From: Oceanicaulis sp. MMSF_3324
GTDB lineage: Bacteria; Pseudomonadota; Alphaproteobacteria; Caulobacterales; Maricaulaceae
Length of the DNA stretch: 64,000 nt
Reading direction: 5' to 3'
Assembly: GCF_030733545.1 (NCBI RefSeq)
Contig: NZ_JASHIU010000003.1
Location: 124,001-188,000, forward strand
The notes beneath the pieces were generated by a model. That model worked only from the letters and a program-made list of their open reading frames with translations. It was not told the origin of the DNA and did not search any database. Every line of letters starts with the position of its first letter. Position 1 is the first letter of the stretch. This document shows positions 1 through 64,000 of this stretch, piece by piece. The position numbers were made by a program, and so were the translations under genes.

Positions 1-381
1 GACGCCAAAGACCGCATCCGCGGCCATCACCCGCAGATCACACCACAGCGCCAGCTCCAGACCGCCCGCCACGGCATGGCCCTCGACCGCGGCGATGACC
101 GGCTTGGACAAGCGCATGCGTGACGGCCCCATGGGGCCATCGCCGGTCTCTTCGACCCGATTACGCCCTTCGCCGGTGCTGACCGCCTTGAGGTCCGCGC
201 CGGCGCAGAACGTATCGCCAGCCCCGGTCAGGATCGCGACGGACAGCGCCTCATCGGCGTCAAATCGGCGAAAGGCCTCCGCCAGCGTCTCGGCGCTCGG
301 CCCATCGACGGCATTGCGCCGATCGGGACGGTCTATGGTGATGATCGCAACGGCGCCGCGCGTCTCATACTGAACGCTCAT
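1..381 (-). CDS. Enoyl-CoA hydratase/isomerase (crotonase) family protein, partial
   Basis: Only the N-terminal 127 codons lie in the window; the gene runs off the left edge. The protein begins MSVQYETRGAVAIITIDRP, the usual crotonase opening strand. It carries both oxyanion-hole segments: GAGDTFCAGADLKA near residue 53, and KPVIAAVEGHAVAGGLELA near residue 92. Crotonases hydrate, isomerise or hydrolyse CoA thioesters in fatty acid and amino acid catabolism. The exact substrate cannot be read from the fragment. A strong ribosome binding site (GGGGAGGA) precedes the ATG. The GT39 gene ends 59 nt upstream on the same strand. Confidence 0.9.
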   Translation of the reverse strand, partial: MSVQYETRGAVAIITIDRPDRRNAVDGPSAETLAEAFRRFDADEALSVAILTGAGDTFCAGADLKAVSTGEGRNRVEETGDGPMGPSRMRLSKPVIAAVEGHAVAGGLELALWCDLRVMAADAVFGV

Positions 382-440
382 GGCTGTCCTCCCCTGTTGT
401 TTTGAACAAGGGTCGGTCAGCCTCGACACACAGGCAAGCC

Positions 441-2141
441 TTATTGCGCGGGCGCCTGCACCTGTGATGTTTCAAGGGTGTAGAAGCGCAGGCTCAGCTC
501 TCGCCCCTTCACGGCGTTATAGCCTTCCAGGGTCGCCAGCTGACGGATCGCGGCGCCGTTCAACGCACTCTGGAAGGCCGCGTCTTCAGACTGGTCCACA
601 ATGGCGACGCCGCAATCGGGATGGTTCAGGAGATACGCCGCCGTATCCGCCCCATCCGTGCCCAGATGCACGTCGGTGGAGAAGTTGAAGACATTGGACG
701 GCTCGCGATAGCCCGCCGTCGCCACGTCCAGCACTTCGCACCCTGTAAAGGTGTCGGCGATGCGCGCAGCGTTATAGGACGGCCACAGCTTGTGCACGCC
801 AGGAATGGCGACGCCGAACGCGACCACATAGACCGCGCAGGTTGCCGCGGTCACTGCGAGAAACCGGGTCAGGTCCGGCTTGAACGCCAGCACGATCAGG
901 CTGGCCACCGCCAGGGCGCCCATGACGGCGGTGACCTGACTGGCCAGGCTGACGGGTTCGCCAAACTCGATCTGGCCCACCCAGGGGACCAATCCGACCA
1001 GCACGCCCACAAGGATGGCCGCGACAGCCAGCACGCCAAACAGCGTCCAGTGCTTCCAGCTGCTCAGCAGCGCCTTGGCGTTCACAAGCCCGATCCCGAT
1101 CAGGATGGCGATCGCCGGGAACATCGGCGAGACATAATGGGGCAGCTTGGTCTGGATCAGTTCAAACACCAGCCAGGACGGCAAAATCCAGACGAGCAGG
1201 AACTGCACGCTCGCTTCGCCCTTGCGCGCCCAGGCCGCCAACCCGGCCAGGCCCAGCAGCGCCGAGGCCGGCCACAGCGTCACCGGCATCAAAAGGGTGT
1301 GGTAACCGAACGGCCCGCCATGGCTGTCATCGGCGACACCCACCTTGCCGAACAGGGCATGGCCCACCGCTTCCTGGAAAAAGCCCCACTCGGTCTGGAT
1401 GTTGATGGCGACCAGCCAGGGCATGAAAATCGCCATGGCCAGCAACAGCCCTGGAAAGGGCCGGATTTTCAGAAGCAGTCTGGGATCGCGCTTCAGGGCG
1501 ACAAAACCGATCAGGGTCAGCGCTGTGACCATGAAGAAGATCGGCCCCTTGATGGCGACCGCAGCGCCCGTTCCCGCCCAGAGCACCGCTGGCCAGCCCC
1601 AGAATTTCGGCCGGGCCTCCTTGACCTTCAACATCAGCATGGCGAGCGCGACCTGGGCAAACATGCCCGCCGCCAGCAGCGCTGCATCCGTCTTGGCGGT
1701 GCGCGCCTCGATCTGCATGGCGAGGCTGAGCGCCATCACAAGACCCGCAATCAAGCCTACCGAGGGCGAGAACAGGCGCGCCCCCAGCCAGGCGGTCAGA
1801 GCAACCGCGATGATCGAGCCGACAAAGCTCGGCAGGCGGTGCGCGCCGATGGGCGCATCCTCGCCGCCAAAGGGCTGCGTGGTGATCACTTGAAGCCAGT
1901 AGATCCCGCTGGGTTTAACGTGGCGCGGATCGCCCTGGAACCGGATGTCCACATAATCGCCCGTCTCCATCATCTGGCGACTGGCCTGGGCGTAACGCGC
2001 CTCATCCCGGTCCATGGCCGGAATGGAGAACAGGCCCGGCAAATGCGCCAGCACAGCGACCAGCATCAGGACGATCCAGGCGCGAACAGACAGCCCCCCG
2101 GAATCACCGGGCTGGGTGAGAGACTGCGTGAAGCCGTTCAT
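441..2141 (-). CDS. ArnT-like glycosyltransferase family 39 membrane protein
   Basis: This is a 566-aa polytopic inner-membrane protein. A first transmembrane helix near residues 20-40 is followed by the periplasmic loop motif MDRDEARYAQ (about 43-52), typical of the GT39/PMT/ArnT superfamily, where the acidic residue is catalytic. Roughly ten more hydrophobic helices follow, then a C-terminal periplasmic domain. Such enzymes move a sugar from a polyprenyl-phosphate donor to lipid A, a protein or another envelope acceptor. It starts 2 nt after the stop of the DPM1-like glycosyltransferase, which would make the polyprenyl-phosphate sugar donor. The acceptor is unknown; a true ArnT (aminoarabinose) role is not supported because no arn genes are nearby. 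Confidence 0.85.
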   Translation of the reverse strand: MNGFTQSLTQPGDSGGLSVRAWIVLMLVAVLAHLPGLFSIPAMDRDEARYAQASRQMMETGDYVDIRFQGDPRHVKPSGIYWLQVITTQPFGGEDAPIGAHRLPSFVGSIIAVALTAWLGARLFSPSVGLIAGLVMALSLAMQIEARTAKTDAALLAAGMFAQVALAMLMLKVKEARPKFWGWPAVLWAGTGAAVAIKGPIFFMVTALTLIGFVALKRDPRLLLKIRPFPGLLLAMAIFMPWLVAINIQTEWGFFQEAVGHALFGKVGVADDSHGGPFGYHTLLMPVTLWPASALLGLAGLAAWARKGEASVQFLLVWILPSWLVFELIQTKLPHYVSPMFPAIAILIGIGLVNAKALLSSWKHWTLFGVLAVAAILVGVLVGLVPWVGQIEFGEPVSLASQVTAVMGALAVASLIVLAFKPDLTRFLAVTAATCAVYVVAFGVAIPGVHKLWPSYNAARIADTFTGCEVLDVATAGYREPSNVFNFSTDVHLGTDGADTAAYLLNHPDCGVAIVDQSEDAAFQSALNGAAIRQLATLEGYNAVKGRELSLRFYTLETSQVQAPAQ

Positions 2142-2143
2142 GG

Positions 2144-2896
2144 TTAGTGGTCCTCGCCCCGGGCGCCCAGCAGCATGTGCGGGTCGGGATAATGGGTGCG
2201 GCGCATCAGCCAGATGACGCCCATCAGGTCAAACAGGCCGGCCGCGGCGCGACCGATATTGGTGTATTTGCTTTCCCCCGCCGCACGCGGACGGTTCACC
2301 ACCGTCACATTGACGGTCTCAAAGCCCAGATGACCGGCCAGCGCCGGCAAATAGCGATGGATCGCGTCAAAGAACGGCATGATCAGGAACAGGTCCCGCG
2401 GCAGGATCTTGAGCCCACACGCCGTATCCGGGCAATCATCATTCAGGAGCGAGCGACGCAGACCGTTGGCGAACCGCGAGGCGAACTTGCGGTTCGCGCC
2501 ATCGGTGCGGTTCTGGCGGCAGCCCGCTACCACGCCGGTCTTGCCCACAGTCTTGAGATCAATCGCCTTGCTCATCTCCACGACCGAACGCGGATCGTCC
2601 TGGCCATCGCCATCCATGGTCGCAACCCAGATCGCCCTGGCCGACAGAAAGCCGGTGCGCAGACCGGCGCTCTTGCCCGACCGATTGGGATGACGGATGA
2701 CGCGCACGCGCGGATCGGCCTTGGACAGCGGGCCGAGGGCGCCGGCCGTGTCGTCATCGCTGCCATCGTCGACCACGATGATTTCGAAGCTCTCAAGGCC
2801 GGCGTCGAACACCGAGATGGCCTCCTTGACCACTTCTTCGATGCTGTCCGCTTCATTGAAGGCGGGAATGACGATGGACAGGGCTGGCGTGGTCAT
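2144..2896 (-). CDS. Glycosyltransferase family 2, polyprenyl-phosphate sugar synthase (DPM1-like)
   Basis: This 250-aa GT-A fold protein starts MTTPALSIVIPAFNEADSI, the classic family 2 opening. It has VVDDGSDDDT near residue 41 and the metal-binding region ATMDGDGQDDP near residue 92. The layout matches dolichyl/polyprenyl-phosphate mannose or glucose synthases. These load a sugar from a nucleotide donor onto polyprenyl phosphate at the cytoplasmic membrane face. The C-terminus has one short hydrophobic stretch rather than the multi-helix tail of ArnC/GtrB. It is coupled to the GT39 gene downstream (2-nt gap). Both may share transcription with the hfsK-like gene 115 nt upstream. Confidence 0.88.
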   Translation of the reverse strand: MTTPALSIVIPAFNEADSIEEVVKEAISVFDAGLESFEIIVVDDGSDDDTAGALGPLSKADPRVRVIRHPNRSGKSAGLRTGFLSARAIWVATMDGDGQDDPRSVVEMSKAIDLKTVGKTGVVAGCRQNRTDGANRKFASRFANGLRRSLLNDDCPDTACGLKILPRDLFLIMPFFDAIHRYLPALAGHLGFETVNVTVVNRPRAAGESKYTNIGRAAAGLFDLMGVIWLMRRTHYPDPHMLLGARGEDH

Positions 2897-3011
2897 GAGC
2901 GCTCATCTGGCAAGGCCGATCGCAAAACGCGCGATCTAATGAGCTAGCGTTTAGCGCGAACCGGCCAAGCGCGGCAATGACTACCCGAAGCGCAGGCTGC
3001 GATAGAGCGTG

Positions 3012-4097
3012 CTAGACCCCGTAAAGCGCTGCAATCCGGTCGATCTTGCGAAACGCCTTGCCCGGCGCACGCGCCAGCGGCCCCAAGGGCAAGGGATCTG
3101 CGGTCTTCTCTATGAATCCCGCCGCCTGGCGCGCCCAGCCCATAACGCCCGGTCGAATTATGCAACCGGTTGCGAGGCCTTCCTGGAACGAGCCCATGGC
3201 CTGTTTCTGGCGCTGATCGCCCGGTCCCATATGCACTTCACGCACACCCGCCTCGGCGCCCGCCTTCAGCATCTCGATCAGAAGAGCATTGCCCGGCGTC
3301 AGATGCGCGAACTCGGGATCATAGGCCGGGAACCAGGAGTGCAGCACGGTTGGGCCGATCAGGCCGAAATGCACGGCCGCGAGACGACCATCCAGCTCGA
3401 GCGTGGACATCAGACCCGCGCCCACATCCCGATCCTGCCGCCAAAGCTGCTCGAGAAGGTCCCGCACCCAGGTCAGGGCGAACAGGTCGGGAAAGCCGGA
3501 CTCGACATATTGCGCGGACTTCCAGGCATAGAGCGCCTCCAGGGTCTCCGGTCGGCGATCATCAAACCGGAAGGTCAGCTCGCCGTTCTTGGCCAGTTTT
3601 TTCGGTGCGCCCAGAGCGCTGCGAAACGTGTTCCCGCCCGGCTTCTTGCGCAGAGCGGCATAAGCCTCGAAGCCGTCGCTGATATCGATCACCCAGCCGC
3701 CTTCGACCATTTCGGCATGACGGCGGAAGGGCGCCTGGGCGGACAGACAATCCTTGAAGTCGAACACTTCGACTCCCGCCTGGGTCAGGACATGACTGAG
3801 CGCGATGTCCTCGCCCGGCGCACAGATCACGGCATGACAGTCATTGACCATGCCGCCCGGCGCGCGGGCATGGCCCATGGGCCCCTTCTGGAACGAGAAG
3901 AACCCCGCAATCCTGTCAGACTTGCGAATGACTGCGACCTTGATATCCGGCCGCGCCAGCGCAATCGCGTCAAGATACCCCAAAGTCAGATAGGGGCTGA
4001 CCAGGAACGGGTTGGCCGCCAGCATGGTGCGCCAGGCAGCGCGTTCTTCATCAGACAGCGTTTGAGGCGTCTTCAGATCCACTGACAACATCTGCAT
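3012..4097 (-). CDS. hfsK: FemAB/CelD-type N-acyltransferase, HfsK-like
   Basis: The 361-aa protein belongs to the FemAB/GNAT-like superfamily (CelD/BcsL, PF13480 type) by overall pattern. This includes the HAEMVEGGWVIDIS region mid-protein and LDGRLAAVHFGLIGPTVLHS with PGNALLIEMLKAGAEAG towards the C-terminus, the usual substrate- and acyl-CoA-binding half. In Caulobacter, HfsK is a cytoplasmic acyltransferase of this family that modifies holdfast polysaccharide. The identification here rests on family plus position beside hfsF-hfsG-hfsH. The start at 4097 is chosen because GGGGA sits five bases upstream. The open frame extends far upstream, but that extension overlaps hfsF on the other strand and looks non-coding. 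Confidence 0.72.
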   Translation of the reverse strand: MQMLSVDLKTPQTLSDEERAAWRTMLAANPFLVSPYLTLGYLDAIALARPDIKVAVIRKSDRIAGFFSFQKGPMGHARAPGGMVNDCHAVICAPGEDIALSHVLTQAGVEVFDFKDCLSAQAPFRRHAEMVEGGWVIDISDGFEAYAALRKKPGGNTFRSALGAPKKLAKNGELTFRFDDRRPETLEALYAWKSAQYVESGFPDLFALTWVRDLLEQLWRQDRDVGAGLMSTLELDGRLAAVHFGLIGPTVLHSWFPAYDPEFAHLTPGNALLIEMLKAGAEAGVREVHMGPGDQRQKQAMGSFQEGLATGCIIRPGVMGWARQAAGFIEKTADPLPLGPLARAPGKAFRKIDRIAALYGV

Positions 4098-4208
4098 TCC
4101 GGTCCCCGTCTCGTATTGCAACAGTCCTGACAGACAGAACTGAACAAAGCCTTGGCGGGAGCCCGTACTGGCCCGCTTCGGCACAAAATTCCGGCTGTTA
4201 GGCCGTTT

Positions 4209-4271
4209 TTCAGCACTCTGAGGCAAACTTGGGACCGGTCGCGCTCTTGCATGGGCGCGAAGAGTGCTGAA
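4209..4271. repeat. 11-bp perfect inverted repeat upstream of hfsF
   Basis: TTCAGCACTCT at 4209-4219 and its exact reverse complement AGAGTGCTGAA at 4261-4271 are separated by 41 nt. They end 18 nt before the hfsF ATG, inside the divergent hfsK/hfsF spacer. They could form a long-loop hairpin in the leader RNA or be two half-sites for a dimeric regulator. No T-tract follows, so an intrinsic terminator is unlikely. Confidence 0.6.
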
Positions 4272-4289
4272 CTGGATACTGAACCGCTC

Positions 4290-5747
4290 ATGCTGAACCG
4301 TCACCTTCTGGCTTATCTGCCGGTCTATCTGGCCCAGGCGCTTGTCGGCTTTGGCAGCGTGGTGGTGTTCACGCGCCTTCTGAGCCCGGACGCTTACGGC
4401 CAGTACATGCTGGTGCTGACAGGATCCGCGCTGATCAGCACGCTGATCTTCACCTGGCTCGACGCCGCAGTGGCGCGCTATCACGCCCGCGCCGCCTCGC
4501 GCGGACGTCTGGGCGGACACCTGTTCACCGCCCTCACCCTGTTTGCGATGATCGCGGCTCCGGTTCTGATCATCGGTGCAGTCGCGCTCCTTGTTCTTGA
4601 TCTTGGACCGAGTCTCAAAACCGCCTGCGCCTACGCACTCGCTTATGTGTTGCTGCGCGCCGGCGTGATGATTGCCCTCGAAACCCGGCGAGCGGCGGGC
4701 GAGGCCTGGCGCTATTCGATGCTGGAAACCTTTTCGCTTGCTGGCGGGTTCGCCTTCGGCGCCGCGCTGACGCTCCTGACCGATCTGGGCTCCGCCGGAC
4801 CGCTGGCCGGGCTGGCGCTGGCGTCGGCGATGGCGCTGGTCTTCGACCTGCCCGCCCTGGCGCGCAAGGCGCGCAAGGATCGCGCTCATCGCGCACGGGT
4901 CACCGCCTTTTTCGCCTATGGGGGGCCGATCGCCTTTTCGCTCATATTCGAGCAGCTTCTGACCAGCGGAGACCGCTTCCTCATCGCCGCCTATCTGGGC
5001 GAAGCCGCCACGGGCGCCTATTCGGCCGGCTATGCATTGGCGGACCGCTCCTTGAGCATCATGTTCCTTTGGCTGGGCATGACGACCGGGCCGCTGCTGA
5101 TCGCTGCGCTCGAACATGAAGGCCGCAGCGCGGCGCAATCGGTTGCTCGTCAGACCGGGGCGCTGATGGGCGCGATCGGCTTTCCCGCCGCCGCCGGACT
5201 GGCGCTGGTCTCTCCCGATCTCGCCCGTCTGATGATTGGCGAAGAGCTAGCTGCGACCGCCGCCTCCATCGTGCCCCTGATCGCCCTGTCCGGGCTGATG
5301 AACGGGGTGATGACCCATTACTTCCACACCGCCTACACGCTGGGACGCCGGACCGGATCGATGGCCTTCATCATGACCGGCTCTGCGGTCCTGAACCTGG
5401 TATTGAACGCGGCGCTGATCCCGCTGCTGGGCCTGCATGGCGCAGCCTGGGCGACGGTCGCGGCCTATGGCGTCGCGATGATCGCCTGCATCCTTCATGG
5501 CCGCACCATTTTCGCGATGCCTATTCCTGTGCGTGAATGGAGCAAGGCGGCGCTGGCGACCGCCGGCATGAGCGCCGGCGTGGTGCTGGCGCCGGCGATG
5601 GGCCCGGTTGTGCTCGATCTCATGGTCCAGATCGGTGCGGGCGTGGGCGTCTACGCCATCATCATGTTGGCGCTTGATGGACTGGGCGCGCGCAGCTGGC
5701 TCGTCGAGAAACTTGCAGACCGACTTGCGCGGAGGGCCGCCGCATGA
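4290..5747 (+). CDS. hfsF: Polysaccharide flippase (Wzx/MOP family), HfsF-like
   Basis: A 485-aa integral membrane protein with about twelve to fourteen hydrophobic helices. It starts MLNRHLLAYLPVYLAQALVG with FTRLLSPDAYGQY near residue 28, the conserved first loop of Wzx/MATE-like oligosaccharide flippases. The enzyme moves lipid-linked repeat units across the inner membrane. It is first in a four-gene run, hfsF-hfsG-hfsH-GT2, each joined by a 4-nt ATGA overlap. That matches the flippase of the Caulobacter holdfast cluster. An in-frame extension to 4152 exists, but the ATG at 4290 gives the normal family length and N-terminus. Confidence 0.88.
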   Translation: MLNRHLLAYLPVYLAQALVGFGSVVVFTRLLSPDAYGQYMLVLTGSALISTLIFTWLDAAVARYHARAASRGRLGGHLFTALTLFAMIAAPVLIIGAVALLVLDLGPSLKTACAYALAYVLLRAGVMIALETRRAAGEAWRYSMLETFSLAGGFAFGAALTLLTDLGSAGPLAGLALASAMALVFDLPALARKARKDRAHRARVTAFFAYGGPIAFSLIFEQLLTSGDRFLIAAYLGEAATGAYSAGYALADRSLSIMFLWLGMTTGPLLIAALEHEGRSAAQSVARQTGALMGAIGFPAAAGLALVSPDLARLMIGEELAATAASIVPLIALSGLMNGVMTHYFHTAYTLGRRTGSMAFIMTGSAVLNLVLNAALIPLLGLHGAAWATVAAYGVAMIACILHGRTIFAMPIPVREWSKAALATAGMSAGVVLAPAMGPVVLDLMVQIGAGVGVYAIIMLALDGLGARSWLVEKLADRLARRAAA

Positions 5748-6682
5748 CCGCCCTGCCCCTGGAACTGACCCGCTCGTCTGCGTCCCCATCGCGCCCGATC
5801 ACGCTGTCCGTGCTGATCCCGTTCTATGGCGATGATCCGCGCCCGCTGCTCGATAGCCTGGCCGCGCAGGCGGACACTGAAACCGAAATCATCCTGTTTG
5901 ATGACGGGGCGCCTGACGCGGCTCTGTCAGACAAAGTGGCTCACGCCGTGAAGGCGATGTCAGCGCCGGTCATCCTGATCACGAGCCCGGACAATCAGGG
6001 CCGCTCCCGGGCGCGCAATGCGCTCGGCGCCGCCGCCCAGGGCGAGTGGCTGCTGTTTCTGGATGCCGACATGGAGATAGATCCCGGCTTCATTCCGCGC
6101 TGGCGGCGCGCCTTGGCGGCGACATCCCAGGACGCCCTGTTTGGCGGCTATGCGCCCTGCGCCCCGCGTTCGCCCGAAGACCATTTGCACGCCGCGCTCG
6201 CACAAGCCTCTGATGCGGTGGAGGCGCAAAGCCGGTCAGCGCAAGGCGCCTATGCGGTGTGTTCCTCCAACCTGGCGGTCCGCGCGTCCCTCTTCGCCGA
6301 ATGCCCCTTTGATGAGGGCTATGCCGGCTGGGGCTGGGAAGATGTCGACTGGGCGCTCAGTGCGTCGAAAGTGGGGGCGCTCGGCCATGTGGACTGCCAC
6401 GCCGCCCATGGCGGACTGCAAAGCGCGTCTGAATTGCTGGCCAAGTTTGACCGCGCCGGACCGAATTTCGCGCGGCTCTTGAACCGCCATCCCGACTATG
6501 AAACCCGGCCGGGCGCACGACTGGCCCGCAAGATGCAAGCCTTGCGTCTGGCAGGTCCGGCGCGCGTCATCGGTCGGGGTCTGGCCTTGAGCCGCTGGGC
6601 GCCGATCAAGGCGCGCGTGCTGGCGTTGAAACTGTTCCGTGCGGGCGCTGCCGCCCGCGATTTGCCCAGGGGGCGTGCATGA
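5744..6682 (+). CDS. hfsG: Glycosyltransferase family 2, HfsG-like
   Basis: This 312-aa GT-A glycosyltransferase opens with a short tail and then TLSVLIPFYGDDPRPLLDSL near residue 23. The metal-binding DXD is in LLFLDADMEIDP (about residue 105). GWGWEDVDWALS near residue 198 carries the acidic ED general-base motif. It should add a sugar to the lipid-linked holdfast repeat unit on the cytoplasmic face of the membrane. It overlaps hfsF and hfsH by 4 nt on each side. The hfsG assignment is by position between flippase and deacetylase; the sugar is unknown. Confidence 0.82.
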   Translation: MTALPLELTRSSASPSRPITLSVLIPFYGDDPRPLLDSLAAQADTETEIILFDDGAPDAALSDKVAHAVKAMSAPVILITSPDNQGRSRARNALGAAAQGEWLLFLDADMEIDPGFIPRWRRALAATSQDALFGGYAPCAPRSPEDHLHAALAQASDAVEAQSRSAQGAYAVCSSNLAVRASLFAECPFDEGYAGWGWEDVDWALSASKVGALGHVDCHAAHGGLQSASELLAKFDRAGPNFARLLNRHPDYETRPGARLARKMQALRLAGPARVIGRGLALSRWAPIKARVLALKLFRAGAAARDLPRGRA

Positions 6683-7470
6683 ACCAGACAGCGTATAATC
6701 CTGACGAGGTCGTCTATCGCCCGCGCGGCGGGCTGACCGGACGCGTTCAGAAGCATCTGGCGCGACGGTTCGGCGTAACGCCCCTGAAGATCAAGCTGGA
6801 TCGACCGATCGTGACATTCAGCTTTGACGACTTTCCCAAGTCCGCCTTGGAGCTGGGCGCGTCTCGGCTGAATGCGCGGGGCTGGCGCGGCACCTTCTTT
6901 GTCAGTGGCGGGCTCGCAAGCATCAACAACCATCATGGCGACCTCTTTGACCCCGAAGACCTTCTTCAGCTTCAGTCAGACGGGCATGAGGTCGCCTGTC
7001 ATGGCTACAGCCATCTGGACGCTTCTCGTCTGACGGCCGAGGCTGTCGCCTCAGACGCCGCGCGTAATCGCGCCTTTCTCAAGGAGGCGGGACTGAACCG
7101 CGCGCCCTCGAGCTACGCCTTTGCGTATGGGGAAGCGACCCCGCAGGCCAAGAAACGTCTTCTGGAAACCTATTCGAGCCTGCGCGGCGTCCAGCCCGGG
7201 ATCAATCGGGGCGTGGCAGATCGCGGATTGCTCAAGGCCATGCCGCTGGATGGCGGAGAAGCCGGTCTCAAACGCGCTGTCGACGCCGTCAGGGATGTGG
7301 CGCGCAATCCGGGTTGGCTGATTTTCTACGGTCACGACATTCGCCGCACCCCGTCAGAATGGGGCTGCACGCCCGAATTCTACGACGTCGTCCTGCACGC
7401 CGTCGAGCAGTCGGGCGCGCAGGTGCGCACCCAGTCTGAAGCGCTCAAGGCGATCCTGGCCAAACAATGA
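6679..7470 (+). CDS. hfsH: Polysaccharide deacetylase (CE4), HfsH-like
   Basis: The 263-aa protein has the carbohydrate esterase 4 (NodB) fold. Motif 1 is TFSFDDFPKSA near residue 49, with the catalytic base and metal-binding aspartates. Motif 2 is ACHGYSHLDAS near residue 111, with the two metal histidines. There is no clear signal peptide, so it probably acts in the cytoplasm, as HfsH is thought to do. HfsH removes N-acetyl groups from holdfast GlcNAc units and so controls adhesion and cohesion. It is translationally coupled to both neighbours by 4-nt overlaps. Confidence 0.87.
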   Translation: MNQTAYNPDEVVYRPRGGLTGRVQKHLARRFGVTPLKIKLDRPIVTFSFDDFPKSALELGASRLNARGWRGTFFVSGGLASINNHHGDLFDPEDLLQLQSDGHEVACHGYSHLDASRLTAEAVASDAARNRAFLKEAGLNRAPSSYAFAYGEATPQAKKRLLETYSSLRGVQPGINRGVADRGLLKAMPLDGGEAGLKRAVDAVRDVARNPGWLIFYGHDIRRTPSEWGCTPEFYDVVLHAVEQSGAQVRTQSEALKAILAKQ

Positions 7471-8384
7471 GTGTTGCGGTCCTGATCCCGACCTATCGGC
7501 GCAATGACGCCCTGGCTGAAGCCGTATCCAGCGTGCTCGCCCAATCCCGGCTGCCCGATGAAATCGTCGTGGTCGATAACGATCCCGAGGGCGGCGCGGC
7601 TGAAACGGTCGCCAATCTGGCCAAGGGCGCGAGTACGAAACTGGTTTACGTGCACGAACCCAAGCCCGGCGTGTCCAATGCCCGCAATGCCGGCTTCGCC
7701 ACGACCGCCGCACGCTTCATCGCTCAGCTCGATGACGACGAAACCGCCCATGACAACTGGCTCGACGCCCTTCTGAAGGCGCACAAGCGCCTGCAAACGC
7801 CCATCATCTTCGGTCCGGTCATCGCACAGATATCCGGCGCGGTGAGCGGCCCGGTGCGGCGCGCCTATCTGGCGCGGATCTATTCGCGTCTGGGCCCGTC
7901 CGAGGACAAGATCATTGATGAGCCGTTCGGTTGCGGCAACGCCCTGTTTGATCGCGCGGCGCTGGATCTGCCTGATCCGGTTTTCGATCCGGCCGCCAAT
8001 GAGCTGGGCGGCGAGGATGACTTGCTGTTTGAAGCGCTGGCGAACCGCGGCGTCCGCTTTGGCTGGGCAGCCGAGGCGCGCGTGAACGAGCATGTACAAG
8101 TGTCGCGGCAAAGCTGGCGCAAATTGCTCGAACGCAGCTTTGCGCACGGACAAAGCCCCAGCCAGTCCTGCGCCTCCGCCCATCCGTCCAGCTGGCCCCG
8201 TGTCGGCTTCTGGATGACGGTGGGCCTGGCGCAGCTGGTGGGTTACGGTCTCAGCGCTCCGCTGGCGCGACTGGTTTCCGCAACCGCTGCCGCCAAATGT
8301 CTGGATCGGGCGGCGCAGGGAGCGGGCAAGATCTTGTGGTTCGATCGTGTGGCGCCGCGGCTCTACGGCGCAGGAGCGACCTAG
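7467..8384 (+). CDS. hfsL: Glycosyltransferase family 2, HfsL-like
   Basis: A 305-aa GT-A glycosyltransferase beginning MSVAVLIPTYRRNDALAEAV, with VVVDNDPEGG near residue 34. The nucleotide-sugar metal site is FIAQLDDDETAHDNW near residue 88. The acidic motif is in LGGEDDLLFEAL near residue 178. It closes the hfsF-G-H run with an ATGA overlap, and its stop shares CTAG with the convergent hfsC. Caulobacter needs several family 2 glycosyltransferases, including HfsL, for holdfast. The hfsL label here is inferred from position only and could instead be hfsJ-like. Confidence 0.7.
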   Translation: MSVAVLIPTYRRNDALAEAVSSVLAQSRLPDEIVVVDNDPEGGAAETVANLAKGASTKLVYVHEPKPGVSNARNAGFATTAARFIAQLDDDETAHDNWLDALLKAHKRLQTPIIFGPVIAQISGAVSGPVRRAYLARIYSRLGPSEDKIIDEPFGCGNALFDRAALDLPDPVFDPAANELGGEDDLLFEALANRGVRFGWAAEARVNEHVQVSRQSWRKLLERSFAHGQSPSQSCASAHPSSWPRVGFWMTVGLAQLVGYGLSAPLARLVSATAAAKCLDRAAQGAGKILWFDRVAPRLYGAGAT

Positions 8385-9631
8385 GCCTCGCGCCGCGCGG
8401 CGAGCTTGCTGAAGGTGATGCAGAACAGCGTCCAGGTCAGGCCGTTCGTGGTCATGAAAATGCTTTCCGACTGGCTGGTCAGCCCCCAGATCGCCATGGC
8501 GGGCAGCGCCCAATAGGCTTCTACACCGGCGAAAACGCGCTTCACCGAAGCAGCCAGTCCTCCGAGATAGACCAAGAACGCCCAGATCGCTCCAGGCAGG
8601 CCGAGCGCCAGCGCGATCTCTATCCATGAATTGTGAGCCGACGGCACCTCCCATCCGGTCGCCTGACGCACCCAGAACACCGGCCCGTCTTCCACGAGCC
8701 AGAAGGCGCCCCAGCCAAACCCCGTCCAGGGCCGCATCTGGACCGCCTGCATCAGGCCGATCCAGATATCGGTGCGTCCGGTCAGCGTCGGGTCGCGACC
8801 AAGCGCCTCCAGGATCACGCCCGGCCCGATCACAATGACGAGCGTCAGCGCGAACACGCCAAACAGGCCACTGAACACCGCCAGAGCGGCCATGATGAAG
8901 CCCTGCCGGGCGAAATAGATCATCAAGGGCCCCGCCACGCCGATCATGCAGGCCATCAGGGCCGTCCGAGAGGTGGACATGAGCACCAGCGCGACCGCCA
9001 GGATCACAAGCGCGCCCCAATACCGCACTTCCCGGCGATGGGGCGTCGTGAAGGCGGCCGCCATGCCTGCAAGCGCAGCCAGCGCCATGACCCCGCCCAG
9101 ACGGTTCTTTTCAAACCAGAGACCGGACCAGGCGCCAGGGTGAATTTCCGACATCACCCCATAGGACGGCATCAGAACCGACATCAAAAGCGAGCCGACA
9201 GCCAGGATTGCAAACGACAGCGCCAACAAGCGGATCAGATCGCGCCAGCTGTATCGGCTCGCCATCCAAAGGCCGAACAGGGCCGGCATGACAACGCCCA
9301 ATCCGCGCCGCAGGCTCAGCCCGGGATCGAGTGACCAGCTCGCCGAAACAAGCGGCAGCGCCGCCAGCAGCATCAACGGCCAGGCGCGCGCCAAAAGCCC
9401 CAGCACTGGCATGGGACGCACCCCGATCAGGATCAGCGTCAACAGATAAACCGGCGGCCAGATCAGGCGCAGGATCGGACTGCCCTCTTCGCCGCCATCA
9501 AAAATTTGCGGCAACAGCGCGCTCGAGAACAGGAAGATCAGGAGTGCCGCAAGGCCGGTTTCCAGCATGGATGCGAAACGCAACCGGGGCAAACCGCCGC
9601 GCCAGCGATCGGCCAGAGCGAGCGCGCTCAC
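8381..9631 (-). CDS. hfsC: O-antigen ligase/polymerase family protein, HfsC-like
   Basis: The 416-aa polytopic protein has about ten to twelve hydrophobic helices. One large periplasmic loop contains TGRTDIWIGLMQAVQMRPWTG (split across about residues 283-303), a signature of the Wzy/WaaL (PF04932) family. A nearby PSAHNSWIEIALALGLPG gives the conserved histidine. Such proteins polymerise lipid-linked repeat units in the periplasm, or ligate them to lipid A. Next to hfsB and hfsA, polymerase is the better reading. The start codon overlaps the hfsB stop (ATGA), so hfsA-hfsB-hfsC form one minus-strand unit. Confidence 0.82.
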   Translation of the reverse strand: MSALALADRWRGGLPRLRFASMLETGLAALLIFLFSSALLPQIFDGGEEGSPILRLIWPPVYLLTLILIGVRPMPVLGLLARAWPLMLLAALPLVSASWSLDPGLSLRRGLGVVMPALFGLWMASRYSWRDLIRLLALSFAILAVGSLLMSVLMPSYGVMSEIHPGAWSGLWFEKNRLGGVMALAALAGMAAAFTTPHRREVRYWGALVILAVALVLMSTSRTALMACMIGVAGPLMIYFARQGFIMAALAVFSGLFGVFALTLVIVIGPGVILEALGRDPTLTGRTDIWIGLMQAVQMRPWTGFGWGAFWLVEDGPVFWVRQATGWEVPSAHNSWIEIALALGLPGAIWAFLVYLGGLAASVKRVFAGVEAYWALPAMAIWGLTSQSESIFMTTNGLTWTLFCITFSKLAARREA

Positions 9632-10254
9632 GCTGTCGGCGCGGTCCGGGCGCGATTGACGACCACGCCCCAGACCTGCGCTCCCTGCTCACGCAACCGC
9701 GCCGCTTCGGCCTCACAGCGTTCGCGGCCATCCGTGCGCGCATTCGCGACCAGGATGACCCCATCCATGTTCGGCGCCACCAGGGGAATGGCGGCGCTGT
9801 TATAGGACGCGTCCACCAGGGTCAGTCCCGCACTGCGCCGCGCCTGCATCCAGTAATCGGGCGTGTCGAGAAAAGTCAGGCTGCGCACCTGCCCCGGTTC
9901 GCGCTCGAACCGGCTGACATAAATCGGCTGATCCTCGACCCGGCGCAGCGCCACACGTCCGGCATTGTCCGGCGTCGTACGCCAGAACCGCCGACCTGAC
10001 AGCGCACCCGAATAGGCCTTTCCGTTCAGGCGGAAAGCGTCCGATTGGGGATTGTTCCGGAAATCGAGATCATAAAGCCAGACCGGTTTGACCCCGCGCT
10101 GGACTGACGCGCGCGCCAGACCGGCGGTGATCGTCGACGCACCGGCATTGGCGCTGACCGGCACGACCATGACCGCACGCGCATTGGCGCCCTGCGGCGC
10201 CAAGCGCCGGGCCAAGCCGTCCAGTTCCACCTCGATGCTCATGCGCACAGCCAT
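9628..10254 (-). CDS. hfsB: HfsB-like protein, P-loop/tyrosine-kinase-like fold with altered Walker A
   Basis: The 208-aa protein looks like the cytoplasmic CpsD/Wzc-type ATPase half. It has MVVPVSANAGASTITAGLAR near residue 29 in the place of a Walker A loop, LYDLDFRNNP near residue 60 for Walker A-prime, GLTLVDASY near residue 142 for the Walker B strand, and ILVANARTDG near 167. The loop reads SANAGAST where active members have G-K-S/T, so the nucleotide-binding lysine is missing. No tyrosine-rich tail is present. It lies between hfsA and hfsC as in Caulobacter, where HfsB is needed for holdfast synthesis. It is likely a structural partner of HfsA rather than a kinase. Confidence 0.75.
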   Translation of the reverse strand: MAVRMSIEVELDGLARRLAPQGANARAVMVVPVSANAGASTITAGLARASVQRGVKPVWLYDLDFRNNPQSDAFRLNGKAYSGALSGRRFWRTTPDNAGRVALRRVEDQPIYVSRFEREPGQVRSLTFLDTPDYWMQARRSAGLTLVDASYNSAAIPLVAPNMDGVILVANARTDGRERCEAEAARLREQGAQVWGVVVNRARTAPTA

Positions 10255-10310
10255 GCCTGTTTACCCAACAGACAGATGTATGCGTGAATGGTTAACGGAG
10301 CCCTGTCAGA

Positions 10311-11795
10311 TCAGCGCGTATCACTGACCCGCGCCAGCACCGGCAAGGGCGCGCGCTGCGGCGGTGGCTCTGAAGCGCCGTATTGCGGCGTCGGAGCGGC
10401 GTTTGGCTCATGCTGCGAGGGCGGGTTTTGCGGCGACGGGCTGCGGGGCGCAGGCTCATGACGCACACTCACCACATAACCACGGATCAGGCCCAGCAGC
10501 AGCGCAACGCCGCCCGCCAGAACGCCCACCGCCATGACGGCCAGCTTGCGCTTTGACGAGGCCTGAACCGGCGGCGTGGCGCGGGATACGATCCGGATGG
10601 CGTCTGCGCCGCCCGGCGGCATGTCCCGACGCGCCAAGGCATCGGCCGCCTGAACCGACAGCTGGTCCGCTGCAGCTGAGCGCGCATCCACAGCGCGCGT
10701 CAGGCGCTCATAATCAGATTGCAGGTCCCGCAGACGGTCCACTTCGGCGCGCGCCTCGCGCAATTGCGCATTCAGGGACGCCGCCAGACGCGCCTGCCCG
10801 GCGGCGTTGGATTCCTGCTGCAGGCGGGAGGATTCCAGCTCCTGCCAGATCGGGTTCACGCCCGTGCGGCGCTGGCCCTGTCCATTGGCGCGGCCTTCCT
10901 CGACAAAGCGTTCGAGCGCTTCGATTTCGCGCTGAACCGCGATGACGGGCGGAGCGTCGGGTTGATACCGCGCCATCAGTTCGGCCTGGCGCACCTGCAG
11001 GTCCAGCAGCTGCCCTGTGACCGAGTTTTCGACATAGAGCTCAATAGTTTGCGGGATATTCTCAAGCCGCTGCTCCAGCGCCTGGGCCAGGGCGCGCGCC
11101 TGCGCGGCATCCGCGTCTGCCTCCAGTTTCCGGCCTTGCAGATTCGCCAGCCGCCCCAGGGCCGAATTGAGCTCGGTCTCGAAATCCGTAATGTCATTCT
11201 CGGCCAGAAACGCTCTGAGCGCCCGTTGCGCGGCCTGCGCGTCGCGTTCCGCCGCGTCGAGCCGCGCCTGGATGCCGCCTTCATACCCGCCGGTCAGGAG
11301 CTCCACGCGATAGCGCAAATAGGCGTCGACAATGGCGTTGACGGTATTCGCCGCCACCACCGGGTCGGGATTCTTGAAGGTCGCGATCAGGAAACTGGCG
11401 TTCGGCGCACGCGACACCCCGAAGCCCTCGCCTAGCGATTTGAGCTGCTCAGGATCCGCTTCGCCGGTCAGTTCGATCAGCATGCGCCGCCGCACTTCCT
11501 CTGACGCCAGAAGATCAGCTTCTGACTGCATGATCTGGTCGAACATGAATTCACCGCCCGCCCCGGCGGCGCCCGGGGTCAGGTCCTCATCATCCATGAT
11601 CACCAACAGACGGCTGCCGGCTGTAAAGGTCGGCGTCAGGCTCATATAGGCCGCCACGGCGAGCGGAATAAAAAGCAACAGCGTAATCAGGATGATGAAG
11701 AGTCGTTGCGTCCAGGCGATCGCGACCAGATCCACAAGATCCAGTTCGCGCCGCACCCGCCCGTCGGCGGTGGAGTTCGAAGGCGTTGACGTCAT
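10311..11795 (-). CDS. hfsA: Polysaccharide co-polymerase (Wzz/GumC), HfsA-like
   Basis: This 494-aa protein has the Wzz architecture. A short cytoplasmic N-terminus leads to a transmembrane helix at about 32-52, then a large periplasmic alanine/arginine-rich coiled-coil domain (about 150-400), then a second helix at about 425-447. A proline-rich cytoplasmic tail follows (PRSPSPQNPPSQ and later PPPQRAPLP). This type controls chain length and bridges the inner membrane to the outer-membrane export channel. It heads the minus-strand hfsA-hfsB-hfsC unit and is divergent from hfsD, its expected export partner. The proline-rich tail is a likely docking site and replaces the fused kinase domain of Wzc. 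Confidence 0.87.
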   Translation of the reverse strand: MTSTPSNSTADGRVRRELDLVDLVAIAWTQRLFIILITLLLFIPLAVAAYMSLTPTFTAGSRLLVIMDDEDLTPGAAGAGGEFMFDQIMQSEADLLASEEVRRRMLIELTGEADPEQLKSLGEGFGVSRAPNASFLIATFKNPDPVVAANTVNAIVDAYLRYRVELLTGGYEGGIQARLDAAERDAQAAQRALRAFLAENDITDFETELNSALGRLANLQGRKLEADADAAQARALAQALEQRLENIPQTIELYVENSVTGQLLDLQVRQAELMARYQPDAPPVIAVQREIEALERFVEEGRANGQGQRRTGVNPIWQELESSRLQQESNAAGQARLAASLNAQLREARAEVDRLRDLQSDYERLTRAVDARSAAADQLSVQAADALARRDMPPGGADAIRIVSRATPPVQASSKRKLAVMAVGVLAGGVALLLGLIRGYVVSVRHEPAPRSPSPQNPPSQHEPNAAPTPQYGASEPPPQRAPLPVLARVSDTR

Positions 11796-11818
11796 AGGTG
11801 CATCTGGCGTGATTGCGC

Positions 11819-11833
11819 TTAATTTTTCCTTAG
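11819..11833 (+). promoter_or_regulatory. CtrA-box-like sequence between hfsA and hfsD
   Basis: TTAATTTTTCCTTAG reads as TTAA-N7-TTAG, one base from the Caulobacter CtrA consensus TTAA-N7-TTAA. It lies in the 82-bp divergent spacer, 45 bp before the hfsD start. This is a pattern match only; such sites occur by chance. Confidence 0.35.
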
Positions 11834-11877
11834 CCGCAGCCTTTCATGGTGAAGATCTTATTAGGGGAGTTTCCGGG

Positions 11878-12609
11878 ATGGCTTCGCCAACACGACGATC
11901 TGTCTTGTCCGCTCTGGGCGTTCTGGCTCTGGGCGCCTGCACCAGCACGCCTCAGGGGCGGACGGCCGAAGGCTTTGAACCGAGCCGGTTCCAGACCTGG
12001 TCCGACAGCGATCCCGCCTATCGCCTGTTTCCCGGCGACGAAGTGGCCGTGACGGTTCACACCGCTGAAGAGCTCAACAGGACGCTGTCGATCGGACCGG
12101 ACGGGCGCGTCAGTCTGCCCCTGGCCGGATCGGTAATGGTGGCGCAGATGACCGCGCCTCAGGCCGCCCGCAGCATCGCCGAGCGTTATGCGCGCGTTCT
12201 CAGGGATCCGATTGTGGAAGTGCGCCCTGTCGCCTTCGGCGCCCAGCAGATCCTGGTCGGCGGCGAAGTGCGCAGTCCGGGCGTCTATGAAATGATCAGC
12301 CCGCGCATGGGCGTGATGGAAGCGCTCACGCTCGCTGGTGGCGCGAACAATCGCGCCCGGCTCAGCCAGGTGGTCGTCCTGCGCCGCGCAGACGATGGCG
12401 GCGTCATGATGCGCACGGTCAATATTCGCGACGCCCAGAGGGGCGCGCCTGCGGATTTGATCCCGCTCGCCCGGCACGACATTGTGTTTGCGCCCCGCAC
12501 GACAATCGCTGAAATCAACGATTTCACAGAGCTTTACATTCGGAACATCCTGCCGCTCGACAACGCGTTCGCGTATGCCCTCGCTGATCAGGTGTTCAAT
12601 TCAAACTAG
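11878..12609 (+). CDS. hfsD: Polysaccharide export lipoprotein (Wza family), HfsD-like
   Basis: The 243-aa protein begins MASPTRRSVLSALGVLALGAC, a signal peptide with lipobox LGAC (Cys 21), so it should be a lipoprotein. Its pre-helix sequence TRRSVL resembles a twin-arginine motif. The mature part has a poly-export/SLBB layout: AYRLFPGDEVAVTVHT near residue 49, then SIGPDGRVSLPLAGSV near residue 71, then a SLBB-like repeat at VGGEVRSPGVYEMI near residue 126. Wza-type proteins form the outer-membrane channel for polymer export. GGGGAG lies before the ATG. The gene is divergent from hfsA. Confidence 0.88.
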   Translation: MASPTRRSVLSALGVLALGACTSTPQGRTAEGFEPSRFQTWSDSDPAYRLFPGDEVAVTVHTAEELNRTLSIGPDGRVSLPLAGSVMVAQMTAPQAARSIAERYARVLRDPIVEVRPVAFGAQQILVGGEVRSPGVYEMISPRMGVMEALTLAGGANNRARLSQVVVLRRADDGGVMMRTVNIRDAQRGAPADLIPLARHDIVFAPRTTIAEINDFTELYIRNILPLDNAFAYALADQVFNSN

Positions 12610-12621
12610 GGAATGCAGACG

Positions 12622-12661
12622 GATCGAGCCTGTCGCTTCTGTCGGCGATCATGGCTCGATC
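12622..12661. repeat. Hairpin between convergent hfsD and Sel1 gene
   Basis: GATCGAGCC at 12622-12630 pairs perfectly with GGCTCGATC at 12653-12661 around a 22-nt loop. It sits between two convergent stop codons, a normal terminator place, but lacks a clear T-tract on either strand. Confidence 0.4.
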
Positions 12662-12665
12662 TGTC

Positions 12666-12938
12666 CTAGTGCCGCGTGGACAACCACTCGCGCGCAGCCG
12701 TCAGGGCGGCGGCGATCTGATCGCCATCCATCTCGGCGGCGACTTCGCTGCGGTAGTATTTCGCGGTGTCCGAGCCCATCAGCGAGGCCAGGTTGAACCA
12801 TTTGTGCGCCTCGATGTAATCGATCACACCGCACTGGCCCGTCGAGTACAGAAGGCCCAGCTTGCACAGGTCATCCCCGGTCGGGTCCATTTTGACCGCG
12901 TCGTGAACTTGCGCCGTTTCCACATCAGTGAAAGCCAT
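12666..12938 (-). CDS. Sel1-repeat (tetratricopeptide-like) small protein
   Basis: The 90-aa cytoplasmic protein starts MAFTDVETAQVHDAVKMDPT. It contains a Sel1-like helical repeat, LCKLGLLYSTGQ to YIEAHKWFNLASLMG, with the hallmark pattern of a short gap, Ala-hydrophobic-Trp-Phe and Ala. Sel1 repeats mediate protein contacts; no catalytic residues are seen. A longer in-frame version to 13037 has an arginine/histidine-rich, non-typical N-terminus. ATG 12938 is preferred because the sequence there becomes protein-like. Its gene lies convergent to hfsD and has no operon partner. The role is unknown. Confidence 0.78.
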   Translation of the reverse strand: MAFTDVETAQVHDAVKMDPTGDDLCKLGLLYSTGQCGVIDYIEAHKWFNLASLMGSDTAKYYRSEVAAEMDGDQIAAALTAAREWLSTRH

Positions 12939-13112
12939 TTTAGTCTTCCCATCGTTGGCGAAGGGCCGGACTTTTCGCCCGTGTCGCCTTCGCATCCCAC
13001 CATGCACCCGATGCCTTTTCGGTGGCCCGTTGTGCACGATCAGAATGCTCGCGATGTCTGACCACAGGGTTAAAGAGTCTCAAGAATAACGCCGATTAAC
13101 CCTTTAATTCCG

Positions 13113-14612
13113 TTAGATATTCCTACCCAAAATTAACCGACTGATCTCGGCGTCCAACCGTTCCAGCGCGCCCGGAGAGCCACCCGAACGCCGAATCCGC
13201 CCTGAAATCAAAACGATTCCCAACATCGCCACAGCCAACAACGCCAACAGAGCAGCCAGCAGAAGCTGGGGCCGATCAAAATCGGTCCTGAAAAAACTTT
13301 CAGAGGGCGACAGCGTGACCATTTCCTCGGCCAACAGGATACGTCCCGCCAGCATGCGCCCCTCGCTGATGGCGCTCAGCCGGGCCAGGACTTGAACATC
13401 GTCCCTGGAGTCCAGCACGTCAGAAACACGGAGGGCGACGAGCGCGTCTTCGTTGCGCCGGATCTCTTCAAAGGCGGCAAACCAGCTCTGTCGCCGCCCG
13501 TCATCCAGTCCCGCCATGGCGTGAAGCTCCGCCATCGCCGCCGCACACCGGGCATGACAGGTAGCAGGCCGGGCATGGATCTGATCCGCATCCGCCAGGA
13601 TCGGCATTAGGGCGGTCAGCAAGCGCATCTCCCGCTCACGCGCTGGCGGGCCCAGCATCAAGGAAGCAAGCCATTCGCCATCCAGGCGGCCTGCAGCGCG
13701 CGCAGCCAGCGCCAACCTGACCGTAGCCGGGTCAAGCGCAGGGTCATGAAGCGACAGGGCCAGCGCAGCACGCACAGGATCCGCCTCGGGCAGGACCAGC
13801 TGAGCCCGCTCACAAGCGGGAACCCGTTGACTTTGCGCCCGCGCCAGAGCGCAGCCTTGCACGATCAATTCACGGGCATCGGGCAGCACGCGCGCCTGAG
13901 ACGGTGACAAACCCGGTGCAAGGCCCGGCAGGGCCGCCAGATTGAGGGCCAAACCATCAGGGCTGTGAAACCAGGATTCGGCCGCCTGGAAGCTGCGTTC
14001 GTAAAGCGCTTGGGCCCGCCGGTAGCGTTGTTGCGCTCTCGGACTGGCTTCGCGCAACCAGACTGGTTCGCCGACCAGTCCTTCAGATTGCTGGCGTCCT
14101 TCAAGCACGCCATTGATAATCTGTTCTCGCCGCCAGACCGGCATGGCGGCCAGATCCGCGCGCATCAATTCAGGCCGGCGTTCATTCTGCATGAGGTAGA
14201 GGGCGAGCGCCTCCCGCCCCATCAAAGCTGGCAGGCTTGAAGCAAAACTGCGCGCCCGCGGCAAGTCCGGCGGTCCAGGCAATGTCGGCGCGAGAGACTG
14301 CTCAATCTCCGTGCGCCAGCGCGACAGAGTGTCCTCTGCATCCTGCGCGGGAACCGCAGCGTTAAGCGCAGCGTCAAATTGTTCAGACAGGGTTTGCGGC
14401 GCTCTCAGCGAGTCCGCAGGGGCCGCCTCCAAAGCGCGATACACGCTGATCAATGCGCCAGCGCACAAGGCCAGAAACAGCGCAGGCCGGACCAAGGCGA
14501 ACAGCGCGCGCCAGATCAGATAGACTGCCGCGCGCCAACGCGGCGCCAGCCATGGCGAGCGCGCGCCATAGCGTTCGCTATAGGTACGAGACGGTGGCGT
14601 CCCAGCCCTCAT
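13113..14612 (-). CDS. Hypothetical membrane protein (499 aa)
   Basis: The family is not recognised. A basic N-terminus leads into a hydrophobic segment at about residues 32-60 (ALFALVRPALFLALCAGALI). A long alanine/arginine/leucine-rich region of mostly helical character follows, then a second hydrophobic segment near 457-475, and a short basic C-terminus. The predicted layout is two membrane anchors bracketing a large soluble domain. The cysteine pattern CHARCAAAMAELHAMAG near residue 360 is notable. ATG 14612 is chosen over 14633 because GGGGGAAG lies just upstream. The AT-rich 170-bp stretch downstream (12939-13112) holds no recognisable gene. Confidence 0.7.
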   Translation of the reverse strand: MRAGTPPSRTYSERYGARSPWLAPRWRAAVYLIWRALFALVRPALFLALCAGALISVYRALEAAPADSLRAPQTLSEQFDAALNAAVPAQDAEDTLSRWRTEIEQSLAPTLPGPPDLPRARSFASSLPALMGREALALYLMQNERRPELMRADLAAMPVWRREQIINGVLEGRQQSEGLVGEPVWLREASPRAQQRYRRAQALYERSFQAAESWFHSPDGLALNLAALPGLAPGLSPSQARVLPDARELIVQGCALARAQSQRVPACERAQLVLPEADPVRAALALSLHDPALDPATVRLALAARAAGRLDGEWLASLMLGPPAREREMRLLTALMPILADADQIHARPATCHARCAAAMAELHAMAGLDDGRRQSWFAAFEEIRRNEDALVALRVSDVLDSRDDVQVLARLSAISEGRMLAGRILLAEEMVTLSPSESFFRTDFDRPQLLLAALLALLAVAMLGIVLISGRIRRSGGSPGALERLDAEISRLILGRNI

Positions 14613-14684
14613 CAGTCTTCCCCCTGCCCTCATCCGCCAACCTAAAAGGCGACACCGGCAGGGGAAAGCCCAATTTACGTTTGG

Positions 14685-15410
14685 TTAGGATTTGGCGCGC
14701 TGACCGAACAGCACATCCCGCGCCTTCTTCATTTCCTCGCTGTCTTCGGCGAGCGACTTGAACAGGTCCTTGCCCACGGCGCGACCGGCCTTGACCGCTT
14801 CTCGCGCGCCCACACGCTCATGCCAGGCTTTCAGACGCGGAAACTCATCCAGGTTCTGCCCCTGCCCCTCGGGCAGAATCCAAGGCCAGGCGGCCATATC
14901 GGCGATGGAGTAGAAATCACCCGCCAGATAGTCGCGGTGCTCGAGATCACGCTCGATCACGCCATACAGGCGATGCACCTCATTGGTGTAGCGGTTCTTG
15001 CCGTATTCGAGCTTGGTCTCGTCCGGTTCAATCTTCAGCGCATAGGTGCGGAAATGGTGAGCCTGACCGCACATCGGGCCCAGACCGCCCATCTGCCAGA
15101 ACAGCCATTCCTCGACCGCGGTCTGCTCGCGCAGGTTCGAGCCATAGAACTGACCCGTCTTGCGCGCCAGATATTGCAAGATGGCGCCGCTTTCAAAAAC
15201 CGAGATCGGTTCGCCATCCGGACCGTTCGGATCAATGATCGCGGGCATGCGATTGTTCGGGCTGATTTTCAGAAAATCCGGTTCGAACTGTTCGCCCAAC
15301 CCGATATTGACCGGTTTGAGCTCATAGGGCAGGCCCATTTCCTCAAGAGCGATGCTGACTTTCCATCCGTTGGGGGTGGGCCAGTAATACAGTTCGATCG
15401 GCTTGCTCAT
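14685..15410 (-). CDS. Glutathione S-transferase, nu-class (YghU/YfcG-like)
   Basis: The 241-aa protein has an N-terminal thioredoxin-like domain starting KPIELYYWPTPNGWKVSIAL. The Thr/Asn pair replaces the usual catalytic Tyr/Ser, as in nu-class enzymes. PNNRMPAIIDPNGPDG near residue 52 gives the cis-proline, and VFESGAILQYLA near residue 71 is the glutathione gamma-glutamyl site. A helical C-terminal domain follows with QMGGLGPMCGQAHHF. Nu-class members act as disulfide-bond reductases or peroxidases using two glutathiones. It stands alone, divergent from the dioxygenase gene. Confidence 0.9.
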   Translation of the reverse strand: MSKPIELYYWPTPNGWKVSIALEEMGLPYELKPVNIGLGEQFEPDFLKISPNNRMPAIIDPNGPDGEPISVFESGAILQYLARKTGQFYGSNLREQTAVEEWLFWQMGGLGPMCGQAHHFRTYALKIEPDETKLEYGKNRYTNEVHRLYGVIERDLEHRDYLAGDFYSIADMAAWPWILPEGQGQNLDEFPRLKAWHERVGAREAVKAGRAVGKDLFKSLAEDSEEMKKARDVLFGQRAKS

Positions 15411-15526
15411 CGGGGGGCCTCCCTGCCCTTAAATACAGCTTTGAACGTCCTATGTCGGGCCCTGCGACCATTCGTTCAAGACATAGCGACTTCACGAGCC
15501 TGCGAGGGAGCGCTAAAGAGCCCGAC

Positions 15527-16486
15527 ATGACCGATATCATTCTTACCGACCAGAACCTCGAACCGGTGTCCTTCAAGCTCGCCGGTCAGGATCCTGAAGC
15601 GTTCGCCCGCGAACTGGGCGCGAGCTTCCGTGAAACCGGCTTTGCCGTGATCAGCGATCACCCTGTCGATACCGATGTGATTGATCGCGCCCTGGAAGAC
15701 GCCAAGGCCTTTTTCGCCCTGCCTGACGCCGCCAAGCGCGCCTACGCCATTGAAAACGGCGGCGGCCAGCGCGGCTACACCCCGTTCGGCACCGAAAACG
15801 CCAAGGGCATGGACCAGAAGGATCTCAAGGAATTCTGGCACCATGGCCGGAACCTGCCCGAGGGCCACAAATACTCCGACGTCATGCCCCCGAACGTGCC
15901 GGTGAAAGAGATCGCCCGCTTTGACGACAGCATCCAGGCGCTCTACGCCGCGCTCGACGAGATGGGCGCGGTGCTGCTCCAGGCGCTGGCCAAGGATCTG
16001 GGCCTTGAGGAGAACTGGTTCTCCAAGACCGTCAATGACGGCAATTCCATCCTGCGTCTGCTGCACTATCCCCCGATCGATGGGGATCCGGACGGCGTGC
16101 GCGCCGGCGCCCATGAGGACATCAATGTCATCACCCTGCTGCTGGGCGCTGAGGAAGCGGGTCTGCAGGTGAAGACCAAGACCAGCGCCTGGCTGCCCGT
16201 GCAGCCGCCCGAAGGCGCGCTGGTGATCAATATCGGCGACATGCTGCAGCGCCTGACGAACCATGTGTACCCGTCCACCACGCACCGCGTGGTGAATCCG
16301 TCAAAGGAACGCATGGCCTTCTCGCGTTATTCCACGCCCTTCTTCCTGCACTTCAATCCCGATTTCCTGATTGAAACCCTGCCGGGCTGTATCAGCGCGG
16401 ACAATCCGAACCGGTATCCCGAGCCGATGACGGCGCACGAATACCTCCTGGAACGCCTGCGTGAAATCGGACTGATCAAGGCGTGA
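15527..16486 (+). CDS. Isopenicillin N synthase family 2-oxoglutarate/Fe(II) dioxygenase
   Basis: The 319-aa protein has a DIOX_N region (ASFRETGFAVISDH near residue 29) and a C-terminal double-stranded beta-helix. Iron ligands are visible: His and Asp in AGAHEDINVITLLLG (near residue 193) and the distal His in YPSTTHRVVNP (near residue 250). The 2-oxoglutarate-binding Arg/Ser lies in MAFSRYSTPFF. Family members hydroxylate or desaturate small molecules; the substrate is unknown. ATG 15527 gives the usual family N-terminus. The stop overlaps the GTG start of the next gene, so the two are co-translated. Confidence 0.88.
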   Translation: MTDIILTDQNLEPVSFKLAGQDPEAFARELGASFRETGFAVISDHPVDTDVIDRALEDAKAFFALPDAAKRAYAIENGGGQRGYTPFGTENAKGMDQKDLKEFWHHGRNLPEGHKYSDVMPPNVPVKEIARFDDSIQALYAALDEMGAVLLQALAKDLGLEENWFSKTVNDGNSILRLLHYPPIDGDPDGVRAGAHEDINVITLLLGAEEAGLQVKTKTSAWLPVQPPEGALVINIGDMLQRLTNHVYPSTTHRVVNPSKERMAFSRYSTPFFLHFNPDFLIETLPGCISADNPNRYPEPMTAHEYLLERLREIGLIKA

Positions 16487-16902
16487 CTGATCCGGCACTC
16501 ACCCGCTCGCTCGCCAGCCGGACCCGACTGTTCACGCGTTTCTTCGGCGCGGGCTTCGCCGGCTGGCAGGGCGGTGAGGCGCTGATCGCCTTTGGATTAG
16601 GAGCGCCGGGCTTCTTTCTGTCCGGCATCGGCATGGGCGTGACCATTGTCAGCATTATCCTGCTGGCGGGTACGGTCCTGCACGCCCGCAAGGCCAAGGC
16701 GTTCGACGTCTTCAAGGCGCCGGCCATCGCACCGGCGTCGCGCACGGCCGTGATTGCACTGGGCGTCGCCATGGCGGTCTCGGCCGCGTTGATCGGGCTT
16801 GCTCAAGCGCCGCAGTCGCCCCTGATCGACCTGATCATCGCCGCGCCGGTTCTGGCGTTCTGTCTGCATTTCGCTCACAGCTTCAAACCGAACCTCGACT
16901 GA
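16483..16902 (+). CDS. Small membrane protein, unknown function
   Basis: The 139-aa protein has four hydrophobic stretches (about 23-42, 45-66, 85-105, 110-130) and begins with GTG overlapping the upstream stop (GTGA). A basic N-terminus (SLASRTRLFTRFF) suggests an N-in topology. No family is recognised. Translational coupling to the oxygenase gene suggests a shared function, but nothing in the sequence says what. The following pair (16957 on) starts after a separate operator-like palindrome and is likely its own unit. Confidence 0.75.
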   Translation: MTDPALTRSLASRTRLFTRFFGAGFAGWQGGEALIAFGLGAPGFFLSGIGMGVTIVSIILLAGTVLHARKAKAFDVFKAPAIAPASRTAVIALGVAMAVSAALIGLAQAPQSPLIDLIIAAPVLAFCLHFAHSFKPNLD

Positions 16903-16921
16903 TCCGCAAAACCGTGTTTAA

Positions 16922-16937
16922 GTAACCTAAAGGTTAC
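16922..16937. promoter_or_regulatory. Perfect 16-bp palindrome, putative operator of the XRE regulator
   Basis: GTAACCTAAAGGTTAC is GTAACC-TAAA-GGTTAC, a perfect inverted repeat. It ends 19 bp before the ATG of the membrane protein/XRE operon, and a GGGAGA ribosome site lies between. Its size and symmetry suit a dimeric helix-turn-helix repressor, most simply the XRE protein encoded by the second gene. Confidence 0.6.
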
Positions 16938-16956
16938 ACGACACGGGAGAGCCGTC

Positions 16957-17409
16957 ATGGACCAGCTCGAAAAAATCAATGCGCGTATGCGCGTGCTGCT
17001 GCTGTGCCAGGCGGCAGGCTTCTTCTTCTGGCAGGCAGCAGGCGGCGTGGCTCAAACCGACTCGCTGCCGCAAGCGTTCTCAGGGCCGGGTCTGATGGTC
17101 AGTCTGTCCGGGTTCGGGCTCTGGCTCGTGTCGATCAGCCTCTATTTCCTGGATGCGCGTCGCGCCCACAAACTCTTTGGATACGACGTGATCAATGACG
17201 AATGGGCGCGCGATGTACGTCGCCGCGCCGCTGAAGCCGCGTTCTGGGTGATCACGGTCTCAACGGTTCTCGCCATGACCATCAGCAATTTCGGCGTCGA
17301 TGGCGGGCTTTTGCTCAAACTCCTGACCGGAGTGACGGTTTCCAGCTTCTTCGTCGCAACGGTGTTTTATGATCGACGCGGAGACACGGCAGAGGACACC
17401 CACGCATGA
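16957..17409 (+). CDS. Membrane protein paired with XRE regulator
   Basis: The 150-aa protein has four predicted transmembrane helices (about 10-28, 43-68, 91-111 and 116-136), separated by a cytoplasmic linker rich in charged residues (DARRAHKLFGYDVINDEWAR). It resembles small proteins that are co-encoded with XRE regulators and may tune their activity, but no named domain is certain. It overlaps the regulator by 4 nt (ATGA) and lies downstream of the 16-bp palindrome. It could be a membrane sensor or an anti-repressor. Confidence 0.78.
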   Translation: MDQLEKINARMRVLLLCQAAGFFFWQAAGGVAQTDSLPQAFSGPGLMVSLSGFGLWLVSISLYFLDARRAHKLFGYDVINDEWARDVRRRAAEAAFWVITVSTVLAMTISNFGVDGGLLLKLLTGVTVSSFFVATVFYDRRGDTAEDTHA

Positions 17410-17621
17410 GCGGAGCAGAGCTGGGCAACGCCATGAAGGCGCTGCGGGCGCAAGCGGGCATGACCCAGGCCGAGTTGGCCGCGGCGGTCGGCGTGACCCG
17501 CAAGACGATCAACACTGTTGAAAACGGCGTTTTCATTCCGTCAGCTCTGCTCGCGCTGAAAATCGCCAAGGCGCTCGATCATCCCGTCGATCAGGTGTTC
17601 TGGCTCCAAGAGGACATGTGA
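17406..17621 (+). CDS. XRE-family helix-turn-helix transcriptional regulator
   Basis: The 71-aa protein is almost entirely a Cro/C1-type helix-turn-helix. MTQAELAAAVGVTRKTINTVENG (in two parts around residues 19-41) gives both helices of the DNA-binding motif, followed by PSALLALKIAKALDHPVDQVFWL. It has the size and ending of the YozG-like subgroup that usually sits beside a small membrane protein. Autoregulation through GTAACC-N4-GGTTAC upstream of the operon is the simplest model. Confidence 0.88.
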   Translation: MSGAELGNAMKALRAQAGMTQAELAAAVGVTRKTINTVENGVFIPSALLALKIAKALDHPVDQVFWLQEDM

Positions 17622-17723
17622 ACGGACTGAACACGACACAGACACATCCTCTTGAGCGTGATTGTCGGGGCCGCGTCCCTGCCCTAGCTTTCGGTTTCCC
17701 GCTTGCAATGACTCGGATCGTTC

Positions 17724-18668
17724 ATGCCTGACGCTTCAGCGCCGCTTCTGAAATTTTCTGACCCTGTGACGACCGCCAAGGGCGAGCAGCGCGCAAGCGT
17801 CAGTTTCGATACGCTCAAGACGCTGTGGTTCAACACCGGCACGCTGTGCAATATCGAATGCAAGAACTGCTATATCCTCAGCTCACCCACTAATGACGCG
17901 CTGGTCTATCTGACCGAAGCGGATGTAACCGCTTATCTCGATGAAGTCGACGCCCTGGGTTTCGGCCCTGTGGAGATCGGGTTTACCGGCGGCGAGCCTT
18001 TCATGAACCCGGACATGATCCGTCTTATGGAGGTGTCGCTGGAGCGTGGCCACCGCGTGCTGGTGCTGACCAACGCCATGAAGCCGATGATGCGCCCGCG
18101 CGTTCAATCAGGCCTTCTCGACCTGCAAGCTCGCCATGGCGACCGGATCGAGATGCGGCTGAGCCTTGATCACTATACCCGCGGCTATCACGACGCCGAG
18201 CGCGGACCGGGCGGCTTTGACGCCACCGTCGAAGGCATGGTCTGGCTGGCCGAGCACGGCTTCACGCTCAGCGCCGCCGGCCGGTCAGTGTGGAATGAAA
18301 CCGACGCCGAAGCGCGTCGGGGTTTCAAGGCGCTGTTTGACGGGTTGGGCGTGGATATTCCCTCGGAGGATCCGGCCCGCCTCGTGATTTTCCCTGAAAT
18401 GGATGAGAGCGGCGATCCGCCCGAAATCACCGTGGATTGCTGGGGCATTCTCAACCAGAACCCCAAGGACATCATGTGCGCCAGCCAGCGCATGGTGATC
18501 AAGCGCCGCGGCGCGGACCGCCCCAGCGTCGTGGCGTGCACGCTCCTGCCCTATGAAGACGAGTTTGAATTGGCCGACACGCTGGAAGCCAGCCTCAAAC
18601 CGGTGCGCCTGAACCACAAATACTGCGCTCAGTTCTGTGTGCTGGGCGGGGCCAGCTGCTCGGCCTAG
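17724..18668 (+). CDS. Radical SAM protein, orphan, unknown substrate
   Basis: The 314-aa protein has the radical SAM cluster motif CNIECKNC (about residues 42-49) after TLWFNTGTLC. The SAM-binding GGEP box follows in GFTGGEPFMNPD near residue 90. A strand TNAMKPMM and MRLSLDHYTRGYHD suit the TIM barrel. The C-terminus has extra cysteines (CWGI, CASQ, ACTLLP, and the closing KYCAQFCVLGGASCSA) that may bind an auxiliary cluster. No precursor peptide, transporter or partner enzyme is adjacent. Its stop shares CTAG with the convergent mscS. The substrate cannot be inferred. Confidence 0.85.
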   Translation: MPDASAPLLKFSDPVTTAKGEQRASVSFDTLKTLWFNTGTLCNIECKNCYILSSPTNDALVYLTEADVTAYLDEVDALGFGPVEIGFTGGEPFMNPDMIRLMEVSLERGHRVLVLTNAMKPMMRPRVQSGLLDLQARHGDRIEMRLSLDHYTRGYHDAERGPGGFDATVEGMVWLAEHGFTLSAAGRSVWNETDAEARRGFKALFDGLGVDIPSEDPARLVIFPEMDESGDPPEITVDCWGILNQNPKDIMCASQRMVIKRRGADRPSVVACTLLPYEDEFELADTLEASLKPVRLNHKYCAQFCVLGGASCSA

Positions 18669-20035
18669 TCCGCGTCCTTGGCCTCGTCTGACGCTTTCGC
18701 GCGCTCGGGCAAGGCCTTCACATGCAGGTCCATTTGCGGGAACGGGATCTCGATGCCCTCTTCGTGCAATCGATCCCAGATCGCCAGATAGACGTCGGAC
18801 CGCACATTCGCCTGACCGTTCTGCGGATCACGGATCCAGAAGCGCAGATCGAAATTCACTGACGAGTCGCCAAACTCCATCACATTGCAGACCGGGTCCC
18901 GTTCACTGACGACCCGGTTCACCGTCTTCGCCGCTTCAATGGCGAGGCTCTGCACCTTTTTGAGATCGCGCGTGTTGTAGGACACGCCGAACGGCGCGTG
19001 CATGCGCACGATATGATCCGATTTCGACCAGTTGGTGACGCCGTTATTGATGAAGTGGTCGTTCGGCAGCAGCATTTCCGTGCCGTCACGGGTCCGGATC
19101 GACACATAGCGCGCCTGCATGCCGGTCACCCAGCCGAACTGATCATCCACCGAAATGGCGTCGCCAGGCTTGATCGACTTGTCCGCCAGGAGCGTGAAGC
19201 CGGCTGCGAAGTTCGACACGGTTTTCTGCAGGCCCAGACCCACGCCAATGCCGACCGCGCCGGAAAAGATCGCGAGCGTGGCGAGGTTGAAGCCGGTCAT
19301 CTGCAGCGCGATCAGAAGCGCCAGAACCGGCAGCAACACCCCCAGAACCTTGGAGATCAGGGCGCTGAGCGCCGGAGAGATCTCGTCCGAGCGTTGCAGC
19401 TGCTTGTCGATGGTGCGTCCGGCGAAGCTCGCGATCGAGAACAGCAGGCCGAAATAGATCATCGTCCGCAGCACATCGAACAGGCTCAAAGTAACCGGCT
19501 CGCCTTCGCTGGTTTCGCCCAGCGGAATGGCCAGCGCCTGCAGCTGGGCGATGACGTCATCGAGCAGGCCGAACACATCCAGCGCCGCAATGGGCCAGAT
19601 GATGTAGAACGCCAGGGTGGACCAGAAGCGCGAGCGGATGACCAGGGTGACCGCCCGGATGATGAGCCAGGCGCTCATCAGGCTGATCGCCGCGCTGACA
19701 ATGGCCACCGGCCGGTCCAGCGCGCCCAGCCCCACCCGGATCGCCGTCAGGATGAGATAGAGCGCCAGCGGCGTCATCAGCTCGAGCGCGGCGGACAGCA
19801 AGCGTCGCCACAGCCCTGTCTTGATACGCGTTTTCGTCTGCTCATTGATGACATGACGCAAACGCGGACCGAACAGCAACGCTGGTGCGATGGCCGCAAT
19901 GATCAGCGCCAGTTGCAGGGCGTTGTCGATATTGAACGCAGAGACCTGAACCCAGTCCCAGAGCGCTTCTGCGCGCGTGCGCAGCTCATCAACGGGCACA
20001 ATGTCTGTAATCGCGGAGTTCGGCTGTTCAGTCAT
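18665..20035 (-). CDS. mscS: MscS-family mechanosensitive ion channel
   Basis: The 456-aa inner-membrane protein has about six hydrophobic helices. It then has the MscS pore region ATLAIFSGAVGIGVGLGLQK (near residues 235-254), with the Gly/Ala-packed TM3 helix. The beta domain follows (VSNFAAGFTLLADKSIKPGDAI, near 255-276), then the alpha/beta vestibule ending FPQMDLHVKAL. It opens under membrane tension and vents solutes during hypo-osmotic shock. The extra N-terminal helices make it a longer MscS subtype. ATG 20035 is preferred; an upstream in-frame extension to 20146 lacks protein-like character. Confidence 0.9.
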   Translation of the reverse strand: MTEQPNSAITDIVPVDELRTRAEALWDWVQVSAFNIDNALQLALIIAAIAPALLFGPRLRHVINEQTKTRIKTGLWRRLLSAALELMTPLALYLILTAIRVGLGALDRPVAIVSAAISLMSAWLIIRAVTLVIRSRFWSTLAFYIIWPIAALDVFGLLDDVIAQLQALAIPLGETSEGEPVTLSLFDVLRTMIYFGLLFSIASFAGRTIDKQLQRSDEISPALSALISKVLGVLLPVLALLIALQMTGFNLATLAIFSGAVGIGVGLGLQKTVSNFAAGFTLLADKSIKPGDAISVDDQFGWVTGMQARYVSIRTRDGTEMLLPNDHFINNGVTNWSKSDHIVRMHAPFGVSYNTRDLKKVQSLAIEAAKTVNRVVSERDPVCNVMEFGDSSVNFDLRFWIRDPQNGQANVRSDVYLAIWDRLHEEGIEIPFPQMDLHVKALPERAKASDEAKDAD

Positions 20036-20533
20036 GACGATAAGGGTAGCGCGTTTGGGGCGCGTGTCACCAGAGCGGGTGCGGAGAGAGCCGAACTTAT
20101 CCGCCCCCAACCGAAGCCGCATCATACTCTGATCCGTTCCTTCCATGACGGGCGGCCGGCGCGTTCAGGCTGGGAGGGGCGGGATGTCCCGAGGACAGAG
20201 GCTGTAACGCTGTCTCTGGCCGAAAAGGCGGGCAATCACCGGGCGGTCCAGGGCAGCGGCGTCTGATGAGGCGGTGACTGCACCGGCGGCGCGACAGCGC
20301 AAAAGTCTCCGGACGGTGATCCCGATAAAACATCTCAGGCGCGGGAGCCGGGCTCGGTTCTCATTCAACCTTGTCGCAACTCAAGACGCCCAGCTCTCGC
20401 GCGACCCGTCTTCGCCTCCCCCTGCGTTTGCGCGCGGGGCGATTGGTGCATGGGTCCCCGGGTCAAGCCCGAGGACCGAGAAGATAAAGCCCCAACATTT
20501 CGGCCTTCGGACTTGATCCGGAGGCCCAAAACA
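20036..20533. other. Long intergenic region with no supported gene
   Basis: About 500 bp separate the mscS start from the gatB terminator. Several short open frames cross it on both strands, but they have arginine/proline-rich translations and include the palindromic repeats, so none is called. The right part contains two REP-like palindromes (20453-20526). The left part should hold the mscS promoter. Confidence 0.6.
20453..20526. repeat. Pair of REP-like palindromes in opposite orientation
   Basis: Two hairpins have 10-bp arms and 5-nt loops: GGTCCCCGGG-TCAAG-CCCGAGGACC (20453-20477) and GGCCTTCGGA-CTTGA-TCCGGAGGCC (20502-20526), each with one mismatch. The loops are reverse complements, so the copies face each other. 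They resemble the GGTCAAGCCC-type intergenic palindromes common in alphaproteobacteria. A related copy lies at 23374-23456. Confidence 0.65.
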
Positions 20534-20562
20534 AAAACCCCGGAGCCGCGCTCCGGGGTTTT
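20534..20562 (-). terminator. Intrinsic terminator of gatB
   Basis: A 12-bp perfect stem (AAAACCCCGGAG with CTCCGGGGTTTT) has a 5-nt loop. On the minus strand it is followed by TTTTTGTTTT, 24 bp past the gatB stop. Confidence 0.88.
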
Positions 20563-20585
20563 GTCATCGTGATCGATGAAGTCGT

Positions 20586-22082
20586 CTAATCGAGCAGTTT
20601 CTTGGCGAGGATCTCGTTGACCGCTTGCGGGTTGGCCTTGCCGCCCATCGCCTTCATCACCTGGCCCACGAACCAGCCCATGGTCTTGGGCTTTTCCTTG
20701 ACCTTCTCGGCCTGTTCGGGGTTCGCCGCGATCAGGTCATCGACGACCTTCTCGATGGCGCCGGTATCTGTGACCTGCTTCATGCCGCGGTCTTCAACGA
20801 TCTGAGCGGGGTCGCCGCCTTCGGCCCAGACGATCTCGAACACATCCTTGGCGATCTTGCCCGAAATGGTCTTGTCGCTGATCAGCGAGACGATGCCGCC
20901 CAGCTGTTCGGGGCTGACCGGGCTTTCGGTGATGGAAAGCCCTTCCTTGTTCAGGCGACCAAAGAGCTCGTTATTCACCCAGTTCGCCGCCAGCTTTGCG
21001 TCACGGCCTTCGAGCACTTTCTCGAAATAGTCCGCGCGATCCTTGTCCGCGGCCAGAACCGAGGCGTCATATTCGCTCAGGCCCAGCTCCTCGACGAAGC
21101 GCTTGCGCTTCTCGGCGGGCAGTTCGGGCAGGTTCGCCTTCAGATCCGCGATGAAGCTGTCTTCGAGCTGCAGCGGCAGCAGGTCGGGATCGGGGAAGTA
21201 ACGATAGTCATGCGCTTCTTCCTTGGAGCGCATGGAGCGGGTCACGCCGGCATTGGCGTCGAACAGGCGGGTTTCCTGATCGATGGTTCCGCCCTCTTCC
21301 AGGATGTCGACCTGACGCTGGGCCTCATACTCGATAGCCTGCATGATGAAGCGCAGCGAGTTGACATTCTTGATCTCGCAGCGCGTGCCCAGATGTTCGA
21401 ACGAACCGGTCTCGATGAATTTCTCGTACTGGCCCGGACGACAGACCGACACGTTCACGTCAGCGCGCAGCTGACCCTTCTCCATGTCGCCGCCGCAGGT
21501 GTCGAGATAGCGCAGGATGGTGCGCAGGGTGCGCACATAGGCCGCCGCATCCGCGGGCGTGCGGATATGCGGTCGCGAAACGATTTCCATCAGCGCCACG
21601 CCCGAGCGGTTCAGGTCCACATAGGTCGCGGTGGGATCAAGATCGTGGATCGACTTGCCGGCGTCCTGTTCCAGGTGCAGGCGCTCGATGCCCACGGTGA
21701 ACAGGGTGCCGTCATCGCGTTCGCACTCGATCTCGCCCTCACCCACGATCGGATGGGCGAACTGGCTGATCTGATAGCCCTGCGGCAGGTCCGGGTAGAA
21801 ATAGTTCTTCCGGTCAAAGCGCGAGAAGGCGTTGATCTGGGCGTTCAGTCCCAGACCCGTGCGCACGGCTTGCGCCACGCACGCCTCGTTGATCACCGGC
21901 AGCATGCCGGGCATGCCGGCATCCACGAGGGACACTTGCGTGTTGGGTTCCGCGCCAAAGGCCGTCGCCGCGCCGGAGAACAGCTTGGCGTTGGATTTGA
22001 CCTGGGCATGCACCTCAAGCCCCATGACGAGTTCCCAATCGCCTGTGGCGCCTTTGATGACGTAGGTGTGCTCGCTGCTCAT
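20586..22082 (-). CDS. gatB: Aspartyl/glutamyl-tRNA amidotransferase subunit B
   Basis: The 498-aa protein is full-length GatB. The catalytic kinase domain has [13 protein letters not shown] near residue 16, [20 protein letters not shown] near 86-105, and a helical/YqeY tail domain at the C-terminus ending [20 protein letters not shown]. With GatA and GatC it amidates misacylated Glu-tRNAGln and/or Asp-tRNAAsn, using ammonia channelled from GatA. It is last in a minus-strand run with gatC and gatA, but separated from gatA by a quinone reductase, a small membrane protein and a REP-like element. Confidence 0.97.
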
Positions 22083-22118
22083 GGCGGTCTTCTCTATCTC
22101 AACTGAACAAGCGCATCG

Positions 22119-23105
22119 TCACGCGGGGGTGACGATGACGCTCCCGATTTTGTCTCCGGCCTCCACCCGTTTATGGGCGTCGGCGCAATCTTCCAAGGCA
22201 TATACGCTGTCGATGCGCGGTTTGAGCGCGCCGTCAGCCAGTGCGCGGGTCACATCCTGAACGGCTGAGGCCCGCTGGGCCGGGGTGAGCGTATAGACGA
22301 ACACGCTTTGCACCGCGGCGTTTTTGAACATCAGATCGTAAAACGGCAGTTCGGGCGTCTTCTCCGCCTCACTGCCATAGCTGGCGATCATCCCGTGCGG
22401 ACGGATCAGCGCGACGGAGGCGGCCAGATTGCCGCCGAATTCCACCTCGACGATATGATCGACGCCCTCGCCCTCGGTCATCGCCTCGATGGCGTCGACC
22501 ACGTCCTGCTGGCGATAATTGACCACCTCGTCCGCGCCCGCGTCCAGCGCAGCTTCGGCTTTTTCAGGGCCCGAGACGGTGGTGATGACCTTGCCCGCGC
22601 CCATCCATTTGGCGAGTTGGATCGCCTGAAGGCCCACCGCGCCCGCGCCGCCGGTGATGAGCACCGTCTTGCCCGTGACCGAGCCATTGGTGGTCAGCGC
22701 GCGATGGGCGGTCAGGGCCGGAATGCCCAGCGCCGCGCCCTCATCGAAACTCACAGCGTCGGGCAGTGCGCCCGTAAACTCCACCGGCACGACGCAGATC
22801 TCGGCGCAGGTCCCACCGGCGCGCTTGAAGGCGGCGTTGAAGACAAACACCCGCTCGCCGATCCGGGCCGGGTCCACGCCCTCACCCACCGCGCGGATGA
22901 CGCCGGCGCCATCCGAATGCGGGATCTGCCGCGCCACGCTCATCGGCGCGCGCAGACCGGCGCGGGTCTTCACATCTGATGGATTGACGCCCGACGCCTT
23001 GATGAAGACCGCCACCTCGCCGGGCCCCGGCTGGGGATCGGGGCGTTCGCCCAGCGTCAGCACATCGTCCGCCGCGCCTTGAGCCTCGTACCAGATCGCG
23101 CGCAT
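22119..23105 (-). CDS. NADPH:quinone reductase / zinc-independent medium-chain dehydrogenase
   Basis: The 328-aa protein is a medium-chain dehydrogenase/reductase of the quinone oxidoreductase (QOR) type. It has a GroES-like N-terminal domain (ASGVNPSDVKTRAGL near residue 53) and a Rossmann domain with VLITGGAGAVGLQAIQLAKW near residues 148-167. The catalytic zinc cysteine/histidine set of alcohol dehydrogenases is absent. It should reduce quinones or enones with NADPH in the cytoplasm. The ATG overlaps the stop of the upstream 82-aa gene (TGATG). Confidence 0.9.
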   Translation of the reverse strand: MRAIWYEAQGAADDVLTLGERPDPQPGPGEVAVFIKASGVNPSDVKTRAGLRAPMSVARQIPHSDGAGVIRAVGEGVDPARIGERVFVFNAAFKRAGGTCAEICVVPVEFTGALPDAVSFDEGAALGIPALTAHRALTTNGSVTGKTVLITGGAGAVGLQAIQLAKWMGAGKVITTVSGPEKAEAALDAGADEVVNYRQQDVVDAIEAMTEGEGVDHIVEVEFGGNLAASVALIRPHGMIASYGSEAEKTPELPFYDLMFKNAAVQSVFVYTLTPAQRASAVQDVTRALADGALKPRIDSVYALEDCADAHKRVEAGDKIGSVIVTPA

Positions 23106-23353
23106 CAGGACGGCTCCCCGTTCGAGGCGTCGCTGGCAGGCGCGTCCGGCGCTTTGTTCGCCATGTCATCGAGCGAGCGCTTGAGCCGGGTGAAGAAGAT
23201 GGTGTTCATCACCCCGATCGCGCCGGTGACCAGCAGCGTAATCCCCACCGCCATCTGCACGCCGCCCTCACCCAGTCGCCCGGACGCGAGCAACGCGCCC
23301 AGAATGGCGACCAGGCCGAAGCCGATCATGAGGAGACGGGGAAGATTGGTCAC
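23105..23353 (-). CDS. Small membrane protein, unknown function
   Basis: The 82-aa protein has two hydrophobic segments (about 7-23 and 33-52), with a short turn and an acidic, alanine/serine-rich cytoplasmic tail (DDMANKAPDAPASDASNG). It overlaps the quinone reductase start (TGATG), so the two are translationally coupled. No family is recognised. The REP-like element lies just upstream, between this gene and gatA. Confidence 0.72.
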   Translation of the reverse strand: MTNLPRLLMIGFGLVAILGALLASGRLGEGGVQMAVGITLLVTGAIGVMNTIFFTRLKRSLDDMANKAPDAPASDASNGEPS

Positions 23354-23373
23354 GCTGGTCCTTCTCGATTGTC

Positions 23374-23456
23374 ATGGCCCGACTGGTTCGGGCCATCCAT
23401 TCCGGTCGGCATCCATCAAACGCTACGGCATGGATCCCCCGGACAAGCCGGGGGAT
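23374..23456. repeat. REP-like element with two hairpins between gatA and the 82-aa gene
   Basis: The first hairpin, ATGGCCCGAC-TGG-TTCGGGCCAT (23374-23396), is followed after 37 bp by ATCCCCCGG-ACAAG-CCGGGGGAT (23434-23456). The second has the same 5-nt loop class as the 20453 element. Such elements are dispersed in many alphaproteobacterial genomes and give spurious short open frames such as the arginine-rich one starting at 23374. Confidence 0.7.
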
Positions 23457-23466
23457 GACATGCGTG

Positions 23467-24940
<1,474 letters not shown>

Positions 24941-24948
<8 letters not shown>

Positions 24949-25282
24949 GGGGCTGATCCGTTATGAGTTCGGCGCGGACGAGCCGCAGCCGCATGATGAA
25001 GTATGAAACAGCGTTTCCAACCAGAACCGCGCTGGCGCAGAACCAGCCGTTCAGCCGGTCAATGGTTTCAAATCGGGCCGCTTCCAGCGAATGGGTCGGG
25101 AAGGACAGGTAGAGACTGCAGAAGCCGAACAGCGCCAGCGTAGCGATGGACACATACCAGGGCAGCCAGTGATCACGCGGAATTGCGAAGGCCTCATTCA
25201 ACCTTCGGGCAAGGAATGAACCCAGCAATCCGGCGAAACCGGCGATGGCCATAAAGACCAGTATGAGGCCAAGCGGCGCCAC
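24941..25282 (-). CDS. Small membrane protein between gatC and gatA, unknown function
   Basis: The 113-aa protein has three hydrophobic segments (about 3-23, 42-61, 80-98). A first loop [17 protein letters not shown] and a basic C-terminus complete it. It starts 3 nt after the gatC stop and ends 8 nt inside gatA, so its reading frame is preserved within a housekeeping operon. No family is recognised. In most genomes gatC and gatA are adjacent, so this is a lineage-specific insertion. Confidence 0.78.
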
Positions 25283-25285
25283 AGC

Positions 25286-25573
25286 TTACTCCACGCTCTT
25301 GGGCACAACGAAGAAGCCTTCTTCGGCTTTCGGGGCGTTGGCCAGAATGTCGTCACGCTTGCCGCCATCGGTGATTTCGTCCGGACGCAGGGGCAGCGGC
25401 GTCTGGACCGGCGTAGTCATCGGCTCGACGCCCGTGACATCGACCTCACCCAGCTGCTCGACCCAGTCGAGAATGCCGTTGAGTTCATTGGTGAGCGAAT
25501 CGAGGCGGTCAGCCGGCTCGGCGATGCGGGCCAGACGCGCAATGCGCCGGACATCGTCTTTTGTCACAGACAT
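25286..25573 (-). CDS. gatC: Aspartyl/glutamyl-tRNA amidotransferase subunit C
   Basis: The 95-aa protein starts MSVTKDDVRRIARLARIA and has ELNGILDWVEQLGEVDVTGV near residue 29 and LRPDEITDGG near residue 62. It ends with the conserved FFVVPKSVE. GatC wraps around GatA and GatB and stabilises the GatCAB complex. ATG 25573 is used because the family begins with this short MSVTKDDV-type N-terminus; a longer frame to 25621 is not supported. It heads the minus-strand gat run and is divergent from ruvX. Confidence 0.96.
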   Translation of the reverse strand: MSVTKDDVRRIARLARIAEPADRLDSLTNELNGILDWVEQLGEVDVTGVEPMTTPVQTPLPLRPDEITDGGKRDDILANAPKAEEGFFVVPKSVE

Positions 25574-25696
25574 GGGCAGGTCTCCGAATGGGAGGGCAAG
25601 GCTAAGCGCTCTGCGTACCAACGCCGGTGCTGCGGCGCAAGATTGTGACGGAGTCAGACCCTTCCCTTGTGCGGTCGGGAGGCCTAAACCGGGGCC

Positions 25697-26185
25697 ATGT
25701 TGTTCCTGGACCCCGCCCTCTTTCCTGCTGGCCCGCTCATGGCCATTGATCCCGGCACGAAAACGCTGGGTCTGGCGGTGTCCAATACCGACCGCACTTT
25801 GGTCACGCCGCTGACCACCATCCAGCGCGAGAAATTCACCAAGGACGCCGAGGCGCTCCTGGCGCTCTATGACGAACGCGCTTGCGTCGGACTGATCGTG
25901 GGCCTGCCCTTACACATGGATGGCGGAGATGGCCGCCGGGCCCAGTCCTCGCGCTCCTTCGTGACCAATCTTCTGCGCCTGCGCGATCTGCCTGTCGCCT
26001 ATCAGGATGAACGGCTGAGCACCTTCGCTGCGACCGAGTCCCTGATCGAGGCCGGGGTGAAGCCCTCGCTTCGCAAGGGCTTTGTGGATGCGCAGGCGGC
26101 GGCGGTGATTCTGGAAAGCGCGATCGGGCGCATCAATCAGGGCGTCACCCATACCCCGCTATCGCCGGACGACCCGATCTCATGA
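25697..26185 (+). CDS. ruvX: Putative pre-16S rRNA nuclease / Holliday junction resolvase RuvX (YqgF)
   Basis: The 162-aa RNase H-fold protein has LMAIDPGTKTLGLAVSN near residue 14 with the first catalytic Asp. VGLPLHMDGGDGRRAQSS follows near residue 74. DERLSTFAATESLIEAG near residue 108 has the second acidic residue, and RKGFVDAQAAAVILE the third. YqgF matures the 16S rRNA 5' end; a resolvase role has also been proposed. The stop overlaps the start of the AEC transporter gene by 4 nt. Confidence 0.93.
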   Translation: MLFLDPALFPAGPLMAIDPGTKTLGLAVSNTDRTLVTPLTTIQREKFTKDAEALLALYDERACVGLIVGLPLHMDGGDGRRAQSSRSFVTNLLRLRDLPVAYQDERLSTFAATESLIEAGVKPSLRKGFVDAQAAAVILESAIGRINQGVTHTPLSPDDPIS

Positions 26186-27102
26186 ACGCCGTCGCCAGCG
26201 CCCTGATCCCCATTTTCGGCGTGATCGCGCTTGGCTGGGCCATGCGGCGTTCGGGCCTGGTGCGCAAGGAGCTCTGGCTCGGCGTGAACCGGCTCAGCTA
26301 TCAGGCCCTGCTGCCGTCCCTCCTGTTCTCCACCATTTCCCGCGCCGATTATGCCGGCCTGCCCGCTGGCTCCTTCCTGATTGCGGTGACCTTGGGCTTT
26401 CTGGTGATGGGCGCCATCAGCCTGGCCTTCAAGCCGCTGCCCGTGCCCGGGCCGTCCTATACCAGCCTGTTCCAGGGCGGGGTGCGCTGGAACGGCTTTG
26501 TCCTTCTCGCGCTGGCGGGCACAGCCTTTGGCGCGGAGGGCAATGCGCTCGCCGCGCTGGTCTTCGCCCCCACCGTGCCTTTGATCAATGTGATGTGCGT
26601 GGTGGTGCTGACCATCTGGGGCACCAGCGATGTCAAACCCGATGCTCGCCGGGTCGGCATGCGCATCATCACAAACCCGCTGATCATCGCCTGTCTGCTG
26701 GGCGCGGCCTGTAATGCGCTCGGCCTGTTCCAGACCGGGCCTGTGGCCGATACCGCCGCCCTGGCTGGACGCGCCGCATTGCCGCTGATCCTGATGGCGA
26801 TCGGCGCCGGGCTCGACTTCTCCGCCCTCAAGGCCCGGCCCAAGCTGTTGATGCTGTCCGTCGGCCTGAAGCTGATCATCGCGCCTTTGGTGTTCATCGC
26901 CCTGGGGCGGATGTTCGGGGTGGAAGGCGTGGCGCTCGCCATTCTCGCCGCCATCGGCTCGACCCCGGGGGCGGCCGCCTCCTATGTGCTGGCCTCCGAG
27001 CTGGGCGGGGATGCCCGGCTGATGGCGGGCCATGTCACCGCCACCACCTTGCTGGCCGCTCTGGCCATGCCGTTCTGGATCTGGACCACCAGCCTGCTAT
27101 GA
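26182..27102 (+). CDS. AEC (auxin efflux carrier) family transporter, copy 1
   Basis: The 306-aa protein has about ten transmembrane helices in two inverted halves and begins AVASALIPIFGVIALGWAMR. The pattern LGVNRLSYQALLPSLLFSTI near residues 33-52 and the C-terminal GSTPGAAASYVLASELGGDA (near 274) are typical of the AEC family. Members export organic acids, amino acids or related anions. It overlaps ruvX and the second copy by 4 nt each. The two copies share layout and motifs and look like an old tandem duplication. Confidence 0.9.
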   Translation: MNAVASALIPIFGVIALGWAMRRSGLVRKELWLGVNRLSYQALLPSLLFSTISRADYAGLPAGSFLIAVTLGFLVMGAISLAFKPLPVPGPSYTSLFQGGVRWNGFVLLALAGTAFGAEGNALAALVFAPTVPLINVMCVVVLTIWGTSDVKPDARRVGMRIITNPLIIACLLGAACNALGLFQTGPVADTAALAGRAALPLILMAIGAGLDFSALKARPKLLMLSVGLKLIIAPLVFIALGRMFGVEGVALAILAAIGSTPGAAASYVLASELGGDARLMAGHVTATTLLAALAMPFWIWTTSLL

Positions 27103-28013
27103 CCCAGGTCATCATCTCCGCCTTCCTGCCGGTCTTCGCGATCATCGCCCTGGGCTATGGCGTGCGCGCCCTGGGCTATATCCCCCGCGAGCATTGGCGC
27201 GGCGTGAACGCACTGAACCATCGGCTTCTGCTGCCGAGCTTCCTGTTCTCGCTTCTGGCCCAGGCCCGGTTTGACGGCGCGAACAGCCTGACGCTTGCAG
27301 GCGTGTCCGCGCTCGGTTCAGTCCTCATGATCGCGCTCGCCCTGTTGCTGGGCCGGCTCGTCAGCAATTCGGGCCGCATCACCGCCCCGATGATCGCCAG
27401 CGCCGTGATGTGGAACATTGTGCTCTCGCTCGCCCTGGCGGAGCGCCTGCTCGGCGACGCGATTGCCAGCGCCGGCGCCGCGGTCTCCGCGACCGGCGTC
27501 ATCATCGGCGCCGCCGCGTCCGTGGCCGGCTTTGCGCTGACCTCGGGACGCGGCTTGCAAGCCGCCCTGATGAAGACGGCGAAGGACCCGGTCGTTCTGG
27601 CCTGCGTGTTCGGCCTGCTGGCCAACCTGTCCGGTCTGGGGCGCGTGTCCGTCCTGGTCGGGCCCATCGAGATGATTGGCGCAGGGTCCATGGCCGTCAT
27701 TCTGTTGTCCATGGGCGCCGGGCTTGATTTCAAGGCGCTCAAGGGCCGTCTGACCGTTCTTCTGTCCGCCGCCGTCTTGCGCACCTGTATCGGTCCCGTC
27801 GTCTATCTGGGATTGGCGCTGGCGTTCGGGCTGACCGGAGATCTCGCGGTGCTCATGGCGATCGCCGGCGCCGCGCCCGCCGCCGCCTTCATCTATGCCG
27901 TCGCCGCGGATTGTGACGGCGAGGCCGGACTGACCGCAGGCATGATCACGCTGACCGTGCTGACAAGCCTGATCAACCTGCCTGTCGCGGCCGCTGTCGC
28001 GCTGTCGCTCTGA
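27099..28013 (+). CDS. AEC (auxin efflux carrier) family transporter, copy 2
   Basis: The 304-aa protein is a paralogue of the preceding gene. It starts VIISAFLPVFAIIALGYGVR with GVNALNHRLLLPSFLFSLLA near residue 35. The C-terminal half has AIAGAAPAAAFIYAVAADCDGEA in place of GSTPGAAASYVLASELGGDA. The divergent middle (SAVMWNIVLSLALAERLLGD) suggests a different substrate. It ends 79 bp before pyrB, which has its own promoter-like sequence. Confidence 0.9.
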   Translation: MTQVIISAFLPVFAIIALGYGVRALGYIPREHWRGVNALNHRLLLPSFLFSLLAQARFDGANSLTLAGVSALGSVLMIALALLLGRLVSNSGRITAPMIASAVMWNIVLSLALAERLLGDAIASAGAAVSATGVIIGAAASVAGFALTSGRGLQAALMKTAKDPVVLACVFGLLANLSGLGRVSVLVGPIEMIGAGSMAVILLSMGAGLDFKALKGRLTVLLSAAVLRTCIGPVVYLGLALAFGLTGDLAVLMAIAGAAPAAAFIYAVAADCDGEAGLTAGMITLTVLTSLINLPVAAAVALSL

Positions 28014-28034
28014 CAGGCTGCGACACCGTTCAGC

Positions 28035-28063
28035 TTGCCCGATCCCGCATGCGCGCCTATACC
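28035..28063 (+). promoter_or_regulatory. Promoter-like sequence before pyrB
   Basis: TTGCCC (28035-28040) and TATACC (28058-28063) are separated by 17 bp, a sigma-70 spacing, and lie 29 bp before the pyrB ATG. No pyrimidine-sensing leader peptide or attenuator is visible. Confidence 0.45.
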
Positions 28064-28092
28064 GCCGCGAATGCTTTTCGGAGGGTGCTTTG

Positions 28093-29097
28093 ATGGAGCG
28101 CACCGGCTTCGCCTATGATTTTCCCCATGACAGCCTGCTGAGCGTCGGGGATCTCAACCCGCTCGACGTGCAGATGATTTTCAAGCGCGCCAGGCATCAT
28201 TTCGACAATGCGCGCCGGGGCGACAAGGAGGGCGACACCCTCAAGGGCCTCACCCAGATCAATCTGTTCTTCGAGAACTCCACCCGCACGCTGGCGAGTT
28301 TCGAGATCGCCGCCAAGCGCCTGGGGGCCGATGTGGTGAACTTCGCCGCCGGCAGCGCCTCGATCTCCAAGGGCGAGAGCCTGGACGACACCGCCCTCAC
28401 CCTCACCGCCATGCGCCCGGACGTGTTGGTGGTGCGCCACAAGGCGGCCGGCGCGGCGGCGCACTTCGCTCGCGTTACCGGGGTCCCCACCGTCAATGCC
28501 GGCGATGGCGCGCATGAGCATCCGACCCAGGCGCTTCTGGACGCCTTCACCCTGACCCGTCGCTGGGGCGAGGTGGGTGGACGCCGCATCCTGATCGTGG
28601 GCGATATCCTGCATTCGCGCGTCGCCCGCTCGAACGTGTCCTTGCTGAACCTGCTGAACGCCGAGGTGCGCCTGTGCGGCCCGGCGACGCTCCTGCCCGC
28701 CGATGCGGATCGCTGGGGCGTCAGTGTCTTTCACGATCTTGATGAAGCGCTGGAAGGCTGCGACGCCGTCATGGCCCTGCGCATCCAGAAAGAGCGCATG
28801 ACCGGCGGGCTGATCCCGTCGGATCGCGAATACGCTGCGCTGTGGGGGCTGACCGAGGACCGTCTGGACCGCGCGGCGCCCGATTGCCTCGTCATGCATC
28901 CCGGGCCAATGAATCGGGGCGTGGAGATTGACGGCGCGCTGGCGGACGATCCCGAGCGCGCCCTGATCCTCGAGCAGGTGGAAAGCGGCGTCGCCGTGCG
29001 CTCCGCCATACTGGAGCTGATCACGGGCCGCGCGCCCAATTCCACGATTGCGGACATGCGCAGCCATGACGCCGATGGCCTGGGAGACGGGGCATGA
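28093..29097 (+). CDS. pyrB: Aspartate carbamoyltransferase catalytic subunit
   Basis: The 334-aa enzyme has the carbamoyl-phosphate site FENSTRTLASFE (near residue 60). HEHPTQALLDAFTL (near 141) and MALRIQKERM (near 228) carry further substrate contacts. VMHPGPMNRGVEI (near 271) is the C-terminal aspartate-binding motif. It catalyses the first committed step of pyrimidine synthesis. ATG 28093 follows a GGAGG site; a TTG three bases upstream is less likely. Its stop overlaps the next gene by 4 nt. In organisms where the partner dihydroorotase is inactive, the two form a dodecameric complex. Confidence 0.96.
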   Translation: MERTGFAYDFPHDSLLSVGDLNPLDVQMIFKRARHHFDNARRGDKEGDTLKGLTQINLFFENSTRTLASFEIAAKRLGADVVNFAAGSASISKGESLDDTALTLTAMRPDVLVVRHKAAGAAAHFARVTGVPTVNAGDGAHEHPTQALLDAFTLTRRWGEVGGRRILIVGDILHSRVARSNVSLLNLLNAEVRLCGPATLLPADADRWGVSVFHDLDEALEGCDAVMALRIQKERMTGGLIPSDREYAALWGLTEDRLDRAAPDCLVMHPGPMNRGVEIDGALADDPERALILEQVESGVAVRSAILELITGRAPNSTIADMRSHDADGLGDGA

Positions 29098-30359
29098 TGC
29101 TGTTTGAAAACGCCCGGCTGATCGATCCGGCCTCGGGCCGGGACGAAATGGGCGCATTGAGGGTGCGCGACGGCCTGATCGAGGAGATCGGCCCCGATCT
29201 TGAGTCCCATGACGACGAACAGGTGATTGACGTGAAGGGCGCGGTGCTCGCCCCCGCCCTGATCGACATGCGCTGCACGGCGGATCCCGCTTCCACCGGC
29301 GCCCGCGGCGTGGATGCGGCGGCTCGCGCAGCGGCCGCTAGCGGCGTCGCCACTCTGGTGCTGTCACCGGAAAGCGGCGGCGGTTTCCGCACCCCTGAAG
29401 ACATTGCGGCCGTGAACGCCGCCGCGCTGACGAGCGCCGTCCGGCTCTATGCCGCCGGCCTGTGCGTCAGCTCGCCCGAAGACATGGCGGAAATCGGCCT
29501 GATGCTGCGCGCCGGCGCGCTTTATCTCGGCGATGGCGGCCAGCCTGTGGCGGATACCCGCCTGGCGCGCCGCGTCCTCGCCTATGCGGGCGGGTTTGAC
29601 GCCTGGGTCAGCTTGCGCCCGGACGATCAGGGCCTCAGCCGCGGCACGGTGGCGACCGAAAGCGATCTGTCCATGCGCCTGGGGCTGCCCGCCCGCCCCG
29701 CGCAATCGGAAGCCATGGCGGTCAAGCGCGATGCGGCGCTCGCCGCGCTCACCGGCGCCCGTCTGATCTTTGACCGGGTGACCACGCGCGAAGCGCTCGA
29801 CGCGGCGCAAACCGCGCGCAAGGACGGGCTTGAAGTCGCCGTCACCGCGCCGGTCAGCCATCTCAGTTTCAACGAGATGGATCTCGGGGGACTGGATCCG
29901 CATTATCGGCTGGAGCCGCCCCTGCGCAGCGAAGACGACCGGCAGGCGCTGATCGACGCGCTTTCCCAGGGCCGTATCGATGCTGTCGTTTCCGACCATG
30001 TGGCGCGCACCAATGAGTCCAAGGCGCACCCCTTCCCCGAGGCGCAGGCGGGTTCGGCGACTCTTGAGGCCCTGCTGCCCGTGCTGTGCGGTCTGGTGGA
30101 GGACGGCCGGATGAGCCTGGCCGACGCGCTGCGCCCAGTGACTTCGGGACCGGCGGACATTCTGGGTCTGGAACAGGGCCGCCTGAACGCAGGCGCCCCG
30201 GCCGATCTGGTGGTCTTCGACCCGCACGCCCCCTTCGTCTATGGCCGCGGCGCCATGCAATGCCGCGCCCCCAGCGCCTTTTCCGGACGTCGCCTGTTCG
30301 GTCGCACCTTGATCACAATCGCGGAAGGCGCGATTATCCATCAACTGGAAGATGAGTAA
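29094..30359 (+). CDS. pyrC: Dihydroorotase homologue, probably non-catalytic (PyrX-type)
   Basis: The 421-aa protein has the composite amidohydrolase fold of class I dihydroorotase, with IDPASGRDEMGAL near the start and VLAPALIDMRCTADP near residue 53. Active enzymes have an HxH zinc motif (D-x-H-x-H-L-R) just after that strand; here the place reads D-M-R-C-T-A-D-P, so both ligands are lost. The later SDHVARTNESK and EPPLRSEDDRQAL are kept. This matches the inactive homologues that scaffold aspartate carbamoyltransferase. It overlaps pyrB by 4 nt. A catalytic pyrC should lie elsewhere in the genome. Confidence 0.85.
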   Translation: MMLFENARLIDPASGRDEMGALRVRDGLIEEIGPDLESHDDEQVIDVKGAVLAPALIDMRCTADPASTGARGVDAAARAAAASGVATLVLSPESGGGFRTPEDIAAVNAAALTSAVRLYAAGLCVSSPEDMAEIGLMLRAGALYLGDGGQPVADTRLARRVLAYAGGFDAWVSLRPDDQGLSRGTVATESDLSMRLGLPARPAQSEAMAVKRDAALAALTGARLIFDRVTTREALDAAQTARKDGLEVAVTAPVSHLSFNEMDLGGLDPHYRLEPPLRSEDDRQALIDALSQGRIDAVVSDHVARTNESKAHPFPEAQAGSATLEALLPVLCGLVEDGRMSLADALRPVTSGPADILGLEQGRLNAGAPADLVVFDPHAPFVYGRGAMQCRAPSAFSGRRLFGRTLITIAEGAIIHQLEDE

Positions 30360-30958
30360 TGATGCTTGACCCCTGGTTCGCGGCGGCGCTGGTCGTCGGC
30401 TATGTCTTCGGTTCGATCCCGTTCGGCCTGCTGCTGACCCGGCTCGCCGGCCTTGGGGATATTCGCGCCATCGGCTCGGGCAATATTGGCGCGACCAATG
30501 TGCTGCGCACCGGACGCAAGGACCTGGCGCTCGCCACGCTCATTCTTGATTCCGGCAAGGCGGGCTTCGCCTGCCTTCTGTTCACCTATATCGCCAATCC
30601 CACCGCGGGCCTGATCGCGGGCGGCGCTGCGTTTTTCGGCCATTGCTTCCCGGTCTGGCTCAAATTCAAGGGCGGCAAGGGCGTCGCGACCTTCCTGGGC
30701 GTGCTGCTGGCGGCCCACTTCCCGGTCGGCGCGCTGACCTGCTTTGTCTGGCTGGGCATGGCGCTGATGCTGCGCATGTCCTCGCTCTCCGCCCTGACGG
30801 CGGCGCTGGCGGCGCCTGTCCTTGCCTACGCCTTCGCCCGTGAAGACGTCGCCATACTCGCGCTCTTTCTCGCGGCGCTGCTCTACTGGCGCCATCAGGA
30901 GAATATCGGCCGCATCCTCAAGGGTGAGGAACCCAAGATCGGAGCGAAGAAGACGTGA
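30359..30958 (+). CDS. plsY: Glycerol-3-phosphate acyltransferase PlsY
   Basis: The 199-aa inner-membrane protein has about five transmembrane helices and all PlsY motifs: FGSIPFGLLLTRLAG near residue 17, GSGNIGATNVLRTGRKD near 39, and KFKGGKGVATFLGVLL near 100. It transfers an acyl group from acyl-phosphate to glycerol-3-phosphate, the first step of phospholipid synthesis. Its ATG overlaps the pyrC-like stop (TAATG), and it overlaps dprA by 4 nt, so the four genes pyrB-pyrC-plsY-dprA form one likely transcription unit. Confidence 0.96.
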   Translation: MMLDPWFAAALVVGYVFGSIPFGLLLTRLAGLGDIRAIGSGNIGATNVLRTGRKDLALATLILDSGKAGFACLLFTYIANPTAGLIAGGAAFFGHCFPVWLKFKGGKGVATFLGVLLAAHFPVGALTCFVWLGMALMLRMSSLSALTAALAAPVLAYAFAREDVAILALFLAALLYWRHQENIGRILKGEEPKIGAKKT

Positions 30959-32073
30959 CGCGCCGGTCCCTCTCCCCGACCGAGCGCGTGGACTGGCTTC
31001 GCTTGTCGCGCACGTCGGGGGTTGGACCTGTCACCTTCGCCAGGCTGATCGAGCGGTTTGAAACCGCCAGCCGCGCCATTGACGCCCTGCCCGAATTGTC
31101 AAAGCGGGGCGGACGCACCAAGCCCCTCAAGGCGGTGTCCCGCAATCAGGCCGAGGATGAGCTCGCCGATCTGGAACGAACGGGGGCGCGCCTGCTGTGC
31201 GCCTGCGAGCCGGATTTCCCCGCCGACCTCGCCGCCCTTGATCCGCCCCCGCCCGTCATCACCGTCAAGGGACCGCTCGAGCTCAGGGACAATCCCGTCT
31301 GCGCCATGGTGGGCGCGCGCAACGCCTCGGCCGCCGGATTGCGGTTTGCCGGCGATCTGGCCCGTGGCCTGGGTGAGCGCGGCGTGCTGATCGCATCCGG
31401 GTTGGCGCGCGGCATAGACGGCGCCGCCCATGCCGCCAGCCTTGAGACCGGCACGATCGCCGTCCTCGCAGGCGGTCTCACCTCCATCTACCCGCCCGAG
31501 CATGAGGCGCTCTATCACGCCATCGCCGAGCAGGGCCTGCTGGTCAGCGAGAGCCCGCCCCGCTACAGCCCGCAGGCGCGCGACTTCCCGCGTCGCAACC
31601 GTTTGATCTCGGGGCTCTCCCTGGGCGTTCTGGTCGTGGAGGCGGCGGAGCGCTCGGGCTCGCTGATTACGGCGCGCTATGCGCTGGAGCAGAACCGCGA
31701 AGTGATGGCGGTCCCCGGCTCGCCCATGGATCCGCGCGCCCGGGGGTCAAACCGCCTCTTGCAGGACGGCGCCGCGCTGATCCAGAGCGTGGACGACATA
31801 CTCGACATCCTGTCCGGCGCGCGCCGCCCGAAACTGCAGGAGCCCTCGGGAGCCGATTATGAGGATGAGTTCGACCATCCCGACGCGCTGGACAACGCCG
31901 TCTCCGACATCCGCGAACGCATTGCCGAACTGCTCTCGCCCACCCCGGTTTCCCGCGATGAACTGGCCCGGCTCACCCAGGCGCCGACCCGGATCGTGTT
32001 GGCGGCGCTTGTGGAGCTGGAGCTGGCGGGACGGTGCGAGATCTGGCCCAACGGCATGGTCTGCAGCCTTTAA
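30955..32073 (+). CDS. dprA: DNA-processing protein DprA
   Basis: The 372-aa protein has an N-terminal helical region (SPTERVDWLRLSRTSGVGPV), then the DprA Rossmann domain: VGARNASAAGLRFAGDL near residue 118, IASGLARGIDGAAH near 142, and DFPRRNRLISGLSLGVLVVE near 211. A C-terminal winged-helix domain follows (EDEFDHPDALDN onward). DprA loads RecA on incoming single strands during transformation. It starts at GTG with a 4-nt overlap on plsY. Its stop shares TTAA with the convergent 93-aa gene. Confidence 0.95.
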   Translation: MTRRSLSPTERVDWLRLSRTSGVGPVTFARLIERFETASRAIDALPELSKRGGRTKPLKAVSRNQAEDELADLERTGARLLCACEPDFPADLAALDPPPPVITVKGPLELRDNPVCAMVGARNASAAGLRFAGDLARGLGERGVLIASGLARGIDGAAHAASLETGTIAVLAGGLTSIYPPEHEALYHAIAEQGLLVSESPPRYSPQARDFPRRNRLISGLSLGVLVVEAAERSGSLITARYALEQNREVMAVPGSPMDPRARGSNRLLQDGAALIQSVDDILDILSGARRPKLQEPSGADYEDEFDHPDALDNAVSDIRERIAELLSPTPVSRDELARLTQAPTRIVLAALVELELAGRCEIWPNGMVCSL

Positions 32074-32351
32074 TCGCGCGTTTTGCGCGGGCTTCCGTCC
32101 GGAGAGAAAGGAAAAAGCGTCCTGTGATCGGCGTCGGGATTGGCCAGCGGCGGCTTATGCGTCAACTGACGGCATTCCTGCTCGATCACATGGGCCGCGG
32201 TCGCCAGCATGACGGAAGAATTATTCAGATCCGCCCGATGCGCGAAGTGGGACAGCGCGGCCAGCATCTCGACGAGATAGCCCGCCGCCTCCTGCGTCGT
32301 CTGTTCACGGAGGGCGCGATCATTCGCAGCGCCGGTTGGGGTATTCGTCAT
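32070..32351 (-). CDS. Hypothetical protein (93 aa)
   Basis: The protein is not recognised. The first half is helical (TTQEAAGYLVEMLAALSHFA), followed by SSVMLATAAHVIEQECRQL and a polar, proline-rich tail. No signal peptide or membrane segment is seen. ATG 32351 is chosen; the open frame extends to 32417 but the added residues are basic and not protein-like. Its convergent stop shares the 4-bp palindrome TTAA with dprA, which supports a real gene edge. Nothing indicates a function. Confidence 0.6.
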   Translation of the reverse strand: MTNTPTGAANDRALREQTTQEAAGYLVEMLAALSHFAHRADLNNSSVMLATAAHVIEQECRQLTHKPPLANPDADHRTLFPFSPDGSPRKTRD

Positions 32352-32484
32352 AATCGTTTTGATTGCTCTTGGAACAACTCTACGGGGAGCCGTAAACCTG
32401 TGCCCTGGTTCTGGCAAGCGTCAGCCCCATGTTGACAGGGTGATGAACTATCCCCACCTTCCGCCGCCATTGACCGGACCAGTC

Positions 32485-32513
32485 TTGACGCTGGACCGCT
32501 TCACCTTGCTATC
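32485..32513 (+). promoter_or_regulatory. Caulobacter-type promoter of topA, probably leaderless
   Basis: TTGACG (32485-32490) and GCTATC (32508-32513) match the -35 and -10 pattern of the Caulobacter housekeeping sigma factor, with 17-bp spacing. The -10 ends 9 bp before the topA ATG and no ribosome binding site lies between. Transcription would therefore begin at or next to the start codon. Confidence 0.55.
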
Positions 32514-32522
32514 AGTGATCAT

Positions 32523-35174
32523 ATGAACGTCGTTGTCGTCGAATCCCCGGCCAAAGCCAAAACCATCAATAAGTATCTGGGGAGCGACTACACCGTGCTC
32601 GCCAGCTTCGGCCATGTGCGCGATCTGCCGCCCAAGGACGGCTCGGTGCGTCCCGACGAAGACTTCGCCATGGACTGGACGGTCGAGGGCAAGTCGAAAG
32701 AACGCATCAAGGCGATCGCCGATGCCCTGAAAGACGCCGACACCCTGATCCTCGCCACTGACCCGGATCGCGAGGGAGAAGCAATTTCCTGGCACCTGCT
32801 TGAAGCGCTGCAGAAGCGCCGGGTGCTCAAGGACAAGCAGGTTCAGCGCGTGGCGTTCAACGCCATCACGAAAAAGGCCGTCAGCGACGCCATGGCCAGC
32901 CCGCGCGAGCTCGATATGGAGCTGGTCGAAGCCTATCTGGCGCGCCGGGCGCTCGACTATCTCGTCGGCTTCACCCTGTCGCCCGTTCTGTGGCGCAAGC
33001 TGCCCGGCGCCCGTTCGGCGGGCCGGGTGCAATCGGTGGCCCTGCGCCTGATCACCGAGCGTGAAACCGAGATCGAGCGCTTTGTCAGCCAGGAATACTG
33101 GTCAGTGGACGCCGAGGTGAAAGCCGAGGGCGCCGATCAGCTGATCGCCTCCAAGCTGACCCGGTTTGAAGGCGAGAAGATCACCCGCCTGACCATTGGC
33201 GAAGAAAAGCGCGCCCGCGCCGCCGAAGCCGCCATCAAGGCGGCGGACTTCACGGTCGCCGCGGTCGAGGCCAAGCCCACCAAGCGCAATCCGCCGCCGC
33301 CCTTCACCACCTCGACGCTTCAGCAAGAGGCCGCGCGCAAGCTGGGCTTTGACGCCCAACGCACCATGCGCACCGCGCAGCGTCTGTATGAAGGCGTCAA
33401 TCTGGGCGGCGAGACGGTCGGCCTGATCACCTATATGCGGACCGACGGCGTCTCCATGGACATGAGCGCCATGATGCAGGCGCGCGACGTCATTGGCGAA
33501 CGTCACGGGTCCGACTTCGTGCCGGAAAAGCCGCGCTTTTATTCCACCAAGGCCAAGAACGCCCAGGAAGCGCACGAAGCGATCCGCCCGACAAGCTTTA
33601 CCCGCCATCCCGACGAGATGCGGCTCGATGCCGACCAGGCCAAGCTCTACTCGCTGATCTGGAAGCGCGCCGTGGCCAGCCAGATGGAAGCGGCCCGGCT
33701 TGAGCGCACAACCATCGACTTTGAAAACGACGACAAATCCCTCGCCTTGCGCGCCACCGGCACGGTGGTGACCTTCCCGGGCTTCTTCGCCCTGTACCAG
33801 GAAGGCCGCGACGATGAAGAGGATGAAGGCGAGAACCGGCTTCCGCAGATCCAGCAAGGCGCCTCGGCCAAGGCCGAAAAGACGCTGGCCGAACAGCACT
33901 TCACCCAACCCCCGCCCCGCTTCACCGAGGCCTCGCTGGTCAAGAAGATGGAAGAGCTGGGCATTGGCCGTCCGTCGACCTACGCCTCGACCCTGTCTGT
34001 GCTGCGCGACCGCGACTATGTCCGCATGGAAGACAAGCGCTTCAAGCCCGAGGACAAGGGCCGCGTGGTCATCGCCTTCCTCGAGAACTTCTTCGCGCGC
34101 TACGTCCAGTACGATTTCACCGCCTCTCTGGAAGACCAGCTCGACAAGGTCTCGGCGGGCGATCTCGAGTACAAGCAATTGCTGCGCGACTTCTGGAAGG
34201 ATTTCCACGCCTCCATCGAGGACATCGCCGATCTGCGCATTGGCGACGTGATCGACGCGATGAATGTGGCGCTGGCGCCGCTGATCTTCCCGCCGCGCGA
34301 AGACGGCTCCGACCCCAAGGTCTGCCCCAAATGCAATGAGGGCGCATTGTCACTGCGTCTGGGCAAACACGGCGCCTTTGTGGGCTGCTCGAACTATCCC
34401 GATTGCCGCTATACGCGCCCGCTGGGCGGCAGCGAGCTTGATGCCGTCGAAGGCGATGGCGAGCTCGGCGAGCATCCTGAAACCGGCGCCATGATCGTGC
34501 TCAAGGACGGTCGCTTCGGCCCGTACCTCGAAATGCAGGTCGAGGACGAGGACAAGCCGCGCCGCGGCTCCATTCCCAAGGGCTGGGATCCGGCGTCCGT
34601 GACGCTGGAGAAGGCGATCGCGCTCATTGACCTGCCGCGCAAGATCGGACCGCACCCTGAAGACGGCGAGATGATCGAGGCGGGCATTGGCCGCTATGGC
34701 CCGTTCGTCAAGCACGGCAAGACCTATGCGAACCTGTCGAACGCCGACGAGGTGTTCGAGGTGGGCCTGAACCGCGCCGTGGACCTGATTGAACAGAAGA
34801 AAGCCAATCCGCGTGGGCGCGGCGCTGCGGCGGCGCCCCTGAAGGAGCTGGGCGAACACCCTGATGAAGGCGGCGCCATCAATGTCATGAACGGGCGCTA
34901 TGGTCCGTATGTGAAATTCGGCAAGATCAACGCCACCCTGCCCAAGGATATGGACCCGGCCGAGGTCACCCTGGAACAGGCGCTGGAGCTGATTGCCGCA
35001 AAAGCGGCCAAATCGCCGGCCAAGAAGAAGGCCCCGGCGAAGAAAAAGGCGCCCGCCAAGAAAACGGCGGCCAAGAAGGCGGACGGTGAGACCAAAACCG
35101 CCGCCAAGAAGCCTGCTGCGAAGAAAACCACCGCCAAGAAAACCACTACGAAGAGTACAAAGGCCCCGTCTTGA
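32523..35174 (+). CDS. topA: DNA topoisomerase I
   Basis: The 883-aa type IA topoisomerase starts with its Toprim domain (VVVESPAKAKTINKYLG), with DPDREGEAISWHLLEALQ near residue 80. The catalytic tyrosine lies in GLITYMRTDGVSMD near residue 300. One four-Cys zinc finger is seen (CPKCNEG and GCSNYPDC, near residues 600-628). Three topoisomerase C-terminal repeats follow, each with the GRYGP or GRFGP core. A long lysine/alanine/proline tail ends the protein. It relaxes negative supercoils. Confidence 0.97.
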   Translation: MNVVVVESPAKAKTINKYLGSDYTVLASFGHVRDLPPKDGSVRPDEDFAMDWTVEGKSKERIKAIADALKDADTLILATDPDREGEAISWHLLEALQKRRVLKDKQVQRVAFNAITKKAVSDAMASPRELDMELVEAYLARRALDYLVGFTLSPVLWRKLPGARSAGRVQSVALRLITERETEIERFVSQEYWSVDAEVKAEGADQLIASKLTRFEGEKITRLTIGEEKRARAAEAAIKAADFTVAAVEAKPTKRNPPPPFTTSTLQQEAARKLGFDAQRTMRTAQRLYEGVNLGGETVGLITYMRTDGVSMDMSAMMQARDVIGERHGSDFVPEKPRFYSTKAKNAQEAHEAIRPTSFTRHPDEMRLDADQAKLYSLIWKRAVASQMEAARLERTTIDFENDDKSLALRATGTVVTFPGFFALYQEGRDDEEDEGENRLPQIQQGASAKAEKTLAEQHFTQPPPRFTEASLVKKMEELGIGRPSTYASTLSVLRDRDYVRMEDKRFKPEDKGRVVIAFLENFFARYVQYDFTASLEDQLDKVSAGDLEYKQLLRDFWKDFHASIEDIADLRIGDVIDAMNVALAPLIFPPREDGSDPKVCPKCNEGALSLRLGKHGAFVGCSNYPDCRYTRPLGGSELDAVEGDGELGEHPETGAMIVLKDGRFGPYLEMQVEDEDKPRRGSIPKGWDPASVTLEKAIALIDLPRKIGPHPEDGEMIEAGIGRYGPFVKHGKTYANLSNADEVFEVGLNRAVDLIEQKKANPRGRGAAAAPLKELGEHPDEGGAINVMNGRYGPYVKFGKINATLPKDMDPAEVTLEQALELIAAKAAKSPAKKKAPAKKKAPAKKTAAKKADGETKTAAKKPAAKKTTAKKTTTKSTKAPS

Positions 35175-37432
35175 ACGAAGATCCATACGCCCGCTCCGGT
35201 TTCACCAAGGACGCCCTGATCGAGGCGATCCGGCTGGGCGAAGGACGCTTCACCAAGCGTGAACTCGCCAAGGCTCTGGGCCTGAAGGGCGACCAGCGAT
35301 CCGGCCTCAAGCTTGCCTTGCGCGAGCTCACTGATGCCGGCGTGATCCGCAAGAACGAGCAGAAGGCCTATGAAATGGCCGATCAGCTGCCTTCGGTCAC
35401 CGTGCTGGAAGTCATTGATCGCGATGTGGACGGCGAGTTCCTGTGCCAGCCCGTGAAGCCTGAGCTGCAGGGCCCGAAAATCATCCTCAAGCCCGGCGAA
35501 CGCACGCGCGGTCCTGCAGCCGGCGTCGGCGACAAGATCCTGGCGCGCCTCGCTCCGCTGCCGGGCGAGGAAGAGGGCTATGAAGCCAGCGTCATCAAGA
35601 AGCTGGGCCAGTCCGCGCACCGCATTCTGTGCGTGCTGCGTCACAATGATCGCGGCCCGGCGCGCCTGGTCCCTGTGGACCGCCGCGCGCGGCATGAGCT
35701 GGTCCCGGCGCGGGGCGAGACCAGCAAGGCCGAGGATGGCGATCTGGTTATCGTGCGTATCGCGTCAGAGCGCCGTCACGGCCTGAAAACGGCCATAATC
35801 GACGAAGTGGTGGGCCGCGCTGACAGCGCGCGCGCCGGCTCCATCATCGCCATGGCCGAACACGGCGTGCCTGATGGTTTCCTGGACGCCGAACTCAAGC
35901 AGGTCGACGACATTGAGCCTGTATCCATGGGCAATCGCGAGGATCTGCGCGACATCCCGCTGGTCACCATCGACCCTGCGGACGCCCGCGACCATGACGA
36001 CGCGGTCTGGGCGGCGCCCGATGACGATCCCAAGAATCCGGACGGCTGGATCGTGATGGTCGCCATCGCCGATGTGGCCGCCTATGTCACGCCCACCAGC
36101 GCGCTGGACAAGGGCGCGCGCAATCGCGGCGTTTCGGTCTATCTGCCCGACCGGGTGGTGCCGATGCTGCCCGAACGCCTGTCCAATGATCTGTGCTCAC
36201 TGCGAGAGGGCGAGGAACGCCCCTGCCTCGCCGTGCGCATGGTGTTTGACCGCAATGGCAATCAGATCGGTCACCGCTTCATTCGCGGCTGGATGCGGTC
36301 GGCCGCCAAACTGGCCTATGAAGAGGCTCAGGCGGCGATAGACGGCCAGGGCTCGGGCAAGGCGGAAACCCTGCTTGAAGACGTGCTCAAGCCGCTCTGG
36401 GGCGCGTATGACGCCCTGCGCAGCGCCCGCAAGCGTCGTGAACCGCTGGAGATCGATGCGCCCGAGCGCAAGGTGATCGTGGGCGAGGATGGCCGGGTCC
36501 AGGGCGTGCGCCTGCGCGAACGCTTTGATGCGCACAAGCTGATCGAGGAAATGATGATCCAGGCGAACGTGGCGGCCGCCACGGCGCTGGAAGCCAAGAA
36601 CAGCCCCCTCATCTATCGCATCCACGACGAACCGGGCTCGGAGAAGCTCGATACGCTGGCGGACTTCCTGCCCCATGTGGGCCTGAAATGGACGCGCGGC
36701 GAGCGCCCGACCGCAGCGCGCTTCAACACGCTGCTGCAAGCCGCCCACCCCACCGACCATTACGAAACGGTCAATGAGGTGGTGCTCAGAAGCCAGTCCC
36801 AGGCGGTCTATGACACCGACAATATCGGGCATTTCGGCCTGAATCTGGCCAAATACGCCCACTTCACCTCGCCCATCCGGCGCTATGCGGACCTGACCGT
36901 CCACCGCGCGCTGATCCGCGCCTACAATCTCGGATCAGACGGGCAAAGCGATAAAGAACGCAGCCAGCTACAGCGCATCGCCGAGGACACCACCCAGAAC
37001 GAACGCCGGGCCATGGCCGCCGAACGTGATGCCGTCGACCGCTTCATCGCCGCCTGGCTCGCCGATCGCGTGGGGACCGAATTTGAGGGCCGCATCACCG
37101 GCGTGACGCGCTTTGGCCTGTTCGTCCGGCTTCATGAAACCGGCGCGGACGGTCTGTGCCCGGTCTCGCGCCTGGGCTCTGAATACTTCATGCATGATGA
37201 AGCCGCCCACGCCCTTGTCGGGCAAAGCTCGGGCGGGCGGTATCGGCTTGGCATGGCGGTGACAGTGCGCTTGGATGAAGCGACACCCGTGACGGGCGGA
37301 TTGTTATTCGACATTCTAACACCGCCTGAGTCAGGAAAACCGCCCAAAGGACGCGGACGTCCGCGCGACAAGTACGAGCGCCGCGGCTCTCCGCGCGCAA
37401 AGAAACACAATGCCAGACGCAAAAAACGATAA
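35171..37432 (+). CDS. rnr: Ribonuclease R
   Basis: The 753-aa exoribonuclease has an N-terminal winged-helix domain (FTKRELAKALGLKGDQRSG near residue 19). The RNB catalytic domain has the magnesium-binding DPADARDHDDAVWAA (near residue 273) and TSPIRRYADLTVHRAL (near 566). An S1 domain is near 640-715 (FEGRITGVTRFGLFVRLHE). The C-terminal tail is highly basic (PRAKKHNARRKKR). It degrades structured RNA from the 3' end. The start is a TTG overlapping the topA stop; no ATG near the N-terminus exists. It ends 23 nt inside the next gene. Confidence 0.94.
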   Translation: MNEDPYARSGFTKDALIEAIRLGEGRFTKRELAKALGLKGDQRSGLKLALRELTDAGVIRKNEQKAYEMADQLPSVTVLEVIDRDVDGEFLCQPVKPELQGPKIILKPGERTRGPAAGVGDKILARLAPLPGEEEGYEASVIKKLGQSAHRILCVLRHNDRGPARLVPVDRRARHELVPARGETSKAEDGDLVIVRIASERRHGLKTAIIDEVVGRADSARAGSIIAMAEHGVPDGFLDAELKQVDDIEPVSMGNREDLRDIPLVTIDPADARDHDDAVWAAPDDDPKNPDGWIVMVAIADVAAYVTPTSALDKGARNRGVSVYLPDRVVPMLPERLSNDLCSLREGEERPCLAVRMVFDRNGNQIGHRFIRGWMRSAAKLAYEEAQAAIDGQGSGKAETLLEDVLKPLWGAYDALRSARKRREPLEIDAPERKVIVGEDGRVQGVRLRERFDAHKLIEEMMIQANVAAATALEAKNSPLIYRIHDEPGSEKLDTLADFLPHVGLKWTRGERPTAARFNTLLQAAHPTDHYETVNEVVLRSQSQAVYDTDNIGHFGLNLAKYAHFTSPIRRYADLTVHRALIRAYNLGSDGQSDKERSQLQRIAEDTTQNERRAMAAERDAVDRFIAAWLADRVGTEFEGRITGVTRFGLFVRLHETGADGLCPVSRLGSEYFMHDEAAHALVGQSSGGRYRLGMAVTVRLDEATPVTGGLLFDILTPPESGKPPKGRGRPRDKYERRGSPRAKKHNARRKKR

Positions 37433-38105
37433 GAAAACCGCGCCTAAAACCAGTCCACGCCCGAAACTCGCCGCCTCCTTGCTGCTGCGCCGCCAGCGCG
37501 CCAATGGCGAGATCGAACTCCTCTTTGGCCGCCGCTCGACCGGGCATGTCTTCATGCCCAGCAAATATGTGTTTCCCGGCGGACGCGTGGACCCCACGGA
37601 CGGCTATGCGCCGCTCGCCGAAGAGCTGAACGACAAGACCCGCTCGGTCATGACGCGCGTCCTGACCGAGCGCCGCGCCCGCGCCGCCGCAGCGGCGGCC
37701 TTGCGTGAAACGGCGGAAGAGACAGGCCTGATCCTGGGCAAGCCGGCGGACGAGGCCTGCAGCTTCAAGCCGCCCTGGGCCCCGTTTGAAGCGGCCGGGG
37801 CGCAGCCCAATGCCGCGCCTCTGGACGTGATCACCCGCGCCATCACCCCGCCCAAGCGGCCGCGCCGGTTTGACGCCTGGTTCTTCACCTGTGATGTGGA
37901 GCATGTGCACGGCCCGGCCGAGCTGACCAGCAATGGCGAGCTGGAGGACTTGCGCTGGGTCAGCCTGAGTGAACGCGGATCGCTCGACCTGCCCATCGCC
38001 ACCCAATATGTCATTGGCGAGCTGGAAACCTGGTTGAAGGATCCGGCCCGTCCCATCCGTTATCTCAAGAGCACCCGATCCGGCCCGAAAGTGGAGACCC
38101 TATGA
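37410..38105 (+). CDS. NUDIX hydrolase
   Basis: The 231-aa protein has a Nudix fold. VFPGGRVDPTDGY near residue 51 opens the box, then a 20-residue insertion, and AAAAALRETAEETGLILG near residue 91 gives the catalytic helix (R-E-x2-E-E-x-G). The insertion within the box places it in the subgroup with helical lids found in CoA or mRNA-cap-related Nudix enzymes. The substrate is unknown. It overlaps rnr by 23 nt at the start and the next, related gene by 4 nt at the end. Confidence 0.88.
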   Translation: MPDAKNDKKTAPKTSPRPKLAASLLLRRQRANGEIELLFGRRSTGHVFMPSKYVFPGGRVDPTDGYAPLAEELNDKTRSVMTRVLTERRARAAAAAALRETAEETGLILGKPADEACSFKPPWAPFEAAGAQPNAAPLDVITRAITPPKRPRRFDAWFFTCDVEHVHGPAELTSNGELEDLRWVSLSERGSLDLPIATQYVIGELETWLKDPARPIRYLKSTRSGPKVETL

Positions 38106-38710
38106 GCGCCCGCCCGATCAATATGGCGACCTTGCTGCTGGCCGATCCGCATACGCGTCAGATCGCCCTGGTGCGCTCGGACAAGGGATATGGCGTGCCG
38201 CTATCGCGTCCGGCGCGCGGCGACGGCTTGCCGGAGTTTGGCGGCCCGACGATTTCGCGCAAACGCCTGGGGGCCTCTGAAAACCAGACCGGCGCTTTCA
38301 TGGACGCCGCCATCCGAGCGCTGTCCGAAGAGCTGGGCCAGCTGCTGGCGCGCCCCCTCACCGCTGATGTACGCGTGCCGGGCACAAACCCCTGGGCGCG
38401 CCTGACCCGACACCATCTGCAGCCTGATCGCGACAGCCTGACCTATCTGGGGCGTGCGCTGGATCCAGCGGACGCTGAAACGCGCCGTCATGTCCGCGTC
38501 TTCACCGCGCCCGTGGCGCGGATCTCCAACTCCGTGAAACGACGCGGCGGCGAACGAGTCGCTTGGGTCAGTCCGGAAAAGGCGCCGGAGCTCCTTCAGG
38601 ATCCCGCGCTCAATGTCTTCGCTGAAACGGCGCTGGCGTCGCTGGGCGGACGACCGCGGCCGCTGCTGGTGTCATTCCGGGCGGGACAGCGCCAGGAAGT
38701 CCGGCTATAG
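38102..38710 (+). CDS. Divergent NUDIX-like protein
   Basis: The 202-aa protein looks like a paralogue of the upstream Nudix enzyme. It begins MATLLLADPHTRQIALVRSD, and the helix AAIRALSEELGQLLARPL near residue 69 keeps R-x-L-S-E-E-x-G, but the first Glu of R-E-x2-E-E is Ala. The preceding GG-x5-E part is not clear. The missing residue suggests changed or lost catalysis. It is co-translated with the upstream gene (ATGA) and lies just before the MFS transporter. Confidence 0.65.
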   Translation: MSARPINMATLLLADPHTRQIALVRSDKGYGVPLSRPARGDGLPEFGGPTISRKRLGASENQTGAFMDAAIRALSEELGQLLARPLTADVRVPGTNPWARLTRHHLQPDRDSLTYLGRALDPADAETRRHVRVFTAPVARISNSVKRRGGERVAWVSPEKAPELLQDPALNVFAETALASLGGRPRPLLVSFRAGQRQEVRL

Positions 38711-38717
38711 GCCGGCA

Positions 38718-39893
38718 ATGGTCACAAGCTTTCTCACATCACCGGATCTGGCGCGGACGCGCTCGCTGATCGCCGCCATAGTCTGCGCCGCCCTTGCCGG
38801 TTGCGGCTTCGGGTTACTGATGCCGCTCGTCGCGCTCAATCTTGAAGCGATGACGGGCTCCGCCGCCATTGTGGGCACGAACGCCGCCGCCGCCGCGCTG
38901 TCCACGCTGCTGGCGACCCCGCTCATTCCCGCATTGATGGCGCGCATGCCGCCGCGTCAGACCGTTGTCATCAGCGCCCTGGTCACCGCTTTGGGCTTTG
39001 TGCTTTTTCCCGCCATGCCCGACCCCGTGGTCTGGTTCATTCTACGGTTTGCGATGGGCCTGTCCGTCACGGTGATCTTCGTGGCCAGCGAAACCTGGAT
39101 CAATCAGCTCGCCAAGCCCGAAAGCCGCGCCAGCCTGTTGGCAGTATACGCCACCGTTCTGTCCGGCGGCTTCGGGTCCGGCGGTTTGCTGCTGGCGCTA
39201 CTGGGGTCGGAAGGCTGGACGCCCTGGCTGGCGGGCGGGGCGATCTACGCGCTCGGCGCCCTCCCCATCCTCATTCTCAAAGGCCCGCAGATCGAACCGC
39301 CGAGCGTGGAGGATTCCGGTCTGAAAAGCCTTCTGGGGGCAGCCCAGCTGGCGCCCATGGCGATTCTGGCCGGGCTGGTCTTTGGCGGGCTGGAAACCAA
39401 TGTCTTCTCCCTGATGCCGGTTTACGCCGAACGAATCGGCATCGCTGAACAGGGCGTCGGCCTCCTTGTCGCGATTGGCGCCCTGGGCGCGATCATGCTC
39501 CAGATCCCTCTGGGCAAGCTCGCCGACCGGACGGGACGGGATCGCACCTTGTCCGGCGTGGCGCTCAGCGCAGTGATTCTGTCGATCGCCATGGGGTTGG
39601 CGGGCGCGAATCTGTGGTTGCTGATACCGATGGTGTTCTTCTTCGTGGGCGCCAGCAGCGCGTTTTACACGATCGGACTAGCCATGATCGGCGAACGCGT
39701 CAGGCCCGGCGCGCTGGCTTCGGCCAACGCCGCCTTCATCTTCGCCTATGGCCTGGGATCGCTTCTGGGCCCGGCTCTGGGCGGCGTGTCGATGGACCTG
39801 GCCGATCCGTGGGGCTTGATGGCTGCTTTCGCCGCCATGGCCGGGCTGTACTTCGTCCTGTCCATACTGAGCAAACCGCGTTCTCGGCATTGA
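38718..39893 (+). CDS. MFS transporter
   Basis: The 391-aa protein has about twelve transmembrane helices. The first-half loop motif is replaced by MARMPPRQTVVISALV near residue 76; GLSVTVIFVASETWINQL near residue 115 is a recognisable YcaD-like signature. The central loop is short (KGPQIEPPSVEDSGLK). The second half has GKLADRTGRDRTLSGVALS near residue 267, the classic loop 8-9 motif. It should be a proton-driven efflux or uptake carrier; the substrate is unknown. ATG 38718 is the family start. Confidence 0.9.
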   Translation: MVTSFLTSPDLARTRSLIAAIVCAALAGCGFGLLMPLVALNLEAMTGSAAIVGTNAAAAALSTLLATPLIPALMARMPPRQTVVISALVTALGFVLFPAMPDPVVWFILRFAMGLSVTVIFVASETWINQLAKPESRASLLAVYATVLSGGFGSGGLLLALLGSEGWTPWLAGGAIYALGALPILILKGPQIEPPSVEDSGLKSLLGAAQLAPMAILAGLVFGGLETNVFSLMPVYAERIGIAEQGVGLLVAIGALGAIMLQIPLGKLADRTGRDRTLSGVALSAVILSIAMGLAGANLWLLIPMVFFFVGASSAFYTIGLAMIGERVRPGALASANAAFIFAYGLGSLLGPALGGVSMDLADPWGLMAAFAAMAGLYFVLSILSKPRSRH

Positions 39894-39917
39894 CAGCAGC
39901 GCAGGCGCGAGTATGTT
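39890..39917 (+). promoter_or_regulatory. Promoter of rpmG
   Basis: TTGACA (39890-39895) and TATGTT (39912-39917) are separated by 16 bp, a near-consensus sigma-70 promoter 64 bp before the rpmG ATG. It overlaps the stop codon of the MFS gene. Confidence 0.6.
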
Positions 39918-39980
39918 CCGCGGCTCGTTGCGCCGGACCTGTGTCTGGCGCGCCAAGTTTTTGTGTACGGGTGCGCGACT

Positions 39981-40148
39981 ATGGCCAAGCCGACTACCAT
40001 CAAAATCCGCCTGAACTCGACGGCGGGCACGGGCTATTTCTACGTGACCAAGAAAAACGCCCGCACGATGACCGAGAAACTCGTTCTGAAAAAGTACGAC
40101 CCGGTCGCGCGCAAGCACGTCGAGTTTAAAGAAGGCAAGATCAAGTAA
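39981..40148 (+). CDS. rpmG: 50S ribosomal protein L33
   Basis: The 55-aa protein starts [20 protein letters not shown], with [20 protein letters not shown] following. It is a complete L33 of the cysteine-free type, so it does not bind zinc. L33 sits near the E site of the 50S subunit. It is a single gene with its own promoter and a strong terminator. Confidence 0.98.
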
Positions 40149-40192
40149 ATCTGCGCTCAAGCGCGATTTATTTCGGTCTGACCGGACTTACG

Positions 40193-40227
40193 AAAGCCGC
40201 CTGTTTGTTCAGGCGGCTTTTCGTTTT
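40193..40227 (+). terminator. Intrinsic terminator of rpmG
   Basis: AAAGCCGCCTG pairs with CAGGCGGCTTT around TTTGTT, then TTCGTTTT follows. The pleD stop codon on the other strand lies inside the hairpin, so the element may end both transcripts. Confidence 0.85.
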
Positions 40228-41561
40228 GCCTCGATCACGCGATTGCGCCCGGACCGCTTAGCCTCATAAAGGGCCGTATCCGCACGCTCGATCAACGCCT
40301 CGACCGAATCCTCCAGGAAGGCCTCGGCGACGCCCACGCTCATGGTGACGTTGATGATGTCACCGGTCTCTCTGAGGGTGACCGGCGTGGCGCACACCGC
40401 CAGACGGGCCCGCTCCATGGCGTCGCACGCATCCCGTGCGGTGGTATTGGAAAACACCACCAGGAATTCCTCGCCGCCATAGCGACCTGCGATGTCGATG
40501 GCGCGCAATTGCTCGCTCAGACGCGCACAGATCTCCTTGAGCACCTGGTCACCGGCATTATGCCCCCAGGTGTCGTTGATCCGCTTGAAGTGATCGATAT
40601 CGATCAGCGCAGTCGTCACCGGCTCATGATTGGTCCGAAGACCATCCAGCGCCTGTCGCAGGCGTGAAACGGTGTAGCGGCGGTTGAACAAGCCCGTCAG
40701 TGCATCGCGCACCGACATCTCGAGACTTTCATCCAGCCGATCGCGCAGGGCGTCCGCATAGCGCTTGCGCTTGAGCTGTGTGGCGCTGCGCGCCGATAGT
40801 TCGCCCGGGTCGAGCGGACGTGAAATCACGTCATTCACGCCCAGATCGAGCGCGCGCACCATGGTGCGCTTGTCCATTTCATCCACAACGCCCAGCAGCG
40901 GCACCTGCCGCGTTTCCACATCCGAGCGGATACGCGCACACAGGCGCAGACCGTCAAATCGCGGCGAGCTGAGATCCACGATCACAAGATCGGCGTGACG
41001 CGCCTGGGAAATCGCAATCCGCGGATCGCCATAACCATGCGCATCCAAGGACGCCGGCAAGGCTCGGGCGATCCGGTGAGCCGCCGCCTGATCGGCCGCG
41101 GCGACAACCACGCGCCCATCCCCGTTCGCAGGCTCATAGGGCAACATTTCGACGCCATTGCTTTCGCGCTGGCGCAATTCATCCATCACGCTCGTCAGGC
41201 GCAGCAAGGAGCGTACGCGGGCGAACAGCGCGACATCATCCACCGGCTTGGTGAGAAACTCGTCCGCGCCCGCCTCAAGCCCGCGAATACGGTCCGTGCG
41301 TTCATCAAGCGCAGTCACCATGACCACGGGGATGTGACGGGATTCAGGGTCGGATTTCAGCCGACGGCAGGTCTCGAACCCGTCCATGCCCGGCATCATG
41401 ATGTCGAGCAGGATCACATCCGGCTTTTCGCTTCGGGCAAGGTCCAGACAGGTCGGCCCGTCGGGGGCCATCAGGACGTCGAAATATTCGGCCGTCAGTC
41501 TCGCCTCGAGCAGACGACGGTTCGTTTCGATGTCATCGACGACCAATATGCGCGCGCTCAC
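40209..41561 (-). CDS. pleD: Response regulator diguanylate cyclase PleD
   Basis: The 450-aa protein has the PleD order REC-REC-GGDEF. The first receiver has the phosphoacceptor Asp in VILLDIMMPGMDG (near residue 54). The second is degenerate, with LVIVDLSSPRFDG. The cyclase domain starts DALTGLFNRRYTV and has GRYGGEEFLVVF (near residue 366), preceded by the inhibitory I-site RAID five residues before. It makes cyclic di-GMP and in Caulobacter drives the swarmer-to-stalked change and holdfast output. It lies 12 nt after divK, the same operon order as in Caulobacter. Confidence 0.95.
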   Translation of the reverse strand: MSARILVVDDIETNRRLLEARLTAEYFDVLMAPDGPTCLDLARSEKPDVILLDIMMPGMDGFETCRRLKSDPESRHIPVVMVTALDERTDRIRGLEAGADEFLTKPVDDVALFARVRSLLRLTSVMDELRQRESNGVEMLPYEPANGDGRVVVAAADQAAAHRIARALPASLDAHGYGDPRIAISQARHADLVIVDLSSPRFDGLRLCARIRSDVETRQVPLLGVVDEMDKRTMVRALDLGVNDVISRPLDPGELSARSATQLKRKRYADALRDRLDESLEMSVRDALTGLFNRRYTVSRLRQALDGLRTNHEPVTTALIDIDHFKRINDTWGHNAGDQVLKEICARLSEQLRAIDIAGRYGGEEFLVVFSNTTARDACDAMERARLAVCATPVTLRETGDIINVTMSVGVAEAFLEDSVEALIERADTALYEAKRSGRNRVIEAKRKAA

Positions 41562-41573
41562 CCGTGTCTCCTT

Positions 41574-41939
41574 CTAGTCGAGGAAGTCCCGAACCGTCTT
41601 GATGAAGGATGCGACCGTAATCGGTTTGGACAGGTATCCTTCGCACCCGCCTTCACGGATGCGTTCCTCATCGCCCTTCATGGCGAATGCGGTGACGGCC
41701 ACCACGGGAATGGCCGATAACTCATCATCATTCTTGATCCATTTGGTGACATCCAGACCTGACACTTCAGGCAACTGAATATCCATAAGGATCAGGTCGG
41801 GCCTGTGCTCACGCGCCATATCGAGCGCCTTGAGGCCTTCGCTGGTCTGCACGGTCTCGTAGCCGTGCGCTTCGAGCAGATCACGAAATAATTTCATGTT
41901 CAGCTCGTTGTCTTCAACGATCAGAACTTTTTTGGACAT
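41574..41939 (-). CDS. divK: Single-domain response regulator DivK
   Basis: The 121-aa receiver protein is nearly superimposable on Caulobacter DivK. It starts [18 protein letters not shown], has the phosphoacceptor Asp in [19 protein letters not shown] (near residue 53), and ends with [18 protein letters not shown] and [10 protein letters not shown]. DivK is phosphorylated by PleC/DivJ and controls the CckA-CtrA pathway. ATG 41939 is chosen over 41951 because the family begins at M-S/T-K-K. It heads the divK-pleD operon. No clean CtrA site was found upstream. Confidence 0.95.
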
Positions 41940-42074
41940 GACCTGCAGCATTATAACCGCGCTTTCCCCAATTCGCCCCGCCGTCTGTGCAGCGTGAGCG
42001 TTTTGACCATCCAGAGTGCATTAAACCCCACTTTCCTTAATCAAGAATGAGTCCCCGACTTCGCAGGACGATTA

Positions 42075-42089
42075 GAACAAGATATGAAC
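42075..42089 (+). promoter_or_regulatory. LexA (SOS) box upstream of ROK kinase-dinB
   Basis: GAACAAGATATGAAC is GAAC-N7-GAAC, the reverse complement of the alphaproteobacterial LexA consensus GTTC-N7-GTTC. It is a perfect match, 28 bp before the GTG start of the ROK gene. Confidence 0.8.
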
Positions 42090-42117
42090 GTGTGAAGCGA
42101 GGAAAAAGAGGCGACCC

Positions 42118-43029
42118 GTGTTACGGTTAGGCGTGGATCTCGGCGGCACGAAGATCGAGGCGGCATTGCTGGATGAATACGGCGCCTGTTCCGTGCGCCG
42201 CCGCACCGCGACCCCGGCGGGGTATGAGGAGAAACTGGACGCCATTGCCGACCTCGTCGCCGCTGTGGAAGCCGAAGCCGGACTGACAGCGCCCTTGCCG
42301 GCGGGCATCGGACATCCCGGTTCGATCAACCCCAGAACCGGTCTGATGCGCAACGCCAACTCAACAGCGCTCAACGGTCATCCGCTGGACCAGGACCTCG
42401 CCCGTCGCCTGAACCGCCCTGTCCGCTGCGCCAATGACGCCAATTGTTTCGCCTTGTCCGAAGCGCGCGATGGCGCAGGCGCCGGCGCTCGAAGCGTGTT
42501 TGGCGTGATTGCCGGCACCGGCGTGGGAGGCGGGATCGTGCTGGATGGCGCGCTTGTGCCGGGAGCCGACGGCAATGCAGGCGAATGGGGACATACCGCC
42601 CTGCCCTACATGACACCCCAGGAGCTGGCGATCAGCCCGCCCTGTTACTGTGGCAAGACCAATTGCGTGGAGGCCTGGTGTTCAGGCCCTGCGCTATCGC
42701 GCGATCATGAGCGCCGCACGGGCGAAACCTGCTCGGTCCAGCAAATCGCCCTGGCCGCCAAGACCGGGGATGAGGCCGCTCAACTCAGCCTAGACCAGCA
42801 TGAGGACCGGTTCGCGCGCGCCCTGTCCAATGTCATCAACATTCTCGACCCGGACGTGATCGTTCTGGGCGGAGGGCTGTCCAATCTGGACGGCTTTGCC
42901 GATCGTCTGGCCAAACGCGTGGCGGACTGGGCGTTCACTGATGATCCGATCACTCAGATCCGCACACCGGTCCATGGCGACAGCTCGGGCGTGCGCGGCG
43001 CCGCCTGGTTGTGGGACGGCGCGAATTGA
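42118..43029 (+). CDS. ROK family sugar kinase (fructokinase/Mak-like)
   Basis: The 303-aa protein begins LRLGVDLGGTKIEAALLD, the ATP phosphate-1 loop. Other ROK marks are VIAGTGVGGGIVLDGALV near residue 132 and the zinc/catalytic HTALPYMTP with CYCGKTNCVEAWCSG near residue 180, followed by DPDVIVLGGGLSN near residue 245. It should phosphorylate a hexose, probably fructose or mannose, or an N-acetyl sugar. The start is GTG after GGAAAAAGAGG. It lies directly behind a LexA site and overlaps dinB, so it should be SOS-induced. Confidence 0.9.
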   Translation: MLRLGVDLGGTKIEAALLDEYGACSVRRRTATPAGYEEKLDAIADLVAAVEAEAGLTAPLPAGIGHPGSINPRTGLMRNANSTALNGHPLDQDLARRLNRPVRCANDANCFALSEARDGAGAGARSVFGVIAGTGVGGGIVLDGALVPGADGNAGEWGHTALPYMTPQELAISPPCYCGKTNCVEAWCSGPALSRDHERRTGETCSVQQIALAAKTGDEAAQLSLDQHEDRFARALSNVINILDPDVIVLGGGLSNLDGFADRLAKRVADWAFTDDPITQIRTPVHGDSSGVRGAAWLWDGAN

Positions 43030-44303
43030 CCGCTTCGCCTCGCTCTCAAAGCTATTGCCGAAGCTGCCTCGCCCCGGCGCCGCCAGGGGCGAAATGCCCT
43101 CATTGCGGCCGGGGCCCGGTCCTGGCTCATCCCGAGCTCAACGCGCTCGCCATTGCCCATATCGACTGCGACGCCTTTTTCGCCTCGGTGGAAAAGCGCG
43201 ACAATCCCGCGCTTGAGGACCAGCCGGTGATCATTGGCGGCGGCAAGCGCGGCGTGGTCTCCACGGCCTGCTATGTGGCGCGGCTTTACGGCGTGCGCTC
43301 GGCCATGCCCATGTTCAAGGCGCTCAAGGCGTGCCCGGACGCGGTGGTGGTCCGGCCGCGCATGGAGGTCTATTCCGCAGAAGGCAAGCGCATCCGCGCC
43401 ATGATGGAGGATGTGACCCCTTTGGTGGAGCCGCTCTCCATCGATGAAGCGTTTCTGGATCTGTCCGGCACGGAGAAGCTGCATGGCGCGCCGCCCGCAT
43501 TGACGCTTTTGCGCCTGCAGCGCCGCATCCTGAACGAGGTCGGCGTGACCGTGTCCGTGGGGCTGAGCTTTAACAAGTTTCTCGCCAAGACCGCGTCTGA
43601 TCTTGATAAGCCCAACGGCTTTTCGGTGCTGGGCCGCGCGGATGCCACAGGTTTTCTGGCGCAGATGAAGGTGGGCGATGTCTATGGCGTGGGCCCCGTG
43701 CTGGGCAAGAAGCTGAACGCGGACGGTCTGTACACATTGTCTGACGTGCTCAAGCGCTCTGAAGGCGATCTCGCACGCAAATACGGCGAGTCCGGTCTGC
43801 GGCTCGCCCGCCTGGCCCGGGGCCAGGATGATCGCAAGGTCAGCCCCGAGCGCGAGCGCAAATCCGTCTCAGCCGAAACCACCTTCAATGACGACGTCTC
43901 GGACAAGTCGGTGCTGAAAGATCGGCTGTGGCCGCTTTGCGTGAAGGTCGCCGACCGCATGAAGGCCCAGGGCGTGGCGGGCCGGGTCGTGACGTTGAAG
44001 ATCAAGACCGACAAGTTTCGCACCATCACGCGGCGGCGCACCCTGACCGATCCCGCCCAGCTGGCCGATACGCTGTACCGCACCAGCACCGACATGCTCG
44101 ACAAGGAGCCCGAAGGCGTGCGCTACAGACTGATCGGCGCGGGCTATTCCGTTCTGGAGCCCGCCATTGCCGATGCGGGTGATCTGCTGGACCCCAACGC
44201 GCTCAAGCGCGCCGCCGCCGAGCGCGCCATGGACGCGGCCCGGGCGAAATTCGGAGCTGCGGCCATCATCAAGGGCCGTATGCTCAACAAGGATCGCGAC
44301 TAG
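43026..44303 (+). CDS. dinB: DNA polymerase IV (Y family) with N-terminal zinc motif
   Basis: The 425-aa Y-family polymerase has a short N-terminal extension with CRSC and CPHC (residues 11-14 and 24-27), a likely zinc ribbon. IAHIDCDAFFASVEKRDNPA near residue 43 is motif I with the first metal Asp. PLSIDEAFLDLSG near 139 is motif III with the catalytic Asp-Glu. The helix-hairpin-helix and little-finger domains follow. It performs error-prone bypass of damage. The start is TTG 43026, which overlaps the ROK stop; a GTG at 43011 is the alternative. Confidence 0.93.
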   Translation: MTASPRSQSYCRSCLAPAPPGAKCPHCGRGPVLAHPELNALAIAHIDCDAFFASVEKRDNPALEDQPVIIGGGKRGVVSTACYVARLYGVRSAMPMFKALKACPDAVVVRPRMEVYSAEGKRIRAMMEDVTPLVEPLSIDEAFLDLSGTEKLHGAPPALTLLRLQRRILNEVGVTVSVGLSFNKFLAKTASDLDKPNGFSVLGRADATGFLAQMKVGDVYGVGPVLGKKLNADGLYTLSDVLKRSEGDLARKYGESGLRLARLARGQDDRKVSPERERKSVSAETTFNDDVSDKSVLKDRLWPLCVKVADRMKAQGVAGRVVTLKIKTDKFRTITRRRTLTDPAQLADTLYRTSTDMLDKEPEGVRYRLIGAGYSVLEPAIADAGDLLDPNALKRAAAERAMDAARAKFGAAAIIKGRMLNKDRD

Positions 44304-45202
44304 CTGCTGCGCGACAGCCTGTAGGCGTCCTGGGACAGCCAGCGAAACACCTGCGGCCAGAAGACATCCGCCATCTTGGAGCGGAACAGGCCATCATGAC
44401 CGAGCGCGCCGCGGCCGGCATCAACATGGCTGACAAGCTTCATCTCGGTTTGCGCGTTTTCATAGCGCTCCAGAAGCCAGCGCACGGTCTGGGGATTGGC
44501 GATCGGGTCGTCATCAGGCGTCCAGGCCCGGACCGGGGCGCGAAAGTCTTCGTATCGCGATGTCAGGCCCAGCTCGGCGATGACGTCGCGAAAGCATTCG
44601 GGATTGATCCCGAAATCCCGCCAGTCCGCCCAGACGCGCGGCGGCAAGGGCTCGCCGCGCCAGAACACCCCCTTGGGAATATGTCCGCGCAGCAGCAGAT
44701 AGGCCGGTCCGACAATCCGCCAGAACGCCCAGGCGAAGTATTTCAGCGGCGCGGACTGATCGCCCCAATAGCCCGAAGACGCCGAAAGCAGGGCGAGACG
44801 GCGCACTGGCAGAGCCGGATCCACGAGCGCAGCAAACTGTCCGCCAATGGAGTGTCCCACAATATCGAGCGGCAAGCCCGGAAACGCCTGGCAGGCCGCT
44901 TCGGCGGCGGCGGGAATGTCATAGCGCGCCCAATCGAGCATGCGCGCGGTTTCCCGGCGCGGATGGCAACGTGCGGATTCGCCCTGACCGCGATAGTCAT
45001 AGGTCAGAACGGCCCAACCATTTTCCGCCGCCGCTTCGGCAAAGGCGGCGTAGAAGTCCTTGCGATAGCCGGTGGCGGGATTGATCACCATGACGGCGGT
45101 GGGGGCGTTGGGCACGCGAAACTCGCCCGACAGCAATTTGCCGTCGGCCGTCCGCAAGCGGACTGGTCTCAGCGTTGTCATGCTCGCCGCATCGCGCGCC
45201 AT
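44300..45202 (-). CDS. Alpha/beta hydrolase
   Basis: The 300-aa protein has the alpha/beta hydrolase fold. AVMVINPATGYRKDFYAAFA near residue 42 gives the oxyanion region, VLTYDYRGQGES near residue 70 is the strand and loop after it, and LDIVGHSIGGQFAAL near residue 112 holds the nucleophile Ser in G-H-S-I-G. A C-terminal LGHDGLFR gives the histidine. Substrates of this group are small esters or acyl chains; none can be named. ATG 45202 is supported by AAGGTG upstream. It is convergent with dinB, sharing CTAG. Confidence 0.88.
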   Translation of the reverse strand: MARDAASMTTLRPVRLRTADGKLLSGEFRVPNAPTAVMVINPATGYRKDFYAAFAEAAAENGWAVLTYDYRGQGESARCHPRRETARMLDWARYDIPAAAEAACQAFPGLPLDIVGHSIGGQFAALVDPALPVRRLALLSASSGYWGDQSAPLKYFAWAFWRIVGPAYLLLRGHIPKGVFWRGEPLPPRVWADWRDFGINPECFRDVIAELGLTSRYEDFRAPVRAWTPDDDPIANPQTVRWLLERYENAQTEMKLVSHVDAGRGALGHDGLFRSKMADVFWPQVFRWLSQDAYRLSRSS

Positions 45203-45329
45203 TCTTTCACCTTGTTGTTACAGTGCAGCATGCAGGGCGCGCCCGCTGAATTCAACCCGGCCCCCTCATTGCCATAACGTCTCTCAGGCGCCTATTTGGA
45301 GAGGACATCATCCAATCGGAGCTTGCCTC

Positions 45330-45791
45330 ATGGCCGACATCGAATCCCGTCTGAAAGAGCTGGGTCTGACCCTGCCCGAAGCCGCTGCGCCCGTGGCCAA
45401 TTACGTGCCTCACGCGCAGAGCGGCCAGACCGTCCACATTTCCGGTCAGATCTCGATGGGCGCGAACGGGCTGATGACCGGCCGGCTCGGCGATGGCCTG
45501 TCGCTCGAAGACGGTCAGGCGGCGGCGCGCCTGTGCGCCCTGAACCTGATCGCCCAGTTCAAATCCGCCTGCGACGGCAATCTCAACCGCGTGCTGCGCG
45601 TGGTGAAGCTGGGCGGGTTCGTCAATGCCCATCCCGACTTTCACGATGTCCCGAAAGTCATCAATGGCGCTTCGGACCTGATGGTTGACGTGTTTGGTGA
45701 TGCAGGACGCCATGCCCGGTCCGCTGTTGGCGTTGCGGTCCTGCCGCTCAACGCGGCTGTGGAAGTGGACGCGGTGATCGAGATCGCGTGA
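45330..45791 (+). CDS. RidA family protein
   Basis: The 153-aa protein has the RidA/YjgF fold ([18 protein letters not shown], then [20 protein letters not shown] near residue 39). The conserved catalytic Arg and Cys of canonical RidA are not both clear; the protein belongs to the longer, COG0251-related group. RidA deaminates reactive enamine/imine intermediates. It leads a plus-strand run with a 23-aa mini-frame and a FemAB-like protein. The ATG at 45330 matches the family N-terminus. Confidence 0.85.
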
Positions 45792-45859
45792 GCGCGCTCG
45801 AAGTGAAGGCCCGGCGCGCCTATATCGTGGCGCTGAGCAAGCTTCTGGACGGTTCATGA
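45788..45859 (+). CDS. Possible 23-aa coupled mini-frame between ridA-like and FemAB-like genes
   Basis: A GTG at 45788 overlaps the upstream stop (GTGA) and opens 23 codons that end at a TGA overlapping the next ATG (ATGA, 45856-45859). The peptide is basic and helical ([19 protein letters not shown]). Both 4-nt overlaps are exactly those expected of real coupled genes. It may be a translational relay, a tiny peptide, or a relic. No family can be named. Confidence 0.35.
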
Positions 45860-47001
45860 CCGATATTTCCGTGCGCATGATCACCGCGATGGCGCAAATC
45901 GATCCCGCAGACTGGGATCGGTGCGCCAATCCGGAAGATCAGCCCTATGACCCGTTCGTCAGCTGGGATTTCCTCGATGCGCTGGAAACCTCCGGCAGCG
46001 CCGTGGATGAGACAGGCTGGGGCCCGCGCCATCTGATCGCCGAAAATGAAGCCGGTCAGATCCTGGGCGTCATGCCGCTCTATGTGAAAGGGCATTCGTA
46101 TGGCGAATACGTGTTTGACCATGCCTGGGCGGATGCGCTGGAGCGCGCCGGCGTCGCCTATTATCCCAAGCTTCTGACCGCCATTCCCTTCACGCCCGCC
46201 ACCGGTCGGCGGGTGCTCAGCCCGGATCCGGATATTCGCCAAGCCTTGATCCAGGCCGGCCGGTACGCGGCGCGCGAGCTGGATCTGTCAAGCTGGCACA
46301 TCCTTTTCCCAGATCCTGCGACGCAGACAGACCTGGTCGAGGCGGGCCTGCTGGCGCGCCAGGACATCCAGTTCATCTGGGACGATGCAGGCTATGGCGA
46401 TTATGAGGGCTTTCTCGCCGCCCTCTCCTCTCGCAAGCGCAAGGCGCTGCGCAAGGAACGCAAGATCGCCCAGCAAGACGTCACGATCGAACAGCTCACG
46501 GGCGACGCGCTGACCGAACACCATTGGGATGTGTTCTTCGCCTGTTACCAGGATACGGGCGAACGCAAATGGGGCACGCCCTATCTCAATCGCGAATTCT
46601 TCACCCTCATCCATGAGCGCATGGCCGATAAAGTCCTTCTGGTCATGGCCAAGGATGGCGAGGACTATATCGCCAGCGCCCTGAACTTCATCGGATCGGA
46701 CACGCTCTATGGTCGGTACTGGGGCGCGCTCCGCTTCGCCGACCAGCTCCATTTCGAGCTTTGCTACCACCAGGCCATCGACTACGCCCTCGCCCACGGC
46801 CTCAAACGGGTCGAAGCGGGCGCACAGGGCGCGCACAAGCTGGCGCGCGGCTATCGCCCGCAGCTGGTCTATTCCGCCCATGACGTCGTGCATGAAGGCC
46901 TGAGCGGCGCGGTGGAGCGGTTTTTGCGCTCCGAGCGCCATGCGGTGGAAACGGAACGTCTTTCCCTCTTGCGGGAGTCTCCTTACAAGACGCCTTCATG
47001 A
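45856..47001 (+). CDS. FemAB-like GNAT family protein (COG3146 / PF04339 type)
   Basis: The 381-aa protein has a two-GNAT-domain, FemAB-like layout. The start carries DWDRCANPEDQPYDPFVSWD near residue 17, LGVMPLYVKGHSYGEYVFDHAW near 73, RKRKALRKERKIAQQ near 194 and KRVEAGAQGAHKLARGYRP near 317. These mark COG3146, annotated as peptidoglycan-biosynthesis-like. Its substrate is unknown. It overlaps the next gene by 4 nt. The arrangement ridA-like, FemAB-like, DUF2007 is a compact plus-strand unit. Confidence 0.85.
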   Translation: MTDISVRMITAMAQIDPADWDRCANPEDQPYDPFVSWDFLDALETSGSAVDETGWGPRHLIAENEAGQILGVMPLYVKGHSYGEYVFDHAWADALERAGVAYYPKLLTAIPFTPATGRRVLSPDPDIRQALIQAGRYAARELDLSSWHILFPDPATQTDLVEAGLLARQDIQFIWDDAGYGDYEGFLAALSSRKRKALRKERKIAQQDVTIEQLTGDALTEHHWDVFFACYQDTGERKWGTPYLNREFFTLIHERMADKVLLVMAKDGEDYIASALNFIGSDTLYGRYWGALRFADQLHFELCYHQAIDYALAHGLKRVEAGAQGAHKLARGYRPQLVYSAHDVVHEGLSGAVERFLRSERHAVETERLSLLRESPYKTPS

Positions 47002-47426
47002 GCTCTTGGCGTCCTCTCAGGCGATTGCTGACCCGGTCAGAAATGGACATTGAAGCCTCGCTCCTGGAGAGCGCTGGCATTCCCACATTTGCGCCTGATC
47101 GTCAGTGGTTCGGTTTCTACGCCAGTCTGGAGTTCGGCAGCGATCATGGCTACCGCCTCTATGTCAGGGAGAACGATTGGCAGGACGCCCGTCAAATACT
47201 GGACGAGAGACAACTCGAAATCGCTCCGATCTACCCCTGTCCGGCTTGCGGCGGAGCAACACGCCGGTTGCGTCGCGTCCTCGCAATCATAGCGCTTTGC
47301 ATTCTGCGAAACACGTTCGCACCGTTTCCGTTTTATCGTCGCAAACGTATCTGCCTGACCTGCAAGACACGCCACATGCCAGAACGGCCTGAACGCTTCA
47401 CAGCTGCAGAAACAGCACAGCTCTGA
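46998..47426 (+). CDS. DUF2007-domain protein with zinc-ribbon-like cysteines
   Basis: The 142-aa protein has a DUF2007 (putative signal-transducing) domain at its start, with RSEMDIEASLLESAGIPTF and VRENDWQDARQILDER. A C-terminal part contains CPACGG near residue 81 and CLTCKTRH near residue 116, an apparent zinc ribbon split by a hydrophobic helix (AIIALCILRNTFAPF). The two cysteine pairs and a central membrane-like helix suggest a membrane-edge metal site. Function unknown. It is coupled to the FemAB-like gene. Confidence 0.75.
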   Translation: MSSWRPLRRLLTRSEMDIEASLLESAGIPTFAPDRQWFGFYASLEFGSDHGYRLYVRENDWQDARQILDERQLEIAPIYPCPACGGATRRLRRVLAIIALCILRNTFAPFPFYRRKRICLTCKTRHMPERPERFTAAETAQL

Positions 47427-47509
47427 CCGCCAGATTGTCGCGGAACAGCTTGGACTCACAGCCCATAGCCGTTATCGAAGTCAAAGCCTTTCCAAGCAGG
47501 AGACCCGCC

Positions 47510-47941
47510 ATGAGCCTTCACGGGACCTATGACGACCAGAATATCTTCGCCAAGATCCTGCGCGGGGAAGCGCCCTGCGTGAAGGTGTATGAGGACGACC
47601 ACGTCCTGTCCTTCCTGGACATCTTCCCGCAAAGCAAGGGGCACACGCTGGTCATCCCCAAGGAACCGGCGCGCAACCTTCTGGAAATTTCCGAAGATGG
47701 CGCCGCGGAAGCGATCAAGCGCGTCAAGAAGGTCGCCCAAGCGGTCGAGAGCGCGCTCAAACCCGATGGCGTGACCATTGCCCAGTTCAACGGCGCTCCG
47801 GCCGGCCAGACCGTCTATCACATCCATTTCCACATCATCCCCCGCTGGGACGGCCAGGACATTGCCGGCCATGGCAGCGCGGGACGGGCGGACATGGATG
47901 AGCTCAATGCCCTCAGCGAGACGATCAAGGCGGCGCTTTAA
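47510..47941 (+). CDS. HIT family nucleotide hydrolase
   Basis: The 143-aa protein is a histidine-triad hydrolase: YDDQNIFAKILRGEAPCVKV near residue 6, FPQSKGHTLVIPKE near residue 39, and the triad VYHIHFHIIPRW (near residue 104). It cleaves nucleoside phosphoramidates and acyl-AMPs, like HINT. ATG 47510 follows AGGAGA; a longer frame to 47435 adds a non-conserved extension. It lies 84 bp after the DUF2007 gene and is convergent with the next gene. Confidence 0.93.
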   Translation: MSLHGTYDDQNIFAKILRGEAPCVKVYEDDHVLSFLDIFPQSKGHTLVIPKEPARNLLEISEDGAAEAIKRVKKVAQAVESALKPDGVTIAQFNGAPAGQTVYHIHFHIIPRWDGQDIAGHGSAGRADMDELNALSETIKAAL

Positions 47942-47947
47942 GATTCG

Positions 47948-48388
47948 CTATCCACACCACATGCCCGGCATCTCGTACGGGCCATGTGTGGTGTGCGCTT
48001 CGCCATCGGCATCGCGCTCGATGATCTCGAACTGCGCCGCATCCACCGGCAGGATGGCGTCCGCATCCTCGAGCGGGCCCTCCAGGGCGCCATGAGTGCG
48101 CGGCCCCAGCTCGCCGGACGGATCCGCCTCAGCGTGACCGCTGCTCCAGCGCGGATCAAACGGGTGGGTGCGGGCCATCTCATCGCCCTGGCAGTCATAG
48201 GCGATCCAGACCAGCCGCGCACGCGGATCGCCTCGATCCTCCTCGACATAAAAACGCCGCCCGCCGAAGGTTTCGACCAGAGCCGGCGTTTGGGTGAAAT
48301 CCACGGCCACGACACGGCCGGTCACGGGCGTGTCGGGCGTGGGCGTCAATGAGGCTGCAATCGTCAAGGCCAGTATGGAAAGGGTCAC
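47948..48388 (-). CDS. Exported hypothetical protein
   Basis: The 146-aa protein begins MTLSILALTIAASLTPTPDT, a plausible signal peptide. The mature part is acidic and polar (EEDRGDPRARLVWIAYDCQG) and ends in a Cys-Gly (MPGMWCG). One internal Cys and the terminal Cys could form a disulfide. It is not recognised and has no operon partner. It is convergent with the HIT gene at a 6-bp gap. Confidence 0.7.
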   Translation of the reverse strand: MTLSILALTIAASLTPTPDTPVTGRVVAVDFTQTPALVETFGGRRFYVEEDRGDPRARLVWIAYDCQGDEMARTHPFDPRWSSGHAEADPSGELGPRTHGALEGPLEDADAILPVDAAQFEIIERDADGEAHTTHGPYEMPGMWCG

Positions 48389-48506
48389 GAAAGTCTCCTG
48401 TGCGCCGGGCTAGTCATCCTTTTATGACAGCCATGCACGGCGGACGCTTTTGTCTCAAGTCCAATCGACCTAGCGTGGCCACAATCACCAGCCCTTGAGT
48501 CTCCTC

Positions 48507-49325
48507 ATGCCCGTCTCCGCCTTATCGCTCGCCGCCAACACCACCGCCGCCCTGTTTCCGCGCACCTACAAGGCGTCGGTCCAGCGTCAGTTCACCCGCC
48601 CGCGCGTGAAACAGCAGACAGACAAGGGCCGCGACTGGCTGGAAAGCCTTGAAAAGGCGACTTTCGACGGCCCCCAGGGGCAACAGCGCGTCTATCGGGG
48701 CGGCGATGGCCCGCTGGTGTTTTTCCAGCATGGCTGGGAGGCGGACAGCGCGGATTTGTCCACGCTGGGTCAAGCGGTGATGGAGGCGGGCTATTCCGTC
48801 GCCCTGATCGACGGTCCCGCCCATGGCCAGAGCGAGGGATACAAGGCCTATATCCTCTTGTTCGCCGAAGGTTTGGGCGCTGCGGCCGCGCAGCTGGGCC
48901 AGCCTGACGCCATCATCGCCCATTCCATGGGACTGCCGGCCAGCGTCCTCGCCATGGCGCGGCATGGTCTGACGCCAGGCCGGGTGATCGGGCTGGGCGC
49001 GCCGGACGCCCTGCCCCGCAATGTGGCCTTCCAGGGCGAGGCCATGGGTTTGTCAAAGCGCGCCATCGCCCTGATGCTCGAAGCGGTCAGCGAAAGCTTC
49101 GGCGAGCCCGCCGCCAATCTCGACATCACCCTGGACGCTCCGAACTTCACCGTCCCGGCGCTCATTCTGCATGGCGAGAATGACCAGATTGCGCCGCCTG
49201 TGTGCGCGGAGCGGATCGCCAGCGCCTGGCCGGACGCCCGTTCGGAAATCTTCGAGGGCGTTGGCCATCGCGGCATCCTGCGCGACCCCCGCGTGGTGGA
49301 GCGGGTGCTGGCGTTTCTGAGCTAG
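48507..49325 (+). CDS. Alpha/beta hydrolase
   Basis: The 272-aa protein has VFFQHGWEADSADLSTLGQA near residue 70 (oxyanion loop). AIIAHSMGLPASVLAMA near residue 137 carries the nucleophile in A-H-S-M-G. LILHGENDQIAPP near residue 218 gives the catalytic Asp, and GVGHRGILRD near residue 251 the catalytic His. This is a complete Ser-Asp-His triad, as in esterases and acyl hydrolases. ATG 48507 is preferred over a TTG at 48495. Its stop shares CTAG with the convergent DUF2306 gene. Confidence 0.87.
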   Translation: MPVSALSLAANTTAALFPRTYKASVQRQFTRPRVKQQTDKGRDWLESLEKATFDGPQGQQRVYRGGDGPLVFFQHGWEADSADLSTLGQAVMEAGYSVALIDGPAHGQSEGYKAYILLFAEGLGAAAAQLGQPDAIIAHSMGLPASVLAMARHGLTPGRVIGLGAPDALPRNVAFQGEAMGLSKRAIALMLEAVSESFGEPAANLDITLDAPNFTVPALILHGENDQIAPPVCAERIASAWPDARSEIFEGVGHRGILRDPRVVERVLAFLS

Positions 49326-50149
49326 AGGTGCGGCCCCCACATGATCAAGGTAGCGCCCACCCCGCCCAGCGCGATGACCCCGGCGCCCGCCAGCGTGACC
49401 AGCGCGCTTGTCAGTTTCAGCCTGACTGACCGGCTCGCCTGAGCGATCAGATACAGCTCCAGCACCGCCAGCGGCAGCAGATAGGCGCCATAGCTGACCG
49501 CATAATCAAACCAGCCATCCATGCTGGCCGTCACGCCGGCCCCGCCCGTGCTCAGAAACCAGGCGCTATAGAAGATGCGGATGAACCAGACCGCGCTCGC
49601 GGCGATGAACAGGCGCATGGCCCAGGGGCGGTGACGGTTGATCTGGCGTTTGCGGGCGTAATGCAGCGCCATGCCCGCGAAGAAGACGATCAGCACCGCA
49701 TCCAGCGTAGTCGCCAGACCGGTGATGTCATTGAGCCGGGCGTCCCGGGTCCAGATCATGATCGCGCCGCCCACGGCCAGATAGACCGCCAGAACCAGAA
49801 ACACGCGCCCGGACAGCCGGTGCAGTCCGCGCGCCCGATTGCGGATCATCGGCGTCAATTGCATCAGCCCGGCCAGCGTCATCACCGCCGCCAGAAGAAC
49901 ATGGGTGATAAACATCAGATTGCCGATCCCGTCGCCGGGCACATGCCCCGTGATGAGACCGGTTTCGTTCCAGCGCTCGAACTGCCCGCCCCAGCTGCGC
50001 GGTATGTAGGCGGCCAGAATGTAATAGACGAACATCAGCTGCCCGGCGGCGGCGCACAGGAACCAGATCTTGCCGGACAGGCTTTGCGCACGGGCCGCGT
50101 GCTTCAACCAGGACGGGCTGGACGGCGTGTGTATGAGGGTTTGCGTCAT
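49322..50149 (-). CDS. DUF2306 membrane protein
   Basis: The 275-aa protein has seven or eight hydrophobic helices, with GNLMFITHVLLAAVMTLAGLMQ near residues 96-117, LHRLSGRVFLVLAVYL near 127, and RPWAMRLFIAASAVWFIRIFY near 173, matching DUF2306. The conserved His and Arg residues facing inside the membrane suggest a redox, haem or quinone-related role, unproven. It is divergent from, and 160 bp away from, the AraC regulator gene, suggesting control by it. Confidence 0.85.
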   Translation of the reverse strand: MTQTLIHTPSSPSWLKHAARAQSLSGKIWFLCAAAGQLMFVYYILAAYIPRSWGGQFERWNETGLITGHVPGDGIGNLMFITHVLLAAVMTLAGLMQLTPMIRNRARGLHRLSGRVFLVLAVYLAVGGAIMIWTRDARLNDITGLATTLDAVLIVFFAGMALHYARKRQINRHRPWAMRLFIAASAVWFIRIFYSAWFLSTGGAGVTASMDGWFDYAVSYGAYLLPLAVLELYLIAQASRSVRLKLTSALVTLAGAGVIALGGVGATLIMWGPHL

Positions 50150-50309
50150 CGAACCAACTCCAGAAAGGACGCCCGGTCTTGTCGCCGAGCCGAACCCCGT
50201 CAGTTCAGATGTTCAGCGCCCCATCGTCTGGCCGATTTGCATTTCGGCCAGAAAAAACGGCTAATCTGACGCACATGACGACACCTGATCAGCCTGATGG
50301 ACCGCAGCC

Positions 50310-51350
50310 ATGCTTGCTTTTGGCCTGAGCCTGAAACTTCTGTGCGCCCTGGCGGCGCTGGCCTGGGCCGTTTGGGTCCTTGTGAAGGCGCCCCGCACCG
50401 CGCTCTATCTCAGCTGGGGCGTATTCACACTGAGCCTGAGCGCGCTCTTGCTGGCCGAAGGGCTGGGCGACGCTCTGGGGGATGTGCGGCCCTGGATCCT
50501 GATGCTCAGCGGCGGCACCTGTTCGGTGCTGTGGCTGTTCACCCGCGCCCTGTTTCGCAAGAACGCCGAAATAGGCCCGTTCGAGCTGGCGCTGGTGCTG
50601 GGCATCATTACGCCGTCCCTGATCAAGCCCATGCTGCTGTCAGTCGGGTTTGTCGCGCCCATTGATTCCCTGGTCCGCGCGCAATCCCTGCTCAGCTCGA
50701 CCGCGCTGATCCTGTCGGTCTGGGAGGCGGCGCGATGCTGGCCGTCATCCGAACACAGGGGTGAAGTCGCGCTGCGCACCGCCTATCTCGGCGTCTTCGT
50801 CACGGGCGTCTTCCTGTGCTCGATCCTGATCGGTTCAGGCGTCAGCATTCCGCCCGCCCCCGCCACAGCGATCGAGGCAGTGTGCGCCGCCGCCATACTC
50901 GGCGTGTGCTCTATTGGGCTGCTCTATCGCATGCGGCATCCGGTTCCGAACCATCGCGCCGCGCCCGAGGCGACCGATACCGACGTCGAGCTTGGCCAGC
51001 GCCTGCTGCGCTTGATGGAGCGCGAGCAGCTGTATCTCGATCCCGAGCTCAATCTGAATGCCCTCGCCCGCTCGCTGGGTGAACCGCCCAACCGGGTCAG
51101 TCGCGCCATTACGGCCGGGCTCAAGGCGCCCAATGTGAACCAGCTGATCAATGCGCGCCGCATTGCCCATGCGCGGGCCATGCTGTCGAACCCCGATCAT
51201 GACACGCTCAGCATTCTGCAGGTGGCGCTGGAGAGCGGCTTCAACTCCATCGGCCCGTTCAACCGGGCCTTCAAGTCCGCAACAGAGCAGACCCCGCGTG
51301 ATTATCGCCGGGAGCAGAGAAAAGGGCCGGACGCCCTGCCCGCCGAATAG
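50310..51350 (+). CDS. AraC-family regulator with membrane-embedded N-terminal domain
   Basis: The 346-aa protein has about six or seven hydrophobic helices in residues 1-210. A C-terminal AraC helix-turn-helix pair follows: LNLNALARSLGEPPNRVSRAI near residue 248, then DTLSILQVALESGFNSIGPF near residue 294. The layout is a membrane sensor fused to a DNA-binding domain, so it may detect a lipid or envelope signal. The nearest likely target is the divergent DUF2306 gene. Confidence 0.9.
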   Translation: MLAFGLSLKLLCALAALAWAVWVLVKAPRTALYLSWGVFTLSLSALLLAEGLGDALGDVRPWILMLSGGTCSVLWLFTRALFRKNAEIGPFELALVLGIITPSLIKPMLLSVGFVAPIDSLVRAQSLLSSTALILSVWEAARCWPSSEHRGEVALRTAYLGVFVTGVFLCSILIGSGVSIPPAPATAIEAVCAAAILGVCSIGLLYRMRHPVPNHRAAPEATDTDVELGQRLLRLMEREQLYLDPELNLNALARSLGEPPNRVSRAITAGLKAPNVNQLINARRIAHARAMLSNPDHDTLSILQVALESGFNSIGPFNRAFKSATEQTPRDYRREQRKGPDALPAE

Positions 51351-51355
51351 ACGCA

Positions 51356-51385
51356 AAAAAGCCCGGAGCAAGCTCCGGGCTTTTT
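51356..51385. terminator. Bidirectional intrinsic terminator of araC-like gene and clpA
   Basis: AAAAAGCCCGGAG pairs with CTCCGGGCTTTTT around CAAG, with T-tracts on both strands. It lies 6 bp after the regulator stop and 21 bp after the clpA stop on the other strand. Confidence 0.9.
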
Positions 51386-51405
51386 CATTGTCGCGGGTAA
51401 CCGGC

Positions 51406-53739
51406 TTATTTGACGGCTTCCTTGGTCTTTTTCGACTTCCGCTTGGGCTTCGTATCGTTCAGGCGGTCGCCCGGAATGATCTCGAAGTCGAGGCGTTCGG
51501 GATCGGCGGCATCCACATCCACCTTGACCACGCCGCCCTTCTTGAGCTGACCGAACAGAATCTCTTCGGCCAGGGGCTTCTTGATATGGTCCTGGATGAC
51601 CCGGCCCAGCGGACGGGCGCCGAACTTCTCGTCATAGCCGCGCTCACCCAGCCAGCGTGTCGCCGCCTCGGTCAGCTCGAAGGTCACGCCGCGATCGGCC
51701 AGTTGAGCCTCAAGCTGCAGAACGAATTTCTCGACCACCCGGCCGATGACTTCGATCTTCAGGCCCGAGAACGGGATGATCGCATCCAGACGGTTGCGGA
51801 ATTCCGGCGTGAACAGACGCTCGATCGCCGCCTGGTCCTCGCCGTCGCGCTTGCCGCGGCCAAAGCCAATGGCTTCCTTGGCGGCGTCCGCCGCACCCGC
51901 ATTGGAGGTCATGATCAGGATGACATTGCGGCAGTCCACGGACTTGCCGTTGGCGTCGGTCAGCTGACCATTGTCCATCACCTGGAGCAGAATGTTGAAG
52001 ATGTCCGGGTGCGCCTTCTCGATCTCGTCGAGCAGCAGGACCGAGTGCGGATGCTGATCAACCGCATCGGTCAGCTGGCCGCCCTGGTCATAGCCCACAT
52101 AGCCCGGAGGCGCGCCCAGAAGGCGGCTCACCGTATGGCGTTCCATGTATTCGGACATGTCAAAGCGCAACAGCTCGACACCCAGCGTATCAGCCAGCTG
52201 GCGCGCCACCTCGGTCTTGCCCACCCCGGTCGGACCGGAGAACAGGTAGGAGCCGATGGGCTTGTTGGGTTCGCGCAGCCCTGCCCGCGCCAGCTTGATG
52301 GCGCTCGCGAGCTTCTCGATGGCGTCGTCCTGGCCGAACACCACGCGCTTGAGCGAGGTTTCGAGATCGCGCAGCACGGATTCGTCGGATTTCGAGACCG
52401 ATTTCGGAGGAATGCGGGCGATCTTGGCGACCACCGCCTCGATCTCCTTCACGCCGATAGTCTTCTTGCGCTTGGATTGAGGCACCAGACGCATGGAGGC
52501 GCCGGCCTCATCGATCACGTCGATGGCCTTGTCCGGCAGTTTGCGGTCGCCGATATAGCGATCGGACAGCTCCACCGCCGATTTCAGCGCGTCCGCCGTG
52601 AAGCGAATGTCGTGGAAGTCCTCGAAATACGGCTTCAGGCCATTGAGGATCTTGATGGCGTCGGGCACGGAGGGCTCGCGCACATCGATCTTCTGGAAGC
52701 GCCGCGCGAGCGCACGATCCTTCTCGAAATGCTGACGGTATTCCTTGTAGGTGGTCGAGCCCATGCAGCGCAGACCGCCCTGTTGCAGGGCCGGCTTGAG
52801 CAGGTTCGACGCATCCATGGCGCCGCCGGACGTGGCGCCGGCGCCGATCACGGTGTGGATCTCGTCAATGAACAGGACCGCATTCGGACGCGCTTCAAGC
52901 GCTTTGACGACCTGTTTGACGCGCTCTTCAAAGTCGCCGCGATAGCGGGTGCCCGCCAGCAGCGCGCCCATATCGAGCGAATAGATCGTGGCTTCCGCCA
53001 GAACTTCCGGCACTTCGTTTTCCACGATCTTGCGCGCCAGACCTTCAGCGATGGCGGTTTTGCCCACGCCCGGATCACCCACCAGAAGCGGGTTGTTCTT
53101 GCGGCGGCGGCACAGCACTTGGATGCAGCGCTCCACTTCGTGCTCGCGCCCGATCAGGGGATCTACGCCACCTTCACGCGCCTTCTCGTTGAGATCGACG
53201 CAATAGGCCGACAGTGCGTCGTCCTTGTCCTCGGCACCCTCGCCCGGCTCGATCGCTTCCTCTTCGGCGCCGCGCGGCGGACGGGAATCGGATTCGCCCG
53301 GCTTCTTGGAAATGCCGTGGGAGATGTAATTGACCGCGTCATAGCGGGTCATGTCCCGCTCGGCGAGAAAATAGGCGGCATGGCTTTCACGCTCGGCAAA
53401 GAGCGCGACGAGCACATTGGCGCCGGTCACTTCATCGCGGCCGGAATTCTGCACATGGATCACGGCGCGCTGGATGACGCGCTGGAAGCCGGCGGTGGGC
53501 TTGGCGTCCTCGCCATCGTCGACCATCAGGCTCGCCAGCTCTTCGTCGACATACTCGTTGAGCGTGTCGCGAAGCTCGTCCACATCCACATCGCAGGCGC
53601 GCATGACGGCGGACGCATCGATGTCTTCGCACAGCGAGAGCAGAAGGTGCTCGAGCGTGGCGTACTCATGCTTGCGTTCAGTCGCGGCCGTCAGGGCGCG
53701 ATGCAGAGAGCGTTCGAGAGTGGGTGAGAAAGAGGGCAA
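51406..53739 (-). CDS. clpA: ATP-dependent Clp protease ATP-binding subunit ClpA
   Basis: The 777-aa AAA+ protein has an N-terminal Clp N domain ([20 protein letters not shown]). Two Walker A motifs are [15 protein letters not shown] near residue 217 and [15 protein letters not shown] near 500. The ClpP-binding loop is IGFG ([14 protein letters not shown] near residue 620). The tail is lysine-rich. It unfolds substrates and feeds them to ClpP; in alphaproteobacteria this includes cell-cycle substrates. ClpS lies immediately upstream, so clpS-clpA form an operon. Confidence 0.97.
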
Positions 53740-53742
53740 GGC

Positions 53743-54069
53743 CTAATCCTTTTCCATCGTGCACTGTAACGGGTGCTGGGCGCGACGCGCAGCGTCCATG
53801 ACCTGGGCCACCTTGGTCTCCGCGACCTCGTAGGTGAACACGCCACACACCCCGACTCCATGCTGGTGCACATGAAGCATGATGCGAGTCGCGTCTTCCT
53901 GCCCCTTGTGAAATATACGCACCAGAACCTCGATGACGAACTCCATCGGCGTGTAGTCGTCATTGAGCAGTAAAACCTTGTACATGGACGGACGCTTGGT
54001 CCGCGCACGCGGTTTCACTGTAACGCCGGTCTCCTGATCGGGCAGGTCTGGCTTTTTCGGCTCACTCAT
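53743..54069 (-). CDS. clpS: ATP-dependent Clp protease adapter ClpS
   Basis: The 108-aa adaptor has [20 protein letters not shown] near residue 28 (N-degron pocket and ClpA contact) and [20 protein letters not shown] near residue 62. It delivers N-end-rule substrates to ClpAP. A variable, charged N-terminus precedes the core. It lies 3 nt before clpA. The 247-bp region upstream contains only the phasin terminator as a recognisable element. Confidence 0.96.
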
Positions 54070-54224
54070 GGGCAGTCAGGCGTTCCATATAACCTTGCCC
54101 CAGCTTGATCATGTTTTTCAGCTGCGGCAATCGATCATAGAATTAAATAAGCGCGACAAGGTTACTGAGAACCCCCTCAGCTGATCACAACGCAGCTTTC
54201 TCGTGGAAAGCCGTCCCATCCGAA

Positions 54225-54257
54225 CAAAAAAATGGTCCGACGCCGAGCGCCGGACCA
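54225..54257 (-). terminator. Intrinsic terminator of the phasin gene
   Basis: On the minus strand TGGTCCGGCG and CGTCGGACCA pair with one mismatch around CTCGG, followed by TTTTTTTG. It lies 60 bp past the phasin stop. Confidence 0.85.
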
Positions 54258-54316
54258 GTCAGGGAGGAAAGCGGGCCAGACGGCGCGTCGAGGCGCCGCC
54301 CAGCGATCCGGTGCGC

Positions 54317-55003
54317 CTAGCGCTGGGACTGCATCAGTTCCAGAGCGGCGGAAAAGCGATCATTGATCGGCTTGAAGGTGTCCTTGACCAGATTGGACAT
54401 CAGGTCGGAATTCTTGTTCATCTCGGACATCAGCGCATCCATTGAGGATTTGGCGTAGTCAGACTGAATTTCGAGAACTTCCTGGACCGACTTGGCGCCA
54501 GCCATGGATTTGGCGGCGGCCACGCTGTCTTCCATGGACTTCTTGGCGAAGGCCAGGTTGGCGGCGCTGAAGTCTTCCAAGGATTTGGCGGCCGTGGTGC
54601 TCGAAGCGATCACGGCGTCCACAGTGTCCTTGTGAAAGGCGCTGAAGTCATTCACGGCCTTCATGGACTTTTCGAAACCGTCTTTCAGCGCGTCGTTGGA
54701 CGCGGTGGTCATGGTTTCAATGGTGTCCTTGGCGGTGCTTTTGGCGGCGGTCATCGACGTGTCTCCAGAATATTTGCGAGGGGGCGAGGGTTTTCGGGTT
54801 TTGCTTTGGCCCGGCGTCTTTTTGGCGGGTCGCTTGGCCGGCGCTTTCGCGCTGGTTTTGGCGACTTGAGCCGGTTGCTTCGCCGGCTCCACAGCAGCCC
54901 TGGTGTTCGCTTCCGATTGATCCGCCTGCTCCGGCTTCGCCGTTTCAGCGGCAGCCGTTTCGGGCGTCTCAGACGCAGTTTCCTTCGGAGTCGCGTTCGC
55001 CAT
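54317..55003 (-). CDS. Phasin family protein
   Basis: The 228-aa protein has a long Ala/Lys/Pro-rich N-terminal part (SAKAPAKRPAKKTPGQSKT, histone-like) and a C-terminal phasin_2 domain. In the latter, SMTAAKSTAKDTIETM near residue 83, DAVIASSTTAAKSLEDFSAA and IQSDYAKSSMDALMSEMNKN form amphipathic helices. Phasins coat polyhydroxyalkanoate granules. ATG 55003 follows GGAG. An internal ATG at 54754 has a stronger site (GGAGACACGTCG), so a short 146-aa form is also plausible. A PhaR-like operator lies upstream. Confidence 0.85.
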   Translation of the reverse strand: MANATPKETASETPETAAAETAKPEQADQSEANTRAAVEPAKQPAQVAKTSAKAPAKRPAKKTPGQSKTRKPSPPRKYSGDTSMTAAKSTAKDTIETMTTASNDALKDGFEKSMKAVNDFSAFHKDTVDAVIASSTTAAKSLEDFSAANLAFAKKSMEDSVAAAKSMAGAKSVQEVLEIQSDYAKSSMDALMSEMNKNSDLMSNLVKDTFKPINDRFSAALELMQSQR

Positions 55004-55043
55004 GTTGGGCTCCATGCGCTACCTGTGTCGTTCGCAGGTGCAG

Positions 55044-55074
55044 CATATATGCGCCCGAATCCCCGCCCCGTCAA
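55044..55074 (-). promoter_or_regulatory. Promoter of the phasin gene
   Basis: On the minus strand TTGACG (55069-55074) is followed by a TATATG-type -10 (55044-55050). The -10 lies within GCATATATGC, a 10-bp palindrome at 55043-55052. The spacing (18-19 bp) is slightly long. Confidence 0.5.
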
Positions 55075-55081
55075 GCCATTT

Positions 55082-55096
55082 TTGTGCGCTGCACAA
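55082..55096. promoter_or_regulatory. PhaR-like operator upstream of the phasin promoter
   Basis: TTGTGCGCTGCACAA is TTGTGC-GCT-GCACAA, a perfect inverted repeat with a TGC-N3-GCA core. It ends 8 bp upstream of the phasin -35 box. This TGC-N3-GCA pattern matches known operators of the phasin repressor PhaR in other alphaproteobacteria. Confidence 0.6.
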
Positions 55097-55173
55097 TTTG
55101 TCGCGCCCTGTCTGGGCAGAAAATTTCGGCACGGTTAACGCTCAGGCAAGAGCTTGTAGCCCATCTTGCCCGC

Positions 55174-56430
55174 ATGTCTCGTTTCATTCTTGTCCTGCTT
55201 AGCGTTCTGAGCGTCTTCGCCCTCACCGCCCGCGCCGAGGCGAGAGAGCGCTACGCCGCTTTCGTCGCGGATATGGAAACCGGCGAAGTCCTGCACGCGC
55301 GCCGGGCGGACGCCGAGCGCTATCCCGCCTCGCTGACCAAGATGATGACCCTCTACATGCTGTTCGAGGCGCTGGAATCCGGCCAGGTCGCGCTGGATGA
55401 CACCATCACGGCCTCGGCCGAAGCGGCTAGCCGCCCCGCCTCCAAACTCGGCCTGCGCGCCGGGCAGACCTTGCGGGTCGAAGACGCCATCCGCGCGCTC
55501 ATCATCCAGAGCGCCAATGACGTCGCTGTGGCCGTGGCCGAGCACCTGCATGAAGACGAAGCGCGGTTCGCCGCCGTCATGACCCTGCGCGCCCGCGAGC
55601 TGGGCATGACCAATACGGTGTTCCGCAATGCGTCCGGCCTGCCCGACGCGGCCCAGCACACCACGGCGCGGGATGTCGCCCGCCTCGCCTACGCCCTGCA
55701 CCAGGACTTTCCCCAGTATTATGGCTATTTCAGCGAAACCCGGTTCCGCTGGAACGGCGTGACGCACCGCAATCACAACTCCCTGGTCGGCCGTCAGCAA
55801 GGCGTGGACGGGCTGAAAACCGGCTATATCCGCGCGTCGGGGTTCAATCTCGCCGCCAGCGCCGAGCGGGACGGGCATCGCATTGTCGCCGTGGTGATGG
55901 GCGGGGTCTCCGCTTCCGTGCGTGACGCTCATGCCCGCGAACTCATTGAAGCGGCGTTCTCCGCGCTCAACGCCCGGTCCGAAGGCCGGATGCTGGCGGC
56001 CATGAACATGCCGCGCCTCAATCCGGTGCGTGAACAGGAAATCCTCACCGCCGAGCTCACCACCCTGCCCGCCCAGACCGCCCAGGGCTCCGCCCCCGGC
56101 GCACCGGCGGCCCAGGTCGAGCTGACTGATCTGGATGCTGCGCCGCGTCCACGCCCTTTCACGCCGGCTGCAACACCGGAAGGCTGGTCGGTTCAGGTCG
56201 GCGCCTTCACCTCCCAGGCCGCCGCTTCGGCGCGCCTTGAGAGCGTGGCCATGATGGGATTGCGCTCACTGCTAGGTGAGGCCCAGGCGCGCGTTGAACC
56301 GCTCGAACGCAATGGCCGCCAGCTCTGGCGCGCCCGCTATGCGGGGCTCAATGGCGACAATGCCCGGTCGATCTGCCAGCGTCTCGAGGCGAGCGGGGAA
56401 TCCTGCTTCGCCGTGCCGCCCGCGGCCTAA
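55174..56430 (+). CDS. D-alanyl-D-alanine carboxypeptidase with C-terminal SPOR domain
   Basis: The 418-aa protein has a signal peptide (MSRFILVLLSVLSVFALTARA). It has the three active-site motifs of the low-molecular-weight penicillin-binding proteins: SLTK (PASLTKMMTLYM near residue 52), SAN (IIQSANDVAVAVAE near residue 110) and KTG (DGLKTGYIRASG near residue 213). A C-terminal SPOR domain is seen (GWSVQVGAFTSQAAASARLE near residue 335), so the enzyme should go to septal or denuded peptidoglycan. It trims the fifth D-Ala from muropeptides. It is divergent from the phasin gene. Confidence 0.93.
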   Translation: MSRFILVLLSVLSVFALTARAEARERYAAFVADMETGEVLHARRADAERYPASLTKMMTLYMLFEALESGQVALDDTITASAEAASRPASKLGLRAGQTLRVEDAIRALIIQSANDVAVAVAEHLHEDEARFAAVMTLRARELGMTNTVFRNASGLPDAAQHTTARDVARLAYALHQDFPQYYGYFSETRFRWNGVTHRNHNSLVGRQQGVDGLKTGYIRASGFNLAASAERDGHRIVAVVMGGVSASVRDAHARELIEAAFSALNARSEGRMLAAMNMPRLNPVREQEILTAELTTLPAQTAQGSAPGAPAAQVELTDLDAAPRPRPFTPAATPEGWSVQVGAFTSQAAASARLESVAMMGLRSLLGEAQARVEPLERNGRQLWRARYAGLNGDNARSICQRLEASGESCFAVPPAA

Positions 56431-56873
56431 TCCTTCAACAGAACGTCGCGCGCTTCCTGCACTTTGGCGGCCAGCGCATCCGATCCGCCCTGATCGGGAT
56501 GAACCCGCTTCATCATGGTGCGATGCGCCTGACGGATGGTCGCTTCATCCGCATCCGGCCCCACGCCGAGAATGGCGCGCGCCTCCTCCTTGCTCATGCC
56601 GGATCGAGAGGATGGGCTCGAAGCCGATTGCTCGCTCCGGCCGCGTGCGGGTTTGCGCCCCATGGCGACGCCCAGAAACCCCAGCGCCGCGCCAATCAGG
56701 GGAATGCCGGCCACGGCAAGGCCGCGGATCGTCAACAAGCCGCCCACCAGCAAGCCGCCCAGGCCCAGCACCCAGCGCAACAGGTTCGCCGCCTGTTTCG
56801 ACGGCAGGCGCGCCATGAGAATGGTGACCACGACAGCCGCCAGGATCAGAGTGACGAGAATGTATAAGATCAT
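56427..56873 (-). CDS. Membrane-anchored J-domain protein
   Basis: The 148-aa protein has two N-terminal hydrophobic segments (about 3-20 and 35-72) and a C-terminal J domain: EEARAILGVGPDADEATIRQ near residue 96, then HRTMMKRVHPDQGGSDALAA with the HPD motif (near residue 124). The layout, membrane anchor plus C-terminal J domain, resembles Tim14/Pam18. It should stimulate an Hsp70 at the membrane. It ends in a 4-bp overlap with the carboxypeptidase gene. Confidence 0.88.
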   Translation of the reverse strand: MILYILVTLILAAVVVTILMARLPSKQAANLLRWVLGLGGLLVGGLLTIRGLAVAGIPLIGAALGFLGVAMGRKPARGRSEQSASSPSSRSGMSKEEARAILGVGPDADEATIRQAHRTMMKRVHPDQGGSDALAAKVQEARDVLLKD

Positions 56874-56892
56874 GGCCGGCCCGGAACTCGCT

Positions 56893-57756
56893 TCAGAACG
56901 GGAAAGGTTGTCCGCTCAGCCCGGGTAGTTTGAGCACGATCATCAATTCGCGCAATTCCTGTCGTGCGGCCACATGGCTCATCGTGAAGGTCATCGACGA
57001 GCCCGCCTCGGTCAGGTCCAGCAGCGTCAGCCCCGCCGGGAACAGCTCGCGGTAGATGACGCGTTCTGAAAAGCCGGGCGCCAGACGAAACCCGACGCGC
57101 TCGGACAGCGCCTTCAGGCCACGACCGACGCGGCGCTTGTTGCGAGAATCCAGATTGGAGATCCGGTTGCGCATGACCAGCCAGTCAATGGATTTGCGGT
57201 CGCGCATGGCCTTGCGCTTGCGGCATTCCCAGACCATTTCGGAATACACGCTGGGCCGGCCCACTTCGAACGTATCGCCATCGATCTCCGCCAGCAGCGC
57301 AAAATCGATAAAGCTGTCATTGATGGGCGTGATCAGCGTATCGGCGCTGGCATGGGCCATTCGGGCGTAATGGGTGTCGCCGCCCGGAGAATCCACGATG
57401 ATGAAGTCGCAACCGCGGCTCAATTGGCCCAGCGTCTCTTCCCAGGCCGCCTTCTCTTCCGCTTCAACATCGTCGAGCGAACGCGACTGGGAAACGGGCA
57501 AGCGCCCCTGCACCGGCATGGGCAGGGAGACGCCCCGGGCATCCGCCCAGCGGCGGCGATTGTCGAGATAGCGACTCAGACTCGCCTGGCGCAAATCCAG
57601 ATCGACCACGCCCACAGTCTTGCCCATCCGCATCAGCGCCACCGCCAGATGGATGGCGACGGTGGACTTGCCCGCCCCGCCTTTCTCATTTCCGACCACG
57701 ATGACGTGCGCGCCCTCTGCGGCGCGCTCCGATGACCCAACAGCGTCAGCAGACAC
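56893..57756 (-). CDS. mipZ: Division-plane positioning ATPase MipZ
   Basis: The 287-aa ParA/MinD-type ATPase has a deviant Walker A in VIVVGNEKGGAGKSTVAIHL (near residue 18), VVDLDLRQASLSRYLDNRR near 48, FIIVDSPGGDTHYARMAHA near 117 and LVMRNRISNLDSRNKRRVG near 191. This matches Caulobacter MipZ along its length. MipZ forms bipolar gradients through ParB and inhibits FtsZ polymerisation away from midcell. GTG 57756 is preferred because GGGGAG sits 8 bases upstream; a TTG at 57816 also opens the frame. Confidence 0.95.
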   Translation of the reverse strand: MSADAVGSSERAAEGAHVIVVGNEKGGAGKSTVAIHLAVALMRMGKTVGVVDLDLRQASLSRYLDNRRRWADARGVSLPMPVQGRLPVSQSRSLDDVEAEEKAAWEETLGQLSRGCDFIIVDSPGGDTHYARMAHASADTLITPINDSFIDFALLAEIDGDTFEVGRPSVYSEMVWECRKRKAMRDRKSIDWLVMRNRISNLDSRNKRRVGRGLKALSERVGFRLAPGFSERVIYRELFPAGLTLLDLTEAGSSMTFTMSHVAARQELRELMIVLKLPGLSGQPFPF

Positions 57757-57831
57757 GTTGACGACTCCCCAATACCCTGACGCTGCGGCGCTAGCATGCT
57801 CCGCACTCAATGGCAAAGTGCTGTTATGGAC

Positions 57832-58380
57832 CTAACCGGGCAGCGCTTCACCGGTAAAATGCGTCGGCTGGCACCACAGCCTGGCCGCCTGGGCCTGCGC
57901 GCACAGCGCTTGCGCCTCGCTGCGGGTGTCGAACGGCCCCGCCTTGAGCCGCAGGAACACGCCCTGATCCAGCTGCACGCGTTCGGTCCGCGGCTCGGTC
58001 GTGCTCAAGGCCGGCAATTGCACGCCCAACTGTCGCCAACCGATCACGACATTGTTCATCTGACGATAGGACGCCAGATGCGCGGCGTATAACAGGCTTT
58101 GCGCGTTCTCCAGATCCGGCGCCGGCGCCAGGGCGCTCATCTGCGTCTCACCGGCGGGTGCGGCCTCCATCGGGGCCTGAGGCCGCTCCAGCAAGGCGGC
58201 GCGCAATGCGCCCATCTCGGCGCTGGAGGCTTCGATCCGGTCCGGATGATGCTGGGCGGTCTCTTCAAGCAAACGCGCCAGTTCCAATGCGGGCTGCGCG
58301 CGCCCCTCGATGGAAGGCGCTCCCGTACTGACGCAGGCCGTCAGCCCGAGTGTCGCCATCATGACGAAGACCAATCGCAT
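57832..58380 (-). CDS. SPOR-domain lipoprotein
   Basis: The 182-aa protein begins MRLVFVMMATLGLTACVST, a signal peptide with lipobox LTAC, so Cys 16 should be lipidated. A helical linker follows (ARLLEETAQHHPDRIEASS). A C-terminal SPOR-like domain is seen (FLRLKAGPFDTRSEAQALCAQ near residue 142, then LWCQPTHF). SPOR domains bind peptidoglycan without stem peptides at the division site. A pair of cysteines inside the domain may form a disulfide. It is just upstream of mipZ on the same strand. Confidence 0.85.
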   Translation of the reverse strand: MRLVFVMMATLGLTACVSTGAPSIEGRAQPALELARLLEETAQHHPDRIEASSAEMGALRAALLERPQAPMEAAPAGETQMSALAPAPDLENAQSLLYAAHLASYRQMNNVVIGWRQLGVQLPALSTTEPRTERVQLDQGVFLRLKAGPFDTRSEAQALCAQAQAARLWCQPTHFTGEALPG

Positions 58381-58467
58381 GCCTATCCCCTAAACCGAGT
58401 CGCGTGCTTGCGAGTCTGCCACGGCTAAGGCTAGCGTGCAGCCTGTATTTTCGCCCAGGAGGCCGCC

Positions 58468-59340
58468 GTGTCCAACGGTCCCGAACTTGCCCTGCCCGCC
58501 GTGTACAATCTGGCTGATCTGCGCGCGCAGGTCCGGCAATGGCGTGCGGACGGATTGCGCATTGGCTTTGTGCCGACCATGGGCGCGCTCCATGACGGTC
58601 ATCTGGCCCTGGTCAAACAAGCGCTGGACACCGCAGACCGGGTCATTGTCAGCATTTTCGTGAACCCGACCCAGTTTGCGCCGGGCGAGGATTTTGAGTC
58701 CTATCCGCGCACGCTGGAGAGCGACGCCCAAAAGCTCGCCGAGATCGGCGCGCATCTCGTCTATTCTCCCGATGCTGGGGAAATGTACCCTGAGGGGTAT
58801 GTCACCACCGTCACGCTGACCGGTCCCACGCACGGCCTTGAGAGCATTTCGCGGCCACATTTCTTCAATGGCGTCGCGACCGTGGTCTGCAAGCTGCTCA
58901 ACCAGGTCCAGCCCGATCTCGCGGTCTTCGGCGAGAAGGACTACCAGCAGCTCATGGTGATCCGGCGCATGGTGCGCGATCTGAACCTGCCGGTCGAAAT
59001 TGCGGGCGGCGAAACGGTGCGCGAACCGGATGGCCTCGCCCTCTCCTCGCGCAATGTCTATCTCAATGCCAATGAGCGCGAGCGCGCGGCGCGCCTGAAT
59101 GTCATCCTGCATGACTTCGCCGAGGCCTTGTCCCGCGGCGACAATGTCGCCGACGCCCAGCACCAGGCCCAGCTGAAGGCCCAGACCGCCTTTGATGGCG
59201 TCGACTACGTGGTGGCGCGCGATGCCGAAAACCTGGAAGCCCTGCCCGCCGGCCCCATCGAGCGTGATGCGCGGGTTCTGGCGGCGGTGCGGGTCGGCAA
59301 GACGCGTCTGATCGACAATCGCGCTGCGCCCAAGACCTAG
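58468..59340 (+). CDS. panC: Pantothenate synthetase
   Basis: The 290-aa enzyme has the HIGH-like motif in FVPTMGALHDGHLALVKQAL near residue 31 and IFVNPTQFAPGEDFESYPRT near residue 61. FGEKDYQQLMVIRRMVRDL near residue 154 and the KMSKS-like ALSSRNVYLNANER near residue 190 complete the site. It joins pantoate and beta-alanine with ATP to make pantothenate. The start codon is GTG (58468) after CAGGAGG. It is alone on the plus strand, divergent from the SPOR lipoprotein. Confidence 0.97.
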   Translation: MSNGPELALPAVYNLADLRAQVRQWRADGLRIGFVPTMGALHDGHLALVKQALDTADRVIVSIFVNPTQFAPGEDFESYPRTLESDAQKLAEIGAHLVYSPDAGEMYPEGYVTTVTLTGPTHGLESISRPHFFNGVATVVCKLLNQVQPDLAVFGEKDYQQLMVIRRMVRDLNLPVEIAGGETVREPDGLALSSRNVYLNANERERAARLNVILHDFAEALSRGDNVADAQHQAQLKAQTAFDGVDYVVARDAENLEALPAGPIERDARVLAAVRVGKTRLIDNRAAPKT

Positions 59341-59341
59341 G

Positions 59342-59752
59342 TCACCAGGCGCCCAGCTCGATCAGCTTGCGTCGCAATTCATCGGGCAGATCCTCGCCGC
59401 CCGAATGCTCGGTCAGATCCGCCGGCGCATCCTCTGCCTTCAGATAACGCCAGCCCTGAAACGGGCGTCGCGGCGACGGCGCGGTGCGCACCAGTTTGTT
59501 CTCAAGCCAGATATTGCAGCGCTTGATCCCTTCGGAATCGTTGAACTCCTCAAGGTCGAGAACCGGCTGACGCACCTGAATCACGCGCTTGATCACCCAG
59601 TACAGGGATCCGCCGGCCAGGATCTCGTCCTTGCGTTTGGGCGTCATGCGTGTGGTGTGACGGGTCGGCTGACCGTCATGCCGATCCAGCCAGCCTTGCA
59701 GCTGCTCGATCGAATCCACACCCACGCACAATTTGACCAGATTTAGCGCCAT
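59342..59752 (-). CDS. DUF1489 family protein
   Basis: The 136-aa protein matches DUF1489 by MALNLVKLCVGVDSIEQL at the start, TRMTPKRKDEILAGGSLYWV near residue 34, VIQVRQPVLDLEEF near residue 57 and RRPFQGWRYLKAEDAP near 94. This family is conserved in alphaproteobacteria and has no confirmed function. It is convergent with panC (2-bp gap between stops), follows the exported acidic protein on the same strand, and lacks membrane or signal segments. Confidence 0.9.
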   Translation of the reverse strand: MALNLVKLCVGVDSIEQLQGWLDRHDGQPTRHTTRMTPKRKDEILAGGSLYWVIKRVIQVRQPVLDLEEFNDSEGIKRCNIWLENKLVRTAPSPRRPFQGWRYLKAEDAPADLTEHSGGEDLPDELRRKLIELGAW

Positions 59753-59761
59753 GGCGCCGAA

Positions 59762-60529
59762 TTAGTGCGACTCCGCCGCGTCAACAACCGCGCCGCCTGC
59801 ACTCGGCGTCATCCACTCCACGTCGAGGATGTCGATCACCATGCTCTCATTGAAGGACTGGAAAGCGGCCGAACCGGCGATGCTGAAGCGCAGGCTTTCG
59901 AGACGCGGGCCATTCACCACCTCATCGAAGACGTAATTCTGAACAAAGCTGAAATCCTCGATGCGGGCGGCGAAATTGGGCTTCACGCTTTCTTGCAGCT
60001 GAAGCTGGAAACGCTCCACATGACCGGTCTGCGCATTCACGCTCACTTCGCCCAGCATGGCCTCAAGCATGCGTCGCTCCGCGCCATCGGGTTCGCCCTC
60101 TTCATCGGGAAAGGCCTGGGGTGAGAAGCCGTAGATCAGGCGACCGTCCTGCTCACGCAGCAAGGCAGCCTCCGGACCGATGATGCGGCGCAGATCCTCG
60201 GGGTTGAAATCCTCACCGCCGAACCCGTCATCCTCATCGTCCCCGGACTCGTCGTCATCGGAGAACATGTCTTCCCAGAGTTCGCGCTCAGCCTCTGTCA
60301 GCCCTGCTTCAGAGGGCGAGAGCAGCATGTACTCGCTCTCCCCGTCCGCGGTTTCAAGAATGCGCACCGTGATCTGGCTCTCGGCATCGCCCACCATCAC
60401 ATCCACGCGCTGAGCGACAGGATCGTTCAGGGTGACCGACAGCGCCCGCTCCAGCGGATCGGGCAATTGCGCAAAGGCGGCGGAGGAGCACAGCGTGGCG
60501 CAAGCGCCCAGCATCAGGGTGCGAAACAT
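59762..60529 (-). CDS. Exported acidic hypothetical protein
   Basis: The 255-aa protein begins MFRTLMLGACATLCSSAAFA, a signal peptide with an Ala-x-Ala cleavage site. The mature part has a strongly acidic stretch near residues 85-105 (MFSDDDESGDDEDDGFGGED) between two folded-looking regions, then RIIGPEAALLREQDGRLIY and VERFQLQLQESVKPNFAAR. An acidic run of this kind may bind calcium or a basic partner. It is not recognised. ATG 60529 is preferred over an upstream frame to 60568. Confidence 0.75.
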   Translation of the reverse strand: MFRTLMLGACATLCSSAAFAQLPDPLERALSVTLNDPVAQRVDVMVGDAESQITVRILETADGESEYMLLSPSEAGLTEAERELWEDMFSDDDESGDDEDDGFGGEDFNPEDLRRIIGPEAALLREQDGRLIYGFSPQAFPDEEGEPDGAERRMLEAMLGEVSVNAQTGHVERFQLQLQESVKPNFAARIEDFSFVQNYVFDEVVNGPRLESLRFSIAGSAAFQSFNESMVIDILDVEWMTPSAGGAVVDAAESH

Positions 60530-60617
60530 GAGACAAGCCTCTTCGTCATCAGGAAGCGTCAGTGTCACCTTCCTAATGCGGCGAGACTAGGGCCGACAGC
60601 AGACAAAAGGCCTCAGC

Positions 60618-61559
60618 TCAGGCCGTAGCGCGATCTGTCAGACCGTCCTTGTCGGTGAGATCCACGTCAAACGTGGTTTCGCTTTTCGGCGCGGGCGCAA
60701 CCTGGCCGCCAAAGGCGCTCTGATAAGCCTTGAAGGCCTTGGACAGGCCCAGCTTGGCATAGGCCTGAACGCCGCGGCTCGATGTGGTGCGCGGGGTCCA
60801 TCCGGCCTGACGTATGACGCCATTAGCGTGATAGACGCCGTTCTGGAGCGTGGATTGGGGCGTGACTATCTCGACCGTGATCGACACGTTCAGCCCTTCC
60901 AGGTTTTCCACCCGGTGCGGCGCATGCAGGGGCCAGGACACGAAAGACCCCGGATCGAGGTCAATCTGGGCGGCGTGTTCATCCCAGGCCGGATCAAAGG
61001 GCACATCCTCGGTCTGGGTCTTGTGAAGAATCGCTTCCATGGACTGTTCATCCACGAAAGGCGCGCGCGGCGGATAGATACGGAAGCGCTTCTTGCCCTT
61101 GACGTGCAGCAACAGTGTTTCCGAGACATCCGAATGGAAAAAGACCTGCGCCCGCGGGCTGGAAATCAGGATGCCGCCATAGGCGCGCAACGGGCTGAAT
61201 CCCGGATTGAGACGCTTGAGCTGGGCGATGAGTGATTCAAAGATCGGCTTGTAGACCGGATCGGTATCCATCGCCTGGCGTAGATTGATCCACAGCTTGC
61301 CGTCACGGACGGCATTGATCAGCTGGCGCCCTTTCAGGTCCTCGCCCTCGCCCGCGCGCCAGCTTTCGCGATCGGTGGGATCATCGCCCATGGTGCAGAT
61401 ATCCGTCAGCCCCTTGGGGTGACGGTTCAGCAAGGCGGCCAACGCCAGTTCGCTGAACGCCGGATCCATGTGCAAACGGTGCCGGGCGGTTACGACGCCC
61501 TCACGGAAATCCTTCCGCTTGTCATCATTCCAGTCGATCAGCACAGGGTCGGTCATCAC
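60618..61559 (-). CDS. Cupin-like JmjC-domain oxygenase
   Basis: The 313-aa protein has a JmjC/cupin core. ISSPRAQVFFHSDVSETLLL near residue 133 gives the iron-binding H-x-D, VKGKKRFRIYPPRAP near residue 153 the lid, and FVSWPLHAPHRVENLEGLN near residue 206 the distal His. Such proteins are 2-oxoglutarate/Fe(II) hydroxylases of proteins or small molecules. The substrate is unknown. It is encoded 86 bp from the acyl-CoA carboxylase gene on the same strand. Confidence 0.82.
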   Translation of the reverse strand: MMTDPVLIDWNDDKRKDFREGVVTARHRLHMDPAFSELALAALLNRHPKGLTDICTMGDDPTDRESWRAGEGEDLKGRQLINAVRDGKLWINLRQAMDTDPVYKPIFESLIAQLKRLNPGFSPLRAYGGILISSPRAQVFFHSDVSETLLLHVKGKKRFRIYPPRAPFVDEQSMEAILHKTQTEDVPFDPAWDEHAAQIDLDPGSFVSWPLHAPHRVENLEGLNVSITVEIVTPQSTLQNGVYHANGVIRQAGWTPRTTSSRGVQAYAKLGLSKAFKAYQSAFGGQVAPAPKSETTFDVDLTDKDGLTDRATA

Positions 61560-61645
61560 AGGCGCTCCGTCGCAAACTGGGACGCTCTCGCATCCCCGAT
61601 CGCCGACGGTGCATCAGACGGGCCAAGCCTTTGATCGGGGGCGGA

Positions 61646-63631
61646 CTACTCGTCCGCCAGCGTCACCAGAACGGCGCCGTCGCCCACCTGGTCGCCCTCT
61701 GCAGCCGACACGCTGTCCACCACACCATCGCGCGGCGCGGACAGGGCATGCTCCATTTTCATGGCTTCCAGCACCGCCAGGGTCTGGCCTTTCTTGACGC
61801 TGTCGCCCGCCTTCACCGGCACCGAGAGGACCTTGCCCGGCATGGGCGCCTTCACCGCGCCGCCCGCTTCCAGCGCGTCCGCCATCGCCGCCGGGTTATA
61901 AAGCCCGATCAGATGGGTCTCGCCCTGACAGGCTACCAGCATGCCGCGCTTGCGCGCTTCAAGCCGGGCCGAGACTTCCCGCCCTTCAAGCCGCGCTTTG
62001 ACCGATGCAGGGCCGAGTGCGACCTCGCTCAATGTGTATGAGGCTTCGCCAATCCGGGCCTCGATGGCCTCGCCCTGGCGCTCCAGCGACACCGACAGCC
62101 GGGCCTCATCAGCCTGGAAGCCCATTTCGATCACGGCCTCTGCATTGGCGCGGAAGCCGTCGGCGACCGACCAGGGGTCTGCGTCACCGGCAAACAGACC
62201 TGCGCCTTCGGTCAGGCCCAGTGCCGCAGCCACATAACTGAAAGCCGGCGGAGATTTCGGCGCCAGGTCTTCAAGCCGGGCGTCAATGAAACGCGTATCC
62301 ACATTGCCGGCACGGAAATCGGCATGGGTCAGCGCCCGGCGCAGGAAGCCGGCATTGGTCTTGACGGGGAACACCCGCACATCATGGTCCAGCACCGCCA
62401 CGAGGCGGTCAATGGCGTCTTCACGCGTATCGCCAAAGGTGATCAGCTTGGCGATCATCGGGTCATAGTGCAGCGACACCTCGCCGCCCTGGCGCACGCC
62501 GGAATCCGTACGCACGCCCTGCGCCAGATCCGTTTCCGGCAGGTCCAGGAAATCGAGCTGGCCGATGGAGGGCAGGAAGCCGGTGGCCGGATCTTCGGCG
62601 TAGAGCCGGGCTTCCATGGCCCAGCCCTTGAGATGGATATGGTCCTGCTCGGGCACCGAACCGCCAGACGCCACACGCAGCTGAAGCTCGACAAGGTCCA
62701 TGCCGGTGACCTGTTCGGTGACCGGGTGCTCCACCTGCAGGCGGGTATTCATCTCCATAAAGTAGAAGCCGTCCTCGCGCAGCGGGCCGGAACCGTCCAC
62801 GATGAACTCAATGGTGCCTGCACCCACATAATCCACGGCCTGAGCGGCGCGAACGGCGGCCGAGCACATGGCGGCGCGCACATTCGGCGTCATGCCCGGC
62901 GCGGGCGCTTCCTCGATGACCTTCTGGTGGCGGCGCTGAAGCGAACAGTCGCGCTCGAAGAAATGCACCACCCGGCCCCGGCTGTCGCCAAAGACCTGGA
63001 CCTCGATATGGCGTGGGCTGGCGATGAATTTCTCGATCAGCACACGCTCATCGCCAAAGCTCGACGCGGCTTCGCGCTTGCAGCTTTCCAGCGCTTCCAG
63101 GAAGGCGTCGGACGCCTCGACCTTGCGCATGCCTTTGCCGCCGCCGCCAGCGACCGCTTTGATCAGCACCGGATATCCGATCTCGTCGGCCCGGGCCTTG
63201 AGATAGTCCGGCTCCTGATTCTCGCCGTGATAGCCCGGCGTGACGGGCACGCCCGCCTCTTCCATCAGCTTCTTGGCGCGGTCCTTCAGGCCCATCGCCT
63301 CGATCGCTTCGGCTGACGGCCCCACAAAGGTCACCCCCGCCTTGGCGCAGGCGCGGGCGAAGTCCGCATTCTCGGACAGGAAGCCATAGCCGGGATGGAT
63401 CGCATCCGCGCCCGTCTCCTTCGCCGCCTTCAGGATGAGGTCCGCTTTGAGATAGCTTTCACGCGCCGGCGGCGGGCCCAGCAGCACAGCTTCATCGGCC
63501 ATGCGCACATGGGGCGCGTTCGCATCCGCTTCGGAATAGACCGCAACGGTCGCAATGCCCAGACGGTGAGCCGAGCGCATGACGCGGCAGGCGATTTCAC
63601 CCCGGTTGGCGATCAGAAGCTTTTTCATCAT
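61646..63631 (-). CDS. Biotin-dependent acyl-CoA carboxylase alpha subunit (methylcrotonyl-CoA type)
   Basis: The 661-aa protein has three domains. The biotin carboxylase domain shows LLIANRGEIACRVMRSAHRL near the start, AVAGGGGKGMRKVE near 160 and FMEMNTRLQVEHPVTEQ near 285. A linker region follows, then a biotin carboxyl carrier domain ending LEAMKMEHALSAPRDG, with the biotinylated Lys in A-M-K-M (near residue 628). It carboxylates biotin with ATP and bicarbonate for a CoA-specific beta subunit. Methylcrotonyl-CoA (leucine breakdown) is the likeliest substrate, but propionyl/geranyl-CoA are possible. No beta subunit is in the window. Confidence 0.93.
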   Translation of the reverse strand: MMKKLLIANRGEIACRVMRSAHRLGIATVAVYSEADANAPHVRMADEAVLLGPPPARESYLKADLILKAAKETGADAIHPGYGFLSENADFARACAKAGVTFVGPSAEAIEAMGLKDRAKKLMEEAGVPVTPGYHGENQEPDYLKARADEIGYPVLIKAVAGGGGKGMRKVEASDAFLEALESCKREAASSFGDERVLIEKFIASPRHIEVQVFGDSRGRVVHFFERDCSLQRRHQKVIEEAPAPGMTPNVRAAMCSAAVRAAQAVDYVGAGTIEFIVDGSGPLREDGFYFMEMNTRLQVEHPVTEQVTGMDLVELQLRVASGGSVPEQDHIHLKGWAMEARLYAEDPATGFLPSIGQLDFLDLPETDLAQGVRTDSGVRQGGEVSLHYDPMIAKLITFGDTREDAIDRLVAVLDHDVRVFPVKTNAGFLRRALTHADFRAGNVDTRFIDARLEDLAPKSPPAFSYVAAALGLTEGAGLFAGDADPWSVADGFRANAEAVIEMGFQADEARLSVSLERQGEAIEARIGEASYTLSEVALGPASVKARLEGREVSARLEARKRGMLVACQGETHLIGLYNPAAMADALEAGGAVKAPMPGKVLSVPVKAGDSVKKGQTLAVLEAMKMEHALSAPRDGVVDSVSAAEGDQVGDGAVLVTLADE

Positions 63632-63699
63632 GGGCTGGCATCCATTGCGTTGAAAGCTGATGGCGCCGGTTTTGGGCCAAGCCGGGCCCGTGTGCAAGC

Positions 63700-64000
63700 T
63701 TAGCTCTGTTTATCAGGACGTTCGGCGCCTCGGGTCAGCACCACGAGCACGAAACTGATCTGCATCAGGAGAAACCAGCTGCCCAGCTTAGCGAGTGACA
63801 CCATGCGCCATTGATGCTCCTGGCCGGGATAGCTCCAGGCGCGGGCGAACGTGCCGATATTCTCGGCGAACCAGATAAACAGCGCGACCAGAACGAGCCC
63901 CAGAAGCAAGGGCATGAAGCGATGGGCGCGGTCGGGCCTGAACCAGATCACGCAAGGGCCGTAGATCAGGGCGCTGGCGGCGAACAGCGCCCAGCGGATA
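63700..64000 (-). CDS. DUF817 membrane protein, partial
   Basis: The frame is open to the right window edge, so only the C-terminal about 100 codons are seen. It carries a hydrophobic segment (MPLLLGLVLVALFIWFAENI), the conserved FAENIGTFARAWSYPGQE and LAKLGSWFLLMQISFVLVVL, which is the ending of DUF817 membrane proteins. Their function is not established. It lies 68 bp upstream of the carboxylase gene on the same strand. Confidence 0.85.
   Translation of the reverse strand, partial: IRWALFAASALIYGPCVIWFRPDRAHRFMPLLLGLVLVALFIWFAENIGTFARAWSYPGQEHQWRMVSLAKLGSWFLLMQISFVLVVLTRGAERPDKQS

Follow-up and report, generated by a model that had tools for sequence, protein, structure and literature searches.

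In E. coli, dinB is the first gene of its operon. This operon, dinB-yafN-yafO-yafP, is SOS-regulated, and dinB is accompanied in it by a toxin-antitoxin pair together with a putative acetyltransferase (PMC9578287). The same source gives the LexA operator of Caulobacter as GTTCN7GTTC, the reverse complement of GAAC-N7-GAAC (PMC9578287). In the 64-kb stretch of DNA analyzed here (the window), we observed a dinB gene that, as in E. coli, lies beside a non-polymerase gene, with LexA control being predicted in this case. Unlike in the E. coli operon, the partner is a ROK-family sugar kinase that comes first, and the predicted LexA box is a direct repeat, the same operator type as in the Caulobacter crescentus LexA regulon. 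The open-licence literature (subscription journals being outside the scope of the search) yielded no paper linking dinB with a ROK kinase or fructokinase, or with divK and pleD, nor one on the SOS response and LexA of Maricaulis. The features of the locus are:

42075..42089, + strand: predicted LexA (SOS) box GAAC-N7-GAAC, an exact match; the form GAACARGATANGAAC precedes 40 of the 46 linked ROK-dinB pairs of the family
42060..42065, + strand: weak candidate -35 element TTCGCA, proposed from a CTT that keeps a constant distance upstream of the box across 30 anchored promoters
42083..42088, + strand: weak candidate -10 element TATGAA, lying within the LexA box and proposed from its 17-bp spacing from the candidate -35
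42118..43029, + strand: ROK sugar kinase gene, Mak/fructokinase-like, GTG start (PF00480, PRK09557, conserved motifs)
43026..44303, + strand: dinB (DNA polymerase IV), likely TTG start, alternative GTG at 43011 (PRK02794, 633.4 bits, above the cut-off of 371; sequence)
41574..41951, - strand: divK-like response regulator gene, divergent neighbor (PF00072), frequently in the same position in relatives
40209..41561, - strand: pleD-like diguanylate cyclase gene (PRK09581, PleD family, 553.9 bits, above the cut-off of 474)

The box, GAACAAGATATGAAC, has the spacer AAGATAT, is without a second zero-mismatch GAAC-N7-GAAC anywhere in the window, and corresponds to the operator form (GTTCN7GTTC or GAACN7GAAC near a promoter) by which members of the LexA regulon of the alphaproteobacterial type are recognized. 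A 28-bp interval separates it from the GTG start of the ROK gene, whose TGA stop shares 4 nt with the likely TTG start of dinB, the alternative in-frame GTG lying upstream of that TTG; a relative (G008) has ATGA at the position of this overlap. The original prediction of an exact box 28 bp before a ROK gene that overlaps dinB is thus confirmed. The ROK gene lies directly before dinB with the divK-pleD pair divergent from it, and the 166-bp gap between divK, whose product we take to be DivK, and ROK contains no DUF3572 or HAD-like gene. A GANTC site (GAGTC) at 42049-42053 in this gap, presumably a possible CcrM site of the divK promoter, recurs in many of the aligned relatives' promoters.

A profile search recovered the Pfam ROK domain in the kinase (PF00480, E=1.5e-74), and the DxGGTK, ND, GH and CxCGxxxCxE motifs are invariant or nearly so across 13 aligned ROK sequences, that of the window included. 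We take the ND motif to hold the catalytic aspartate and the cysteine motif to bind zinc, so that the domain, DxGGTK, catalytic aspartate and zinc-binding cysteines that define the ROK family are all present. The top NCBIfam model is that of the Mak-type fructokinase PRK09557, itself of the ROK family, matched over its whole length at 351.8 bits, which is under the curated cut-off of 443; hence, we do not class the protein as a confirmed fructokinase, its substrate probably being a hexose such as fructose. Across 18 pairs, dN/dS came to 0.17-0.31 for ROK and 0.06-0.25 for dinB, figures that are only rough because dS is frequently above 1. From the motifs and these ratios, the ROK product appears to be a functional enzyme subject to purifying selection. 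In one relative (G007) the ROK frame is interrupted at a run of cytosines, possibly through a sequencing error. The genome of the window also codes for a second, distant ROK paralog (L193, G000:C19:64421-65356), with 43% identity, which is unlinked to dinB and has no box within 250 bp. The DinB protein contains the IMS and IMS_C domains (PF00817 and PF11799). Its N-terminal extension, encoded at 43056-43106, has four cysteines (CRSC...CPHC) resembling a zinc finger, and a similar CxxC is readable at the start of dinB in several relatives.

As the exact core motif occurs 75 times in the genome (2.975 Mb) against 62 times for a reversed control, one or two copies are to be expected in any 64-kb window, and the motif by itself is ordinary and proves nothing; judging the box by motif counts alone was accordingly dropped. 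Of these sites, 73 were read with a simple custom gene caller, 51 of them falling inside predicted coding sequence and 22 between genes. Among the genes behind boxes, the lexA match begins 39 bp behind its own box, GAACATGCATAGAAC, and ssb is preceded by a box of the same type shared with a divergent gene, which we take to be uvrA. A second gene for a protein like the Y-family polymerases (415 aa), scoring far under the Pol IV cut-offs, is preceded at 32 bp by a box of its own, GAACAAAAATAGAAC (L064, G000:C11, 408283-408297). Further boxes precede the gene for a 151-aa protein, in which we presume a resemblance to MmcB, and that for a 101-aa protein, which starts 20 bp behind GAACATAAACGGAAC (L025, G000:C11, box at 163892-163906); neither protein has an NCBIfam match. 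Another box (L080, G000:C19, 102591-102605) lies between a gene for a PA0069-family radical SAM protein and a divergent gene. The product of the latter appears glycosyltransferase-like by eye. A dcm-family DNA cytosine methyltransferase gene, with a provisional start, begins near GAACAAAAGAAGAAC (L026, G000:C11, 199253-199267); its longest open reading frame would overlap the box. Several of the 22 intergenic boxes have behind them a gene with no evident repair role or no called gene, and recA was not among the genes recognized behind the 73 sites. The repair-type targets are those to be expected of a Caulobacter-type LexA operator.

What goes beyond chance is the fixed place of the box before the same operon. 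We searched 119 genomes of the family and found a ROK match (E <= 1e-30) in 47 of them; by coordinates, dinB abuts ROK at 46 of the 48 places, the exceptions being G073 and the above-mentioned paralog, and the aligned gap between the two genes measures 0-39 nt in all 46 linked genomes. The core box lies just upstream in 41 of these 46, with GAACARGATANGAAC in 40 and another spacer in G011. Altogether, GAACARGATANGAAC was found at 43 places in 42 of the 119 genomes, the 40 before linked pairs included, while a control reading of the 15-base pattern gave four matches in the entire set. Its distance to the aligned ROK start is 26-50 bp, or 195 bp in G007 with its broken frame. As for the five linked genomes outside the exact-core count, G054 has one mismatch in the box, G046 has only a one-mismatch look-alike nearer to the gene, G002 and G017 have no box at up to one mismatch upstream of the linked ROK, and the upstream region of G131 was unread. 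One genome lacking ROK, G075, has GAACARGATANGAAC directly before dinB, while ROK is present in all five further genomes drawn from its genus; together with the broken frame in G007, this indicates that ROK is not indispensable to the unit of box and dinB. No DUF3572 or HAD-like gene was seen in the 42 family loci read. The LexA control that the original prediction assigned to the operon is thus supported at the level of sequence, by this phylogenetic footprint and by boxes of the same type before lexA and ssb.

A scan with the sigma-70 consensus found no promoter at the ROK-dinB operon. In the 30 anchored promoters, conservation inside the box is forced, as they were preselected for its presence; nevertheless, a promoter with its -10 element within the box is suggested by the conserved CTT before the box and the spacing of 17 bp to TATGAA. 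Such a placement would explain the conserved spacer.

We then compared loci in which only one of the two partners, the kinase or the box, is present. A box precedes dinB in 15 of the 16 readable ROK-less loci of the family, with its first base 34-79 bp upstream of the aligned start of dinB; its spacer, which takes the form ATAnnnn in 11 of the 15, mostly differs from that of the ROK-bearing group. At L131 (G015), two overlapping boxes precede dinB, GAACATAATAAGAAC, with one GAAC common to both; L144 was too short for reading. In a second family of the order (f2), five of six loci have a box at the start of dinB; since these boxes are placed differently, at the start codon, we do not claim a single origin for all the boxes. 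Compared to the Caulobacter crescentus regulon, 14 loci of the same order from three further families (f3-f5), with or without ROK, have no forward exact box before the first gene of the dinB operon; at L165, a reverse-sense box lies 566 bp before ROK. Searching 80 genomes of the order recovered ROK (E <= 1e-25) in 22, leaving 58 without it at this threshold; ROK adjoins dinB in 18 of the 22 (all but G038, G154, G172 and G182), nine of these being outside the family. At L048 and at G038:C10:31547-38663 the ROK gene is split into two parts that are separated by about 6 kb and lie some 10 kb away from dinB. At 15 ROK loci of the order, nine of them linked to dinB outside the family and six unlinked, with four genomes shared with the f2-f5 locus set, no box with one mismatch or fewer was found in the 250 bp before ROK. 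Thus, all four combinations of ROK and box exist across the family, f2 and f3-f5 loci, and the boxless linked pairs read outside the family, together with the boxed ROK-less relatives, indicate that the box is specific to the lineage and would operate whether or not ROK is present.

The gene pair itself is spread far more widely. At E <= 1e-50, ROK was matched in 169 of 385 alphaproteobacterial genomes, of which we read 69 loci, a non-random sample made up of the best 29 and 40 picked down the matches listed. The dinB gene lies within 250 nt of ROK on the same strand in 36 of the 69, and the two genes were scored as lying together in 37, which span 23 family codes; divK or pleD lies upstream in 47. 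A scan of the forward strand found no exact box within 300 bp of ROK in any of the 69 loci, and none was found on either strand of the whole divK-ROK gap in the 39 loci with divK. In 16 of the 69 loci, from nine family codes, the order is divK, divergent from DUF3572 (PF12096), a HAD-like gene, ROK and dinB; the HAD-like protein is so named by eye, one form having no Pfam match and another a sub-threshold NT5C match. Among the best 80 of at least 570 relatives at named loci, dinB abuts ROK in 11, all labeled alphaproteobacterial, and a forward box lies within 200 bp in two, both Maricaulis; in none of the enterobacterial relatives among these 80 is dinB near ROK. ROK and dinB are neighbors in many alphaproteobacteria, and from these comparisons the local addition appears to be the switch and not the kinase.

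In a quick tree of the ROK proteins, a branch with an SH-aLRT value of 95 sets apart the 20 dinB-linked copies sampled from the order, along with two unlinked ones. Over the class as a whole, linked copies are mixed with unlinked ones, and gamma- and betaproteobacterial sequences lie among them; hence, only within the order does the tree support vertical descent of ROK. On a quick divK-pleD tree with long branches, in which the PleD pieces of L150, L165 and L166 were probably mis-picked and L161 and L164 were scored as box-bearing because the box sits at the dinB start, ROK needs six changes and the box seven. In this tree, 23 ROK-bearing rows of the family belong to a group of 24, the exception in it being G075, with L047 lying outside. 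The linkage of ROK and dinB is wider than the box and, by parsimony, would also be older than it, and in the simplest reading of these sequences an old cluster was shortened from the front, ROK was lost several times, and the LexA box was added within the lineage.

These observations bear on how a kinase came to lie behind a LexA box. One suggestion had been that it is a passenger that inherited the promoter of dinB, that is, a recent insertion between an old LexA box and the polymerase gene. The abundance of ROK-less loci in the family with a box before dinB, mostly with another spacer, and the lack of class-wide vertical descent in the ROK tree would accord with this, but the occurrence of the two genes together in about half of the class loci and the grouping of the sampled linked ROKs of the order disfavor it, such that we regard a recent insertion as very improbable and the passenger idea as probably backwards. 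That the box is a chance match devoid of function might be argued from its core being barely commoner than the reversed control, yet this is scarcely credible given the fixed position before the same operon and the rarity of control matches in the family. It is also improbable that ROK serves mainly as an upstream cistron, whose translation would set a low level of DinB by coupling; the close packing of dinB against the end of ROK in every linked genome of the family, down to the 4-nt overlap in the window, speaks for such coupling, but the kinase motifs and dN/dS values point to selection on the protein itself, and many relatives lack ROK altogether.

Rather unlikely, though conceivable, is a metabolic contribution to the damage response, in which the kinase would be induced because phosphorylating sugars is useful under damage, for example by leaving fewer reactive sugars, whose glycation products (N2-dG adducts) are lesions that DinB bypasses. 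Such a role is possible in view of reports that methylglyoxal increases the occupancy of SOS genes, dinB among them, by RNA polymerase in E. coli (PMC3739934) and that DinB bypasses N2-dG adducts (PMC9578287). The conservation of the ROK motifs under purifying selection and the recurrence of the pair across the class, often with a HAD-like gene, are in its favor; against it, no LexA box was seen at the linked pairs read outside the family, relatives devoid of ROK show the box in front of dinB, and G075 retains box and dinB without the kinase. A related and still less likely proposal is that DUF3572-HAD-ROK-dinB constitutes an old alphaproteobacterial module combining detoxification of metabolites, sugar- or nucleotide-derived, with bypass of the adducts that these form in DNA, of which module the window would have a shortened form placed under an SOS switch.

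We instead favor, as the likely account of the locus, a LexA-repressed ROK-dinB operon derived from an older gene pair, in which the box is lineage-specific and the kinase is co-induced as the partner of the polymerase. LexA would bind the box in the gap before the operon, where it may overlap the -10 element, and block transcription; upon DNA damage, RecA would be activated and LexA cleaved, whereupon ROK and DinB would be made together, DinB perhaps in part through translational coupling at the 4-nt overlap. The pair would stem from an older alphaproteobacterial cluster, with divK-pleD divergent from DUF3572, the HAD-like hydrolase, ROK and dinB, whereas the box would be a change within the lineage, shared with ROK-less relatives that have it before dinB. 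Co-induction of the kinase would then follow from its being an old operon partner of dinB, and the arrangement does not need it to have a role in damage tolerance.

This account tells apart two things, namely a widespread pairing of a kinase with a translesion polymerase and a lineage-specific SOS switch. The relatives with or without ROK and with or without the box form a natural two-by-two set for any metabolic contribution to damage tolerance, and the recurring DUF3572-HAD-ROK-dinB order offers a lead to the purpose of DinB in the alphaproteobacteria.
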